A stretch of 64,000 nt of DNA from assembly GCA_032250735.1 (NCBI GenBank), contig JAVVEP010000001.1, forward strand, positions 1-64,000, read 5' to 3'. Below are positions 1 to 64,000 of the stretch, one piece after another. Below the pieces are notes generated by a model. That model made no database searches, was not told the origin of the DNA, and saw only the letters and a program-made list of their open reading frames with translations. The DNA is from Gammaproteobacteria bacterium. GTDB taxonomy: Bacteria; Pseudomonadota; Gammaproteobacteria; SZUA-152. Both the position numbers and the translations under genes were made by a program. The first letter of the stretch is position 1; each line of letters starts with the position of its first letter.

Positions 1-49
1 TGCAAAATACGGCATCAAATGCTTTGTTGGTGGGCTTTAAGTTACGGAT

Positions 50-1162
50 TCAGGTGAAAGGGAAACCGGAGTCCAGTTTTACCAGTTGACCACCGGTAAC
101 CGCTGTACCATTAAAGGTGCCATCGGCAGCGTGGTAAAGATTGTAGCGCCAGATATGTTCATCCAGGCTGGTGCGTGAGGTACAGGCATAGCTGTCGATG
201 CCGCTGACGCCGTCATCATCTTTGCCGCGTAAAAAATTATCGGCATTAAAGGCAATGGCAAAGTCAGTTTGGCGGGATTCACCTGGATCAATGGTGTTGT
301 TCATGTCCTGATCAAAACCCTCATTGCTTGAGGTGTGGGCAACACCACCGGTGCTGCTCGTGTCATCCAGCACCACATTGGCTTTTTGCGTCATGGTGAA
401 GTCAGTAATCATGGCGTTAACCGCATTACCACCCACATTAATAAACTGGAATTGCGGCTGACCCAGGCTATTGTCCACAGTCTGCAGTGTTCCAGCCATG
501 GTGGTTTCAAAGCTACCCGGCGTACCGCCGAATAGAGCGGCATCCACAATTCCAGCAAAATTCATGACAAAGCTGCCAAATGGCCGGGTAGCGCTAACAC
601 CTTCACTGACTGTCACTTCCACCAAAATATTTTGTCCGTCCATCGGATCCGTGGCATTGGCCGTACCCGGCACCCAGATTTTGACAATCTGTGGTGAGCT
701 GTTGTCGGCGCGTGTGGAATTGATTGTCCACTTGTTGAATTTGGCCGTTTGCTCGCTGCTACCGGATCCTGTTGATTGCCCGCCACCGGTACCACCGCTG
801 GATTTATTCCCACCGGTTTCACACTTATCTTCATTAACCAGCGCGATATAGGCACCCTGGTTCACCATCGCGGTGGCACGTGTCTGTTCCATTACGCAGA
901 GGATCATATTCACCGTCTGTAGTGATTCCATGGATGCATCGTAAATATGTACCTGGGCTACATCGGAGGAATAATCGGTGCCGGCATCATTAAACAGTGC
1001 TGCAGCTACAGTACCGCTTCCGGAGTCATCCGGACTGGCGACCACGCTGAGGTTGGAGGGCATTTCCAGTCCAGTAACGGTATCGCTGCCACCTCCACCA
1101 CCGCCACCGCCACAGGCGGCTAATATCGAGGTTAATGCTACAAGGGGAAAAATCTTATTCAT
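50..1162 (-). CDS. Predicted lipoprotein of unknown function
   Basis: The 370-residue product begins with a short signal peptide ending in a lipobox-like LAAC, followed by eight glycines. It is therefore probably lipid-anchored, with a flexible glycine linker before the globular part. Residues 120-140 form a second low-complexity Gly/Ser/Thr stretch. The rest is a beta-rich sequence without a family I recognise; it contains three Cys beyond the lipobox and an Asp/Asn-rich segment near residue 290 (DQDMNNTIDPGES) that resembles a calcium-binding loop. The ATG at 1162 is preceded by a good AGGATC ribosome site. A degenerate second copy of the 3' end of this gene lies upstream at 1467-1513, so a paralogue may once have been adjacent. 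Confidence 0.75.
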   Translation of the reverse strand: MNKIFPLVALTSILAACGGGGGGGGSDTVTGLEMPSNLSVVASPDDSGSGTVAAALFNDAGTDYSSDVAQVHIYDASMESLQTVNMILCVMEQTRATAMVNQGAYIALVNEDKCETGGNKSSGGTGGGQSTGSGSSEQTAKFNKWTINSTRADNSSPQIVKIWVPGTANATDPMDGQNILVEVTVSEGVSATRPFGSFVMNFAGIVDAALFGGTPGSFETTMAGTLQTVDNSLGQPQFQFINVGGNAVNAMITDFTMTQKANVVLDDTSSTGGVAHTSSNEGFDQDMNNTIDPGESRQTDFAIAFNADNFLRGKDDDGVSGIDSYACTSRTSLDEHIWRYNLYHAADGTFNGTAVTGGQLVKLDSGFPFT

Positions 1163-1629
1163 TGTTATGATCCTTATTTGTCAGTCAGAGACGGTTTAAA
1201 AAAGGCGGCTGTTTCCCGTTGGAAAAAGCTCTGTTTTCCCCTTGCCGCTGGATTCAAGAGAATCACTGCCGGGATGTGTGGAGTTAAGGTTGAGTTTGTA
1301 AGGCGATCTGCATGTTTTGTTTTTTCGGCCAGATAATTTATTTCTTTAGAAATTGGCCACGATAAATTTCGAAGTTAATGATTTACAGGCCAGGCCCAAT
1401 GGAGGCATCGACTGGTTGTGGGATCAACGACAGGATTTGGCGGAGGTGTTGTGACTGGATCCGCGGTTAAGCCACTGATTCAGGTGATAGGCAAAACCCG
1501 AGTCAAAACCCGGGTCAGAGCAATTGTTTCTAATATTCCCCGTTGCCGCAGGCCGGCACCGAACAGCGGGATAAACACCGCTAGTCCATACTGCTACTGC
1601 CTGTTACTACGCGCAGGGTTATTGCCGGG
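1163..1629. other. Intergenic region with remnant, no intact gene
   Basis: These 467 bases separate the lipoprotein gene from the downstream end of the flavin oxidoreductase gene. The first 250 bases are AT-richer and should carry the lipoprotein promoter; I could not fix -35 and -10 boxes with confidence. The only recognisable content is the remnant at 1467-1513. Short open frames here look like chance. Confidence 0.5.
1467..1513 (-). pseudogene. Degenerate copy of the 3' end of the neighbouring lipoprotein gene
   Basis: About 38 bases here match positions 37-73, the last codons and downstream flank of the lipoprotein gene, with roughly 31 identities and one indel. The shared core includes GATTCAGGTGA, which on the minus strand carries the same TGA stop. 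The frame ahead of the stop is shifted relative to the intact gene, so this is a decayed fragment and not a gene. Confidence 0.45.
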
Positions 1630-2700
1630 CTATTGATGCATCGGATAGTCCGTGTAACCGGTGGCGTCACCGCCGTAGAAGGTGGCCTGATCCGGTTCAT
1701 TGAGCGGCAGGCCTTCCCGGAAACGGCGCACCAGGTCGGGGTTGGCGAGAAACGGTACGCCGAACGACACCAGATCCGCGTCGCCCTGGCGGATGGCCTG
1801 CTCGGCCCGCGCCTGGTCATAGCCATTGTTGGCCATGTACGGGCCACTGAAGCGCTCGCGCAGGGCGCGGTAGTCCAGGCTGCCGCGCTTGCTCATCATG
1901 TCCCCCTCCAGCACATGCAGGTAGGCCAGGCCGCGGCCACTGAGCTGCTCGATGAAGTAGGCGAAGTGGGATTGCGGGTCGGAGTCGGACATGTCGTTGA
2001 AGCTGTTCTCCGGGGTGAGGCGCACCGCTACCCGTTGGGCCGGCCACACCTGACACACCGCATCCAGCACCTCGTTGAGCAGGCGCATGCGGTTCTCCAC
2101 GCTGCCGCCGTAGCGGTCGTCACGCCGGTTGGTGCCGTCGCGCAGGAACTGATCGATCAGGTAGCCATTGGCGCCGTGCACCTCGATACCGTCGAAACCG
2201 GCGCGCCGGGCCATCTCCGCGGCGTGCCGGTATTGGGCGACGATGGTGGGGATCTCCCCGGTGTCCAGGGCGCGGGGTTCCACAAACGGCTGCGGGCCGC
2301 TGGCGGTAAACGCCTCGCCCGCGGGGCGCAGGGCGGAGGGCGCCACCGGGGTGGCATGGTCCGGCAGCAGGCTGGGGTGGGAGATGCGTCCGCAGTACCA
2401 TAACTGGATAAAGATATGCCCGTTTTCCTTGTGCACGGCATTAACCACCTCGCGCCAGCCGGCCACCTGCGCCTCGCTATGGATCCCCGGCGTGGCCGGA
2501 TAACCGACGCCCCCGGGCGAGACCTGTGAGGCCTCGGTGATCAGCAGCCCGGCCGTGGCCCGCTGTTGATAGTAGGTCGCCGCCAGCGGATTGGGCACGT
2601 TGCCCTCAATCGCCCGGTTGCGGGTCATGGGCGCCATCACCATGCGGTTGGGCAGGATCAGGTCGCCTATGGGAATCGGTGTAAACAGGTCGGTGGACAT
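1630..2700 (-). CDS. Old Yellow Enzyme family NADH:flavin oxidoreductase (NemA-like)
   Basis: This 356-residue protein has the usual length and motifs of the FMN-dependent Old Yellow Enzymes that reduce activated alkenes, N-ethylmaleimide and nitro compounds. The N-terminus LPNRMVMAPMTRNRA is the family signature. The substrate-anion pair is H175 and N178 in EVHGANGYL, and RYGGS with Y197 gives the proton-donor tyrosine. The C-terminal phosphate-binding region includes DLVSFGVPFLANPDLV. The start ATG at 2700 has an AGGAGC site seven bases upstream. It lies downstream of, and on the same strand as, an AhpD-like gene and near a divergent TetR gene, a common arrangement for electrophile-stress genes. 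The exact substrate cannot be told. Confidence 0.9.
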   Translation of the reverse strand: MSTDLFTPIPIGDLILPNRMVMAPMTRNRAIEGNVPNPLAATYYQQRATAGLLITEASQVSPGGVGYPATPGIHSEAQVAGWREVVNAVHKENGHIFIQLWYCGRISHPSLLPDHATPVAPSALRPAGEAFTASGPQPFVEPRALDTGEIPTIVAQYRHAAEMARRAGFDGIEVHGANGYLIDQFLRDGTNRRDDRYGGSVENRMRLLNEVLDAVCQVWPAQRVAVRLTPENSFNDMSDSDPQSHFAYFIEQLSGRGLAYLHVLEGDMMSKRGSLDYRALRERFSGPYMANNGYDQARAEQAIRQGDADLVSFGVPFLANPDLVRRFREGLPLNEPDQATFYGGDATGYTDYPMHQ

Positions 2701-3043
2701 TGTTGCTCCTTATGTTCGGCAAATTCTGCTGTGCATTGATGGACCTGGAGAGGTCCTGGTTGATGGGGGCGTCACTGCCCGTTCCGGCTGGCGCGCCGTG
2801 GCCATACAGCCGCGTGTTGTTGCATTGTTGTTGAATTATGGACCCCTTATGGCGTCGGTGACGCGCCCACCACCAACTGCTTGCGGGATTAGATTCCTTC
2901 ATGAAGCGCCTACGCCTGGATGTCCGTGCACTGCCGCGCGCGTCCTGGGCAAGACACGTACTCTCGAGCGGGGTCAGGTTTTGTTCACAGGCCTTCAGCC
3001 GCGCCCCATGAACATTACAAACCTGAAAACGAAAGAGGGCAAA
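2701..3043. other. Intergenic region upstream of the flavin oxidoreductase
   Basis: These 343 bases hold no gene I can support. Next to the oxidoreductase start there is a short perfect inverted repeat at 2741-2756 that could bind a regulator. The oxidoreductase may therefore have its own promoter and need not be co-transcribed with the gene that ends at 3044. Confidence 0.5.
2741..2756. promoter_or_regulatory. Inverted repeat upstream of the oxidoreductase gene
   Basis: GGACCT and AGGTCC form a perfect 6-4-6 inverted repeat 41 bases upstream of the oxidoreductase start codon. A GACC/GGTC palindrome is also found in the known NemR operator of enteric nemRA, but the regulator here is unknown. 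It could equally be a small RNA hairpin in the leader. Confidence 0.3.
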
Positions 3044-3610
3044 TCAGGCCCCCTGGGTGGGCTTGCCCTCCCAGGCAAACGGGCTCATGGCCGCATCGAG
3101 CGGGGTCTGTGCGATGTGGTTGAAGTAGTTGCTCAGGGTCTTCATGCCTACGGCCAGAACCACGTCACCCACCTGCTGCATGTCAAAGCCGGCGTCGAGA
3201 AATTGCTGGATATCCGCCTCGCTCAGCCAGCCACGCTTGTCCACCATTTTGGCGGTGAAGGTGCGCAGGGCCTCCAGGCGGGGATCGGCGATGGGTCGAT
3301 CATCCCGCAGCGCCTCCACTGCATCGGCTGGCACCTGGACCAGGTTCGCGACCATGGAGTGCGCGGCGACACAGTAGTCACAGCCGTTGTAGCGGCTCAC
3401 CGCCAGCAGGGCGACCTGTTGCTCCTGCGGGCTCAGGCTGCTGCCGGCATAGAGGCCGGAGAGGCTGAGATAGCCCGCGGCCAGGGCGGGTGAGTTGGCC
3501 ATGCCGCTGATCAGGTTGGGGACGAAGCCGAAGGTCTGTTTGGCCTGTGCCATGCTCGGCAGGGCCTTTTCGGGGGCCGTCGTTTCATCGTGAAAGGTGA
3601 ATGTTGTCAT
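3044..3610 (-). CDS. Carboxymuconolactone decarboxylase / AhpD-like protein
   Basis: The 188-residue protein belongs to the AhpD-like superfamily of small helical proteins that use a CxxC pair for peroxide or thiol redox chemistry. The motif CDYCVAAH near residue 94 has both cysteines and the conserved histidine. The frame stays open to 3781, but the start at 3610 is chosen because it has GGAGGA upstream and the homologous part starts there. It is divergent from the TetR gene at 3732, with a palindromic operator between them. With the neighbouring flavin reductase it looks like a redox or electrophile-stress module. The substrate is unknown. Confidence 0.88.
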   Translation of the reverse strand: MTTFTFHDETTAPEKALPSMAQAKQTFGFVPNLISGMANSPALAAGYLSLSGLYAGSSLSPQEQQVALLAVSRYNGCDYCVAAHSMVANLVQVPADAVEALRDDRPIADPRLEALRTFTAKMVDKRGWLSEADIQQFLDAGFDMQQVGDVVLAVGMKTLSNYFNHIAQTPLDAAMSPFAWEGKPTQGA

Positions 3611-3656
3611 GGGGTTTCCTCCTGGGTGGGGTGGTGTAGTGGGCCAATGCCGAGGC

Positions 3657-3697
3657 AGTATGGCAATTATTGAACGTTCGTTCAAGTATGGTATTAT
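3657..3697. promoter_or_regulatory. Divergent promoters sharing a TetR-type operator
   Basis: A perfect 7-2-7 palindrome, TTGAACGTTCGTTCAA, lies at 3670-3685. Each arm doubles as a -35 box. On the plus strand TTGAAC is followed after 16 bases by TATTAT at 3692-3697, pointing to the TetR gene. On the minus strand TTGAAC is followed after 17 bases by CATACT at 3662-3657, pointing to the AhpD-like gene. Regulator binding would block both promoters, which fits autorepression plus control of the neighbour. Confidence 0.75.
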
Positions 3698-3731
3698 CGC
3701 GCCCATTGTCGACCGACCCCGAGAGACCCCG

Positions 3732-4352
3732 ATGCCACGTCCCATTGAATTTGATCGTGATGACACCCTGCGCCGCGCCATGACCGTGTTCTGGCGCCAG
3801 GGCTACCACGCCACCTCGATCAGGGATCTGATCGCCGCTACCCAGCTGCAGCCGGGCAGCCTGTACGGCGCCTTTCGGAACAAGCGCAGCCTGTTTATCG
3901 CGGCACTGGATGCCTACTTTGCCGGCATCCGTGAGCGGATACAGGCGTGTCTGCACACGCAGCACTCGCCGCTGGGGCAGTTGCGGGTATTTTTTGACCG
4001 GCTGATCGATGAGGCGGTGGCTGATGCGGACAGCAAGGGTTGCCTGCTGGTCAACACCCTGCTGGAGATGCCGGCGGAGGATGCGGAGATCAACCAGCGG
4101 GTCTGCGCCATGTTTACCGAGGTGGAGGCGGAGTTTGAGCGCGTGCTGCGCGAGGCCCGGGATCGCGGGGAGCTGGCCGCCGACAGGGACCCCGTGGCCC
4201 TGGCCCGCCTGCTGATTGTCGGTATCTACGGTCTGCGGGTCTATCACAAGACCCGCCCCGGCGCGGCCTGTCTGCACGAGATCGTCGACGGCCTGTTCAC
4301 GGCCCTGGGTGTGACAGGGCCGCTGGACGCGGCACCCGGCGCATCCCGTTAA
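3732..4352 (+). CDS. TetR/AcrR family transcriptional regulator
   Basis: The 206-residue protein has an N-terminal TetR helix-turn-helix at about residues 10-58; the segment ATSIRDLIAATQLQPGSLYG and the following FRNKRSLF are typical. The C-terminal ligand-binding half contains a single Cys in KGCLLVNTLLEM, a pattern seen in AcuR/NemR-like members, some of which sense electrophiles through cysteine. The frame is open upstream to 3597, but ATG 3732 gives the normal N-terminus and leaves the operator outside the gene. Divergent position and shared operator indicate that it represses itself and the AhpD-like gene, and perhaps the flavin reductase. The ligand is not known. Confidence 0.9.
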   Translation: MPRPIEFDRDDTLRRAMTVFWRQGYHATSIRDLIAATQLQPGSLYGAFRNKRSLFIAALDAYFAGIRERIQACLHTQHSPLGQLRVFFDRLIDEAVADADSKGCLLVNTLLEMPAEDAEINQRVCAMFTEVEAEFERVLREARDRGELAADRDPVALARLLIVGIYGLRVYHKTRPGAACLHEIVDGLFTALGVTGPLDAAPGASR

Positions 4353-4552
4353 ACACGGCGGCGTGGTGTGGCAGCCGCCGCGCTGCGGCTCTCAGTCACC
4401 AAAGGCACATCAAACTCTCGCTCATAGAAGTCTATTCATAGTTATTTGAACCGGTTTTGCTTTCAGGCAGGCCTGCTGACAGCAATTTTCGGTTACCTTG
4501 ACGATCGTGCGATACTGGCTGGCGCACAATCATACGATCAACACGGATATTT

Positions 4553-5800
4553 ATGTTTGGCATTGCTGGTTCTATTTCTTCGCTACTATTGAGTACAGCC
4601 ATTCTGCTGCTGGGCATGGGCCTGCAGGGTACCCTGCTGGGTCTGCGTGCCGGTGTGGAAGGCTACTCGATGACCATGACCGGCATCGTCATGTCGTCGT
4701 ATTTCATCGGCTTTGCAGTGGGCAGCATTTACTGTCCCCGACTCATTCGGCAGTACGGGCATATTCGCGCCTACGCCGCCATGGCAACGCTGTCCTCGGC
4801 GGTAGCCGTAGCCTTTATCCTGAACACCGATACCTGGTTCTGGATTCTGCTGAGAATTATCAGCGGCTTCTGCATCGTGGGGATGTACATGGTGATCGAG
4901 AGCTGGCTCAACGTGCTGGCGAGCAACGCCCTGCGCGGTCGCTTCTTTGGCATCTACATGGTGATCACCCTGCTGGCCATGGCGTGCGGTCAGCACCTGC
5001 TGCGGTTGGGCGAGGTGGCCAGTTTCGAGCTGTTCGCCATCACCACGATTCTGATTTCCCTGGCGGTGCTGCCGGTGGTGCTGACCCGCATCACCGAACC
5101 AAAAATAGCGACCCCCAAAAGGCTCAGCCTGAGACGCCTGTATGGCATCTCGCCGCTGGGCGTTGTGGGCACCCTGTCGGCCGGTCTGATCACCGGTTCC
5201 ATCTGGGGTATGGGCGCGCTGTATGCGGCCCGCATCGGGCTGGATAATATCGGCATCGCCTGGTTGATGAGCGCCATCATCATTGGTGGCGCCACGCTGC
5301 AATGGCCGCTGGGCATCTTGTCGGATGTGATGGATCGACGCCGGGTAATCAGCCTGTGCTGCTTTTCCGGCGCCGCGATGGCCGTGTTGAACAGTCTGGT
5401 GAGCATCGATACCGGCTGGCTGTTTTACGGTGTATCGTTCGTTTTTGGCGGTTTTGCCTTTACCCTCTATGCCCTGAGCGCGGCCCATGTGAATGACCGC
5501 ATCGATTCGGATCAAAGCCTGGAGGCGGCCCAGGGCCTGTTGCAGCTGTATGGTATCGGCGCAATTCTCGGGCCGTTGGTCGCCAGTCAGGCGCTGGAAC
5601 ATTTCGGCCCCCGCGGCATGCTGATTCTGTTTGCGCTGATCATGGGCTTTCTCGGCCTGTTTACCCTGCACCGCATGCACAACCGCAGCGCACCCCCGGT
5701 CGAGGAACAGAATGAGTTTATCCCCCTGGCCCGCACCTCGCCCATCGCGCTGGAGCTGAGCCCGCTGGCTGAGCCGGCGGACAGCCCCGAAAAGCCCTGA
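4553..5800 (+). CDS. MFS transporter, YcaD-like
   Basis: This 415-residue protein is a 12-helix major facilitator of the YcaD-like group. The N-terminal helix and first loop (LGMGLQGTLLGLRAGVEGYS, then SSYFIGFAVGS) are typical, and a motif-A-like loop appears after helix 2. The C-terminal 40 residues after the last helix are hydrophilic and not conserved. It stands alone between the TetR gene and the AT-rich island; a 200-base gap upstream should hold its promoter. The substrate of this group is not established, so only export or import of a small molecule can be suggested. Confidence 0.85.
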   Translation: MFGIAGSISSLLLSTAILLLGMGLQGTLLGLRAGVEGYSMTMTGIVMSSYFIGFAVGSIYCPRLIRQYGHIRAYAAMATLSSAVAVAFILNTDTWFWILLRIISGFCIVGMYMVIESWLNVLASNALRGRFFGIYMVITLLAMACGQHLLRLGEVASFELFAITTILISLAVLPVVLTRITEPKIATPKRLSLRRLYGISPLGVVGTLSAGLITGSIWGMGALYAARIGLDNIGIAWLMSAIIIGGATLQWPLGILSDVMDRRRVISLCCFSGAAMAVLNSLVSIDTGWLFYGVSFVFGGFAFTLYALSAAHVNDRIDSDQSLEAAQGLLQLYGIGAILGPLVASQALEHFGPRGMLILFALIMGFLGLFTLHRMHNRSAPPVEEQNEFIPLARTSPIALELSPLAEPADSPEKP

Positions 5801-5938
5801 AACCGACAGACGCCTAAAGACCGTATATCTGTGCACACACCCATGAATTTTGGGGCTGCGGGGAGTATAGTTTGCCCGCATCACATCCTTCTGAGGAATA
5901 TTCAGCAGTTATGAAAAGTTTTATCTCATTTGCGAAAA

Positions 5939-6241
5939 ATGAAGAACTTAGAACTTGAAGAGATGCTTAAAATCACTAGCGATGTAACAAAGTCAAATTT
6001 TGGAACAGAAAACCTAATAAAACTTTATAAACAGGACACTATTCCTGTTTTAAATTTATGTGATTCAATTTCTGAGGGTGGCGATGTAATCCATGTCAAT
6101 GAAAAGCAATCACCAACAGGTCCAGGATGGGTGTTTCGCAAAGTTTATTACTATGGTGAGGGTAAATCAATAATGCTTAAATTTGTAGTTTTAAAAGAGA
6201 ACGGCCGCATTGCAGTAACCACTTTTGGCCTCGCTAAATAA
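5939..6241 (+). CDS. Hypothetical protein of cassette 1
   Basis: This 100-residue protein has no family I recognise. It starts with a short acidic helix (LELEEMLKITSDV) and ends with what looks like beta strands (PGWVFRKVYYYGEG, then MLKFVVLKENGRIAVTTFG), so a small alpha/beta fold is likely. There is no signal peptide or membrane segment. ATG 5939 is chosen; a TTG at 5930 in the same frame is possible. A separate 15-codon frame starts at the ATG inside the cassette junction (5911) and overlaps the start, which may serve translation coupling. Codon and base use are AT-rich, unlike the flanking genes. Function unknown. Confidence 0.6.
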   Translation: MKNLELEEMLKITSDVTKSNFGTENLIKLYKQDTIPVLNLCDSISEGGDVIHVNEKQSPTGPGWVFRKVYYYGEGKSIMLKFVVLKENGRIAVTTFGLAK

Positions 6242-6242
6242 T

Positions 6243-6294
6243 GCCTAAAGAATAGATAGCGTGACAAGGGGTATCGTTAATCAAACTGTTATGA
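6243..6294 (+). repeat. attC-like junction after cassette 1
   Basis: GCCTAAA at 6243 and GTTATGA at 6288-6294 are in the places of the outer attC boxes. In between lies the conserved block 6263-6291, which matches 6774-6802 at 26 of 29 positions. TAGCG and CGTTA flank the block centre and can form the inner stem with mismatches. The left box matches the attC consensus only weakly. Confidence 0.5.
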
Positions 6295-6303
6295 GTCAAA
6301 AGA

Positions 6304-6759
6304 ATGGAAATAGTTGAGAATAAAAGTAACTATTTAAATGACTTCATCCGTTTGAATGAAGCGTGGATCTCTAAATATTTTCAAATTGAGGAAATAGATC
6401 GGGAGCTTGCCGCAAATCCACAGAAAATAATTGAAGGTGGTGGTTATATATTCAGCCTTATCGAAAACAATAAGGTTATCGGTGTTTGTGCGCTATTCAA
6501 TGAAGGCAACGGTATATATGAGCTTGCACGAATGACTATTCAAAAAGAACACCGTGGCAATGGTTATGGAGGTAAACTATTAGAAGCATGCATTAACAAA
6601 CTGCGACAAATTGGTGCAAGAGAAGTATATCTTGTCTCGAATACAATGTTAAAGTCAGCCATTTCACTATATGAAAAATATGGATTCAAAACCACGAATA
6701 TTGGGCAACATCCAGTTTACGCTAGGGCAAACATTACTATGGCGAAACAAATCTCATAA
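6304..6759 (+). CDS. GNAT family N-acetyltransferase (cassette 2)
   Basis: The 151-residue protein is a complete GCN5-related acetyltransferase, transferring acetyl from acetyl-CoA to an amine. The acetyl-CoA loop is EHRGNGYGGKLLEA at about residues 81-94, preceded by the beta-4 segment YELARMTIQ and followed by EVYLVSNTML and the C-terminal motif SAISLYEKYGFK. The substrate is unknown; the group includes self-protection, antibiotic-modifying and protein-modifying enzymes. The gene is AT-rich, begins 13 bases after the cassette junction and ends with CTCATAA, the complement of the start of its own cassette. GNAT genes are among the most frequent cargo of chromosomal integrons. Confidence 0.9.
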   Translation: MEIVENKSNYLNDFIRLNEAWISKYFQIEEIDRELAANPQKIIEGGGYIFSLIENNKVIGVCALFNEGNGIYELARMTIQKEHRGNGYGGKLLEACINKLRQIGAREVYLVSNTMLKSAISLYEKYGFKTTNIGQHPVYARANITMAKQIS

Positions 6760-6805
6760 AAAATAAATAACAAGACAAGGGGTCTCGTTAATCAAATAGT
6801 TAGCC
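6753..6805 (+). repeat. attC-like junction after cassette 2
   Basis: The site runs from CTCATAA, overlapping the stop of the acetyltransferase gene, to GTTAGCC at 6799. An inner stem is formed by TAACAAGA and TCTCGTTA with one mismatch around the loop CAAGGGG. The block 6774-6802 is shared with the junction at 6263-6291. At about 53 bases it is at the short end for attC sites. Confidence 0.55.
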
Positions 6806-6825
6806 TTGTAGTAGATTTTTCCACA

Positions 6826-7575
6826 ATGAAGATTTCAACAAAAATTACAAACCAAGGAATAACAATCAGTTTCGGTGAACAGCCACACGAGCGCCTGACA
6901 CCGTTACCTTCGGCAAATCAAGAAAATCCGAAACGCTATTATGTATATGGCCATTACGACAAGCGAGGCATTCCTTTCTATATCGGAAAGGGAATCAAGC
7001 GCCGTGCTTGGGACGAAGATCGACATTTTCTTTGGCGCCGATACGTAGAAAAGCATCTCAACGGCGAGTACAAAGTTGTTATTCTGGTAGATGATCTTAA
7101 ATCTGCACAGGCCGAGGAATTAGAAAGCGAGTGGATAGCACAAGAGTCAGAAACGTTAGTAAATTGGATAAATTTCGGTCGAAAAACAGACTTTTCCGCC
7201 CTGGATACCTTCCACAAGTTGCGTAATGTTAATCGGGAGCTATTGGGAGCGGCCCGCGAACAAGAGCAGTCAAAACCAGATGAAGCAATAAAATTATATA
7301 TTAAGGCATTGGTAAATATCGAAGCCTACGCGACTATACAACCGGAAATGGGTTTGGTTGGTCAACTCATCGACGAAGAACGGCAAGAAAACGGTATTGG
7401 TGGAGAATTATCAATCCTAGATAGGCTTACACTGTGCCTAATCTGCGCAGACCGACAAACAGAGGCATCAGAAATAACAGGACAATATTTTGCAAAGTAC
7501 CAAGCTGACGAAGAACTTAGTGCTGCGATACGAATAAAGAATCGAGTAGAAAAGGCGATAAAAAAGAATAGCTAA
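6826..7575 (+). CDS. GIY-YIG nuclease domain protein (cassette 3)
   Basis: The 249-residue protein has a GIY-YIG nuclease fold at about residues 37-110. YYVYGHYD corresponds to the GIY motif and PFYIGKG to YIG, followed by the conserved arginine in KRRAWDED and the metal-binding glutamate in LESEWI. The C-terminal 130 residues are helical, possibly a TPR-like or regulatory part (ARE-QEQSKPDEAIKLYIKALVNIEAYA). GIY-YIG enzymes include homing and restriction nucleases and repair enzymes; the organisation here resembles the LEM-3-like GIY-YIG subgroup. The gene is AT-rich and sits in the cassette cluster, so a role in defence against foreign DNA is a fair guess but not shown. Confidence 0.75.
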   Translation: MKISTKITNQGITISFGEQPHERLTPLPSANQENPKRYYVYGHYDKRGIPFYIGKGIKRRAWDEDRHFLWRRYVEKHLNGEYKVVILVDDLKSAQAEELESEWIAQESETLVNWINFGRKTDFSALDTFHKLRNVNRELLGAAREQEQSKPDEAIKLYIKALVNIEAYATIQPEMGLVGQLIDEERQENGIGGELSILDRLTLCLICADRQTEASEITGQYFAKYQADEELSAAIRIKNRVEKAIKKNS

Positions 7576-7638
7576 CCAGCGCGTAAACATGGACACATTT
7601 TTCGGTCGCTGCGAGTCCTGTAAATGCGCCAGTTACGC
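7571..7638 (+). repeat. attC-like palindrome after cassette 3
   Basis: This 68-base imperfect palindrome overlaps the stop of the nuclease gene. The outer boxes are GCTAAC and GTTACGC, then an unpaired CA on each side, then GCGC pairing with GCGC, a bulged middle, and GGAC pairing with GTCC at the top. Outer boxes, symmetric spacers and an interrupted long stem are the features of attC sites, and the length is typical. The 217 bases after it, up to 7855, contain no gene I can support. Confidence 0.55.
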
Positions 7639-7855
7639 TTTTCGTTAATGGCTGCTTTTCCATCATCATGAGCAAGATAGACGACCGGGTTGCGCCAATT
7701 AGTGGCAGTTTATCCCCACATGGCTGAATCGCAGCAACCCCTACAAATCCAATGTTACCAGAATATCTGTAAATAGCTCCTCTGGCCTGAAGCGAATATA
7801 TTATCATTACGGCAACCATGGTTGTCCGGTTCCAAGGATTGATAGTTTCGTAGAC

Positions 7856-9685
7856 CTAAAGCCCGTACATCACCGGCAGCACCCACGACAGGGTCAGCCA
7901 GACGATGAGGGTCAGCGGGACGCCGACCCGCACAAAATCCATGAAGGTATAACCGCCGGCGTTCATCACCAGCAGGTTGGTCTTGTAGGCCATGGGTGTG
8001 GCAAAGCTCATGTTGGCGCCAAACAGCACCGCTAGCACGAAGGGCTCGGGCGGCAGGTTGAGTTGCTGGGCGATGCTGATCGCGATCGGGGTGCCGATCA
8101 CCGCTGAGGCATTGTTGGAGACGATGTTGGTCAGCACGGCGATCACCAGCATTAGCCCGCTGAGGATAACGGTCGGCGAGGCGCCCTCGCTGAGACTCAC
8201 AAATAACTGCGCCAGATAACCCGCGCCACCGGTCTTGAGCAGGGCCGAGCCCAGCGCCAGGCTCGCCACCACAATCAGGATCACCGGCGTGCTCAGGGCC
8301 TGGGCTGCATCACGCCAGCTCAGGCAGCGGCTGACGATCATCAGCAGCACGCCGGCCACCGCGCTGATGGCGATAGGCAGAATGCCCAGCGCGGCCACCG
8401 CCACAATCGATACCATGATCAGCAGCGCCAGCGGCGCGCGTTTGCTGACGGGCAGATCGCTGGTGGCGTCCAGCACCAGAAATTCACCGCTGCGTTTGAC
8501 CTCGGCGATCTGCTCACGATTGCCCTGCACCAGTAGCACATCGCCGATGCCCAGGCGCACGTCGCCCACATCCTCGCGCAGGGTGCGTGACTCCCGACCA
8601 GCGCGATGCAGGGCCAGGGTTACTAACTGGTAATAGTCAGCAAAGCGCTGGCGCGAGAGGGTGCTGCCATCCAGCGGCGAGCCGGGGGTGACTACAATCT
8701 CGGCCAGCTGCTGATCTTCATCCTGCAGCGGATGCTCCTCGTCCACCGGCGTGTCGCCGGTATACAGACGGGCGCCCAGCACGGTTTCGTATTCCTTGAG
8801 ATGTTCCGGCGTATCGCGCACGCTGAGGCGATCGCCCGCGCGCAGCACCACGTCCGGCAGCGGGGTGATCGCCGTACCGCTGTCGCGGATGACCTGTCGA
8901 ATATGCAGCGTGCTCCCGGCCTTCTCCAACGCCTCCGCCAGGGTCTTGCCCTCGGCGGCGCTGTCTTCCTCCACGTGCAGGGTGGCGCTAAAAATGCGTG
9001 GCGAGGTGTCCGCCATGTGCCCCTGACGTTGCGGCAGCATGCGTGGCGCCACCAGCCACAGAAACAGGATCGCAACACTGCCGGCCAGCGCCGCGGGTAC
9101 CAGGAAGTCAAACATCGCAAAGCGGCGCAGGCCCATATCCGCCGCCACCGACACCACCAGCAGATTGGTCGAGGTGCCGATAGTGGTGCTCATGCCACCC
9201 AGCAGGGTGGCAAAGCCCATGGGCATGAGGATGTCCGAGGCCGGCCGGTTGGTGCGCAGCGAGATGCTCACCAGGATCGGCAGCAGCAGCACCACGATCG
9301 GCACATTGTTGACGAAGGCGCTGAGCACCGCGCCGGCCACCAGGGTGAGCAGCAGCGAAAACAACGGGCTGACCGACCACATGCGTGCCAGTGCGCGGCC
9401 CACCGGCTCCAGAGAACCGGTGCGCACCAGACCCTGCCCGGCGATCATCAGGGCGCACACCGCCACCAGCGCCTCGTGGCCAAAGCCGTGGAAGAAATCC
9501 GTGGCCTCAACACTGATCTCGCCCCGCTGATAGGGGAACAGCCCGAAGCCCGCCGCCAGCAGCACCAGCACGATCAGGCTGGAGGTCTCCAGCGGAATGC
9601 GTTCCCGGGTAAACAGGAACAGGGCGACCACGATCAGGCCGAGTACGGCCAGGGCATGGGCATCAGGTAAAGGCGGCAGGTTCAT
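7856..9685 (-). CDS. SLC13-type anion permease with two TrkA-C domains
   Basis: The 609-residue inner-membrane protein belongs to the divalent anion:sodium symporter group. N-terminal helices (residues 1-215) include NNVPIVVLLLP and the signature STTIGTSTNLLV. Two cytoplasmic TrkA-C (RCK-C) domains follow at about 222-310 and 325-410, then the second half of the transporter with a matching SNNASAVIGTPIA. Bacterial proteins of this build transport sulfate or related anions, or act as putative permeases of unknown substrate. The start is set at ATG 9685; a GTG directly upstream is also open. The gene is monocistronic, facing the cassette island. Confidence 0.88.
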   Translation of the reverse strand: MNLPPLPDAHALAVLGLIVVALFLFTRERIPLETSSLIVLVLLAAGFGLFPYQRGEISVEATDFFHGFGHEALVAVCALMIAGQGLVRTGSLEPVGRALARMWSVSPLFSLLLTLVAGAVLSAFVNNVPIVVLLLPILVSISLRTNRPASDILMPMGFATLLGGMSTTIGTSTNLLVVSVAADMGLRRFAMFDFLVPAALAGSVAILFLWLVAPRMLPQRQGHMADTSPRIFSATLHVEEDSAAEGKTLAEALEKAGSTLHIRQVIRDSGTAITPLPDVVLRAGDRLSVRDTPEHLKEYETVLGARLYTGDTPVDEEHPLQDEDQQLAEIVVTPGSPLDGSTLSRQRFADYYQLVTLALHRAGRESRTLREDVGDVRLGIGDVLLVQGNREQIAEVKRSGEFLVLDATSDLPVSKRAPLALLIMVSIVAVAALGILPIAISAVAGVLLMIVSRCLSWRDAAQALSTPVILIVVASLALGSALLKTGGAGYLAQLFVSLSEGASPTVILSGLMLVIAVLTNIVSNNASAVIGTPIAISIAQQLNLPPEPFVLAVLFGANMSFATPMAYKTNLLVMNAGGYTFMDFVRVGVPLTLIVWLTLSWVLPVMYGL

Positions 9686-9826
9686 CACAGTGGTCTCGAT
9701 AGTAAAGGGTTTACAAGGCTAGCATAGACTGCCCCCCTACCTGACTTGCTCACAGCGATTGAGCTGCGGGCAGGTTTGTGGCGACACAGAGTTACATATT
9801 CAATAACTAAAAGAGAGGATAAGAAG

Positions 9827-10105
9827 ATGAAACGTATATTTGCCCATGCCCTGATTATCGCCGTTGGCCTGGCCCTGTCAGCGCCGGTCTATAGCGCCGC
9901 CTATATCAAACTTGGCGATATCAAGGGTGAGTCAAAATCATCCAGCCAGCTTGAGCCTGCCCGTGAAATCAAAAGTGATGAAACCCCGAAACCGGCCGCC
10001 TTGTTGCTTCCGGCAGTGCAGAAGGCACGGGAGGCGGGCGCGTCTGGCATAGGTAAAAAGGGCAAGGTGGAAACTCAATGGAAAGTGGAAGAGGGTTCCA
10101 AGTAG
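9827..10105 (+). CDS. Small exported protein with Hcp-like N-terminus
   Basis: The 92-residue product has a clear signal peptide of about 23 residues ending in PVYSA. The mature protein opens with AYIKLGDIKGES, which resembles the first beta strand of Hcp1-family proteins (type VI tube and related exported proteins). The remainder does not continue the Hcp fold; it is Lys/Glu-rich and ends with KVETQWKVEEGSK. It may be a truncated or shortened relative, or the similarity may be chance. The start at 9827 has AAGAG and AGGAT upstream. No function can be assigned. Confidence 0.65.
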   Translation: MKRIFAHALIIAVGLALSAPVYSAAYIKLGDIKGESKSSSQLEPAREIKSDETPKPAALLLPAVQKAREAGASGIGKKGKVETQWKVEEGSK

Positions 10106-10210
10106 CATAAGGTCGTTGAGCTCACCCGGCCTGGTCAGTGTTCAGGTCGGGATTAGTGGTTTGTGATCTGGCCGCGGAGTCTATACTTCCTGTACCGCTG
10201 GAGGTGGCTC

Positions 10211-10663
10211 ATGGATGATGCGCTCAACAACAAGATACTGGCACTGCTGGATGAACACCGGATCATGACGCTTGCCACCTTACGCCCGGATGGCTGGCCG
10301 CAGGCAACGACTGTCGGCTACGTCAATGAGGGCCTCACCCTCTATTTTCTCTGTGGCCTGGATAGCCAGAAGGCGGCGAATCTCGCCGTCGATGACCGGG
10401 TCTCACTCACCATCGATCACGACACGCCGGATCTGATGGCGATCACCGGCCTGTCCATGGCGGCACGCGCGCACGCCGTGGATGACCGTGACGAGGCGGA
10501 AAGGGTCCTGCAGCTGATGCCGCAAAAATATCCCGAGCAGATTGAACTGCCCGTGCAGATGCCGACCCCCGACGATGTGCGCATCTTCCGCGTCACCCCT
10601 ACGGTCATCTCCGTGCTCGACTACTCCCAGGGTTTTGGTCACGCCGACCTCGTTACGGTTTGA
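10211..10663 (+). CDS. Pyridoxamine 5'-phosphate oxidase-like flavin-binding protein
   Basis: The 150-residue protein fits the split-barrel FMN- or F420-binding family. The opening ILALLDEHRIMTLATLRPDG and WPQATTVGYVNEG are typical of its first strands and phosphate-binding turn. Members include flavin reductases, heme-degrading enzymes and stress proteins; this one lacks features that would pick one. The frame is open from 10163, but ATG 10211 has a strong GGAGGT site and matches the family N-terminus. The MFS gene starts 33 bases downstream on the same strand, so the two may be co-transcribed. Confidence 0.82.
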   Translation: MDDALNNKILALLDEHRIMTLATLRPDGWPQATTVGYVNEGLTLYFLCGLDSQKAANLAVDDRVSLTIDHDTPDLMAITGLSMAARAHAVDDRDEAERVLQLMPQKYPEQIELPVQMPTPDDVRIFRVTPTVISVLDYSQGFGHADLVTV

Positions 10664-10696
10664 AGACTGTAACAAGGTTGGTGACTAGCCATCAGC

Positions 10697-11920
10697 GTGT
10701 CTATTCATCGCCGTCCGCGCAGCCCGGCCGTCTGGCGTGCATTGCCCGCGGGCATCTGGGCGCTGGGGTTCGGTTCACTGTTCATGGATATCTCCTCCGA
10801 GATGATCCACAGCCTGCTGCCGGTCTTCATGGTCACGGTGCTGGGTGCATCCATGGTGACCGTCGGCGTTATAGAAGGTATCGCGCAGGCGACGGCGGCC
10901 ATCCTGAAAATATTCTCGGGCGCGCTGAGCGATTATCTCGGCAGGCGTAAAGTCCTGATGATCATCGGCTATGGGATTGCGGCCCTCACCAAACCGATGT
11001 TCCCGCTGGCCGCGTCCATCGGCTGGGTGTTCACCGCGCGTTTCGTCGATCGCATCGGCAAGGGGATTCGCGGTGCGCCGCGCGACGCGCTGGTGGCCGA
11101 CATCACCCCGGCGCCCTTGCGCGGTGCGGCCTACGGATTGCGCCAGGCGCTCGATTCCGTCGGCGCCTTGCTCGGCCCGCTGCTGGCGGTAGTCTTTATG
11201 CTCTGGTTTGCCGATGACATCAGGGCCGTGATGTGGGTCGCCGTGGTGCCCGCCTTCATCGCCGTGGCATTGCTGATGATCTATGTGCGCGAACCTGAGC
11301 GCGCGCAGGCAGCCACCCATGTCGAGGCGCCACTCACCCTCGCCGACGTCAAACGCCTGCCGTTGCGGTATTGGATGGTGGTGCTGTTGGGAGCGGTGTT
11401 CACGCTGGCCCGTTTCAGTGATGCGTTTTTGATCTTGCGGGCCGAGGACATCGGCCTCGCGCTCGGCTATGTGCCGGTGGTCATGGTGGTGATGAACCTG
11501 TTCTATGCCACGGCGGCCTATCCGGCCGGGGCCGCCGCTGACCGCTTTCGCCAGCGCAGCCTGCTGTTGATCGGGTTTGCGTTGCTGATTGCGGCGGACG
11601 TGGTGCTCGCCGTAGCCGGGGGCGTCATGGCCGTGTTGGTCGGGGCGGCGTTGTGGGGTCTGCACATGGCCTTCACCCAGGGCCTGTTGTCCAAGCTCGT
11701 CGCCGACACCGTGCCAGCGCAGTTGCGCGGCACCGGGTTTGGGATATTCAATCTCGTCAGCGGAGGCTCACTGCTGTTCGCCAGCGTGATCGCCGGCACG
11801 CTGTGGAGCACGGTCGGACCTTCGGCGACGTTTCTGGCGGGTGCCGGTTTCGCCGCCGTCGCCGCGATCGGGCTTATAACGGTGAGTCGACGGGCCGAGT
11901 CATCGCATGTTGCGAAGTGA
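10697..11920 (+). CDS. MFS transporter
   Basis: The 407-residue protein is a 12-helix major facilitator. Motif A is GALSDYLGRRKVLM, and DRIGKGIRGAPRDALVAD marks a subgroup of bacterial and archaeal MFS proteins of unknown substrate. The start is uncertain: the GTG at 10697 gives a full N-terminus with a basic cytoplasmic leader but has no good ribosome site, so translation may depend on the upstream gene. Its close spacing to the flavin-binding protein suggests a small operon. Confidence 0.85.
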   Translation: MSIHRRPRSPAVWRALPAGIWALGFGSLFMDISSEMIHSLLPVFMVTVLGASMVTVGVIEGIAQATAAILKIFSGALSDYLGRRKVLMIIGYGIAALTKPMFPLAASIGWVFTARFVDRIGKGIRGAPRDALVADITPAPLRGAAYGLRQALDSVGALLGPLLAVVFMLWFADDIRAVMWVAVVPAFIAVALLMIYVREPERAQAATHVEAPLTLADVKRLPLRYWMVVLLGAVFTLARFSDAFLILRAEDIGLALGYVPVVMVVMNLFYATAAYPAGAAADRFRQRSLLLIGFALLIAADVVLAVAGGVMAVLVGAALWGLHMAFTQGLLSKLVADTVPAQLRGTGFGIFNLVSGGSLLFASVIAGTLWSTVGPSATFLAGAGFAAVAAIGLITVSRRAESSHVAK

Positions 11921-12027
11921 TGTGTCGCCGCTGAATGACGTAAGCCATGTAGAGGCACGCTTTATGTGTCCGTGCAAAATGATAGGAACGTAACGAATGG
12001 TGGGTGTTGAAGTATGTATTGGTACTG

Positions 12028-12065
12028 CGTGGGTAACCCGGATGACGGGTTACACACCCTACATG
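12028..12065. repeat. Palindromic intergenic repeat
   Basis: GTAACCCG and CGGGTTAC form a perfect 8-5-8 inverted repeat at 12033-12053, flanked by GTGG and ACACCCTACA. The minus-strand reading, beginning TGTAGGGTGTGTAACCCG, resembles the dispersed TAGGGTG...TAACGC repeats common between genes in many proteobacteria. It lies between the MFS gene and the VOC gene and could also end transcription. Confidence 0.4.
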
Positions 12066-12124
12066 TCTGTCTACAATCAGTATTTTGAGCAGACTGTTAT
12101 TGCACCAAGGAGGAGTGAATCGTC

Positions 12125-12541
12125 ATGAAACCTCGTATCAGCATGATCACCCTGGGGGTGCGTGATCTCCCGGCGTCGGTGAAGTTCTATCAACAGGGGC
12201 TGGGTTTTCCGCGGATGGAATCTCCGCCCGAGGTCGCATTTTTTACGCTGAACGGCACCTGGCTGGGGCTGTATGGGCGTGAGGCGCTGGCGGAGGATGC
12301 GACGGTGTCGGCGGAAGGTCAGGGCTTCGAGGCGTTCACCCTGGCGCACAATGTCGCCTCGGAGGCAGAGGTGGACGAGGTCATGCGCCAGGCGGTTGCC
12401 GCCGGGGCGGTTATGGTGAAGCCACCACAAAAGGTGTTTTGGGGCGGGTATAGCGGTTATTTCAAGGACCCCGATGGGCACCTTTGGGAGGTGGCACACA
12501 ACCCCCTGTTCTGGGTTGGGCCAACTGACAGTGAGGCATGA
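12125..12541 (+). CDS. VOC family protein (glyoxalase/bleomycin-resistance fold)
   Basis: The 138-residue protein has two beta-alpha-beta-beta-beta modules of the vicinal oxygen chelate fold. The first is MITLGVRDLPASVKFYQQGL and the second ends in YFKDPDGHLWEVAHNP, where H and E are usual metal or substrate ligands. The family ranges from glyoxalase and dioxygenases to drug-binding proteins, and this single-gene context does not decide. ATG 12125 has an AAGGAGGAG site upstream. Confidence 0.87.
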   Translation: MKPRISMITLGVRDLPASVKFYQQGLGFPRMESPPEVAFFTLNGTWLGLYGREALAEDATVSAEGQGFEAFTLAHNVASEAEVDEVMRQAVAAGAVMVKPPQKVFWGGYSGYFKDPDGHLWEVAHNPLFWVGPTDSEA

Positions 12542-12949
12542 TATCTCGCGTGTTCTGAGGTGGACGCTTTCCCCCTGGAATTGCTGCCACTGGGATGGGC
12601 CCGTCAACGGTATATAGAGGATTTGTTGGGGGCTGTTAAAAGGTGCCGCGCCTTTGGTCTCGCGCTGCTGTTCTGTAACAGGCGTCTGGATTCTCGCCTA
12701 TGCCGCCAGCGACCTGTCGATATCTTTTACAGATCAATACAAAGGCGGTCATTGTTAGACAGATTCTAACAGCAATTGTTTGCTTGCTGGTTGATTTTGG
12801 GAAACGGAGTTAATATTGCGCAGTCCATACGGTGGTGCATTTTCAATGCCCTATTTTAATTATGGTCGTTTTAATTCCGGTGCGCCAGAAATTCCAAGGG
12901 ATGTCCCGAAGGCGCATTTTTAAATATCTTGTTAATAGGGGTTTTGACA
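12542..12949. other. Intergenic region upstream of an exported protein
   Basis: These 408 bases hold no gene I can support. The distal half is AT-rich and should contain the promoter of the exported protein gene at 12950. A perfect 7-5-7 inverted repeat lies at 12753-12771. Short frames here lack codon character. Confidence 0.5.
12753..12771. promoter_or_regulatory. Inverted repeat, possible operator
   Basis: TGTTAGA and TCTAACA are separated by five bases. The symmetry and AT-rich centre suit a dimeric regulator, about 180 bases ahead of the exported protein gene. No regulator is encoded nearby. Confidence 0.25.
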
Positions 12950-13720
12950 ATGAAGTTAGAAACTATAAAAAATATAACCATTACCGCAACCGTCCTGGTG
13001 GCAGGTCTGGGCCTTTCTTCCCTGAGCATTGCCGATGAGAAGGAAAACAATCCAGCCATCGACAGCATGCATACCATCATCATTGATAAATCGGTGGTTG
13101 CGGGTTCTATCGCAAAAGACGAAAACGGAAACATGGCTTTCGATCCGACCGGTAAGCTGATGTTCAATTACACCGGTAAGGTCTATTCCGTTAAGACGGA
13201 CGGCAAGACCGCAGAGTTGAAATCGCTCAACAAGGAAGTTGGTACCATCGAAGGACAAGCGGCGTTCCCGATGGATTTTGGAATGCTGGCCATTGGTGTC
13301 AAGGCCTTCATGTATGGCGCTGGTCCGATGCCGGCGATTCCTCCGGTAATCGAATGGACGTGCAATACCTGCAGGATGGTTGTTGGAAAAAGTGTTTATC
13401 AATCCATTGTGGATGTCAGCGACAATTTTGACAGTGCCGCTGTCGAGGCAATGAAAATGAAAGGCCGCGCCTTCACTGGTCTGGGTCCTGTTGAACTGGG
13501 TCAGCTGTCGGCAGAAAGCATGACGGTGCGCATGGCGGGTTGTTCCGCGGTCGTCGGTGTTGAAGGCCCAAATGCCGGAAAGGTCGGCACCCTGTGTCTG
13601 AACGGTAGCTTCACCTTTGACCTGGCGGGCATAAACCTGAGCAACCCGATGCAGTCAACCATCACCGGCACCGGCACATCGAACTGCATTACGGTACTGC
13701 ATACGCCGATGGCGATGTAA
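12950..13720 (+). CDS. Exported protein of unknown function
   Basis: The 256-residue protein has an N-terminal signal peptide of about 28 residues ending near LSIADE. The mature part has several cysteines, including CNTC at about residues 133-136, then a GC, an LC and a final NC, which suggests disulfides or a bound metal. I do not recognise the family. It is followed by a strong terminator at 13748 and preceded by a long AT-rich leader, so it is probably transcribed alone. ATG 12950 is preferred over the upstream TTG at 12929. Confidence 0.7.
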   Translation: MKLETIKNITITATVLVAGLGLSSLSIADEKENNPAIDSMHTIIIDKSVVAGSIAKDENGNMAFDPTGKLMFNYTGKVYSVKTDGKTAELKSLNKEVGTIEGQAAFPMDFGMLAIGVKAFMYGAGPMPAIPPVIEWTCNTCRMVVGKSVYQSIVDVSDNFDSAAVEAMKMKGRAFTGLGPVELGQLSAESMTVRMAGCSAVVGVEGPNAGKVGTLCLNGSFTFDLAGINLSNPMQSTITGTGTSNCITVLHTPMAM

Positions 13721-13747
13721 ACAGACCACAGTTGATGCAGAGACCAG

Positions 13748-13778
13748 ACGGCGAGCACTGCGGTGCTTGCCGTTTTTT
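13748..13778 (+). terminator. Rho-independent terminator
   Basis: A GC-rich stem (ACGGCGAGCAC pairing with GTGCTTGCCGT, one G-T pair) with a three-base loop is followed by TTTTTT. It lies 28 bases after the stop codon of the exported protein gene. Confidence 0.85.
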
Positions 13779-13958
13779 ATGGGTGTCCAAGAATCTCGCT
13801 GTAGAGTTTTGCCTGGCTAGGCGCTCAGCCTAACGGGCAGTTCTAATCTGCGAAAGTTATTTCCAAACAGGTGCCGATGGGAGTTAACCCTGCGTCCAGA
13901 AAGACGTATGCTTATCACTAATCGCCATTGTCTGGCGCAGTGATCGATGGCGTCCATC

Positions 13959-14002
13959 AACGGATGTCGACGATCTCGTTGTAGACCGCCTGATGCAGGT
14001 GA
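13959..14002 (-). pseudogene. Fragment of a metallophosphoesterase gene
   Basis: These 44 bases match 15944-15987, inside the intact metallophosphoesterase gene, with about 39 identities. Read on the minus strand they encode HLHQAVYNEIVDIR, against HVHQVVYNEIGNIR in the intact protein, the segment that includes the metal-binding GHVH. Neither flank continues the similarity clearly, so it is a leftover of a duplicated or rearranged gene. Confidence 0.6.
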
Positions 14003-14041
14003 ATCAAACAGTGTGTTACACAAAATATTAGCGGAGTCGAA

Positions 14042-14524
14042 ATGAAAATAATGCTACAGGCCGTGTTTGCCATTTTTATGCTGGTTGCTCCGCAGGCCTT
14101 TGTTGCTGCGAGTGACAGTACGCCCTGGGGGAGTGCGAAGATACTGGATATCGACTATGCGCCGCAAAAGGTCCTGTTTGATCTGACCTCGGGTGACGGG
14201 GAGACGATTGCCCTGGTGCTCGATCGACTGGGATATCTGTATAAACTGTATGGCGCCGACACCTTTGACAGTTCGATTGTGGTGGTGATCCACGGTGACG
14301 CGATTCCCTTTTTTGCCTTTGATCAGTTTGGGCAGCAGCAGGATCTTATGCGCCGCGCCCAGAGCCTGACGGTGGGGACGTCGATCGAGTTTCGGATGTG
14401 TCGTGCGGCGGCAAGATTATTGAAATACGAGCCACAGGACATTCACGGCTTTGTCAGTATGGTGCCCATGGCCGATGCGGAAATCGTCCGCCTGCAACAG
14501 GATGGCTACGCCTATATGCAGTAG
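14042..14524 (+). CDS. Periplasmic DsrE/DsrF-like protein
   Basis: The 160-residue protein has a signal peptide of about 22 residues ending in FVAAS and one DsrE-like domain. The C-terminal pattern CRAAARLLKYEPQDIHG, then AEIVRLQQDGYAYMQ, is typical of exported DsrE-family proteins. DsrE relatives handle protein-bound sulfur through cysteine; here the single mature cysteine, about residue 120, would be the candidate. A role in sulfur-compound handling is likely from the family but not proven. The gene is convergent with the DUF1566 gene. Confidence 0.83.
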   Translation: MKIMLQAVFAIFMLVAPQAFVAASDSTPWGSAKILDIDYAPQKVLFDLTSGDGETIALVLDRLGYLYKLYGADTFDSSIVVVIHGDAIPFFAFDQFGQQQDLMRRAQSLTVGTSIEFRMCRAAARLLKYEPQDIHGFVSMVPMADAEIVRLQQDGYAYMQ

Positions 14525-14631
14525 CAGGCCGGTGCGGCGCTGGCGTGGTGATTCTTGCTGTGCGGCGCTTGTCCCGGAAACCGATTTCATGTTTGAGTTA
14601 GCGTATGAGAACGCCATCGGTTGTGCGGATT

Positions 14632-15183
14632 TTACGGACGGCCCCGTACCAGACGCAGCAGCGCGGGCTCACTTTTGAGCAGGGTCGTCGCCCCCTGTGC
14701 CCCAAAGTCCATGGCGTAGGCCTGATCCGGGATGCCGGGTTTTGCGTTGACTACCCAGAAGTAGGTGGCCGGAGTGGTGGGGAACAGTTGCAGATTGATG
14801 CGCGGGTCCTTGCAGTGTCGTTCCACGATTCCCGCCAGCTCCGGTAGGCGGGGCACGCGCCAGTCGGCATGCCCCGCATAGCCGCCCTGCTGGTTGAGTT
14901 GCTGGGCGGCATGTTGGGCGGATAGCCAGGTATAGGGCTCGGCCTGCCCCAGGCAGGTGTCGCCGTTCCAGTGCTGGCCCTGGGCGCAGCGCATCCAGGT
15001 GAGGCCGCTGTCGATGTCGGTGAGAGTGCCGTCCTGATTGTCATCAAAACGCTGGCTGTTGATGGAGCGCGTCTGGTCGGCGCATTCATAGGCGGGGAGT
15101 GTGTCGCTGAGCATCAACAGCAGTGCACAACAGGTCGTCAGAAAATAGTGACGGATGGGCATAGGGTGGATGCCGTGAAACAT
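14632..15183 (-). CDS. Exported DUF1566 domain protein
   Basis: The 183-residue protein has a signal peptide (about to PAYEC) and one DUF1566 domain: RFDDNQDGTLTDIDSGLTWM, then WRVPRLPELAGIV and a C-terminal RLVRGRP. The domain is common in exported bacterial proteins of unknown role. Five cysteines in the mature part suggest disulfides. Two starts are possible: ATG 15183, inside a strong hairpin, or ATG 15162; neither has a good ribosome site. It is the last gene of a minus-strand group with a cytochrome c and a metallophosphoesterase. Confidence 0.8.
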   Translation of the reverse strand: MFHGIHPMPIRHYFLTTCCALLLMLSDTLPAYECADQTRSINSQRFDDNQDGTLTDIDSGLTWMRCAQGQHWNGDTCLGQAEPYTWLSAQHAAQQLNQQGGYAGHADWRVPRLPELAGIVERHCKDPRINLQLFPTTPATYFWVVNAKPGIPDQAYAMDFGAQGATTLLKSEPALLRLVRGRP

Positions 15184-15210
15184 CACCGCAGGGCCGTCCC
15201 TGCGGTGATG
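15181..15210 (-). terminator. Perfect hairpin downstream of the cytochrome gene
   Basis: CATCACCGCAGGG and CCCTGCGGTGATG form a perfect 13-base stem with a four-base loop, 21 bases after the cytochrome c stop codon. Only TTT follows on the minus strand, so it may act as a partial terminator or an mRNA-stabilising element. It touches one of the two possible starts of the DUF1566 gene. Confidence 0.55.
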
Positions 15211-15231
15211 GTGTGGCCGACAGTCTCCCGC

Positions 15232-15711
15232 CTAGTGTCGGGGATAGCCGGGACCGCTCTTAACCGGCATGGCGCCGTGTTGTTCATCCTTGGCCAGATC
15301 GATGGTGACTCCCCGATGCATGTAGGTGGCGTAGGCCTCCATGGCGATCATCTCTTCACTGTCGTAGTCGAGCACCTTGCCTTGCATGGGTACGGCGATA
15401 CACCAGTTGATCATCTCGCGCAGCGTGCCCACCTTGCCCAGATTGGTCTGGAACTTGGGCCAGGTATGCACATTGCTGGCGGAGGCGTCAGGGTGGCAGT
15501 TGGCGCAGGCCAGGCCATTGGTGCCCAGTTTGCCGTTATGCCAGAGGGCATCACCCTTGGCGACGCTGCTCATCAAGGCGGCCCGTTCCTGGGCGATTTG
15601 CTCCTCACTGCGCGGCGGTTTGGCCTGTGAGGTGCCGCTGAAGATCAATGCGCCGACTACCACAAGGCTTGAGGCGACAGCGGTTACGGTCATGTTGTGT
15701 GTCTTTTTCAT
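15232..15711 (-). CDS. Exported class I c-type cytochrome
   Basis: The 159-residue protein has a signal peptide (cleavage near SQAKP) and one heme c site, CANCH, at about residue 69. Downstream Met residues in MINWCIAVPMQG and AYATYMHRG could give the sixth heme ligand. The sequence from LGKVGTLREMINWC to AYATYMHRG resembles the cytochromes of thiosulfate-oxidation systems (SoxX/TsdA-like), but no partner of those systems is in view. The gene lies 17 bases after the metallophosphoesterase gene on the same strand, so the two are surely co-transcribed. Heme is attached in the periplasm. Confidence 0.85.
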   Translation of the reverse strand: MKKTHNMTVTAVASSLVVVGALIFSGTSQAKPPRSEEQIAQERAALMSSVAKGDALWHNGKLGTNGLACANCHPDASASNVHTWPKFQTNLGKVGTLREMINWCIAVPMQGKVLDYDSEEMIAMEAYATYMHRGVTIDLAKDEQHGAMPVKSGPGYPRH

Positions 15712-15728
15712 GTCTGTTCCTCCCGTGG

Positions 15729-16745
15729 TTAGATCTTCAGGCCATTTTTGATATTGGCTGGCAGCAGGTCTGAAAACGCACGCCAGTTCATCATGCCGCC
15801 AAAGTCGGTATCCAGGGAGACCTTGGCGGTGCCCAGGCCGTCCTCAAAATCACCGGGGTCGGCACGCCGTTGCTTGATGTGCGGATATTCCAGCTCCACC
15901 GGCGGATAGGGCCAGGGCCAGGAGGTGGACAACAGGCCGCAGGAACGGATGTTGCCGATCTCGTTGTAGACCACCTGATGCACGTGGCCGTGGATGGCGA
16001 TCACCTTGTCGAACTTGCGCAGGGTCTCGCGGATCTGTGGGGCATCGTAGGTCTGGAAGTTCCAGCGCGGGTAGTAATCCCATAACGGGGAGTGGGTCAT
16101 GATCACCACCGGGGTGTCGGGGGAGACGTTCTTCACGTCCTTGGCCAGCCACTCCAGTTGTTTGTCGCCCACACCCCAGGCGCCGCAGTTGTGGCATTCC
16201 AGCTCTTCCATCATGCCCATGCGTTCCTTGGGCGTGAGTCCCTTGAGGGACCAGAAATCCGGCACCAGGATGGAGTTCATGCCGATGAAGTGCACGCCGT
16301 TGTGGTCAAAGGACCAGTGCTCATCGCCAAACAGGCCGCGCCAGGCCTTGCCCATGTCCAGGTAATAATCGTGTTCACCGGGAATGATCTTGTAGGGCAT
16401 CTTCAGCTTGTCGAGGATCTTTTTACCTTTCACCAGTTCGTCTTTCTCGCCCGACTGGCCGAGGTCGCCGCCATAGAGGACGAAGTCAGGACTCGGGTTG
16501 ATGCTGTTCACATCGTCCACCGCCTTTTCCAGGATGCCGTCGAACTTGTGATCCTTGATGTTGTAGAGATGGGCGTCGGTGAGGACGGCAAAGGTGAACG
16601 GTTTGATCTTCTTGGTAGCGGCCTCGGCGACGCCACCCAGCCCTAGCATGCTGGTAACACTGGGGGCGAACATGCCGGTGAACAGCGTGGCGGCCCCGGC
16701 CTTGGTGGTGATGCCCAGAAACTGTCGACGTGAGATTTTTATCAT
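15729..16745 (-). CDS. Tat-exported metallophosphoesterase
   Basis: The 338-residue protein starts with a twin-arginine signal (SRRQFLG at residues 5-11), so it is folded with its metals before export. The calcineurin-like phosphoesterase motifs are D57 and H59 in LTDAHLY, D94 in YGGDLG, GEHD at 123-126, THSP and the final GHVH. The usual GNHD asparagine is replaced by glutamate (E124). The protein probably hydrolyses a phosphoester in the periplasm, but the substrate is unknown. It is first in a group with a cytochrome c gene 17 bases downstream. A 44-base fragment of a similar gene lies at 13959. Confidence 0.87.
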   Translation of the reverse strand: MIKISRRQFLGITTKAGAATLFTGMFAPSVTSMLGLGGVAEAATKKIKPFTFAVLTDAHLYNIKDHKFDGILEKAVDDVNSINPSPDFVLYGGDLGQSGEKDELVKGKKILDKLKMPYKIIPGEHDYYLDMGKAWRGLFGDEHWSFDHNGVHFIGMNSILVPDFWSLKGLTPKERMGMMEELECHNCGAWGVGDKQLEWLAKDVKNVSPDTPVVIMTHSPLWDYYPRWNFQTYDAPQIRETLRKFDKVIAIHGHVHQVVYNEIGNIRSCGLLSTSWPWPYPPVELEYPHIKQRRADPGDFEDGLGTAKVSLDTDFGGMMNWRAFSDLLPANIKNGLKI

Positions 16746-17026
16746 GCGGACTTCCTCCCTTAAATGATCTTCCGTAATAAGGATGTGTGAATTTCCCGGG
16801 CCGGTGTCTGGCTGAGGAAATCAAACCTGGTCTAAGCAAATTAAACTTAGTCTAAATTGGGCGAGGATCAAGGGGGTGATTAAAAATTTTTTTGCGGGAT
16901 CAGAAAATTCTGAAACGGACGTAACGCCCGGTCCAGGGCGTGGTGGTGTGGAAGGGAAATACGTAAGGGAAACGAGGAAGGGCGCGCGAAAGGGAACGCG
17001 AAAGGAAGTCGCGGTTAAACGGGGCC

Positions 17027-17647
17027 TTAGGCGGTCTGCCGGCGCAGGCCGATCAGCAGCAGGGCGGCGCCCAGCAAAAAGAGTATCCACTGGTAGGCGG
17101 GAAACAGGTCGAAACCGTCAAAGCCCAGCCCGTAGAGGGCAACAAAACCGACCCAGGTTGCGCCCGAGCAGTGCTCGATGGCGGTCATGTAGGTGACGGA
17201 GATAATCAGCAGGCCGGCGCCCAGCAGGCTGCTGCGCCAGCCGCGGCGGCTGAGGCCGTAGTTGCGGCTGGCGTCGTGGCGCGGCGGACGGGTGAGCATG
17301 CGCCCGAGCAGGGCCGCCACCACGAGATAGACCAGCAGGGTGATGGCATCATATTCCAGGGTCCACAGGGTGAGGGCGCTGCGCGGGTCCTTATGGGCCA
17401 GGGTGATGAACGATTGGGTGAGCAGGAATTCCAGTGCGGCCAGCGGCTGTTCGGGCCAGATGAGCTGGAACATGGAGACCGAGGCGCCCACCGGATACAG
17501 CACATGATTCACCCAGCCCTTGTTGAGCAGGGTGATGCTGAGCAGGCCGATGGCAAAAAAGCCGATGAAAATCAGCCCGCTATAGACGAGCCAGGCACGA
17601 GTCGAACGGGTGGTGTTGTTGGGCGCGATGACGACGGTCTTATCCAT
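17027..17647 (-). CDS. Predicted inner-membrane protein
   Basis: The 206-residue protein has about five hydrophobic segments: YSGLIFIGFFAIGLLSITLL, one near residue 55, one near 100 (ITLLVYLVVAALLG), one near 140 (LLGAGLLIISVTYMTAI) and a last one ending in LLIGLRR. I do not recognise the family. The frame is open to 17770, but ATG 17647 gives a normal cytoplasmic leader and avoids the GC-rich stretch shared with apaH. It is upstream of the metallophosphoesterase group on the same strand, with a 281-base gap, so it probably has its own transcript. Confidence 0.7.
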   Translation of the reverse strand: MDKTVVIAPNNTTRSTRAWLVYSGLIFIGFFAIGLLSITLLNKGWVNHVLYPVGASVSMFQLIWPEQPLAALEFLLTQSFITLAHKDPRSALTLWTLEYDAITLLVYLVVAALLGRMLTRPPRHDASRNYGLSRRGWRSSLLGAGLLIISVTYMTAIEHCSGATWVGFVALYGLGFDGFDLFPAYQWILFLLGAALLLIGLRRQTA

Positions 17648-17789
17648 GCGGGCGATTGTAACTGATGTCTGCCTGAGCCGTGTTACTCTGCGCAGAGTTT
17701 TTTGGTGCGGAATTTTTGGCGCACTTTTTTGACATGCATGCCGCTGTCGCAAACGCGTGCGGCGCGGCAACCGGGAGTCGAGAAACAGA

Positions 17790-18635
17790 ATGGCGGTATA
17801 CGCAATAGGCGATATTCAGGGCTGCTATGCCGAGCTGATGGCGCTGCTGGAGACGATCCACTTTGATGCCGCCAGCGACCAGCTGTGGTTCACGGGTGAT
17901 CTGGTGAATCGCGGACCCGAGTCACTGCGGGTGCTGCGCTATGTGCGGGACCTGAGCGAGCGCACGCCCGCTGCCGCGATCACCGTGCTGGGAAATCACG
18001 ACCTGCATCTGCTGGCCGTGGCCGAGGGCAAGGGCCGGCTGCACCGCAGCGATACCCTGGAGGCGATACTGGCCGCGCCGGACCGGCAGGGCCTGCTGGA
18101 CTGGTTGCGTCACCAGCCGCTGCTGCATCACGACGCGAGCCTGGGTTTCAGCCTGATCCATGCCGGACTGCCGCCACAGTGGAGCCTGGGCGCAGCGCAA
18201 CAGCACGCCGGCGAGGTGGAGGCGGTGCTGCGGGGTGAAAACTATCGCGCGTTTTTTGCGCACATGTACGGCAACCTGCCGGATCACTGGCACGAGGACC
18301 TCAGTGGCTGGGAACGGCTGCGATTCATCACCAACTGCTTTACCCGCATGCGCTACTGCGATGCACAGGGGCGAGTGGATCTGCACGCCAAGGGGGCGCC
18401 GGGTTCACAGCCGGCCGGCCTCGTGCCGTGGTTCGAGGTGGAGGGCCGACAAACCCAGGCCGAGCGCATTGTGTTCGGGCACTGGTCGACCCTGGGCCTG
18501 TATCAGGGCAACCGGGTCACGGCGCTGGACACGGGCTGCCTGTGGGGCGGCCGGCTGACGGCCCTGCGACTGGATGACGAAGGCAGTCTGCATTGCGTAG
18601 AATGTTCGGCGGGCCTGCGCCCGGGGGCGGCATGA
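17790..18635 (+). CDS. apaH: Bis(5'-nucleosyl)-tetraphosphatase, symmetrical
   Basis: The 281-residue protein has the length and motifs of ApaH, which splits Ap4A into two ADP and in E. coli also removes Np4 caps from RNA. Metal-binding motifs are [10 protein letters not shown] at residues 7-16, [28 protein letters not shown] and FGHWS. ATG 17790 gives the standard N-terminus [11 protein letters not shown]. The next gene overlaps by four bases (ATGA). It is not next to the apaG/ksgA/pdxA genes it accompanies in E. coli. Confidence 0.95.
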
Positions 18636-19042
18636 GAGGCGGACTGGCCCTGGCCTGTGTGCTGCTGTGCTGGCTGCCGGCGGGGGCATGGTCAGCCAGC
18701 ACGGCGGGGAGTTATGGTGTGTGGAGCGGCATGCTGACCGAGGTAATCGTCGCCGGCCAGCGCTACAGTCGCTACGAGGTGGCCGTCACCCTGACCCCCG
18801 ATCGTTCTCGCATCGATTACGAGAGCCTGGGCTGTGGCGGTGAGCTGCACCTGATCCGGAAAAGCGGGCGTTTGTTGCAGTTTCGGGATGAGTTGGAATA
18901 TGGGCAGGATGTATGCGCCAGCGGAGGTCGTACCGAGCTGCACATCATGGATTCCGGGCGGGCGGTCTTTCGGTGGTTCGATGCGGATGGTGTGCTCAAG
19001 GTGGAGGGCTACCTAAGACGCCAGCGGCAGATGATGATTTAG
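18632..19042 (+). CDS. Small exported protein, unknown
   Basis: The 136-residue protein overlaps the apaH stop codon by ATGA, so it is translationally coupled to it. It has a signal peptide of about 22 residues ([15 protein letters not shown]) and a beta-rich mature domain of about 110 residues with two cysteines ([13 protein letters not shown]). I do not recognise the family. Its fixed coupling to apaH suggests only co-expression. Confidence 0.72.
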
Positions 19043-19118
19043 ACTGCCTTTGCAGATTGCATGTATATGCTAAAACAGCTTCGTGGCAGAAAATAATCTA
19101 ACAGATAGTGGTGGTAGA

Positions 19119-19631
19119 ATGAAAAATATTCCGGCGAGACGAAATGTACTCTTATTTATAATCCTGATGATGTCCGCGCCTGCGTTGCTGGCCGCGCCCA
19201 AGGCCGAGATTCTGGAATACGGCTATTATGAGTTTACCGGCAACTCCGAACGGCTGGCCAATTCGACAACGACTTCCGGTTATGTGACCCGGGGCGAGGC
19301 GAAGCTGGTGGAAAGCACCGAGCGGATTCCCCTGCAACGAGGCCGCCTGTTTGGCTTCCGGTTCCGGATCTCGGGCATGGACAAGGCCGTCGGGGCGATC
19401 CCGCTTGAGCTGGTGGTGACCCATCCGGAAATGGAAAAACCGGATGGCAGTCGCTCCTCCGGTTATCGCTATGTCGTGGATCTGGCCCTGAGTGATGGCA
19501 TGGTGGAGGATAAGACCGGCTATCGCATCAATGAGACATATGAAATGGTGGAGGGAGACTGGCATTTTGAATATCGCTTCATGAACAAAATGCTGATCGA
19601 ACGCCGCTTTACCACCTATCTGCCGGAATAG
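19119..19631 (+). CDS. Exported DUF3859 family protein
   Basis: The 170-residue protein has a signal peptide ending in PALLAAPK and one DUF3859 domain: EYGYYEFTGNSERL, then RGRLFGFRFRISG, LELVVTHPEMEKPDG and the final HFEYRFMNKMLIERRFTTYLP. The domain is a beta sandwich in periplasmic proteins without known role. ATG 19119 is preferred because the upstream TTG at 19083 would bury the signal peptide. Confidence 0.85.
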   Translation: MKNIPARRNVLLFIILMMSAPALLAAPKAEILEYGYYEFTGNSERLANSTTTSGYVTRGEAKLVESTERIPLQRGRLFGFRFRISGMDKAVGAIPLELVVTHPEMEKPDGSRSSGYRYVVDLALSDGMVEDKTGYRINETYEMVEGDWHFEYRFMNKMLIERRFTTYLPE

Positions 19632-19745
19632 GCAGTGCGCCCGGTTTAACTTTTGAAGATAGCGCCTAAACTGCACGGTAGATGAAACGCAGATGCTGAA
19701 ACTGACGCGCTGAACTGATGTATTGAACCGACATAAGGAACAACA

Positions 19746-20126
19746 ATGGACGAAGATTTCAAACAGAACCTGACGGCGGCGGAGACCTGGATACGGGGGC
19801 TATTTATTCTGCTGTTTGCCTTCCTGCTGATGGTGGCGCGCATCGTCACCGCGGCGGTGGTGGTGATCCAGTTTCTGTTTACGGTGTTTACCGGCCGCAC
19901 CAACGAAAATCTGCGTTATTTTGGCGCCGGTCTGGCGCAGTATATTTTCCAGATCCTGCAGTACGTGACCTACAACTCCGATGAGAAAGCCTTCCCGTTC
20001 AGCCCCTGGCCGGAGGTGGCGCCGATGGTCGCCGAGTCCGGGTCGGCCGATGACGACGCTAGCGCGACAGAGTCGGTTGAGCCTGGCGAGCCCTCGCAAC
20101 CGGACGAGCACGAGCCACAGCGCTGA
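19746..20126 (+). CDS. DUF4389 membrane protein
   Basis: The 126-residue protein has a short cytoplasmic N-terminus, two close hydrophobic segments (FILLFAFLLMVARIVTAAVVV and a second to about residue 50), the DUF4389 signature FTGRTNENLRYFGAGLAQYIFQ, then an acidic low-complexity tail (ESVEPGEPSQPDEHEPQR). Members occur in proteobacteria with no known function. ATG 19746 has AAGGAAC upstream. Confidence 0.85.
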   Translation: MDEDFKQNLTAAETWIRGLFILLFAFLLMVARIVTAAVVVIQFLFTVFTGRTNENLRYFGAGLAQYIFQILQYVTYNSDEKAFPFSPWPEVAPMVAESGSADDDASATESVEPGEPSQPDEHEPQR

Positions 20127-20325
20127 CCGCTTAACCCTGGTCTTCACAAGGGGATGGCGCAGCACCGCGCTCTCCTTTTTGGTGGTTTATCCGTATAATA
20201 AGCGCCCAATCACACTTGGCGTGTAATCCTTACTATGTAGACAGTATGCGATAGCGGGCGCTTAAATGCCGCTACCCTGTTTGCAGCTTACGCCTTCCAT
20301 CGCTTCGGCCGGTAATCCAGTCCAC

Positions 20326-22575
20326 ATGCAGTCAGCTCCCGACATTTTTTCCTATCGCAAGTTCTGGGCCCAGCGCTTCGGCGTAGCCCCGCAGTTGCCC
20401 ATGTCGCGCGAAGAAATGGATGCGCTGGGCTGGGACAGCTGTGATGTGATCCTGGTGACCGGTGACGCCTATGTGGATCACCCCAGTTTTGGCATGGCGG
20501 TTATCGGTCGGGTGCTGGAGGCGCAGGGTTTTCGGGTGGGCATTATCGCGCAACCGGACTGGAGCAGCGCGCAGGATTTTCAGCGACTGGGCAGGCCCAA
20601 TCTGTTTTTTGGCGTGACCGGCGGCAACATGGATTCCATGGTGAATCGCTATACCTCGGATCGCAAGCAGCGTTCCAATGATGCATACACGGCCAACGGC
20701 GAAGGCGGCAAGCGCCCTGATCGCTGTGTGGTGGTTTACAGTCAGCGCGCACGCGAGGCATACAAGGGCGTGCCGATCATCATTGGTGGCATCGAGGCCA
20801 GCCTGCGACGCATTGCCCATTTTGACTACTGGTCAGAGAAGGTGCGGCGTTCGGTGATCCTGGATGCCAAGGCGGATCTGCTGGTGTATGGCAACGCCGA
20901 ACGGCAGATTGTCGAAATTGCCCACCGCCTTGCGCAACGCGAGCCGATCGAAGACATCACCGACGTGCGCGGCACGGTGTTCGCCTGCCGCGATCGCAAT
21001 GGTCGTCCTGAGCGTCTGCCCCAGGACTGGATGGTGCTCAACTCCACCGAGCTGGACAAGCCCGGCGTGATCGAGGCGCCGCTTGATCCCTATGCGATGG
21101 AGGGCGGTGGTGGCGAACAGCAGGCACCCTGCGCAACGGCGGCTGCTGGTGACGCGGCGGATGCAGGCACTGGGGCGCCGGGCAATAGCGTGATGGTGGA
21201 ATTGGTCGCCCGTCACAAGCCGCGCGCCAGCAGCGACAATACCCTGGTCTGTCTGCCCGCCTATCATCAGGTGCGGGATGATCGGGTGCTGTACGCCCAT
21301 GCCTCGCGCGTGTTCCACAAAGAGACCAATCCCGGGAATGCGCGGGCGGTGTATCAGTCGCACGGTGAACGCGGCGTGTGGATGAATCCGCCGCCGATCC
21401 CGTTGCAGACCGGGGAGCTGGATAAGGTCTTCGAGCTGCCCTATACACGTCGGCCGCACACGGCCTATGGCCAGGCCAATATCCCGGCCTATGAGATGAT
21501 CCGTTTTTCGGTGAACATCATGCGCGGCTGTTTTGGTGGCTGCACCTTTTGTTCGATCACCGAGCATGAAGGACGCATTATTCAGAGCCGTTCGGAAGAT
21601 TCCATCATTCGCGAGATTGAAACCATTCGCGACACGGTGCCGGGATTTACCGGGCATATTTCCGATTTGGGTGGACCGACCGCCAACATGTATCGGCTTA
21701 GCTGCAAGGATCCAAAGATAGAGGAAAACTGCCGACGGCCTTCCTGCGTGCATCCCGGTATCTGCAAGAATCTCGGCACCAATCATCAGCCGCTGATCAG
21801 GCTGTATCGTCGCGCCCGCCAGCTGCGCGGCATCAAAAAAATTCTCATCGCCTCCGGGCTGCGTTACGACCTCGCGGTGGAATCGCCGGAGTATGTAAAA
21901 GAGCTGGTGACCCATCATGTGGGTGGCTATTTAAAGATAGCGCCAGAGCATACCGAGAGCGGCCCGTTGTCAAAAATGATGAAGCCGGGTATGGGTACCT
22001 ATGACCGCTTTAAACAGATGTTCGACAAGTTTTCAAAGGCCGCCGGAAAAGAACAGTATCTGATCCCCTATTTTATCGCCGCCCATCCGGGCACCACCGA
22101 TGAAGATATGATGAATCTGGCCATCTGGCTGAAGGCCAACGGCTTCCGGGCGGATCAGGTACAAAACTTCCTGCCCTCGCCGATGGCGACCGCGACCGCG
22201 ATGTACCATTCGGGCAAGGACCCCCTGCACAAGGTGGGCGCCAACACGCAGGAGATGCCGGTGCCCAAGGGCGCCAATGCGCGCCGACTGCACAAGGCCT
22301 TTCTGCGTTATCACGATGCCAACAACTGGCCCCTGCTTCGCAAGGCCCTGCAACAGATGGGCCGCGCCGACCTGATTGGCAACGGCAAGCGACACCTGAT
22401 CCCCAGCTGGCAGCCGGCGGCGGGAGATGCCGTGGAGGGCGCGGCGGCCGGGAAGACGTTTCGCACCCAGCACACCGGGCTGCCGAAGAATCCCGACACT
22501 GCTGGCCGCAAGCCCTCAGCGGCGAAGGCGGCGCGGTCGAAAGTCCCGAGAAAGGGCCCTCCAACAAAGCGCTAA
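20326..22575 (+). CDS. ygiQ: YgiQ family radical SAM protein
   Basis: The 749-residue protein matches E. coli YgiQ over its whole length. The N-terminal half is a B12-binding-like domain beginning [17 protein letters not shown]. The radical SAM core has its Fe-S cysteines at C402, C406 and C409 in [11 protein letters not shown], followed by [17 protein letters not shown] and [19 protein letters not shown]. The C-terminal 60 residues are basic and disordered. The reaction of YgiQ is not known. ATG 20326 fits the E. coli start; the frame extends upstream to 20266. Residues 265-295 hold an Ala/Gly-rich insertion. Confidence 0.95.
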
Positions 22576-22609
22576 TGGCGGTTATGCGCTGCGGCATGCC
22601 TGCTGGGGG

Positions 22610-22885
22610 TCATGAGACCTTGATGCGTACCACCTTCATCACCTCAAATTCCATGCCGGCCACGGTTTCGGTGCTGGCGTAATAGGTCAGGTTGATGCGC
22701 TGGCCCCTGAGATTCTTATATGTCTTGCTCCTTTTGTAGCGAAAGGGTGTCTCGCAACCTTCGATCATCAGGGTGTTGATAACCCAGTCGCCCTCAGCAC
22801 GTTGCACGTGTGAGCTCACCTTCATCATCTCTGAATGAGTAAGCTGCCGATGCTTTTTCAGCAGTTTTTCGGGCGATGATTTCAT
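22610..22885 (-). CDS. Small conserved-looking protein, unknown
   Basis: The 91-residue basic protein has no signal peptide or membrane segment. It starts with a helical Lys-rich segment (SPEKLLKKHRQLTHSE) and continues with beta-like stretches, RINLTYYASTETVAGM and FEVMKVVRIKV. I do not recognise the family. It converges with ygiQ and is divergent from the small membrane protein at 23005; ATG 22885 has a weak ribosome site. Confidence 0.65.
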   Translation of the reverse strand: MKSSPEKLLKKHRQLTHSEMMKVSSHVQRAEGDWVINTLMIEGCETPFRYKRSKTYKNLRGQRINLTYYASTETVAGMEFEVMKVVRIKVS

Positions 22886-23004
22886 GGGTATAACGACTTT
22901 TGCTTTGTGCGCATGAAGGATGAATTATAGCGAAAGTTTGGCGTTACACCGGCGTGCTGTAGACTATTGCTCACCCCCATTACGTGCCCGGTTGAAGATC
23001 CGCG

Positions 23005-23283
23005 ATGAAAAATATTCTACGAAAACTGTTTGCCCCCATCCTGAATGTCTTTGAGGCGGGTGATGAGCCCTATGCCTATAAACCCCTCAACCGGAAAATC
23101 CTCATTGTGATCGGCGTGCTGTTCCTCGGTCTGGTGTCGGCGGTGGCCTACCTGTCTTTCGACAGGGACGAGCCGGGATACCTGATTCCGGTCATCGTCT
23201 TCGGCGGTGTGTCTCTGGTAGCGCTGGTGGTTGGCCTGTTGGGCAGCGACCGGGCGGTGTCGAGGATCTGGGGCAGCCGCTAG
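23005..23283 (+). CDS. Small membrane protein with two helices
   Basis: The 92-residue protein has an amphipathic N-terminus (ILRKLFAPILNVFEAG), then two transmembrane helices at about residues 32-50 and 59-80 separated by a short loop (SFDRDEPGY). No family recognised. It is convergent with yaaA, 31 bases apart; a GC-rich hairpin followed by CTATTTTT in this gap may end its transcript. Confidence 0.68.
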   Translation: MKNILRKLFAPILNVFEAGDEPYAYKPLNRKILIVIGVLFLGLVSAVAYLSFDRDEPGYLIPVIVFGGVSLVALVVGLLGSDRAVSRIWGSR

Positions 23284-23314
23284 CACCCCGTGTGACGCGC
23301 CCGGCGGGCCGCGC

Positions 23315-24088
23315 CTATTTTTGTTTGCGCGTAAACACCCAGGTGTTGCCCCGGGAGAGCCCCTTGTTGTATCGGTAGCCTTCTTCATCGAAGGACTTGA
23401 TGTCCTCCGCGTCCGTCAGTTGTTGCTGGATGATGTAGCGGCTGAGCAGGCCGCGGGCCTTCTTGGCGTAGATGCCAATCATCTTGTACTCGCCATCCTT
23501 GAATTCCTTAAACGCCGGGGTGATGATCCGCGCATTCAGCTGTTTGGGTTTGACGGCCTTGAAATATTCGTTCGAGGCGAGGTTGATCAGGGTGTCGGAT
23601 TTGAGCTTCTTCAGCTGCGCGTTGAGGCCCTCGGTGATGGTCGAGCCCCAGAAGTCGTACAGATTCCTGCCCTGATCCGTATCCAGTCGGGTACCCATCT
23701 CCAGCCGATAGGGCTGCATCAGGTCCAGTGGCCGCAGCAGGCCGTACAGGCCGGAAAGGATACGCAGATGCTGTTGTGCAAAGGTGAAATCCCGCGCAGT
23801 GAAACTCTCCGCATCCAGTCCGGTATAGACATCACCCTTGAAGGCCAGCAGCGCTTGCCGGGCATTCTTTTCGGTAAAGCGTTTGTCCCACGATTCGTAG
23901 CGATCAAAATTGAGTTCGGCGATTTTGCTGCTGACCTTCATCAGCTCACTGATGTCGAGGGACGACAGTTGCCGCAGGCGCTGGATCAGTTGCTGGGAGC
24001 GGTCCAGATAGTCCGGCACGGTAAATTTGGTGGTGACCCGTGGCGTTTCGTAGTCCAGGGTCTTGGCGGGCGAGATCACGATCAGCAT
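23315..24088 (-). CDS. yaaA: Peroxide stress protein YaaA (DUF328)
   Basis: The 257-residue protein begins [16 protein letters not shown], the hallmark of YaaA, and carries [48 protein letters not shown] and the C-terminal FDEEGYRYN. In E. coli YaaA lowers free iron under hydrogen peroxide stress, protecting DNA and proteins. The frame is open upstream to 24202 but only ATG 24088 gives the family start. It is a single gene. Confidence 0.95.
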
Positions 24089-24425
24089 GGCAATGGGGTC
24101 TTCGGTGGCCTGAAAGGGGCATTGTAGCAAACCGCTAATGGGTGCAGTCAAAACAATCCATGCTGGTCGTGGTGACGGCATTCGGCCCACCTCCCGTTGC
24201 ATCCCCTTGGAATAACTGAGCTAATCATGATGATCTTCGGCCTGTCTGTGGAGGCGTTATGCGATTGCAATATAAAGTCAGGCAAAAAAAGTGGTAATGA
24301 AAATGGCTGGGCGGACGTAAAACTAATCAGGTTGCCCGGCGGTGAATTCCGGTAGTTTTCGCTCAGCAAGGCGCCCTGCGGCGTGATTGGCCGCGTATTA
24401 TTTTGAACAGTTAGAGGTGAATACT
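24089..24425. other. Divergent intergenic region yaaA / YjfB-like gene
   Basis: These 337 bases should hold the promoters of yaaA (minus) and of the small YjfB-like gene (plus). I could not recognise convincing -35/-10 or OxyR sites. No open frame with coding character is seen. Confidence 0.45.
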
Positions 24426-24590
24426 ATGGAAATATCGGGTGCATCATCCGCGGCGCACGTCAACACGACGGTCGCCATCGAGGTTCAGAAGAAGTCCCAG
24501 GCGCTGCAGGAACAGACGGCGGCAACCCTGATCGAGTCCCTGCCGGATCCGACATCCTCCAGGGGACAGAATATTGATGTCACCGCCTGA
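24426..24590 (+). CDS. YjfB-like putative motility peptide
   Basis: The 54-residue protein resembles the YjfB family of small putative motility proteins: a Ser/Ala/Thr-rich N-terminus, then a helix (VAIEVQKKSQALQEQTAATLIESLP) and a short polar tail. Members often sit near flagellar or chemotaxis genes, and their role is unclear. No such genes are near here; the type IV pilus genes are 13 kb away. ATG 24426 is preceded by AGAGGTG. A strong terminator follows 56 bases downstream. Confidence 0.6.
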   Translation: MEISGASSAAHVNTTVAIEVQKKSQALQEQTAATLIESLPDPTSSRGQNIDVTA

Positions 24591-24646
24591 GCGGAAGGCA
24601 GGCGCGGGAACGTTCGCCAGCAATCAAGCATAACGCACAGATCCAC

Positions 24647-24685
24647 AAAAAAGGCGTGCCGGAATCCATCTGGCACGCCTTTTTT
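24647..24685. terminator. Bidirectional rho-independent terminator
   Basis: AAAAAAGGCGTGCC pairs with GGCACGCCTTTTTT around a short loop. It has U-runs on both strands and lies between the plus-strand YjfB-like gene and the minus-strand hemE, so it can end both transcripts. Confidence 0.88.
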
Positions 24686-24726
24686 GTGTGGGGGCGATAC
24701 GAAAATCGCGCAGGGCGGATTAGTGG

Positions 24727-24894
24727 CTAGGAGGCTGTCGGGTTTAGGTTGATTGAAGCGAGGGAGTGGGAGAGTGAGCCAAAATTTTTCCAATTTTGAG
24801 GCGCATAGTGGTTCTATGTAACGAAAAATCGGGGAAATTTTGGCCGCTCTCCCACTTCCGCAGCCAATTCATCCTAAATCCGACAGCCTCCTAG
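24727..24894. mobile_element. MITE-like palindromic element at the end of hemE
   Basis: The 168-base element has no coding capacity and is one long imperfect inverted repeat. The ends, CTAGGAGGCTGTCGG and CCGACAGCCTCCTAG, match perfectly, and similarity of the arms continues for about 80 bases, including GTGGGAGAG and GCCAAAATTT on the left. CTAG at both ends fits a four-base target duplication as in IS5-type elements, or may be part of the terminal repeat. Its right end provides the TAG stop of hemE. A lone related end lies at 46861-46879. Confidence 0.7.
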
Positions 24895-25958
24895 GCGTGG
24901 TACTGCCCGCTCAGCTCATGCACCGCGTGAATGAACGCGCTGACATTGTCCGGGTCGATGGTCGGGTGAATGCCGTGGCCCAGATTGAACACGTGGCCTT
25001 CGCCCCTGCCGTAGCTGGCCAGTACGTTGGCCACCTCTTCACGAATGCGGTCTGGTGTGGAATAGAGGATGCAGGGGTCCATATTGCCTTGCAGGGCGAT
25101 CTTGTCACCGGTGATGCGGCGGGCATCGCTGAGGTCGATGGTCCAGTCGACGCCGAGGCAGTCGGCGCCAGTGGCGGCCATCTTGTCCAGCCACTGTCCA
25201 CCACCCTTGGTGTAGAGGATCACGGGGACTTTGCGGCCGTCGTGTTCACGGGTCAGCCCGTCGACGATCTGCTGCATGTAGCGCAGTGAAAACTGCTGGA
25301 AGTCGCGCGGCGTCAGCACGCCACCCCAGGTGTCGAAAATCATCACGGCCTGCGCGCCGGCGGCGATCTGGCCATTGAGGTAGGAGGTGACCGACTGCGC
25401 CAGCTTGTCGAGCAGCTGGTGCATGAGGGCGGGCTCGCTGAACATCATGCCCTTGACCTTGCCGAATTCCTTGGTGCCACCACCTTCCACCATATAGGTG
25501 GCGAGCGTCCAGGGGCTGCCGGAAAAACCGATGAGTGGCACGCGGCCGTCCAGCTCCGTGCGAATCGTGCGCACGGCATTCATCACGTATTGCAGCTCGC
25601 CCTCGGGATCGGGGATGGGCAGGTTCCGCACATCGGCGGCGGTGCGTACCGGACGGTCAAACTGCGGGCCGTGGCCGGTGTTGAAGCTCAGACCCAGGCC
25701 CATGGCGTCGGGGATGGTGAGGATGTCGGAGAACAGGATGGCGGCATCCAGCGGGAAACGGTCCAGCGGCTGAATGGTCACCTCGCAGGCCAGTTCGGCA
25801 TTGCGGCACAGGTCCATAAAGCTGCCGGCCTTTTCACGCGTGGCGCGATACTCGGGGAGATAGCGGCCAGCCTGGCGCATCATCCACACGGGGGTGGCAT
25901 CCACGGGCTCGCGCAGCAAGGCGCGCAGGAAACGATCGTTTTTTAATTCAGCTGACAT
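24891..25958 (-). CDS. hemE: Uroporphyrinogen decarboxylase
   Basis: The 355-residue enzyme removes the four acetate carboxyls of uroporphyrinogen III to give coproporphyrinogen III in heme synthesis. Family signatures are [16 protein letters not shown] at residues 23-38 and [18 protein letters not shown] near residue 145. FDTWGG and the C-terminal NLGHGIHP complete it. It is the last gene of the gltB-gltD-hemE series, 148 bases after gltD. The last codon and TAG stop lie at the edge of the palindromic element at 24727-24894; the protein has normal length, so the insertion did little or no harm. Confidence 0.97.
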
Positions 25959-26106
25959 CTATACTTCCCCCTGAAAATGAATTGCGGGCCGGAGATCGGT
26001 TTTCTGTCCCCGCAAGCAAGCGTAATTTCTGACTAATTTTTGTTATGCAGATCCCAGACCCGACGGGTCGGACTGGATATCGTTAGAAAATCATCTGCCC
26101 GGAAAA

Positions 26107-32048
<5,942 letters not shown>

Positions 32049-32291
32049 GTTAGTCTCGTGCCTGTCGGCATTGGTGATAAGGCAGCATTCGGTTAATAAT
32101 CATTGGCTTGCCGACCTTTTTGGGGGGCGGGCAGGGCGCGGGGCGCGCCTGCGATAAAAGCCTTTCCCGGCGCAAATGGCCCAGCATTATAGCGGGGCGC
32201 CAGACTCGGTTCAATGCGGCGAAAAGTCAGTGTTATCGAGGCGTGCGGCCAGATCGGGTGTTAGCACGGTGTGGAGGGGGGTGGAGCGGGA

Positions 32292-33962
32292 TTACGGCGT
32301 CAGCCCGGTTCCGTTCAGCTCCTGTTGCAGCGGCCTCAGGCTGCGCACCCAGGGGTTCTGTAGACGCAGGCCTTTGGGCAGGCGGGCGCGGGCATCGATG
32401 GCCTGCTGTTTGTCGGTGAAAATGCCGTGGATCAGGCCGAACCAGGGCCGGTTGTTGCGGGTGGATTGATACACCGCCAGGGGCTCCCCGGGTGAGTGCC
32501 GTTGAATAAAGGCGCGCAGGGTCTTGATGTCGTTGCCGGCCACCAGTTGCAGGGTGTAGTGCCCGGGATCCTGCGCCTGTATCCAGTCGCTGCGCTGGCC
32601 GGGCAGGTCGGCGGGGATAAGGTTTGGTCGCGCGGTGGATGGGCCGACGGTTGCCGCGCCGGGGGCCGGAGGGGGCTCGGCGAGGGTGCTGGCGGCCATG
32701 CTGTCCAGCACCGGGGCTGCGCCCGGCACGGTGGGGGGCGGCGGTGCCGGGCTGGTGGTGACGCTGAGGGGGGGCGAGGGTGGCTCGGTCTCGGCTGCGT
32801 CGCCTTCCGGCGCAGGCGTGGCATCGGGTTCTTTTGCGCCGTAGATCTTTTCGACAATGGCGGTCGGCTGATCGGCATCCGGTTCCGCGGGTGCAGCAGG
32901 CGGGGCTGGTGCGAGGACCGGGTCGGTATCGATGTCCGCAGCGGTATCGGCAGTGATCGTGGTCGTCTGGTTGCGGGGCAGTGAGGCGGCGTCCGGCAGG
33001 CTGAGCGGTTGTTGGCGGGAGGCGGTTTGGGCGTCGTTGCTGTGTTCCAGCCAGGCATTGAATTCACCCTGAAAGATCAGTAACGCGCTAATTACGGTTA
33101 TGCCGATGAGGGTGGCCAGCGTCCGCGGCAGGTTGAGGCTTGCGAGACGGTGGCCGGCCGTGGCGGCGCTGGTGGTGGGAGCGGTCTCGACCAGTAGGTT
33201 GTGAGCCAGGCGGTTGATCTCTCCCGGCCAGCCGCGTGATTGGCGGTGAATTTTTCGTAGCGCCACATCGGTGAAGGGCTTGCTGTCGGCGAAGTGGGCC
33301 GCGGACAGGCGGTGCAGGATGTAGTGGGTGGTCTGTTCGCTATCGAAGGCGGGGAGTTCGATCTTGTGATGCACGATAGCGCTATGGGGTTCCAGTAGCG
33401 GATCGGTCAGGTTCTCATCGAGTTTGTCGGTGCCAAACAGCACAATCCTCAGCAGCGGTTTATTGTCCCTGCTGGTGAGGCCGGCGAGCGCCAACACACA
33501 TTTGAGCGCGGTGACGGGCAGTCGCTCGGCGTCATCGATGAGCATGACGGCCTGGCGGGCGCTGTGTTGCAGTGAGTCGAAGTGATGTTCGAGATGTTCA
33601 AGCAGTTCGGCATGGGTGGCGCCATGAAACTGCAGTCCCATCTGATGAAACAGCTGTTGCACGAGTTTGCGTTCATCAAGGCCGTTTTTTGCCTCAATGC
33701 GCGCGACCTTCCAGGTGTCCAGCGCGTGTAGCTGGAACTGCTGCAGGAGTGTGGTCTTGCCGCTGCCCTCGGGGCCGCTGACCAGCATGAGTTCGTTGCC
33801 GTACTGGGTAAGGTGAAGCAGGATGTCGAGTTTCTGCTGGCGCGTGGGTTCGGCGTAAAAGAGGTCGTCTTCAATGCCATCGCCAAAGGGTTCGCGGCTC
33901 ATGCCGTAGGCGATAACATAGGAATGCGGTGATGTGCTGAGGTGTTCGTTCATGCTGCTCAT
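32292..33962 (-). CDS. DamX-like protein: AAA ATPase with SPOR domain
   Basis: The 556-residue protein has an N-terminal AAA domain of the ExeA-like type: SGPEGSGKTTLLQQF is Walker A at about residue 63 and VMLIDDAERLP is Walker B. One transmembrane helix lies near residue 285 (LATLIGITVISALLIF). Then comes a Pro/Ala-rich linker of about 150 residues, and a C-terminal SPOR domain (about residues 465-545; YTLQLVAGNDIKTLRAFI) that binds denuded peptidoglycan at the septum. The same position between aroB and gltB is held by DamX-type genes in Pseudomonas. A cell-division role is inferred. Its start is five bases after the WGR gene. Confidence 0.85.
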   Translation of the reverse strand: MSSMNEHLSTSPHSYVIAYGMSREPFGDGIEDDLFYAEPTRQQKLDILLHLTQYGNELMLVSGPEGSGKTTLLQQFQLHALDTWKVARIEAKNGLDERKLVQQLFHQMGLQFHGATHAELLEHLEHHFDSLQHSARQAVMLIDDAERLPVTALKCVLALAGLTSRDNKPLLRIVLFGTDKLDENLTDPLLEPHSAIVHHKIELPAFDSEQTTHYILHRLSAAHFADSKPFTDVALRKIHRQSRGWPGEINRLAHNLLVETAPTTSAATAGHRLASLNLPRTLATLIGITVISALLIFQGEFNAWLEHSNDAQTASRQQPLSLPDAASLPRNQTTTITADTAADIDTDPVLAPAPPAAPAEPDADQPTAIVEKIYGAKEPDATPAPEGDAAETEPPSPPLSVTTSPAPPPPTVPGAAPVLDSMAASTLAEPPPAPGAATVGPSTARPNLIPADLPGQRSDWIQAQDPGHYTLQLVAGNDIKTLRAFIQRHSPGEPLAVYQSTRNNRPWFGLIHGIFTDKQQAIDARARLPKGLRLQNPWVRSLRPLQQELNGTGLTP

Positions 33963-33967
33963 GCTGG

Positions 33968-34222
33968 TTAAGAGGGCCTCTGTTCGCCGGTGGCAAAAAC
34001 AATACGGTAGCCGCGTTTGATTTGCGCGTCACGTGCCTTGATGAGCGCGTCCATTGCCTGCTCGTGGTCATTAAAATGTAGCCGGGTGACCTTGCCGGAG
34101 ACGCCCTGTTGTCCGGACTCCTTTACCAGGGTCCAGCCATTGATAAGATCCTCCTGCAAAAACAGGTGATAGTAGCGTGGGTAGGTGTCCGCCGTGGGGG
34201 GTGTCTGTAGGTAGAGGCGCAT
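33968..34222 (-). CDS. WGR domain protein
   Basis: The 84-residue protein is little more than one WGR domain: YYHLFLQEDLINGWTLVKESG followed by FNDHEQAMDALIKARDAQIKRGY. WGR domains occur in PARP enzymes and in bacterial DNA-related proteins and can bind nucleic acids. It lies between dgt (27 bases upstream) and the DamX-like gene (5 bases downstream) on one strand, so it is part of the operon. No biochemical role is known for such single-domain members. Confidence 0.83.
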   Translation of the reverse strand: MRLYLQTPPTADTYPRYYHLFLQEDLINGWTLVKESGQQGVSGKVTRLHFNDHEQAMDALIKARDAQIKRGYRIVFATGEQRPS

Positions 34223-34249
34223 GGGCCGGATTGTGCGTGGTGCCCGGTT

Positions 34250-35437
34250 TCAGGTCAATTCAGTGGCATTAAAAATGCGTTCGTATTCGCGAATGGCGTA
34301 GCGATCGGTCATCCCGGCAATGTAGTCCGCAATGCCGCGCGCACGGCCGGCATGCTGGTCCCGGTTTTCGAGGGTCTTCACGCGTTGTTGCTGTTCGGGC
34401 GGCAACAGCAAGGGGTCGTTGATGAAGGCATCGAATAACGAGCGGATGATGCTGGCGGCCTTGGCGGTCATCCGGTGAACGCGATAGTGGCGATACAGGT
34501 TGTGATGCAGGAATTGCTTGAGCTCAAGATTCATCGCTGTCATTTCATCGCTGAAGCCGACCAGTGGCTGTGAATGCCGGGTGATGTCTTCGCGCGTTTG
34601 CGGCTGGTGGTCGTGCAGGCGTTGGGCGCTGCTGGTGAGGAAATCCGATACCTGTCGGTTGATCATGCGGCGAATGATTTCATGCACGGCGCGTTTGTCG
34701 ACGATGCCGGGATATTTCTGCTTCACCGCCGCATGCTGCTCGGCAAACAGTTGGACCTCACAGAGGCCGTCAATGGTAATCAGTCCGGCGCGGAGGCCGT
34801 CATCGACGTCATGATTGTTGTAGGCGATCTGGTCGGCAATGTTGGTGATCTGGGCCTCAAGCCCGGGCTGATGTCGGTCCAGGAAGCGCTGGCCCAGTTC
34901 GCCAAGCCGCCGGGCGTTGCTGGCCGAACAGTGTTTCAAGATACCTTCACGGGTCTCAAAGGTGAGGTTGAGGCCATTGAAATCGGCGTATTTTTCTTCA
35001 AGCTCATCGATGATGCGTAGCGACTGCAGATTGTGTTCAAAGCCGCCGTAGTCGCGCATGCAGTCATTAAGCACATCCTGTCCGGCATGGCCAAACGGGG
35101 TGTGGCCGAGATCATGGGCCAGGGCGATGGTTTCGGTGAGGACCTCGTTGAGCTTCAGCACGCGGGCGATGGAGCGGCTGATCTGCGCAACCTCGATGGA
35201 GTGGGTGAGCCGGGTGCGGAACATGTCGCCTTCGTGATTAACGAACACCTGGGTCTTGTATTCGAGGCGGCGGAAGGCGCCGGAGTGCACGATGCGATCC
35301 CGGTCGCGCTGAAATTCGCTGCGCGTATTGGGTGGCGGTTCAGGGAATTGCCGACCGCGTGAATGACATTCGCGGGTGGCGTAGGGGGCGAGCCCGTCCG
35401 CGGATAGCGGAGTGGGGGGTATGGTATCAGCGCTCAC
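34250..35437 (-). CDS. dgt: Deoxyguanosinetriphosphate triphosphohydrolase-like protein
   Basis: The 395-residue HD-domain enzyme splits dNTPs, usually dGTP, into the deoxynucleoside and triphosphate. [20 protein letters not shown] and [17 protein letters not shown] carry the first HD histidine. The HD pair is [16 protein letters not shown], and [16 protein letters not shown] gives the last metal ligand. At this length it belongs to the shorter dgt subfamily. The start GTG overlaps the aroB stop by four bases (GTGA), so the two are translationally coupled. Confidence 0.92.
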
Positions 35438-36534
35438 GAGTCATCACGGTTGGCTGCCTGGTGAAAGGCATCAAGGGTCTCGCGCAGGGCTTGGGGGTCG
35501 TAGTCGGCGCTGACATAGCCGGCACCGATGGCGGATAAAAGCACCAGGCGGATGACGCCGGACTGCACCTTTTTGTCCACAGCCATCAGCTGCATGAAAC
35601 GCTCGGCATCCATTTGCGCGGGGATCCTGGTCGGCAGTCTGGCGGCCGCGATCAATGCCTGTGTGCGTTGCAACTCCTCAGCCGACAACCCGCCCAGGCG
35701 GTGCGAGAGGTCGGCGGCCATCAGCATGCCGGTGCCGACGGCCTCGCCATGCAGCCAGGCACCATAGCCCATGCCGGCCTCGATGGCATGACCGAAGGTG
35801 TGTCCCAGGTTGAGCAGGGCGCGCGGCCCGGCCTCCTTTTCATCCGCGGCGACCACCGTCGCCTTGTTCTGGCAGGAGCGTTCGATGGCATAGGCCAGTG
35901 TTTCGGGGTCGCGGGCCAACAGGGCGGCAATGTTCGACTCCAGCCACGTAAACAGCTCGGCGTCGGAGATCAGCCCGTATTTAATCACCTCGGCAAGCCC
36001 GGCGGAGAGTTGCCGGTCGTCAAGCGTGGTGAGGGTGTTGATGTCGATGATGACGCATTCTGGCTGGTGGAAGGCGCCGATCATGTTTTTGCCCAGCGGG
36101 TGATTGACGCCGGTTTTTCCACCCACCGAGGAATCCACCTGCGCCAGCAGGGTGGTGGGTATCTGGATAAAGTTGACCCCACGCTGATAGCAGGCCGCGG
36201 CGAAGCCGGTGATGTCGCCCACCACGCCGCCACCCAGGGCGATAAGGGTGCACTGGCGATCGAAGCGATGGCTGAGCAGGGCGTCGAAGATGAGGTTGGT
36301 GGTCTCCAGGGTTTTGTATTGTTCTCCATCGGGGAGGATGACGGATTCGCAGTGGTAATCCTTGAGCGCGCCGAGGGTCTGTTGGAGATACAGCGGGGCA
36401 ACGGTTTCGTTGCTGACGATTAACACCTGTTTACCGCGTATGTGCGGCGTCAACAGATAATCCTGGCCAAGCAGGTTCTGGCCAATGTGAATGGGATAAT
36501 TGCGCAGCTTGAGATTGACGGTCAGGGTTTTCAT
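35434..36534 (-). CDS. aroB: 3-dehydroquinate synthase
   Basis: The 366-residue enzyme converts DAHP to 3-dehydroquinate, step two of the shikimate pathway. The NAD-binding motif is [13 protein letters not shown] near residue 100 and the metal-binding region has the usual [11 protein letters not shown] and [11 protein letters not shown]. The frame is open to 36576, but ATG 36534 gives MKTLTVNL, the normal start. It is 62 bases after aroK and overlaps dgt. Confidence 0.96.
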
Positions 36535-36596
36535 ATTTTTATCGGTTGTCTGTGTGTGCGTTCCGGTCGTCGCCAAGGGGGCTTGGTGCCCGCCGT

Positions 36597-37115
36597 TTAT
36601 AATCCACGCTCGGCGACCAGGGCCAGTATTTTGTTGACCACGCTGCGCGCCGGGCCGGCATCGGTTTCGATAATCACATCGGCAACCTCCCGGTAGAGAG
36701 GGTCGCGGATGCGGAGGATTTCTTCCAGCGCTTTGCGGGGGTCTGCGGTCTTCAGCAGCGGGCGATTTTTGTCTTTCGTGGTGCGATTGAAGAGGTGGTC
36801 AAGGGGGGCGCTGAGATAGATGACAAAACCCTGGCGGGTGATCTGATCACGATTTTCAGGATCGAGAATGGCGCCGCCGCCGGTTGCCAGAACAATGTCC
36901 TGTTTGCTGGTCAGTTCGGCAATGACCGATTTCTCCCGCCGCCGAAACCCATCTTCTCCTTCCATCTCAAAGATCAGCGGTATGTTCACACCGGTGCGCT
37001 CCTCGATGACACGATCGCTGTCGTAAAAGGCTCTCCCCAGCTGGCGGGCGAGTTGTTTGCCAATGGTGGTCTTGCCTGCGCCCATCGGGCCAACAAAGAT
37101 GATGTTTTGTGCCAT
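36597..37115 (-). CDS. aroK: Shikimate kinase
   Basis: The 172-residue kinase phosphorylates shikimate at O3. Walker A is [15 protein letters not shown] at residues 9-23; [11 protein letters not shown] binds shikimate; GGGAILDP is the Walker B region, and NRPLLKT is the lid. It opens the aroK-aroB-dgt-WGR-damX series and is separated from pilQ by a strong hairpin at 37291-37329, so it has its own promoter, most likely within 37116-37290. Confidence 0.96.
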
Positions 37116-37290
37116 TCTGCCTCGGAAGATCGGTTTGCAGGGATTATATCGGGTTTGGTGCGGGGATGACTAATGCTGTGTCGATCGGCGCAGGTTGTGT
37201 CATCAGCGGGTGTGAGTAAGGTGGGAAAATCCGGTCAATGGATGTTGGTGAGGAACTAGATGAAAGATAGCAAGAGGAATAATAGGAGGA

Positions 37291-37329
37291 ATAAATAGAA
37301 ACGGCACCTGAGGCGCCGTTTCTATTTAT
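37291..37329 (-). terminator. Terminator after pilQ
   Basis: ATAAATAGAAACGGC and GCCGTTTCTATTTAT are perfectly complementary over 15 bases with a nine-base loop. The hairpin lies 24 bases downstream of the pilQ stop. The arm is T-rich at its 3' end on the minus strand, in place of a separate U-run. It separates the pilus operon from aroK. Confidence 0.75.
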
Positions 37330-37352
37330 GGACGTGTTGGCAGTTGCTGTGG

Positions 37353-39944
37353 TTACTTGTTGCCGAGTTCCTGTTTGAGGATTTTGGGTGTCACAAAAAT
37401 CAGCAGCTCGCTCTTCTTGCTGAGTTCCCGGGTCGTCCGGAACAGGACGCCAATGAAGGGCAGATCGCCAAGGAAGGGGACGCGGTCACTCTCGTTGCGT
37501 GTTTCCTGCTCATAGACGCCACCCAGTACCACGGTTTCACCATTATTCATCAATACCTGGGTCTCGATCTCCTTGGTGTCAATGCTGGGGATAACGGATC
37601 CGTTTTCGCCTGAGAATCGCTCACCGATACTGTCCTTGTTGATCTTGAGATCAAGTATGATGCGGTCGTCGGGGGTGATCTGTGGTGTCACGCGCAAGGC
37701 CAGTACCGCCTCCTTGAAGGAGATGGTTGTTGCGCCACTGGAAGAGGCCTCCAGGTATGGGATCTCTGTGCCCTGTTGAATGAGGGCCTCTTTCTGGTTG
37801 GCGGTGATGACGCGGGGGTTTGAAACCACTTCACCGCGGGCCTCAAGTTGCAGGGCAGATAGCTCCAGATCGAGCAAGGTATTGGCGCCCAGAATGGAAA
37901 GGGCTATACGACCTGCATTGGGGGCTGCAACCGGCATGTTCACGTTCATACGTTGAGGTATGCCGCCCGCACCTGTGGGGATGCTGATAGGGTAGGGGCT
38001 AGCGCCACTGGTGTCGGCCAGGTTATCCAACGCTGAACCGGCCATGGCATCGGTGGCGTTGATGGTGCCGGAGCCAAAGATCAGGTCGCTGTTTCTGTCA
38101 TTGATGGAGGTAACACCGAAGCGAACACCAAGGTCCTTGGCGAAATCGTCATCGGCGATCACGATGCGTGACTCGATCATGACCTGGCGGACAGGGATGT
38201 CCAGGGTCTTGATCAGCTCGCGGGCGGCATCCAGCCGGTCCGCCGTATCGGATACCAGCAGGATATTGGTGCGTTCGTCGACGGTGGAATGACCGCGTTC
38301 GGAAATGATGCCGCCCTTTGATGAGAGTATTGTTGCGATTTCCGAGGCCTTGGCAAAGTTGATCTGTATCAGCTGGGTCTTGATGGGGGCCAGTTCTTCG
38401 ATCTGTTTGTTCGCCTCAAGCTCCAGTTTTTCCTGCGCGGCGATCTCTTCTGCCGGCGCAACCATGATGACATTGCCGGCCTTGCGCATCGCCAGGCCCT
38501 TGGTTTTCAGAATCAGATCAAGCGCCTGATCCCAGGGGACATTTTTCAGGCGGAGTGTCAGGTTGCCCTGTACCGAGTCGCTGGTCACCATGTTCAGGCT
38601 GGTGAAGTCCGCGATGAGCTGCAGGACGGCGCGCACCTCGATATCCTGAAAGTTCAGTGACAGGCGCTCTCCGGTATAACCAAACTGGTCTTTCTTGGCG
38701 GCTGCGGTCTTTTCCTTTGGAATCTCTTTCACCTCGATGGTGTAGCTGTTACCGGCATGGTAGGCCAGGTATTCGTAGTCGCCGCTGGGGGTGATGGCCA
38801 GGCGGGTGCGGTCGCCGGATTGCGTGGTGTCGATAAATTGTACCGGCGTGGCAAAATCGGTGACATCCAGGCGCTGTTGCAGGGTGCTGGGCAGTTCGGT
38901 GTCGCCGAATTCGACAAAAATCTGATGACCCGATTCGCCGGTGCTGATCGGCGTGTCGCCATCGGACAGACCAATGATGATCTTGCCCTCGCCGTCTTTG
39001 CCGCGGCGGAAGTCAATGCTGTTGATGCGATGTAGGGCGGAGGAGCCAGCCACCGCTGCTGCTGCGCCCGCGGTTGCGCTGGCGGCCGGTGTTGCCTGCG
39101 CCGTGCGACTGCCGGCAAGGGTGATAATGACATTGTTGCCTGAGACTTCACTCTCGAAGGGGATCAGCTGCACCAGGTTCAAGATGATACGGGTACGGTC
39201 CCCGGCCTCTACGGCGGTCACGCTCTTGGCGAAGCCGATGCCGATATTTTTGCTCTTCCAGTCCAGGATGCTGCCGGTGTTGGGGAAGTCCAGCACGATG
39301 CGTGCGGGATTGTCGATGGTGAAATTGCCGGGGTTGGTGGCAGGGCCAGAGAAGTTGAGACGGACCTGTACGCTGTCGCCGGGCAGGGAGGTGAAGGTGA
39401 TGTCCTTCAGTTTCTTGGTGCTGCCATTGCTCTCGGCCTTCTTGATGGGCGTCGCGGTGTCGGTGAATTCGGCAGCGGGCGCCGCGACGGTTTCAGCCGG
39501 GGGGGCTGGGACGGCTGCGGTCTCGGCGGCCGGTGCTGAGGCCTCATCGCCAATCTTCAGAAAGATGTTTTTGCCTTCGGTGCGAAGTTCATAGCTAACC
39601 AGTTTGTCGAGGTTGACGCTGACACGGGTGCGACCCTTTTCCTGTACGGCCTTGACGGTCTGGGCGACGCCGACATCGACGGGCAGCGGCAGGCTCCAGG
39701 GCAGGTTGTTATTCACGCCAGCCAGATCGAGCGAGATGCGTGCGGGGCTTTTTGAGGTGAAGTCAGTAGGCTGTGGGGCGTCGCCGGACAGGGCCATGCG
39801 AATCTCCACCGTATTGTCCGGAAGCTTTTTAAAGTCGATGAAATCCAGGGAAAGCTCCGGCGCATCGGCTGCAAATGCGGATGTGAGCGCAAGCATGCCG
39901 TAAAACAGGATAAGGCTCAGGCAGCGTAATTTTGGTTTCATCAT
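37353..39944 (-). CDS. pilQ: Type IV pilus secretin PilQ
   Basis: The 863-residue outer-membrane secretin forms the pore for the pilus. After a signal peptide (ALTSAFAADA) there are three AMIN-type domains at about residues 30-125, 175-275 and 310-410, which bind peptidoglycan. Next come the secretin-associated N domains (LSLNFQDIEVRAVLQLIADF) and the secretin core ending with VTPQITPDDRIILDLKIN and GGVYEQETRNESDRVPFLGDLP. It is longer than most PilQ (about 700 residues) because of the third AMIN domain and Ala-rich linkers. The start is probably ATG 39944; ATG 39965 is in the same frame. Last gene of pilMNOPQ. Confidence 0.95.
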   Translation of the reverse strand: MMKPKLRCLSLILFYGMLALTSAFAADAPELSLDFIDFKKLPDNTVEIRMALSGDAPQPTDFTSKSPARISLDLAGVNNNLPWSLPLPVDVGVAQTVKAVQEKGRTRVSVNLDKLVSYELRTEGKNIFLKIGDEASAPAAETAAVPAPPAETVAAPAAEFTDTATPIKKAESNGSTKKLKDITFTSLPGDSVQVRLNFSGPATNPGNFTIDNPARIVLDFPNTGSILDWKSKNIGIGFAKSVTAVEAGDRTRIILNLVQLIPFESEVSGNNVIITLAGSRTAQATPAASATAGAAAAVAGSSALHRINSIDFRRGKDGEGKIIIGLSDGDTPISTGESGHQIFVEFGDTELPSTLQQRLDVTDFATPVQFIDTTQSGDRTRLAITPSGDYEYLAYHAGNSYTIEVKEIPKEKTAAAKKDQFGYTGERLSLNFQDIEVRAVLQLIADFTSLNMVTSDSVQGNLTLRLKNVPWDQALDLILKTKGLAMRKAGNVIMVAPAEEIAAQEKLELEANKQIEELAPIKTQLIQINFAKASEIATILSSKGGIISERGHSTVDERTNILLVSDTADRLDAARELIKTLDIPVRQVMIESRIVIADDDFAKDLGVRFGVTSINDRNSDLIFGSGTINATDAMAGSALDNLADTSGASPYPISIPTGAGGIPQRMNVNMPVAAPNAGRIALSILGANTLLDLELSALQLEARGEVVSNPRVITANQKEALIQQGTEIPYLEASSSGATTISFKEAVLALRVTPQITPDDRIILDLKINKDSIGERFSGENGSVIPSIDTKEIETQVLMNNGETVVLGGVYEQETRNESDRVPFLGDLPFIGVLFRTTRELSKKSELLIFVTPKILKQELGNK

Positions 39945-40020
39945 TTTATTCTCACGTGCGCGCATAGTATTTGATCCAAATAATCGAGTGAAAAAGCCCA
40001 TTACAAAGTCCTCGCTGGCA

Positions 40021-40605
40021 TCATTCGCTTGCAACCAGGGTTGATGTGCGTTCAATCCATCCCCCCAGGCCGTCTGGAACGATTTCCCTTAATTCAATCT
40101 CTGTTTCGGTAATTTTTGTGATGCGGCCATTATTTTTGCCGAGGTGCTTGCCGATGGTGGTGCGGTATAGGGTGCCATCGCTTGAGCGAATAAGCGCCCA
40201 TAATTGACCATTTTTTTCCAGGCTACCCATCATTTTCAGGCTGCCCAGTGCGTACTGTTCCAGTACGTCCCTGGCCCTGCTCATATCGGGTCGCAAGCCA
40301 TTGTTTGATTCCATGGCCTGGATTTCGACCGTGGGCTCGAAGGGATTCCTGGTGGTGCTGTCGTTGTAGGTAAAAACCTCAAACTCCTGTGGTTTGGGGA
40401 GTGGTGGTATGCGGCTCTTCTGCCGCGACTTCACATCGGCAATATATTCCTGCAGCTCCACCGTGGCCTCATCGCTGCAGGCAGACAGCCCGACAATAAT
40501 ACAGGCCGCGAGGATGCAGCGCGCGATGGTGCTGCGCCTGATCTGCAGGCGGATCCTGGACTTGCCCTCAAGGCCATCGTTTCGGAGGCTATTGGCCGTA
40601 ACCAT
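40021..40605 (-). CDS. pilP: Type IV pilus lipoprotein PilP
   Basis: The 194-residue lipoprotein has a lipobox LSAC at about residue 43 after an unusually long basic N-terminus, then a coiled linker, and a beta-sandwich domain (residues 90-190; LGSLKMMGSLEKNGQLWALI, VGDGLGGW-like loop) that contacts PilQ and PilN/O. The start ATG overlaps the pilO stop by one base (TAATG), supporting the long N-terminus and tight coupling. Confidence 0.95.
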   Translation of the reverse strand: MVTANSLRNDGLEGKSRIRLQIRRSTIARCILAACIIVGLSACSDEATVELQEYIADVKSRQKSRIPPLPKPQEFEVFTYNDSTTRNPFEPTVEIQAMESNNGLRPDMSRARDVLEQYALGSLKMMGSLEKNGQLWALIRSSDGTLYRTTIGKHLGKNNGRITKITETEIELREIVPDGLGGWIERTSTLVASE

Positions 40606-41252
40606 TATTTCTTACCCCGTGGTTTGCGTTGCTTTTTGCTGTTGCTGCTTTCTTCGTCTTTGTCGAGGTAGCGATAGGTTCTTGCCGTGGCCTCCATGGT
40701 CATGCGGCTGTCATCTCCCGGTTTGGCTTTTGAGGAGAGGGTCAGGTCATGCAGTGTAACGATTCGTGACAGGGCTGCGGTGGCGCTGGCAAAGTTGCCG
40801 AACTGATGATAATTGCCTTTGACTCGGATTTGAATGGGTAACTCGGCATAGAATTCTTTTGGGGTTTCAGCCTCGGGTTTGAAGAGTTCAAATTCCAGCC
40901 CGCTGATGATGCCGATGCGTGAGATATCGACAAGTAGTCCGGCCACCTCGGTTTCACCCGGCAGCTGTTGCAGCAGCGCGCCAAAGGAACGCTGCATTTC
41001 CAGCATCTGCTCTTTGTAGGCCGCCAGGTTAACGGCCTTGGCCTGCTTGGTTTCAAATTCCTGCTTGAGGGTCGTTTCCTTCTGTTGCGCGGCCTCAAGC
41101 TCAAGCAGTTGGTCGCTGGTGTCCAAATAATAGCCGGCGAATAACAGCGTGGTGCAGAGCAGCAGGATAACAATAGCCTTGGCGGCGATGGGCCAGCTGC
41201 CAATATTATTGGGATCGAGGTTGTTAAGGTCTTTCAGGTCAGACAGGTTCAT
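40605..41252 (-). CDS. pilO: Type IV pilus protein PilO
   Basis: The 215-residue bitopic inner-membrane protein has one helix at about residues 25-42 (AKAIVILLLCTTLLFAGYYL), a coiled coil at 48-95, and a ferredoxin-like periplasmic domain after PGETEVAGLLVDISRIGI. It pairs with PilN and holds PilP. The basic tail (SNSKKQRKPRGKK) is a little unusual. The start overlaps the pilN stop by four bases. Confidence 0.95.
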   Translation of the reverse strand: MNLSDLKDLNNLDPNNIGSWPIAAKAIVILLLCTTLLFAGYYLDTSDQLLELEAAQQKETTLKQEFETKQAKAVNLAAYKEQMLEMQRSFGALLQQLPGETEVAGLLVDISRIGIISGLEFELFKPEAETPKEFYAELPIQIRVKGNYHQFGNFASATAALSRIVTLHDLTLSSKAKPGDDSRMTMEATARTYRYLDKDEESSNSKKQRKPRGKK

Positions 41253-41811
41253 TTGTCGGCCTTCTCGGTTTTTGGAACGGCTTGTGAGACTTTCATCTGG
41301 AACCAGCTGGCGCCCGGGTATTCCTTGACGTCGGACTTGATGACCTCAAGTCTGGGGTTGGTTAACCAGGGCGATTTGTCCAGATTGCGCATCAGCTCCG
41401 AGACATAGTCGTTGGAGTCGGCAACGCCGGTCAGATCGATCTCTCGACCTTTGCGGGAGAGGGTGATCAGAAATACCTTTTCCGGCATGCTGGTGGCGAT
41501 CTCATCAAATATATGCACGATCTCAGGGCGACTGCTCTGCAGTTCCTGAATGACCTTCATGCGCGCCAGCAGGGCGGCCTTCTCTTTTTCGAGGCTCTCG
41601 ATTTCTTTGATGTCCTTGTCGACCTGCGCAATCTGATCCGTCATGAACTGATTGCGGTTGTTTTGTTCCTCAATAACGCCCGCCATACGGATATGAACCA
41701 GCACGATAATGCCGAGCATCATGATGGCTGCGCCAGCCGCGATGTTGATGAAGGTGCGCTGTTTCTCGCGCCGTTCGTCTTCACGCCAGGGGAGTAGATT
41801 AATGTGTGGCA

Positions 41812-41812
<1 letters not shown>
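41249..41812 (-). CDS. pilN: Type IV pilus protein PilN
   Basis: The 187-residue protein begins with the conserved cytoplasmic peptide INLLPWRE (residues 4-11) that docks into PilM. One helix follows at about 24-45 (NIAAGAAIMMLGIIVLVHI), then a coiled coil and a ferredoxin-like domain. The start codon overlaps the pilM stop by one base. Confidence 0.96.
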
Positions 41813-43053
<1,241 letters not shown>

Positions 43054-45543
43054 ATGTCTTCTTTTAAACTCCCTGTACGCTGGTTGCTGATTTCTGCAGT
43101 GACTGGTGTTTTTTTGATCGCCCTTGGTCTGTCGGCGATTGCCCTTTTTATTGTGCCCGACTTGCCGTCCATTGAGAGTCTCAAGGACGTGCAATTCCAG
43201 GTGCCGTTGCGGGTATACACGCGCGATCAAAAACTGATCGCCGAGTTTGGCGAGAAGAAACGCGCCCCACTGGACTATGCAGAGATTCCGCCGCTGATGG
43301 TGCAGGCGGTACTGGCGGCGGAGGATAACCGTTTCTTCGAGCATCCGGGCGTGGACTATCAGGGGCTGCTGCGGGCGACCTTTTATCTGTTGCGTACGGG
43401 TGAAAAGGGACAGGGCGGCAGCACGATCACCATGCAGGTGGCGCGCAATTTCTTTTTGAGCAGCGAAAAAACCTATTTGCGCAAATTGAACGAGATTCTG
43501 CTGGCGCTAAAAATCGAAAATGAGCTGAGCAAGCAGGACATCCTGGCCCTGTATCTCAACAAGATATATCTCGGCAATCGCGCCTACGGTGTTGGTGCGG
43601 CCGCGCAGGTCTATTACGGTCGGCCGGTTGATCAGTTGAGCATCGCGCAGCTGGCGATGGTGGCCGGCCTGCCCAAGGCGCCTTCGCGCTATAACCCGAT
43701 TATCAATCCGGCCCGTGCCCTGTTGCGCCGCAATTATGTGCTGGGTCGGATGTATGAGCTGGGGTTCATCGATGAGGCGGCCCACAGCCAGGCGCGCGAT
43801 ACGCTGGATGACGCCAGCCTGCACGGATTGTCGAAAGAGGTAGTGGCGCCCTACGTGGCGGAAATGGTGCGGGCGGAAATGATTGAACGCTACGGCGACA
43901 TGACCTATTCCGCCGGCTATAAGGTGTACACCAGCATTGATTCCGGTATGCAGATGGCCGCCAATACGGCGCAGCGAAATGCCCTGCTGGCCTATGATCT
44001 TCGTCACGGTTATCGCGGCGCCCTGGCGCGGCATGTATTAAAGGAAGAAGCTGGTGAGGATCAGTGGATGCCTTTGTTGCAGCCGTTCTCTGAAATCAAC
44101 GGCCTGTTGCCCGCCCTGGTGCTGGCGACGGCAGAACAGTCCGCCGTCGTCTATGAGCCCCATCGCGGCGTGCTGCGCATCGACTGGCCGGGCCTGTCCT
44201 GGGCCGCACCGAGCGAGGCCAACGGCCGAGTAGGCGCAGCCCCGCAGCAGGCGGCCGATATCCTGTCCCGTGGCGATGTGGTTTATATCCGTGAAAGCGA
44301 CGATGCGACAGCCGGCGAAGACCTCTGGCAGCTGGCGCAGCTACCGGAGGTCGAGGGGGCGCTGGTCTCGATGGATCCCGGTGACGGGGGTATTCGGGCG
44401 CTGGTCGGCGGGTTTAATTTTCAGCAGAGTAAATTTAATCGGGTCACCCAGGCCGAGCGTCAGCCCGGCTCAAACTTTAAACCCTTCACCTATTCGGCGG
44501 CGCTGGAAAAGGGCTTTACCGCGGCCAGCCTCATTAATGATGCCCCGGTGGTGTTTGAAGATGAGGGGCTGGAGGCCGCCTGGCGCCCGGAAAACTACAG
44601 TGGCAAGGTGTTTGGTCCGACGCGTCTGCGTCAGGCCCTGGTAGAGTCGCGCAACCTGGTGTCGATTCGTCTGTTGCGGGCGATCGGTATCGGTTATGCC
44701 ATCAATTATGTGACGCGTTTTGGGTTTGATGAAAAGCGCCTGCCGCGCGACCTGTCGCTGGCCCTGGGCAGTGGCGCGGTCACGCCGCTGGAGCTGGTGT
44801 CGGGGTTTTCGGTGTTCGCCAATGGGGGCTATCGGCCGGTGCCGTATTTCATCGACCGCATCGAAGACGCAGAAGGCAGCGTGCTGTATCGGGCCGCGCC
44901 CTTCACGGTCTGCGAGGCCTGTGAAGAGAAACTACAGGCACAGGCCGATGTCATCGCGGAACCGGGTGCGGAGCCCTTTGTTGGCCCGCCGACCGCGGCC
45001 GAGGTGATGCCGGTGAATATCGCGCCGCGCGTACTGACCCCGCAGAACGCCTATCTGATCCGGAGCATGATGCGGGATGTCATCCTGTACGGTACGGGCC
45101 GCCGTGCGCGGTCGCTGGGGCGGCCCGATCTCGCCGGTAAGACCGGCACCACCAACGATCAGCATGATGCCTGGTTCTCCGGTTACACCTCCAATCTGGT
45201 GACGACCGCCTGGGTGGGGTTTGATAAACCGCAGCCGCTGGGCGCCAGGGAGACCGGTGGTTATGCGGCCTTGCCGATGTGGATTGAATTCATGCACACC
45301 GCCCTCAAGGGCTTGCCCGTGCATGTCCCCGAGCAGCCGCCGGGTCTGGTGACCGTGCGCATCGATCCCGAGACCGGCCTGTTGGCGAAGGCGGGTCATC
45401 CGAATGCCATCTTTGAGACCTTCCGTCAGGAGCACGTACCGCAGCGTCAGGCAGAGGAGTCCACCGTGTTGAATCACCCCGGTGGCGGTGACGGCGGGCG
45501 CGAGACGGCGTCCGATACCGGGGTGGCGGACGAGCTGTTTTAG
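43054..45543 (+). CDS. mrcA: Penicillin-binding protein 1A
   Basis: The 829-residue class A PBP polymerises and cross-links peptidoglycan. After one N-terminal helix comes the GT51 domain with AAEDNRFFEHPGVDY (catalytic E90) and GGSTITMQVARNF. An OB-like insertion domain covers about residues 300-430. The transpeptidase motifs are SNFK with S473, SRN near 533 and KTGT near 695. The acidic tail is not conserved. ATG 43054 is preferred to TTG 43045. Divergent from pilM. Also called ponA in Pseudomonas. Confidence 0.95.
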   Translation: MSSFKLPVRWLLISAVTGVFLIALGLSAIALFIVPDLPSIESLKDVQFQVPLRVYTRDQKLIAEFGEKKRAPLDYAEIPPLMVQAVLAAEDNRFFEHPGVDYQGLLRATFYLLRTGEKGQGGSTITMQVARNFFLSSEKTYLRKLNEILLALKIENELSKQDILALYLNKIYLGNRAYGVGAAAQVYYGRPVDQLSIAQLAMVAGLPKAPSRYNPIINPARALLRRNYVLGRMYELGFIDEAAHSQARDTLDDASLHGLSKEVVAPYVAEMVRAEMIERYGDMTYSAGYKVYTSIDSGMQMAANTAQRNALLAYDLRHGYRGALARHVLKEEAGEDQWMPLLQPFSEINGLLPALVLATAEQSAVVYEPHRGVLRIDWPGLSWAAPSEANGRVGAAPQQAADILSRGDVVYIRESDDATAGEDLWQLAQLPEVEGALVSMDPGDGGIRALVGGFNFQQSKFNRVTQAERQPGSNFKPFTYSAALEKGFTAASLINDAPVVFEDEGLEAAWRPENYSGKVFGPTRLRQALVESRNLVSIRLLRAIGIGYAINYVTRFGFDEKRLPRDLSLALGSGAVTPLELVSGFSVFANGGYRPVPYFIDRIEDAEGSVLYRAAPFTVCEACEEKLQAQADVIAEPGAEPFVGPPTAAEVMPVNIAPRVLTPQNAYLIRSMMRDVILYGTGRRARSLGRPDLAGKTGTTNDQHDAWFSGYTSNLVTTAWVGFDKPQPLGARETGGYAALPMWIEFMHTALKGLPVHVPEQPPGLVTVRIDPETGLLAKAGHPNAIFETFRQEHVPQRQAEESTVLNHPGGGDGGRETASDTGVADELF

Positions 45544-45582
45544 CGAGCGGTTAACCCCGTCGTTGCCGGCAGGCTAGTCGGT

Positions 45583-46746
45583 CTATTTGGGTTCCATCAT
45601 CAGATTGAGCGTCCCCGGACGGCCCGCCATGGCGTTGACGTCATCCGGGTCTTCCTCAATCTTCATATTTTCATCCACCTCGACCGCGCCCTCCGAAAGG
45701 CTGATCTTCAGGCGCAGATTGTTTTGCGAGTCGGCATTGCGCAGCGCCTCTTCGATGCTGATGACGCCATCCTTGTACAGCTTGAAGATGGCCTGATCGA
45801 AGGTCTGCATGCCCAGGTTGGTGGACTTTTCCATGATGTCCCGAATGCCGTGGATGTCGCCCTTGAGGATCAGGTCCTGGATCAGCGGCGTACCCAGCAG
45901 CACCTCCACCGCCACCGCGCGTTTGCCGTCCAGGGTGGGGATCAGCCGTTGGGAGATAAAGGCACGTACGTTCAGCGATAGATCCATCAGCAGCTGATTG
46001 CGGCGATCCTCCGGGAAGAAGTTGATGATACGGTCCAGGGCCTGGTTGGAATTATTGGCATGCAGGGTGGAGATCGCCAGATGCCCGGTTTCGGCAAACG
46101 CGATACAGTGCTCCATGGTCTCGCGGTCACGCACCTCGCCGATCAGGATTACGTCAGGCGCCTGGCGCAGTGTGTTTTTCAGGGCATCTTCGTAGTTGTC
46201 GGTATCCAGTCCCACTTCACGCTGGTTGACGATGGACTTCTTGTGGTTATGGATGAACTCGATGGGGTCTTCGATGGTGATGATGTGGCCGGAAGAGTGT
46301 GTGTTGCGGGCATCAATCAGGGCTGCCAGTGAGGTGGATTTACCGGAGCCCGTGCCGCCGACAAACAGCACCAGCCCGCGTTTTTGCATGATGATCTTTT
46401 GCAGGATGGGCGGCAGACCCAGTTCCTGGGCGCTGGGGATCTCGGTCTTGATATGGCGAATCACCATCGCCGCCTGATTGCGTTGCTTGAACACGTTGAC
46501 ACGAAAACGACCGATGCCCGGCAGGGAGTGGGCCAGATTCATTTCCGGTTTGAGCTCGAACTGGGCAATCTGCTCCTCACTCATCAGCTCATAGGCCAGT
46601 GCCTTGGTGCGCCCGGCCGGCAGGGTGGTCTTTTCCAGTGGTTTGAGAATGCCGTGGATCTTGGCACTGACCGGGGCGCCGACTGTGAAATAAATGTCAG
46701 AGGCTTCATACTTGACCATGAGTTTGAGGTAATCAGAGATTTCCAT
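45583..46746 (-). CDS. pilU: Type IV pilus ATPase PilU
   Basis: The 387-residue hexameric ATPase has Walker A GGTGSGKST near residue 130, the Asp box and HIITIEDPIEFIH, Walker B APDVILIGEVRDRET, and the His box GHLAISTLHANN. It aligns with Pseudomonas PilU better than PilT (start MEISDYLKLMVKYEASDIY; long C-terminus). PilU works with PilT in retraction; no pilT is in the window, although the two are usually adjacent. The acidic C-terminal tail ends LNLMMEPK. ATG 46746 is preferred over upstream starts. Convergent with mrcA. Confidence 0.93.
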   Translation of the reverse strand: MEISDYLKLMVKYEASDIYFTVGAPVSAKIHGILKPLEKTTLPAGRTKALAYELMSEEQIAQFELKPEMNLAHSLPGIGRFRVNVFKQRNQAAMVIRHIKTEIPSAQELGLPPILQKIIMQKRGLVLFVGGTGSGKSTSLAALIDARNTHSSGHIITIEDPIEFIHNHKKSIVNQREVGLDTDNYEDALKNTLRQAPDVILIGEVRDRETMEHCIAFAETGHLAISTLHANNSNQALDRIINFFPEDRRNQLLMDLSLNVRAFISQRLIPTLDGKRAVAVEVLLGTPLIQDLILKGDIHGIRDIMEKSTNLGMQTFDQAIFKLYKDGVISIEEALRNADSQNNLRLKISLSEGAVEVDENMKIEEDPDDVNAMAGRPGTLNLMMEPK

Positions 46747-46860
46747 TGCTATCCTGCTCCGTGGGGCGTTATCAGGTTCTTGATTCGTTAAAATGGCGCG
46801 GCACGACTGCACGGACGCAGGCGATAGCGCAACGCCGGAGCCGTTGCCGAGATCAGTCTC

Positions 46861-46879
46861 AAGTCCGACAGACTCCTAG
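46861..46879. repeat. Lone end of the palindromic element found at hemE
   Basis: The last 18 bases, AGTCCGACAGACTCCTAG, differ from the right end of the element at 24727-24894 at two places, and weaker similarity extends about 15 bases further left. No opposite end is seen nearby. It lies between pilU and glnE. Confidence 0.5.
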
Positions 46880-47014
46880 TGTATCGGTCCACCAGCGGGC
46901 AATCTTTAACCGCCCGCCCGCGGGTTAGTGGCCCTGAAAGGCCCCGTTGCGGCTCAACTTTAAGAAGGAATACGCGCAATCAATTCAACCGCCTTTGAGT
47001 CTGCCCTGGAGGCC

Positions 47015-49945
47015 GTGCCTGAAGATTTACGGGCGGCGGTGCGTCGCTATTGGTCGGATTTCGGGACCGTGCTGGCCGCCGGCGAGACGTCGGCGGGCGA
47101 ATTCGATCCGCCGTTTCTGGATCAGCTCTGCCGGGTGTGGGCCGGCAGCGAATTTGTGGCGCAGCGTTGCGTCTCCCGCCCCGGCCTGTTGCTGGACCTG
47201 GTGCACAGCGGCGACCTGCAGCGGTGTTACGGGACGCCCGTCGACGAGCTGACCGCCCATGTCGGGCAGGCCATGCAGGCGGTGACGGATGCGCAGACCC
47301 TGGGCGTGCAGTTGCGGCGCCTGCGCCAGCGGGAGATGGTGCGTATCGCCTGGCGCGACCTGGCCAGGCTGGCCGATGTCAATGAGACCATGGCCGACCT
47401 TTCGGCGCTGGCCGATGCCTGCATTCAGGGGGCGTTGGACTGGTTGCAGGCGGCCTTGATCACCCAGCAGGGCGAGCCCCGCGATGCAAGCGGTGAGCCG
47501 ATGGGCATGCTGGTACTGGGCATGGGCAAACTGGGTGCCGGCGAGCTGAATTTTTCCTCCGACGTGGATCTGATCTTCGCCTATCCGGAGGATGGGGAAA
47601 CCGACCGCGGCAAGCCCAATGAGGTATTTTTCAAACAGCTGGGGCAGCAACTGATCCGCGCCCTGGACGAGACCACCGGCGAGGGTTTCGTGTTTCGCGT
47701 CGATATGCGACTGCGGCCCTTTGGCCAGAGTGGCGCGCTGGCGAGCAGCTTTGCGGCGCTGGAGAATTATTATCAGGCCCATGGCCGTGACTGGGAGCGC
47801 TATGCCCTGATCAAGGTGCGCGTGGTCGCCGGCGATCCGCAGGCGGGGGCGCGGCTGTTCGAGATCCTGCGCCCCTTCGTGTTCCGCCGTTATCTCGATT
47901 ACGGCGCCTTCGAGGCGCTACGCGAGATGAAAAAGATGGTGGAGTCGGAGGTCCGGCGTCGCGGCATGGCCAACAATGTCAAGCTGGGCTCCGGCGGGAT
48001 TCGCGAGGTGGAGTTTATCGGTCAGGCCTTCCAGCTGGTGCGCGGCGGCCGCGAGCCCGATCTGCAGCGGCGCGAGATCCAGGCCGTACTGCGCTGGCTG
48101 GGCGAGCAGGATTACCTGCCCGCCTATGTGGTGGAGCAGCTGTTGACGGCCTACGCCTTTTTGCGCAACACCGAACATCGGATTCAGGAATACCAGGATC
48201 AGCAGACCCACCAGCTGCCCGAGGATGAGCGGGGCCGGCAGCGCCTGGCCTTCGGTATGGGCTTTGCGCACTGGGATGAATTCCTGCCCGTGCTGCGCGG
48301 TCATATGACCCGGGTGCACAGCCACTTCGAACAGGTATTTGCCTCGCCGCAGACGGGACATGCCCAGGTCGATGAATCGGGCCTGAGCCGCCTGTGGCTG
48401 ACCCCGCCGGAGCCGGAGGAGGCCCTGGGCATCCTGCGGGCGGCGGGTTATCGGGAGGTCGAGGTGCTTTATGCCCGTCTGCAGGCGTTCCGGACCGGCC
48501 GGGGTTACGCGGTGTTATCACCTACCGGGCGCACCCGCATGGACCGGCTGATCCCCCTGTTGTTGGGGGCGGTCAGCACCCTGGAAGAGGGCAAGGTGGT
48601 GCAGGGCGAGGCGCTCAGTGACACGACCCTGTTGCGGGTGCTGTCGCTGATGGAGACCATCGCCAGTCGCACCGCCTATATCGCCCTGCTCAACGAGCAC
48701 CCCATGGTCCTGTCCCAGCTGGTGCGCCTGTGTGCCGCCAGCGCCTGGATTGCCCAGCTGCTGGCGCGCCACCCCATCCTGCTGGACGAGCTGTTTGACC
48801 CGCGTAGTCTCTACTCGCCGCCCGCCCGGGCGGAGCTGGAGGCCGACCTGCAGCGCCAGTTACAGCGCTTCCCGGCGGACGATCTGGAGCAGGCCATGGA
48901 CGCCCTGCGACAGTTCAAGCAGGCCAGCGTCCTGCGGGTGGCGGCGGCCGACGTGGTCGAGGCCGTGCCGCTCATGGAGGTGAGCAATCACCTCACCGAC
49001 ATCGCCGAGGTCATCGTGCAGGCCGCGCTGGAACTGGCCTGGCAGCACCTGCTGGAGCGCCATGGCCGACCCGCCTGCGTGGCCGGATCGCAGACCGAAA
49101 AGGGCTTTGCCGTCGTGGCCTATGGCAAGCTCGGAGGACTGGAACTGGGTTACGGCTCGGACCTTGATCTGGTGTTTCTGCACGCCGCCCATGACCAGGC
49201 GGATGCTCTCACCGACGGCCCCCGGCCCATCGCCGACAGTGTATTTTATGCGCGCCTGGGGCAGCGCATCATCCACATTCTGACCGCGGTGACGCCGGCC
49301 GGCGTGTTGTATGAGGCGGATCTGCGACTGCGGCCCAGCGGCGCCTCCGGGCTGCTGGTCACCAGCCTGCCGAGTTATGCGAGCTATCAGCACCAGCAGG
49401 CCTGGACCTGGGAACATCAGGCCCTGGTGCGCGCCCGGGTGGTGGCAGGTGATGACGGCCTGCGTGCCGAATTTGAGGCGCTGCGCCGCGAGGTGCTGAT
49501 GCGGGTGCGTGAGACGGAGACCCTGCGCCACGATATCGTGTCGATGCGCGAGCGCATGCGGGAGACGCTCGTGCAGCAGAAAGACGGACAATTTGACCTC
49601 AAACAGGGTCGCGGCGGTATCGCCGATATCGAATTTATGGTTCAATTCGGGGTTTTGAATTGGGCGCATAAAACCCCGGCGCTGACCACCTATACGGACA
49701 ACATTCGCCTGCTGGAAGGCTTCGCCCAACAGCTGACGGAGGCCGATTTTCTGACCGCGGAAGAAGCGGCCGCCCTGGCGGAGGCCTACCGGCGTTACCG
49801 GGCGGAGGTGCACCGGCGGGCCCTGCAGGATCAGAAGGCAGTGGTGGCGGATGACCAGTTTCTCGCCGAGCGCCGGCAGGTCACCGGACTCTGGCGCAAG
49901 GTGTTTGGGTCGGTCGCATTGGATGAAAAGCATGAACATGAATAG
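47015..49945 (+). CDS. glnE: Glutamine synthetase adenylyltransferase/deadenylase
   Basis: The 976-residue bifunctional enzyme attaches AMP to glutamine synthetase and removes it, responding to PII proteins and glutamine. The N-terminal deadenylase nucleotidyltransferase domain has GMGKLGAGELNFSSDVDLIF near residue 170; the C-terminal adenylylase domain has AYGKLGGLELGYGSDLDLVF near 705. The GTG at 47015 is the first standard start, but its GGAGG is only two bases away. Coding-like sequence in frame continues upstream for 15 codons (reading INSTAFESALEA), behind a better AAGAAGGA site, with only ATA or ATC available as start. Confidence 0.95.
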   Translation: MPEDLRAAVRRYWSDFGTVLAAGETSAGEFDPPFLDQLCRVWAGSEFVAQRCVSRPGLLLDLVHSGDLQRCYGTPVDELTAHVGQAMQAVTDAQTLGVQLRRLRQREMVRIAWRDLARLADVNETMADLSALADACIQGALDWLQAALITQQGEPRDASGEPMGMLVLGMGKLGAGELNFSSDVDLIFAYPEDGETDRGKPNEVFFKQLGQQLIRALDETTGEGFVFRVDMRLRPFGQSGALASSFAALENYYQAHGRDWERYALIKVRVVAGDPQAGARLFEILRPFVFRRYLDYGAFEALREMKKMVESEVRRRGMANNVKLGSGGIREVEFIGQAFQLVRGGREPDLQRREIQAVLRWLGEQDYLPAYVVEQLLTAYAFLRNTEHRIQEYQDQQTHQLPEDERGRQRLAFGMGFAHWDEFLPVLRGHMTRVHSHFEQVFASPQTGHAQVDESGLSRLWLTPPEPEEALGILRAAGYREVEVLYARLQAFRTGRGYAVLSPTGRTRMDRLIPLLLGAVSTLEEGKVVQGEALSDTTLLRVLSLMETIASRTAYIALLNEHPMVLSQLVRLCAASAWIAQLLARHPILLDELFDPRSLYSPPARAELEADLQRQLQRFPADDLEQAMDALRQFKQASVLRVAAADVVEAVPLMEVSNHLTDIAEVIVQAALELAWQHLLERHGRPACVAGSQTEKGFAVVAYGKLGGLELGYGSDLDLVFLHAAHDQADALTDGPRPIADSVFYARLGQRIIHILTAVTPAGVLYEADLRLRPSGASGLLVTSLPSYASYQHQQAWTWEHQALVRARVVAGDDGLRAEFEALRREVLMRVRETETLRHDIVSMRERMRETLVQQKDGQFDLKQGRGGIADIEFMVQFGVLNWAHKTPALTTYTDNIRLLEGFAQQLTEADFLTAEEAAALAEAYRRYRAEVHRRALQDQKAVVADDQFLAERRQVTGLWRKVFGSVALDEKHEHE

Positions 49946-49956
49946 GAGAAAGCAGT

Positions 49957-50883
49957 ATGTCGATGGATGATCGCGATGGCGTCATCTGGGTGGATGGCAA
50001 CCTGGTACCCTGGCGCGAGGCCAAGGTGCATGTGCTCACCCATACCCTGCATTACGGCATGGGCGTATTTGAAGGCGTGCGTGCCTATCATACGGACAGC
50101 AAGGGCCCGGCCATTTTTCGGATGCAGGCGCATACCGATCGCCTGTTCCGTTCCGCCAAGATTCTCGGCATGGACATGCCCTTCGATAAGGCGACCATCA
50201 ATGAGGCGCAACGTGCCGCGGTGCGCGATAACGGGCTCAGCAGTGCCTATCTGCGGCCCATGTGCTTTTACGGCTCCGAGGGCATGGGCCTGCGCGCCGA
50301 CAATCTCAAGACCCACGTCATGGTGGCGGCCTGGGAATGGGGTTCTTATCTGGGTGCCGAAGGCATGGAGAAGGGGATCCGCATCAAGACCTCGTCCTTC
50401 ACCCGGCACCACGTCAACGTCACCATGTGCAAAGCCAAGTCTAACGGTAATTACATCAACTCGATGATGGCCCTGCAGGAGGCCCTCACCGACGGCTATG
50501 ACGAGGCCCTGTTGCTGGACGTGGACGGCTTTGTGGCCGAGGGCAGCGGCGAGAATATCTTTATTGTGCGCAATGGCGTGATCTACACGCCGGAGCTGAC
50601 CTCTGCCCTGGAAGGCATCACCCGGGAGACGATCCTGGTGCTGGCGGCCAAGCTGGGTTATGAGGTGCGCGAAAAACGCATCACCCGGGATGAGGTGTAT
50701 GTCGCGGACGAGGCCTTTTTCACCGGCACCGCCGCGGAGGTGACACCCATCCGTGAGCTGGACAATCGCGCCATTGGCAACGGCGGACGCGGCCCCATCA
50801 CTGAAAAATTACAGACCCTGTATTTTGACGTGGTGCATGGCCGTCACGCCGATTATCAGGACTGGCTGACCCCGGTGGCGTAG
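49957..50883 (+). CDS. ilvE: Branched-chain amino acid aminotransferase
   Basis: The 308-residue fold-type IV PLP enzyme makes leucine, isoleucine and valine from their keto acids. VHVLTHTLHYGMGVFEGVRAY is the N-terminal signature, the PLP lysine lies in CKAKSNGNYINSMMA near residue 160, and EGSGENIFIV and LEGITRETIL complete the active site. It starts 11 bases after glnE with an AGGAGA site, so it is in one operon with it, as in Pseudomonas. Confidence 0.96.
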   Translation: MSMDDRDGVIWVDGNLVPWREAKVHVLTHTLHYGMGVFEGVRAYHTDSKGPAIFRMQAHTDRLFRSAKILGMDMPFDKATINEAQRAAVRDNGLSSAYLRPMCFYGSEGMGLRADNLKTHVMVAAWEWGSYLGAEGMEKGIRIKTSSFTRHHVNVTMCKAKSNGNYINSMMALQEALTDGYDEALLLDVDGFVAEGSGENIFIVRNGVIYTPELTSALEGITRETILVLAAKLGYEVREKRITRDEVYVADEAFFTGTAAEVTPIRELDNRAIGNGGRGPITEKLQTLYFDVVHGRHADYQDWLTPVA

Positions 50884-50940
50884 CGGGCCGATGACCCATA
50901 ACAAGATGGCAATAACACGGCTTTTGAGGGAGAGGGGAGT

Positions 50941-51141
50941 ATGAGTCAGACACAGGGCGTCACCGAGATTCCGGCCAATGCGGAAAACCACTATGAGGTC
51001 AGCCGTGCGCAGCTGCCACTACACTGCCCCATGGATGGCATGAGCCTGTGGAATTCGCACCCCAGGGTCTATCTGGCCATCGAAAAGACCGGCAAAGCCA
51101 AGTGCCCGTACTGCGGCGCCGAGTACACCCTGAAAGACTAA
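50941..51141 (+). CDS. Small zinc-finger protein (zf-CHCC)
   Basis: The 66-residue protein has the CHCC zinc ligands LHCPMDG, NSHP and CPYCGAEY, and belongs to the same domain family as the NDUFS6 subunit of mitochondrial complex I. In gammaproteobacteria such proteins follow ilvE and precede LPS genes, as here. GGGAG lies ahead of the ATG. Its role is unknown. Confidence 0.88.
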   Translation: MSQTQGVTEIPANAENHYEVSRAQLPLHCPMDGMSLWNSHPRVYLAIEKTGKAKCPYCGAEYTLKD

Positions 51142-51193
51142 CTATTGTTAGAAGGGGGATTGATGATCCCTCCATCTCATTCAACAACCTCAT

Positions 51194-53263
51194 ATGACCG
51201 ATAACGCCGCCCCCCAGACCGCGCCCCACAGGCTCACCCACGCCTGTGGCGCGGCGCTGGTGTTTCTGTTTCCTGTACTGATCCTGGTGTTGCGTCCGGC
51301 CGACGGCCTGGGGCTGGGCCTGCTGGCGCTGGCCGGTTTCTGGGTGGCCTACCAACAGCGCGGCGGCGGCCAGGCCAGTCGCGAAGAGAAGCTGCTGTAT
51401 TTTGCGGTGGGCCTGTTTTTTCTCACCGCCCTGCTGGTCACCCTGCTCGGGGGCATCGATCACAGCGGCGTCAAAAAACTCGGCAAGTTTGCCCGCCTGC
51501 TGCTGGTGATCCCGGCCTATGTGTTTTTGCGCCGCGCCGGGGTGAGCCTGGCGGCCCTCTGGTACGGGCTGGTGGTGGGCGCGCTACTGGCCGCGGCGGT
51601 GGCGCTGTTTGAGGTCTGGGGCAAGCCGCCCGGTTTTCGCGCCAAGGGGATTACCCATCCGATCATCTTTGGGGATATCGCCCTCATTACCGGGGTGATG
51701 GCCCTGGCCGGCCTGGGCTGGTTCCGCCAGCGCGCCCGCTGGCAGGTGGTACTGCCGTTATTGGCGGCGGCCTGCGGTCTGCTGGCCAGCCTGTTATCCC
51801 ATGCCCGCGGCGGCTGGGTGGCGATCCCCTTTCTGGGCCTGGTGTTCCTCTGGTATGCCCGGGCGCGGATTCCGGTCTGGCAACGGTGGTCGGCGGTAGC
51901 CTTGTTGGTGATTGTGGTGGCGGGCGCCTATTTTGTGCCCGCCACCGGCGTACAGAAGACCGTGGATCGCACCACCGCCAACCTCAGCAGCTATTTCCAG
52001 AGCGAGATCACCAGTCCTGCGCGCGGCACCTCGGTGGGGACACGTCTGGAGATGTGGCAGGCGGCCTGGCAGATCTATCTGGATAATCCGCTAGTGGGCG
52101 TGGGTTGGGGACACTATCAGGAAAATGCGCAGGCCCTGGTAGATGCCGGCGTACGAAATAGCTCGGCCGCAGCCTGGGGACATCCACATAACCAGTTTTT
52201 CGCGACGATGGCCAATGGCGGCACGCTGGCGCTGGTGGCGATCTGGCTGCTGTTTCTGATCCCCGCCAAACTGCTGGTCGATGGGCTGCGGCGTCAACCC
52301 GATCTCGATCAGCAGCGCCTGGCCCTGGCGGGCCTGCTGCTCATCGTGGCCTACATGTGTTTTGGTTTCTCCGAGGCGATCCTGGAACGTGATCGCCCCA
52401 TCAGCTTTTTCGCCTTTTATCTGGCGGCCATCTTTGCCGCCATCCAGACCCGACGCCAGCAGGCCCGGCGCGCACCGGTGCAGCGTCAGCAGAGCCTGTC
52501 GGTTACCATCATCGCCCAGGATGAGGCGGACCGCATCGAACCCTGCCTGCAGTCGGTGGCCGGCTGGGCGGACGAGATTATCGTGCTGGACAGCGGTTCG
52601 TCGGACAACACCGTCGAGATTGCGCGGCGCTACACCGATAAGCTATATGAAACCGACTGGCCCGGTTATGGCCCGCAAAAACAGCGCGCTCTGGAAAAGG
52701 CTAACGGCAACTGGGTACTCTCCATTGACGCCGATGAGCGTGTTTCACCTGAATTGCGACATGATATCGACGCCGCCCTCAACCACAACCCGGACTGCGT
52801 GGGCTATCGCACGCCCTGGGCGGTGATGGTCTATGGCCACCGCATGGACTTTGGTCGCAGCGCCCGCGCGCCCCTGCGCCTGTTCCGCCGCGAGGGCGCG
52901 CGGTTCACCGATGCCCAGGTGCATGAGCACGTGGTGTTACCCAAGGGCCGGGTGGGGGCGCTGGAAGGACGCCTCTATCACTACACCCATCGCAACTACG
53001 GCCACGCCCTGCAAAAGAGTGCCAAGTACGCCTGGCTGGGTGGACAGAAGCGATTTGCCGCCGGCAAATGGGGTGGCGGACTGCTCATCGCCGCCCTGCG
53101 CTCGCTGTGGAATTTTATCCTGATCTACTTTTTACGCCTCGGCCTGCTGGACGGCCCTGTGGGTTTCCTGGTGGCCGTCACCTATGCGCAGGGGGCGTTT
53201 AATAAATATGCCGCCCTGTGGACCCTGCGGCGGGAAGCGCGGCTGGCGAAAAAGGCCGGATAG
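51194..53263 (+). CDS. O-antigen ligase-like protein fused to a family 2 glycosyltransferase
   Basis: The 689-residue protein joins two enzymes. Residues 1-420 hold about eleven membrane helices with the Wzy/WaaL signature: SHARGGWVAIPF, then GVGWGHYQEN and WGHPHNQFF in the large periplasmic loop, which in ligases joins O-antigen to the lipid A core. From residue 435 follows a GT2 domain like WaaE/KdtX: SVTIIAQDEADRIEPCLQSV, DSGSSDNTVE, SIDADERVSPE and HEHVVLPKGRVG, with a C-terminal membrane-associated helix. WaaE adds a glucose to inner-core heptose. The frame is unbroken across the joint. Substrates are not known. Confidence 0.85.
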   Translation: MTDNAAPQTAPHRLTHACGAALVFLFPVLILVLRPADGLGLGLLALAGFWVAYQQRGGGQASREEKLLYFAVGLFFLTALLVTLLGGIDHSGVKKLGKFARLLLVIPAYVFLRRAGVSLAALWYGLVVGALLAAAVALFEVWGKPPGFRAKGITHPIIFGDIALITGVMALAGLGWFRQRARWQVVLPLLAAACGLLASLLSHARGGWVAIPFLGLVFLWYARARIPVWQRWSAVALLVIVVAGAYFVPATGVQKTVDRTTANLSSYFQSEITSPARGTSVGTRLEMWQAAWQIYLDNPLVGVGWGHYQENAQALVDAGVRNSSAAAWGHPHNQFFATMANGGTLALVAIWLLFLIPAKLLVDGLRRQPDLDQQRLALAGLLLIVAYMCFGFSEAILERDRPISFFAFYLAAIFAAIQTRRQQARRAPVQRQQSLSVTIIAQDEADRIEPCLQSVAGWADEIIVLDSGSSDNTVEIARRYTDKLYETDWPGYGPQKQRALEKANGNWVLSIDADERVSPELRHDIDAALNHNPDCVGYRTPWAVMVYGHRMDFGRSARAPLRLFRREGARFTDAQVHEHVVLPKGRVGALEGRLYHYTHRNYGHALQKSAKYAWLGGQKRFAAGKWGGGLLIAALRSLWNFILIYFLRLGLLDGPVGFLVAVTYAQGAFNKYAALWTLRREARLAKKAG

Positions 53264-53305
53264 TCATGCGGCGTAATGCCCTTCGGTTATTGCGCCTTAA
53301 CTGGG

Positions 53306-53391
53306 CTGTAGGAGCCGAGCCCCCTCGGCGATTCAACCTCAACAATTTCACCAACCCGACCCATCGGCCAGAGGGCTGGCCTCCTACTCAG
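53306..53391. repeat. REP-like inverted pair
   Basis: CTGTAGGAGCCGAGC at the left and GGCCTCCTACTCAG at the right are imperfect inverted copies, and each arm folds on itself through GCCGAG/CTCGGC or GGCCAG/CTGGCC. GTAGGAGC-type REP sequences are common between convergent genes in Pseudomonas and relatives. It lies between the ligase-fusion gene and the convergent glycerophosphotransferase-like gene. Confidence 0.55.
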
Positions 53392-53402
53392 CATCCATCA
53401 CC

Positions 53403-54446
53403 TCACCACCACCAATAGCCCAGTTTGCGGCGCGTGCCGAGGCGGCGTCCCAGGTTCAGCGGTTTGCGTCGGAGCCTGCGGTAGTCGTTGGCCAGAAATG
53501 CCTCCGTGGCATCCAGTACCCGTTCGCTGGATTTACCGTCGCGATAGGGGTGTAGCCAGTCGGCATACTTCCTGATCTCGCTCATCAAATCGGCGGGGTG
53601 GGTGAGCGCCTGCTCGATAGCCGCCTCCAGCTGGTCGGCCTGCTGAATGTCTACCAGGTGCGGCCCCGGGTTGCGGTGCCGGCAGGTGACGACGGGGCGG
53701 TCCTGCAACATGAATTCAAACACCACGGAGGAGGTGTCGGACACCATCACGTCGGCGGCCTTCAGCAGGGGGATGATGTTGTCGGTGTCGATGAAGGTGA
53801 GATTCGGGCCCTCCAGTGCCCGGTAGGATTCGACGATCGCCGGGTCCATTTTCGGGTGCAGGTTCACCAGCCAGTGCCAGTGGCCGGCCTCGGCCAGCCG
53901 GGCAATGGTGTCGTGCAGCCGGGGCGCGGCACTGAGGCGGTGGCTGAAGGTGGAGGTGTAGAGCACGATGGGTTTATGGATGCCCAGTTGTTCGCGCAGG
54001 CCGGGCTGGTGGTCCTGCCAAAACAGCGGATCCACCTTGGGCCAGCCGGTCTCGATGGCGCGAAAGTGGCCGTGCTGCTCGGCGAGTTGCTGAAACCGGG
54101 CGGTGGTGCTGGGGCCCTGGGTGCAGTAGAGATCGAACCAGCCGCGGATGCGAAAATGCCCGACCTGTTCGTCGCGCTTTTCGGCATTGAAGCCGTGAAA
54201 CAGCTGCACCTTCGCGCCGGGAAAAAAATCGGGCACCCAGTTGCTGGCGACGAACACCGCATGTGGCTGGTAGTCCATCACCTCGGCGACGGTCTTGAGC
54301 TGTCGCTCGTCGGCGCGCAGATGTTGGTCGCTGACGCCATGAACAAACCACGCCACCTCGTCGCCGCGGGCGCGAATCGCCTCCTGTACGGGGCGCACAA
54401 TGGAATAGCCATAGAGTTTGCTGACGAAGAGTAGGTAGCGTTTCAT
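53403..54446 (-). CDS. CDP-glycerol glycerophosphotransferase-like enzyme (copy 1)
   Basis: The 347-residue protein resembles the TagB/TagF superfamily, which moves polyol phosphate from CDP-polyols and makes teichoic acids in Gram-positives. LYTSTFSHRLSAAP, NLHPKMDPAIVESY and MVSDTSSVVFEFMLQDRPVV match the conserved HP and SDxSS motifs. Related proteins in Gram-negatives modify capsule or LPS. The frame is open to 54530; ATG 54446 gives MKRYLLFVSKLYGYSIV. It is divergent from the LicC-like gene; another enzyme of the same superfamily is at 56582. The acceptor is unknown. Confidence 0.8.
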   Translation of the reverse strand: MKRYLLFVSKLYGYSIVRPVQEAIRARGDEVAWFVHGVSDQHLRADERQLKTVAEVMDYQPHAVFVASNWVPDFFPGAKVQLFHGFNAEKRDEQVGHFRIRGWFDLYCTQGPSTTARFQQLAEQHGHFRAIETGWPKVDPLFWQDHQPGLREQLGIHKPIVLYTSTFSHRLSAAPRLHDTIARLAEAGHWHWLVNLHPKMDPAIVESYRALEGPNLTFIDTDNIIPLLKAADVMVSDTSSVVFEFMLQDRPVVTCRHRNPGPHLVDIQQADQLEAAIEQALTHPADLMSEIRKYADWLHPYRDGKSSERVLDATEAFLANDYRRLRRKPLNLGRRLGTRRKLGYWWW

Positions 54447-54576
54447 AAGCCAGATCAGGGTTGGGGGTGCTATTATACACACGCCTTGGTGTGCGCAGCG
54501 TGTCGTAAGGCCGCTGGCAGCCCGGTACACAGGCTCCGGTTTTTAATCACAATCAGCAGAGCGACTGACGTCAACC

Positions 54577-55323
54577 ATGAATCTTATTATTCTTGCCGCG
54601 GGGCAGGGCAAGCGCCTGTACCCACTCACCAAAGATACCCCCAAGTCGCTGCTGGATCTGGGTGATGGCACGACGCTGCTGGATCGACAGCTGGAAAACG
54701 CCATCGCCAGTCATACCCTGCACAAGGTGTACGTGATCACCGGCTACCTCAGTGAACAACTGGAGGCGAAGCTTGATGCCTATCGGGAGCAGGCGGAGAT
54801 CGAGGTGGTGTATAACCCCTATTACGACGTATCGAATAATCTGCTGTCGTTATGGTGTGCCCACTATCTCATGTTGGACGAGGACTTCCTTGTCTCCAAT
54901 GGTGACAACATCTACAAGGCCCACGTCTACGATCAGGTGCTGGCGGGCGATCACCAGGCCATCCAGCTCACCATCGATCACAAGGACCATTACGACGAGG
55001 ATGACATGAAGGTGCGCATGGACGATCAGCGCCAGCTGTTACAGGTATCAAAAAAGATCGATCCCGCCGAGGCACAGGCGGAATCCGTGGGCCTGGTGAT
55101 GGTGCGCGGTGCCGAGATGCGCAGGCGCTTTCATGACAAATTGATGCAGATGGTGAAGCAGCCCGAAAGCCGGGATGCTTTCTGGTTGGAGCTGTTTAAT
55201 GCGCTGGTGGCTGACGGGCAGACGGTGAGCACCTGCGAAATCAGTCACGACGACTGGGGCGAGGTGGATTTTCATCCCGACATCGAGGCCATGCGCAAGG
55301 CGGTATTCAACCGCATTTTCTGA
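54577..55323 (+). CDS. LicC-like nucleotidyltransferase
   Basis: The 248-residue protein has the NTP-transferase fold: IILAAGQGKRLYPLTKDTPKSLL at residues 4-26, NPYYDVSNNLLSLWCA and LVSNGDNIY. This combination matches the phosphocholine cytidylyltransferase (LicC) group better than sugar nucleotidyltransferases. It probably makes a CDP-linked alcohol such as CDP-choline or CDP-glycerol, although a sugar phosphate cannot be excluded. It is surrounded by two glycerophosphotransferase-like genes that need such donors, which supports a common pathway. Divergent from copy 1. Confidence 0.75.
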   Translation: MNLIILAAGQGKRLYPLTKDTPKSLLDLGDGTTLLDRQLENAIASHTLHKVYVITGYLSEQLEAKLDAYREQAEIEVVYNPYYDVSNNLLSLWCAHYLMLDEDFLVSNGDNIYKAHVYDQVLAGDHQAIQLTIDHKDHYDEDDMKVRMDDQRQLLQVSKKIDPAEAQAESVGLVMVRGAEMRRRFHDKLMQMVKQPESRDAFWLELFNALVADGQTVSTCEISHDDWGEVDFHPDIEAMRKAVFNRIF

Positions 55324-55339
55324 CCCGGTCACCCGCCTC

Positions 55340-56479
55340 TCAGGGCATCTGTGAGTGGGCCGCGGCGGGTGGCGGCGTAAAACCAAAGGCCTGCAGATAG
55401 GCCTGACAGCTGGCGGCCTCGGTGTAGCGCGCGGCCGCGGCCTGTAACCGCTCTGCGGTCGGCGGTACCTTTAGGGTCTGTTGTATGGCCAGGGCCAGGC
55501 CAAAAAAATCCCCCACCGGCACCAGCCGACCATGTTTGCCATCCTCCAGGATCTCCCGTGCGCCGCTGGGGCAGTCTGTCGATACCACGGCGGTGCCCAG
55601 CGCCAGGGCCTCGATGAGCGCATTGGGCAGGCCTTCCCAGGCGGAAGACAACACGTAGATCGCCGCCTGCCTCAGGTAAGGGTAGGGATTCTCGACATGA
55701 CCCGGCAGGGCCGCCACCTCGTCCAGCGCTAGCGCGTGAATCAGGCCCTCCAGCTGGGGGCGCAGTTTGCCTTCACCCAGGATCAGCAATCGGCAGGGCA
55801 TGAGTTTGTGCACGATGGCGAAGGCGCGAATCAGGGTGGGCAGATCCTTTTGCGGATTGAGCCGGCCCACGCCGAGGATCACGGGTGGCTGGCCGGCAGC
55901 GAACCACGGGTGGCTCAGGGGCTGTTGGGCGAGCTGTAACAGGTTCTGGGTGACCACCGGATTGGGGCAGACCCTTACCTTGTGGTGATCCAGGCCAGTG
56001 AGCCGGGAGAAGTCCTCGGCGACCCCCTCGGAGACGGCGATCACCCCGTCACAGCGACTATAGTGACGACGCAGGCGGTACAGGCTGCGTTGACGGGTGA
56101 TCACGTGTAATTTGGCCAGCTCGCTGGAAGAGTGGTTGTGCAGGCGGGCATAGATGCGGGTCGTGGTGCCGGCGATACGCCGCGCCCGTAAGGCGAGCAG
56201 GGTGTTGCGTGCGGTCGGGGCCACAAAGGCCTCGGGCCGGGCCTGTCTCAGGTAACGCACCAGGCTGGGCAGGCCGGTCAGCGAGTTGGTGCTGTTGAGC
56301 TTGATCACCCGCACCGCGGGATCGAGCTGGTGGAGGTAGTTGCTGCCGGTGCGCAGCAGCAACACGTCCACCGCCAGCCCCTGCCTGACCAGGCCGTTGC
56401 TGAGATTGGTGATGTTGCGCCCGCGTCCGCCCATGGCCAAGTCGGTGGCAATAAAGGCAATGCGTTGTGTGGTATGCAC
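55340..56479 (-). CDS. Family 4 glycosyltransferase
   Basis: The 379-residue GT-B enzyme has an N-terminal acceptor domain (LAMGGRGRNITNLSNGL) and a C-terminal nucleotide-sugar domain with GVGRLNPQKDLPTLIRAF, ILGEGKLRPQLE and SSAWEGLPNALIEALALG, the E-x7-E motif of GT4. The start is GTG 56479. It converges with the LicC-like gene and lies in the LPS block, so it probably adds a sugar to the LPS core or O-antigen. Confidence 0.88.
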   Translation of the reverse strand: MHTTQRIAFIATDLAMGGRGRNITNLSNGLVRQGLAVDVLLLRTGSNYLHQLDPAVRVIKLNSTNSLTGLPSLVRYLRQARPEAFVAPTARNTLLALRARRIAGTTTRIYARLHNHSSSELAKLHVITRQRSLYRLRRHYSRCDGVIAVSEGVAEDFSRLTGLDHHKVRVCPNPVVTQNLLQLAQQPLSHPWFAAGQPPVILGVGRLNPQKDLPTLIRAFAIVHKLMPCRLLILGEGKLRPQLEGLIHALALDEVAALPGHVENPYPYLRQAAIYVLSSAWEGLPNALIEALALGTAVVSTDCPSGAREILEDGKHGRLVPVGDFFGLALAIQQTLKVPPTAERLQAAAARYTEAASCQAYLQAFGFTPPPAAAHSQMP

Positions 56480-56581
56480 CGGCTATCCCGCTCCCTGGAA
56501 TAACTGTTGTTCGGATTAACTTTCAGCCTTCCGGGCGTTGTCCGGATACTCCTTATGCAGGCTCCGCCTGATTATTAAAGA

Positions 56582-57673
56582 TCAAGATCGTCGATTTTCC
56601 AGTAGATAATCGACGATCCGCTGCGCGACCTTGCCGTCGCGCTGTCCCATGATCTGATCGGCGTAGGCCAGGCGTCGGGCGCGCAACTGCTCCGGGTGCT
56701 GCATCTGCGAGTCGACGATGGCCTTGAGGTCTTTGAAGCGTTTGGCGTGCAGGGCGATGTCCTGATACTGCTCGGTGCTGGCATCAAGCCGTTTTCGCAA
56801 CCGAAAGCGGAACGGCCCACGGTAGCTCCAGCGCAGGCGCACGAAGTCACACACGATCACCGGCTTGTCCAGCGCCGCAAATTCAAAGATGGCGGACGAG
56901 GTATCGGTCGCCATCACATCGGCGGTGGCCATGAAGGGGATCAGCGAGTAATCGGTGGGGCGGGCCAGCCAGACGTTGTCATGGCGGGCCCATTGCTGCA
57001 GGCGTTTGAGTTGATGGCGATAACGCCTTTTGTTGAGGGTGAAATCGTGCGGCTTAATGAGGATGTTGTATTGCGCAAACTGTGCCGGCCAGTTGCGTCC
57101 CATGTTTTCGATGGAACTGGGGTAAAAGGTGGGGGCGTAGAGCAGGGTCTGTTTGGCCGGATCCAGCCCCAGCGCCGCCAGATCCAGTCGCGGCTGCTGC
57201 TCGACCGGGCCGAACAGCGGGTCCAGTTTGGCGAAGCCCACCGTCACCAGCTCAACCTCCGGGTAGCGTTCACGAAAAATGGGCAGCCGGGCCGGGCCGG
57301 AGACAAAACGCACGTCCACCTCGCCCAGCCCCGGTGACAGCGAGGCGCCCTTGATGCCGGTGCCGGAGCCGTGAAACAGCAGCGCGCAGCGGGTGACCGA
57401 TTTATCCAGGCTCTTGAGGCCGAGAAAGTCGTTACCGAAGATCACCCAGTCCGGCCGGTCCTGACGATAGCGTTGCAGCGCCGCCGCCTCGTCCTTCACC
57501 CAGATCACGGGTAGCTGGTGCTGGCGGATGACGCTGTGCAGCAGTTCGGCCTCGGGCCGCTCATAAAAGACAAAGGTACAGTGTGCGCCGCGGCGCGTGA
57601 GTTCCTCATAAACCGGCTGGTATTGCGGTAGATAATAAAGGTGTGGGATGTCGAAATAGACGGACTGCGGCAT
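56582..57673 (-). CDS. CDP-glycerol glycerophosphotransferase-like enzyme (copy 2)
   Basis: The 363-residue protein is a second TagB/TagF-like enzyme, distantly related to copy 1. LYAPTFYPSSIENMG, LIKPHDFTLNKRRY and MATDTSSAIFEFAALDKPVIV carry the motif residues, and CALLFHGSGTGIKG matches the N-terminal HG motif. The frame is open to 57847, overlapping hldE antisense, but ATG 57673 gives the family start MPQSVYFDIPHLYYL. It is divergent from hldE and 102 bases upstream of the GT4 gene on the same strand. Confidence 0.78.
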   Translation of the reverse strand: MPQSVYFDIPHLYYLPQYQPVYEELTRRGAHCTFVFYERPEAELLHSVIRQHQLPVIWVKDEAAALQRYRQDRPDWVIFGNDFLGLKSLDKSVTRCALLFHGSGTGIKGASLSPGLGEVDVRFVSGPARLPIFRERYPEVELVTVGFAKLDPLFGPVEQQPRLDLAALGLDPAKQTLLYAPTFYPSSIENMGRNWPAQFAQYNILIKPHDFTLNKRRYRHQLKRLQQWARHDNVWLARPTDYSLIPFMATADVMATDTSSAIFEFAALDKPVIVCDFVRLRWSYRGPFRFRLRKRLDASTEQYQDIALHAKRFKDLKAIVDSQMQHPEQLRARRLAYADQIMGQRDGKVAQRIVDYLLENRRS

Positions 57674-57829
57674 GATCCTGGGTGCCCTTTTGTGGGGAGG
57701 TTTGCTGCGAGGCTGGCGATCGCGGTGTAGGAACGGTATGCAGGCATTGTATACCGCCGCCTTTGCCAGCCGCCACCTCGCAATTCGGGTGCCCAGCGCG
57801 TAGAATTTGGCGGAATTTTTCGGCAAACG

Positions 57830-59278
57830 GTGCCCCCTATTTTGCAAACGCTCAAACCCATTCTGAACAGACTCCCCCAGGCCCGGCTACTGGTAGTGGG
57901 CGACGTCATGCTCGACCGCTACTGGAGCGGCGCCACCTCGCGCATTTCACCCGAGGCGCCGGTGGCGGTGGTGAAGGTGGAGACGCGCGATGAGCGGGTC
58001 GGCGGGGCGGCAAATGTGGCGTTGAACATCGCCGCGCTGGGGGCGCAGGTGTCGCTGGGCGGCATCGTCGGCCGCGACGAGGCCGCCGAGACGCTGGAGC
58101 GGCTGCTGGTCGCCAGCGCGATCCGCAGCCAGCTGCTACGGCGAGACGACTGCACCACCATCACCAAGCTGCGGGTGTTGAGTCGTCACCAGCAGCTCAT
58201 TCGCCTCGATTTTGAAGACCACTCCCAGAGCGGCGGCGCCACCGAGCTGGCCGAGCAGACCATCGCCGGGCTGGAAGGGATCGACGTGCTGGTGCTGTCC
58301 GATTACAACAAGGGCTCCCTGAACGCGGTGCACGAGATCATTGAGGCGGCGCGCGCGGCCAGGCTGCCGGTGCTGGTGGATCCCAAGGGTGAGGATTTCG
58401 CCCGCTATCGCGGCGCCACCCTGCTGACCCCCAACCTCGGCGAGTTCGAGGCCGTGGTCGGCCGCTGCGCCGACGACGATGAGCTGGTGGCCAAGGGCGA
58501 GGCGCTGCGTGCCAAACTGGAATTAGAGGCTATCTTGATCACCCGCAGCGAGCGGGGCATGACCCTGCTGGTGCGCGATCAGGCCCCGCTGCATCTGCCG
58601 GCCCGGGCGCGCGAGGTGTTTGACGTCACCGGCGCGGGCGACACGGTGATCGGCGTGTTTGCCTCGGTGCTGGCCGCCGGTGAGAGTCTGGCCACCGCGG
58701 CGACCCTGGCCAATGCCGCAGCGGGCGTGGTGGTGGGCAAGCTGGGTGCGGCGACGGTCTCCGCGCATGAGCTGCAGGCGGCGCTGAACGAGCAGCACAG
58801 CGTGCAACGCGGGGTGACCAGCGAGGCAGATCTGCTGGACTTCGTGGCCGAGGCGCGCAGTCGTGGCGAAACCCTGGTGATGACCAACGGCTGCTTCGAT
58901 CTGCTGCACCCGGGCCACATCACCTATCTGGAAGAAGCGGCCGCCCTGGGCGATCATCTGATCGTCGCCGTCAACGACGACGATTCCGTCTCGCGCCTGA
59001 AGGGCGCTAGCCGGCCGATTAACCGGCTCGAAGACCGCATGCACATGCTGGCCGCGCTGTCCTGTGTCGACTGGGTGGTGCCGTTTTCCGAAGACACGCC
59101 GCAGCGCCTGTTGTGTCATGTCGCGCCCGATGTGCTGGTGAAGGGCGGCGACTATCGCCCGCAAGAGATTGCCGGCTACGACTGTGTGGTGGAAAACGGC
59201 GGCGAGGTACGGGTGCTGAGCTTTAAGCCCGGTTATTCCAGTAGCGACATCATCGACCGTATTCGGCGGGGAGAATAG
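57830..59278 (+). CDS. hldE: Bifunctional heptose 7-phosphate kinase / heptose 1-phosphate adenylyltransferase
   Basis: The 482-residue enzyme makes two steps of ADP-heptose synthesis. The N-terminal ribokinase-like kinase (1-320) has [28 protein letters not shown] and the anion hole TGAGDTVIG. The C-terminal nucleotidyltransferase (from 345) has [19 protein letters not shown] and [10 protein letters not shown]. The start is GTG 57830. gmhA follows after one base, an efficient pairing because GmhA supplies the first intermediate. Confidence 0.96.
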
Positions 59279-59279
59279 C

Positions 59280-59873
59280 GTGAGCAACACCATCATCGAA
59301 ACCGAAAGCATCGCCAGACTGTTGCAGGATTCCATTGCGGTCAAGCAGGCCGTGCTGTCCGATGCGGCGCTGCTCAAGGCCATCGCCGAGGTGGCGCAGC
59401 GCTGCATCGAGACCCTGCGCGCGGGCAACAAGATACTGTTGGCCGGTAACGGCGGCAGCGCGTCTGATGCTCAGCATATCGCCGCCGAGCTGGTCGGTCG
59501 CTTTGAGGTGGATCGTCGGGGGCTGCCCGCCATCGCCCTCACCACCAATGCCTCGCAACTCACCGCCATCTCCAATGACTACGGTTACGAGTCGGTGTTC
59601 AGTCGGCAGGTGGAGGCCTTCGGCGCCAGCGGCGATCTGTTTATCGGCCTCTCCACCTCAGGTAATTCCGCCAACGTGGTGGCCGCCGCCGAAGTGGCCA
59701 GGGCGCAGGGCCTGAGCATCGTGGGCATGAGCGGGGCCTCCGGCGGCAGGCTCGAGGCCCTGTGTGACCTGTGCCTGAAAATCCCGTCGACCAACACCGC
59801 GCGCATTCAGGAATCCCATATCACCATCGGCCACATCCTCTGTGCGCAGATCGAGGCGGCGCTATTTTCCTGA
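59280..59873 (+). CDS. gmhA: Sedoheptulose 7-phosphate isomerase
   Basis: The 197-residue SIS-domain enzyme converts sedoheptulose 7-phosphate to D-glycero-D-manno-heptose 7-phosphate, the first step to ADP-heptose. [16 protein letters not shown] at about residues 53-68 and [10 protein letters not shown] are the sugar-phosphate motifs, and [16 protein letters not shown] has the catalytic Glu/His. The start is GTG 59280. It is coupled to hldE. Confidence 0.93.
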
Positions 59874-59885
59874 AGAGGTGGCGGC

Positions 59886-60998
59886 TTAACCGGAGACAGA
59901 CCCGAGGTCTGTGCCCTCGTGCGCACGAAAAATGGCGTCCAGTTTATCGGTGACGTCCTGCACCGCGATACGCGACATCGCCTCAGCGCTGCGCACCCGC
60001 TGTCCCCACGGCGCCTCCTGCACGCTTTTCCCCCGCTCTGCCAGCAAGGCCTCGGGGTAGCGGTTCACCACCCATTGCTGACTGAGATACGGTCCGCTGC
60101 GTTCGGGATTGGAGGTGACGTAGAGTCCGATCACCGGCGTACCCACCGTGGTGGCCATATGTGCCGGCCCGGAGTCGGGGGTGATGATGGCCGCGGCGCG
60201 CTGGATAATCGCCAATAACTGTTTCAGGTTAGTCCGGCCGATGAGATTGAGCAGCGGGTGCCGGGTCTGCTGGCTGATCGCCTCGCCGTAGTCTTTTTCC
60301 AGTTGGCTGGGGCCGCCGGTGAGCACCACCTGCAGGCCGTATTTTTCCACCGCATAGTCGGCCACCTGGGCATAACCCTCGGCGCTCCAGTTACGCCAGT
60401 TGCGGGCGCGGTTGCTGGAACAGGGGCTGATCACCAGCAGCGGCCGATCGGCGGGCAGCTGTTGGCGAACGAAGTCCTCTGCCTCGGCGGGAATGGGGAT
60501 CTCCCAGCGGGGTGTGAGATCGGTCACCCCGATCGCCTCGGCGAAGCCGAACAGCCCGTCCATCACATGTTGTCGCGGCCGGGCCGGGATGCGCGCATTG
60601 GTGAACAGCCACTGATAGTCCTTGGCCCGCGCCCGGTCGAAACCGAGGCGGATGTCGGTGGGAATCAGCAGGCTGGCGAGGCTGGCGCGCAGGGAGATCT
60701 GCATCTGCAGCAGGGCATCGAAGTGCCGGCCGCGCAGCTGTCTGCGCAGCTCGGCATAGGCCCGCCAGCCGCGGCTTTTGTCAAAGATGATAAACTCGAT
60801 GCCGGGGATGTCCCCTATCAGGCTGGCCTCGAGTCGGCCGATAATCCAGCTGATGCGGGTCTGCGGCCACTGGCGCTGGATGCTGCGCACCACCGGCACG
60901 GTGTGACAGATGTCGCCCACGGCCGACAGGCGCAGGATGCACAGGCTGTCGGGTGCGCGGCTAAAGGGCAGTGAGCAGGGCAGTGAGCGGGCTGGCAT
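59886..60998 (-). CDS. Family 9 glycosyltransferase, heptosyltransferase-like
   Basis: The 370-residue enzyme matches ADP-heptose:LPS heptosyltransferases. LCILRLSAVGDICHTVPVVRSI is the N-terminal signature with the catalytic Asp, SPCSSNRARNWRNW and GGPSQLEKDYG are in the donor domain, and TPDSGPAHMATTVGTPVIGLY is the nucleotide-sugar loop. It probably adds heptose to the LPS inner core. I cannot say if it is WaaC, WaaF or another family member. The frame runs to 61109, overlapping kdkA; ATG 60998 is preferred. Convergent with gmhA. Confidence 0.88.
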   Translation of the reverse strand: MPARSLPCSLPFSRAPDSLCILRLSAVGDICHTVPVVRSIQRQWPQTRISWIIGRLEASLIGDIPGIEFIIFDKSRGWRAYAELRRQLRGRHFDALLQMQISLRASLASLLIPTDIRLGFDRARAKDYQWLFTNARIPARPRQHVMDGLFGFAEAIGVTDLTPRWEIPIPAEAEDFVRQQLPADRPLLVISPCSSNRARNWRNWSAEGYAQVADYAVEKYGLQVVLTGGPSQLEKDYGEAISQQTRHPLLNLIGRTNLKQLLAIIQRAAAIITPDSGPAHMATTVGTPVIGLYVTSNPERSGPYLSQQWVVNRYPEALLAERGKSVQEAPWGQRVRSAEAMSRIAVQDVTDKLDAIFRAHEGTDLGSVSG

Positions 60999-61052
60999 GG
61001 CGGTTGATCGCAGTCTTCTTTTGATTATCAAACGAGGTTTTAAACCGAACCC

Positions 61053-61766
61053 ATGAATCCTACCGAAAAGCACGACGGCGCGCAGCACGTTCTCTATGAC
61101 GCGGATCAATTAACCACGATTGAGCCGGGTTATTTCGACGCCGCGGCCCTGGCGCGTGACGGTCTGCTGCGCGGCACTGCGCAGGGCCGGGGCACCACGC
61201 ACTTCGTGGAGATCGCCGGGCTGGATTGCGTGCTGCGCCACTATCGACGCGGTGGCCTGATGGCCGGGCTGCTGGGTGATCGCTACTGGCGCGCCACCCT
61301 GCCGGAGAGCCGGGCCTGGCGCGAATGGCATCTGCTGGCGGACCTGTCCGCCCAGGGCCTGCCGGTGCCGGTGCCGGTGGCCACGCGAGTGGTCACCCGG
61401 GGGCCGTTTTATCGGGCCGACATCATTATGCAGCGGGTGCCCGATAGCCGCTCGCTGAATCAGGTCCTGCAGGACGGCCCCCTGTCCGCCGCCCAGTGGC
61501 AGGCCATCGGCCGCTGCGTTCGGCGCTTTCACCGGGCCGGTGTCTATCACGCGGATCTCAATGCCCACAATATCCTGTTAGGTGGTGCTGTCGCGGTGTG
61601 GCTGATCGACTTCGACAGGGGCGAGATTCGCCCGCCCTCACGCGACTGGCAAATGGCCAATCTGGAGCGCCTGCGGCGGTCGCTGGACAAGCTGTCCGGC
61701 CTGCAGGCAGCCTTTCACTTCGGGGAGGCCGACTGGCAGCAGCTGATGGCCGGCTGGATGGAATGA
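61053..61766 (+). CDS. kdkA: 3-deoxy-D-manno-octulosonic acid kinase
   Basis: The 237-residue protein-kinase-like enzyme phosphorylates the Kdo sugar of Kdo-lipid A. The fold is shown by LRHYRRGGLM (ATP-binding lysine replaced in this family), the catalytic loop VYHADLNAHNILL near residue 168 and the metal-binding DFDRG near 190. Length and N-terminus fit KdkA better than WaaP. Divergent from the GT9 gene; single gene. Confidence 0.92.
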   Translation: MNPTEKHDGAQHVLYDADQLTTIEPGYFDAAALARDGLLRGTAQGRGTTHFVEIAGLDCVLRHYRRGGLMAGLLGDRYWRATLPESRAWREWHLLADLSAQGLPVPVPVATRVVTRGPFYRADIIMQRVPDSRSLNQVLQDGPLSAAQWQAIGRCVRRFHRAGVYHADLNAHNILLGGAVAVWLIDFDRGEIRPPSRDWQMANLERLRRSLDKLSGLQAAFHFGEADWQQLMAGWME

Positions 61767-61973
61767 GGCCCGTCGACCTGCCCGCCCAGTGCATCCCCCG
61801 CTCAGGCGGCCAGCCCTAATACCAGCGCCACCGGTCAAGGGGCGTCGCGTCTCAACCACAGATCCGGGCTAGACTTAATCCGCAGCCTGCATAAAGTGCG
61901 CCGCTGAGAGCGGGCGCAATGGCTGAAGGCCGCGGCTTAAGCTGTCAACGGATCGCTGTTGGAGGAGAAGGGA

Positions 61974-62915
61974 ATGACGATCGCCTTTGGTCCTGTCCCA
62001 TCACGCCGCCTGGGGCGTAGTCTGGGCATCAATAATATTCCGCCCAAGTTCTGCTCCTATTCCTGCCAGTATTGTCAGGTGGGGATCACCCACGGAAAAA
62101 TCGTCGAGCCACGGGAGTTTTACACCCCGGAGGCAATCTATCAGGCGGTTAGTGCGCAGCTGCAAAGTGCGCAGCATGCCGAGGACCCCGTCGACTACCT
62201 GACCTTCGTCCCGGATGGTGAGCCGACCCTGGATGCCATGCTCGGCCAGGCGATCGATCGGTTGCGGCCGTTAAATATTCCCATTGCGGTGATCTCAAAT
62301 GCCTCCCTGCTCTGGCGTAAAGAGGTGCGCGCGGCGCTGGCGCGGGCGGACTGGGTCTCGGTGAAGGTCGACAGTGTTGCCGAGGCGGTGTGGCGACAGA
62401 TCAATCGTCCCCATGCGTCGCTACAGCTCAACGCGGTGCTGGACGGCATCCGCCGCTTTGCCCGGCAATTCCGTGGTGAGCTGGTATCGGAGACCATGCT
62501 GGTTCGCGGCATCAATGACCATCCGCAGGCGCTGGCCGGGGTGGCCGATTTTCTGCAGCAGCTGGGTGTCGCCAGGGCCTATCTCGCAATCCCCACGCGG
62601 CCCCCAGCCGAGCCCGGGATACGCGGGCCGGGCGAGCAGGCCGTGAACCAGGCCTACCAGATCCTGGCCAGTCGTCTGCCCCGGGTGGAATATCTCATCG
62701 GTTACGAGGGCGATGCCTTTGCCTACAGCGGTGATGTGCGACAGGATCTGCTCAGCATTACCGCCGTGCATCCCATGCGGGCCTCGGCGGTCAGGGCGTT
62801 GCTGTCGCGCGCCGGGGCGGACTGGTCCGTGGTGGAGGGGCTGATTGCCGAGCACCGGCTCAGGCAGGTGGGTTATCTCGGCGAAGACTATTTTGTGAGG
62901 GCATTCGCCCCATAG
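61974..62915 (+). CDS. Radical SAM protein
   Basis: The 313-residue protein has the opening IAFGPVPSRRLGRSLGIN and an iron-sulfur motif C27-x3-C31-x2-C34 in CSYSCQYCQ. FVPDGEPTLD is the glycine-rich SAM contact. It resembles the broad group of radical SAM proteins with PSRR openings, whose role is unknown. ATG 61974 has the strong GGAGGAGAAGG site; TTG 61959 would include it in the gene. The C-terminal 90 residues may be a winged-helix domain (VRALLSRAGADWSVVEGLIAEHRLRQV). Single gene. Confidence 0.87.
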   Translation: MTIAFGPVPSRRLGRSLGINNIPPKFCSYSCQYCQVGITHGKIVEPREFYTPEAIYQAVSAQLQSAQHAEDPVDYLTFVPDGEPTLDAMLGQAIDRLRPLNIPIAVISNASLLWRKEVRAALARADWVSVKVDSVAEAVWRQINRPHASLQLNAVLDGIRRFARQFRGELVSETMLVRGINDHPQALAGVADFLQQLGVARAYLAIPTRPPAEPGIRGPGEQAVNQAYQILASRLPRVEYLIGYEGDAFAYSGDVRQDLLSITAVHPMRASAVRALLSRAGADWSVVEGLIAEHRLRQVGYLGEDYFVRAFAP

Positions 62916-62977
62916 CACGGGGCCTAACCGGAACCGGAGACTGCCCCGTTTTTTCCTGCGGCCCGGCCGCCGCCAGC

Positions 62978-63628
62978 TCAATACTGCTGGCGGATTTCTG
63001 CCTCCACCAGTTCCTGTAACGGTTCATAACCAAAACGCACCAGGGGCTTGCCGTTGACGAAGAAGCCGGGGGTCTTGGTGACCTGCAGCTGCCGGGCATC
63101 CTCCATATCCTGCTGGATGCGGTGGGCGATCGTCGGGCTCTGCATGTCCGCCCTGGCCTTATTCAGATCAAGCCCCACACCACCGAGCAGGGTCCACAAC
63201 CGTTCGGGTTGCGGATTGCCGTGCGAGGCCCAGGCGGGCTGTGACTCATAGCTTGCCTCCAGGGTCTCCCAGAAGCGGTTTTGCAGCCGCGCCGCCTCCA
63301 GGATCTTAATCACGTAGTCCGAGCCCTGGTGAAACGGCGTATAGCGCAGCACCAGATTGATCCTGCCGGGATGGGCGGACATCAGGTGCTTCACAAAGGG
63401 ATGAAAGGCCTTGCAGGTTTCACAGGCGGGATCAAAAAATTCCACGATGGTCACCCTGGCGTTTTTATTGCCGATGGTCGGCGAATAATCGCGGATCAGT
63501 AAGGCGGCATTTTTGTCGGCCGTGGCACTGAGCTCCTCGGCCTGCTGTTCATTGTAGATAATGATGGCCACGGCGAAGACGATCAGCAGCAGCGCCGCGG
63601 CGATGGGAACCTGGAGGTGTTTTTTCAT
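62978..63628 (-). CDS. DsbA-like thiol-disulfide oxidoreductase
   Basis: The 216-residue protein has an N-terminal membrane anchor (IAAALLLIVFAVAIIIY) and a periplasmic thioredoxin fold with a DsbA-type helical insert. The active site is CETC at about residues 69-72 in EFFDPACETCKAF, and the cis-proline loop is KTPGFFVNGKPL. It introduces or isomerises disulfides in exported proteins. The start overlaps the stop of the DsbB-like gene by four bases, so the two form an oxidase pair like BdbD/BdbC. Confidence 0.93.
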   Translation of the reverse strand: MKKHLQVPIAAALLLIVFAVAIIIYNEQQAEELSATADKNAALLIRDYSPTIGNKNARVTIVEFFDPACETCKAFHPFVKHLMSAHPGRINLVLRYTPFHQGSDYVIKILEAARLQNRFWETLEASYESQPAWASHGNPQPERLWTLLGGVGLDLNKARADMQSPTIAHRIQQDMEDARQLQVTKTPGFFVNGKPLVRFGYEPLQELVEAEIRQQY

Positions 63629-64000
63629 GATGGCGTCCTGTTGTGCGGGGTGTGGGGGTGCCGGGTCTCGTTTCGGAACATCACCAGCAACGCAATGATC
63701 GTGGTGTAGGCCAGGATGGAGAGCATGGGGATGGTGACAAAGCCAAATAGCTGCAGATTGATCTCGGCGCAGGAGGCGTCCTGATCACAGGGCTGCAGAC
63801 TTTCCGGTATGAAGCCCGAATGGAGCAGATAGTGGTAGACGGCAAATAGCCAGCCGATGATCGCCAGGGGCAGGGCATAACGCACTACGCGCGGGTCCAC
63901 GGGGAACATGCCCGCCAGCAGGATGATAACCAGGGGATACATGAAGATGCGCTGATACCAGCAGAGTATGCAGGGCTTCATGCCCATCACCTCGCCAAGG
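63625..64000 (-). CDS. DsbB/BdbC-like disulfide formation protein, partial
   Basis: At least 125 residues are present; the N-terminus lies beyond the window. The frame enters as LGEVMGMKPCILCWYQR, so the GTG at 63990 is unlikely to be the true start. CILC is the first redox pair next to the quinone site, and CDQDASC holds the second pair in the periplasmic loop. At least three membrane helices remain. DsbB/BdbC proteins reoxidise their DsbA partner, here the downstream gene, and pass electrons to quinone. Confidence 0.88.
   Translation of the reverse strand, partial: LGEVMGMKPCILCWYQRIFMYPLVIILLAGMFPVDPRVVRYALPLAIIGWLFAVYHYLLHSGFIPESLQPCDQDASCAEINLQLFGFVTIPMLSILAYTTIIALLVMFRNETRHPHTPHNRTPS

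Follow-up and report, generated by a model that had tools for sequence, protein, structure and literature searches.

The window analyzed in this study, that is, the whole stretch of 64,000 nucleotides, constitutes the first 64 kb of contig C1 (289 kb), which belongs to a draft gammaproteobacterial genome of 3.43 Mb. Positions 5909-7644, flanked by an MFS gene and an SLC13/CitMHS-type gene, contain a cluster of three plus-strand ORFs with a GC content of 0.39 (0.595 for the window), the lowest of any stretch of its length in the window. These ORFs and this GC minimum confirmed an earlier note, made from the sequence alone, that had described three same-strand, AT-rich genes and had proposed an integron-like cassette cluster. 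The locus raises the question of whether the three genes are gene cassettes and of what kind of recombination site ends each of them.

The cluster and its junctions

Programs that search for attC sites rely on the canonical R''/R' boxes and stem. We employed two home-made models, the E-values of which are rough. For the canonical attC covariance model, R3, the training set consisted of 13 attCs located beside intI in relatives and found by structure scanning; the model recovered the host's own two attCs, which were held out of training, at E 2e-7 and 2e-6, and gave no evident false match in ten array loci. The model R2 describes a shorter site, termed mini-attC here, and was trained on sites from pattern-matched loci with the window excluded. 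Sites described as missed by the canonical model were missed by R3, which is not the model of IntegronFinder. A further model, R1 (trimmed attC arms), was dropped because it was insensitive even to the majority of the long-loop sites on which it had been trained. Scripted palindrome scanning used by itself produced an excess of GC-rich false matches until it was restricted. The features of the locus, in window positions, are the following:

4553-5800, plus strand: MFS transporter gene, left flank, outside the cluster (PF07690, 3.9e-25)
5908-5914, plus strand: R'-like GTTATGA at the left edge of the cluster, crossover G5908|T5909 (read from the sequence)
5909-6288, plus strand: cassette 1, 380 bp; ORF 5942-6241, 99 aa, no known family
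6242-6295, plus strand: junction 1, mini-attC with decayed stem, crossover G6288|T6289 (R2, 44.1 bits)
6289-6799, plus strand: cassette 2, 511 bp; ORF 6304-6759, GNAT acetyltransferase (PF00583, 1.7e-15)
6753-6806, plus strand: junction 2, mini-attC, crossover G6799|T6800 (R2, 48.2 bits)
6800-7644, plus strand: cassette 3, 845 bp; ORF 6826-7575, 249 aa, GIY-YIG-like by eye only
7570-7650, plus strand: junction 3, canonical attC, crossover G7644|T7645 (R3, 23.3 bits, E 0.0024)
7856-9688, minus strand: SLC13/CitMHS-type transporter gene, right flank, outside the cluster (PF03600, 3e-66)

The R' motifs GTTATGA (at 5908 and 6288) and GTTAGCC (at 6799) were found where they had been reported, and direct reading placed the cassette borders at G5908|T5909, G6288|T6289, G6799|T6800, and G7644|T7645. 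The cluster proposed at 5903-7638 is real, but its end is the last of these borders, 13 bases further, in the R' GTTAATG at 7644-7650 rather than in the GTTACGC at 7631. Upstream of the left-edge GTTATGA (5908), neither R2 nor R3 identified an attC, canonical or mini.

Junctions 1 and 2 have 46 nt in common at 83% identity, and the 29-base block noticed previously agrees at 26/29 positions by direct reading. This similarity is far above chance, since R2, trained without the window, finds exactly these two sites in the whole host genome. The E-values were 3.2e-9 in the window and 1.7e-7 in the whole genome for junction 1, and 2.2e-10 and 1.2e-8, respectively, for junction 2; neither site was matched by R3. 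Folding is retained in junction 2 (z -6.7) and lost in junction 1 (z +0.9). In both, the cassette border falls in the crossover core G|TT, but their R'' ends in AAA instead of the canonical AAC, and the extra stem bases that canonical sites have on the L'' side are missing, the extra base of the mini-attC family being on the L' side. Junction 3, which had been recognized as a long interrupted palindrome, has that form and is a canonical attC, the sole R3 match at E<=5 in the 64 kb. Its boxes are R'' AGCTAAC, L'' AACATGGAC, L' GCCAGTT, and R' GTTAATG (7644-7650); R'' ends in AAC, R' begins with GTT, and the L box has two extrahelical bases on the 5' arm, similar to the attCs of relatives. Taken alone, its support is modest (E 0.0024, fold z -1.05). 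All three junctions therefore match an attC-type model (R3 for junction 3 and R2 for junctions 1 and 2), and the typical attC architecture that had been assumed for them holds for junction 3, whereas junctions 1 and 2 belong to a family missed by R3.

The complementarity of cassette ends and starts claimed for cassettes 2 and 3 was borne out. Cassette 2 starts with TTATGAG and ends with CTCATAA, the R'' of junction 2 (7/7 complementary); cassette 3 starts with GTTAGC(C) and ends with (A)GCTAAC (6 nt complementary). In cassette 1 (TTATGAA / TGCCTAAA) such complementarity is absent. The acetyltransferase of cassette 2 could be assigned to no specific family. The cassette 3 product matched no Pfam or NCBIfam model, and its GIY-YIG likeness is thus unsupported by family models; homologues approximately 33% identical to it are located on Acinetobacter plasmids, and no relatives were present among 320 other genomes of the class. 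Defence-system models yielded nothing useful, and the Rfam search gave no match.

Occurrence and anatomy of the mini-attC family

The exact pattern taken from junctions 1 and 2 was scanned over 257 Gb of species genomes and was identified at nine loci, 8/9 of them gammaproteobacterial, including three in Candidatus Thiodiazotropha and two in Ectothiorhodospiraceae. Base counts predict about seven to eight matches by chance, and the flanks are therefore what counts. Most of the nine loci continue the match through the flanking boxes, one of them (L060) in diverged form; two (L061 and L064) look degenerate, and the Acidobacteria locus, which is without flanking boxes, was taken as a chance match. 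At E<=1e-4, R2 revealed mini-attCs in 19 other genomes among 368 of the Gammaproteobacteria (approximately 5%), many of the surveyed genomes being metagenome bins. An intI gene is present in 17/19 of these genomes, and near-identical mini-attC copies occur within a species. Mini-attCs were not detected in 23 order-mates, in a sample of 397 genomes from across the phylum, or in phages or viral contigs, and the titles listed by a text search of the literature for the motif included no integron paper.

A mini-attC is approximately 50 nt long, with the consensus NNCTAAAAATGTA-TAACGAGAC-AAGGG-GTCTCGTTA-ATNNARCT-G|TTAG. It comprises an R'' box (NCTAA-A), a spacer of 5-7 nt, a stem of approximately 12 bp around a loop of approximately 5 nt, one extra base on the 3' arm of the stem, a spacer ending in ARCT, and G|TTA. 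When the stem was modeled with this extra base, 91.6% of cells were paired and 21 cells were changed on both sides, and 0/500 shuffles were as good; the same stem modeled without the bulge gave no covariation signal. The mini-attCs share with canonical attCs the R''/R' boxes, an inner stem, the G|TT crossover, and, in the family and at junction 2 though not at junction 1, a cassette start that complements R''. They differ from them in their length of approximately 50 nt, in a short loop, in a stem sequence conserved across species, and in an R'' that reads AAA rather than AAC: its last base is A in 37/41 mini-attCs and C in 0/41, whereas canonical sites have AAC in 29/30. The extra bases of canonical attCs are on the 5' arm (A5), the arm opposite to that used by the mini-attCs.

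Mini-attCs are cassette ends in other genomes

In all loci that hold both kinds of site (13/13), canonical attCs and mini-attCs are on the same strand. In the Thiodiazotropha locus L066, where intI lies beside a valyl-tRNA synthetase-like gene, a mini-attC forms the fourth junction of the array, and its cassette starts with TTAGAGTC and ends with GACTCTAA. On a plasmid of Candidatus Tenderia electrophaga (CP013100.1), intI is accompanied by five mini-type sites, of which the last is incomplete; a mini-attC lies right behind intI, and no canonical attC is visible to R3. The complementarity between R'' and the start of the upstream cassette is perfect (9/9) in 10/41 mini-attC sites, compared with 0.7% in permuted controls. 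In two pairs (L106/L114 and L100/L117), homologous cassettes in the genomes of different species share a gene or gene end together with the downstream mini-attC at approximately 78-79% identity; the sequences part at G|TT or a few bases from it, next to unrelated neighbours. The hairpin therefore moves with the gene upstream of it, with the crossover at G|TT, which is also the behaviour of ordinary integrons. These findings show that mini-attCs are cassette ends in other genomes and that the crossover is at or next to G|TT.

Two other explanations of the hairpin were weighed against this evidence. One, that the hairpin is a terminator or a MITE or REP-like small mobile repeat lying by chance between genes that are not cassettes, would account for a compact and strongly conserved hairpin at gene ends and for near-identical copies inside a species, but it is highly improbable, given the start/end complementarity, the strand agreement with canonical attCs, the homology that stops at or beside G|TT, the sites beside intI, and the absence of a T-run after the stem. 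It is less improbable, and still unlikely, that each mini-attC is a copied attI end instead of a folded attC, in which the sequence before G|TT would be read as double strand. Cassettes of this delta-attI type, in which attI fragments replace attC, have been described for class 1 and 2 integrons and are functional (PMC12901181), and like the mini-attCs they have non-canonical yet genuine cassette ends; moreover, the Ca. Tenderia plasmid has a near-identical mini-type site approximately 150 nt from the intI start. That plasmid is perhaps the one exception to the difference that fragments of a resident attI are not seen at mini-attCs, and among the sites found no other is this near an intI. The mini-attC hairpin covaries, and a stem kept by covariation would be needless for double-strand recognition; in addition, the sites occur mid-array in species with an attI region that looks different (L066).

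Some of the surveyed loci held further features. At L067 (3625-4050), a cassette starts with TTAGGTTG and ends with CAACCTAA, followed only by TCAACTGTTAGCC, a seemingly hairpin-less mini-attC that resembles a delta-attI-type end. At L062 (4800-6268), three mini-attCs lie downstream of genes that look phage-like by eye (terminase small subunit-like and primase-like), and a prophage or satellite may harbour these cassettes. The Tenderia chromosome contains three copies of a block of approximately 0.57 kb (L115 2546-4858 and L116 5297-7040), one of which ends at a canonical attC (L115 4848); the block is possibly an attC-targeting element, and Rfam identified no group II intron there. At L009 (contig C25), positions 268-2282 contain an IS91-like transposase gene (by eye) adjoining a shortened tyrosine recombinase gene, with an attC-like end GTCCAACAACACGTTATGAATC and then a small ORF; this may be a mobile element located within a cassette array. 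At positions 2575-4080 of the same locus, a REP-associated transposase gene (Y1_Tnp-like, by eye) has an N run and densely packed short direct repeats (TCAGAGAAGAGAAAGGG, CTAGACCTGACCCTGATCTC) on both sides; the pattern may reflect either a genuine repeat element or noise in the assembly.

Origin of the cluster and strand choice

The search for intI and attC elsewhere in the genome, which the earlier note had recommended, revealed a complete intI (491 bits) with two canonical attCs on contig C4 and no integron integrase in the window. The cluster is very probably a small, partly decayed CALIN, that is, three gene cassettes located in the chromosome at a distance from any integrase. As in the CALINs of IntegronFinder, several attC-bearing cassettes lie on one strand with no intI nearby, and at least two attC sites are present (one canonical and two mini-attCs; one only if the mini-attCs are excluded). 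It differs from them in that two of its three sites are missed by the canonical model. The present CALIN threshold is two sites (PMC9024848), and a standard scan might therefore see a single attC here and fall below it. The partial decay is indicated by the unfolded junction 1 and by the start of cassette 1, which does not match its own R''.

The earlier note had left a choice between a CALIN and the end of a larger integron; the CALIN stands, and as assembled the cluster is not the end of the main integron, which is on C4. That the cluster broke off from this integron, or was separated from it by misassembly, might be suggested by C4 ending inside its own array, approximately 2 kb after intI. 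It is, however, quite improbable, because chromosomal genes flank the cluster on either side in the interior of contig C1 and no mini-attC occurs on C4 or elsewhere in the genome.

Which integrase moved the cassettes, and when, is a matter of inference. An integron integrase presumably joined them by cleavage at G|TT in the folded bottom strand, either in the host cell, which has an intI of its own on C4, or in a donor from which they were later transferred, and the junction 1 hairpin would have been lost after the cluster was assembled. The outer arms most similar to those of junction 1 belong to the mini-attCs of one genome, G200 (AATAGATAAC...GTTAATCAAACTG), and a donor of that kind is therefore possible. 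No relatives carrying the cluster at the DNA level were found, the flanking genes being matched by distant class members only, and the search revealed neither a strain with the same flanks nor a close strain in which the site is empty; the empty site would read TTCAGCAG|TTAATGGC.

The cluster itself is ordinary, and the mini-attC family is the interesting part. In the VCR site, inverting all three extrahelical bases shifted the reaction to the top strand and R'' (PMC2727003); sites that have an inverted bulge and are cut at R' need a special reading in view of this result. The strand choice of mini-attCs may rest on the R boxes, with the G|TT core in R' only and R'' ending in A, and not mainly on the extrahelical bases; an R'' without the complement of the G|TT core could be the reason that these sites avoid a VCR-type shift to R''. 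We tentatively suggest, with somewhat less than even confidence, that mini-attCs are an overlooked attC class in which a strand choice written in the sequence frees the extra base of the stem for the opposite arm, contrary to the rule derived from VCR. Overlooked would here signify missed by R3 and not found in the papers searched.

Because a recurrent site class escapes the canonical model, counts of cassettes, CALINs, and entire arrays may be too low, here in approximately 5% of the sampled gammaproteobacterial genomes. The unusual position of the extra base, together with the lost C of R'', makes the strand choice of IntI directly testable on natural sites.
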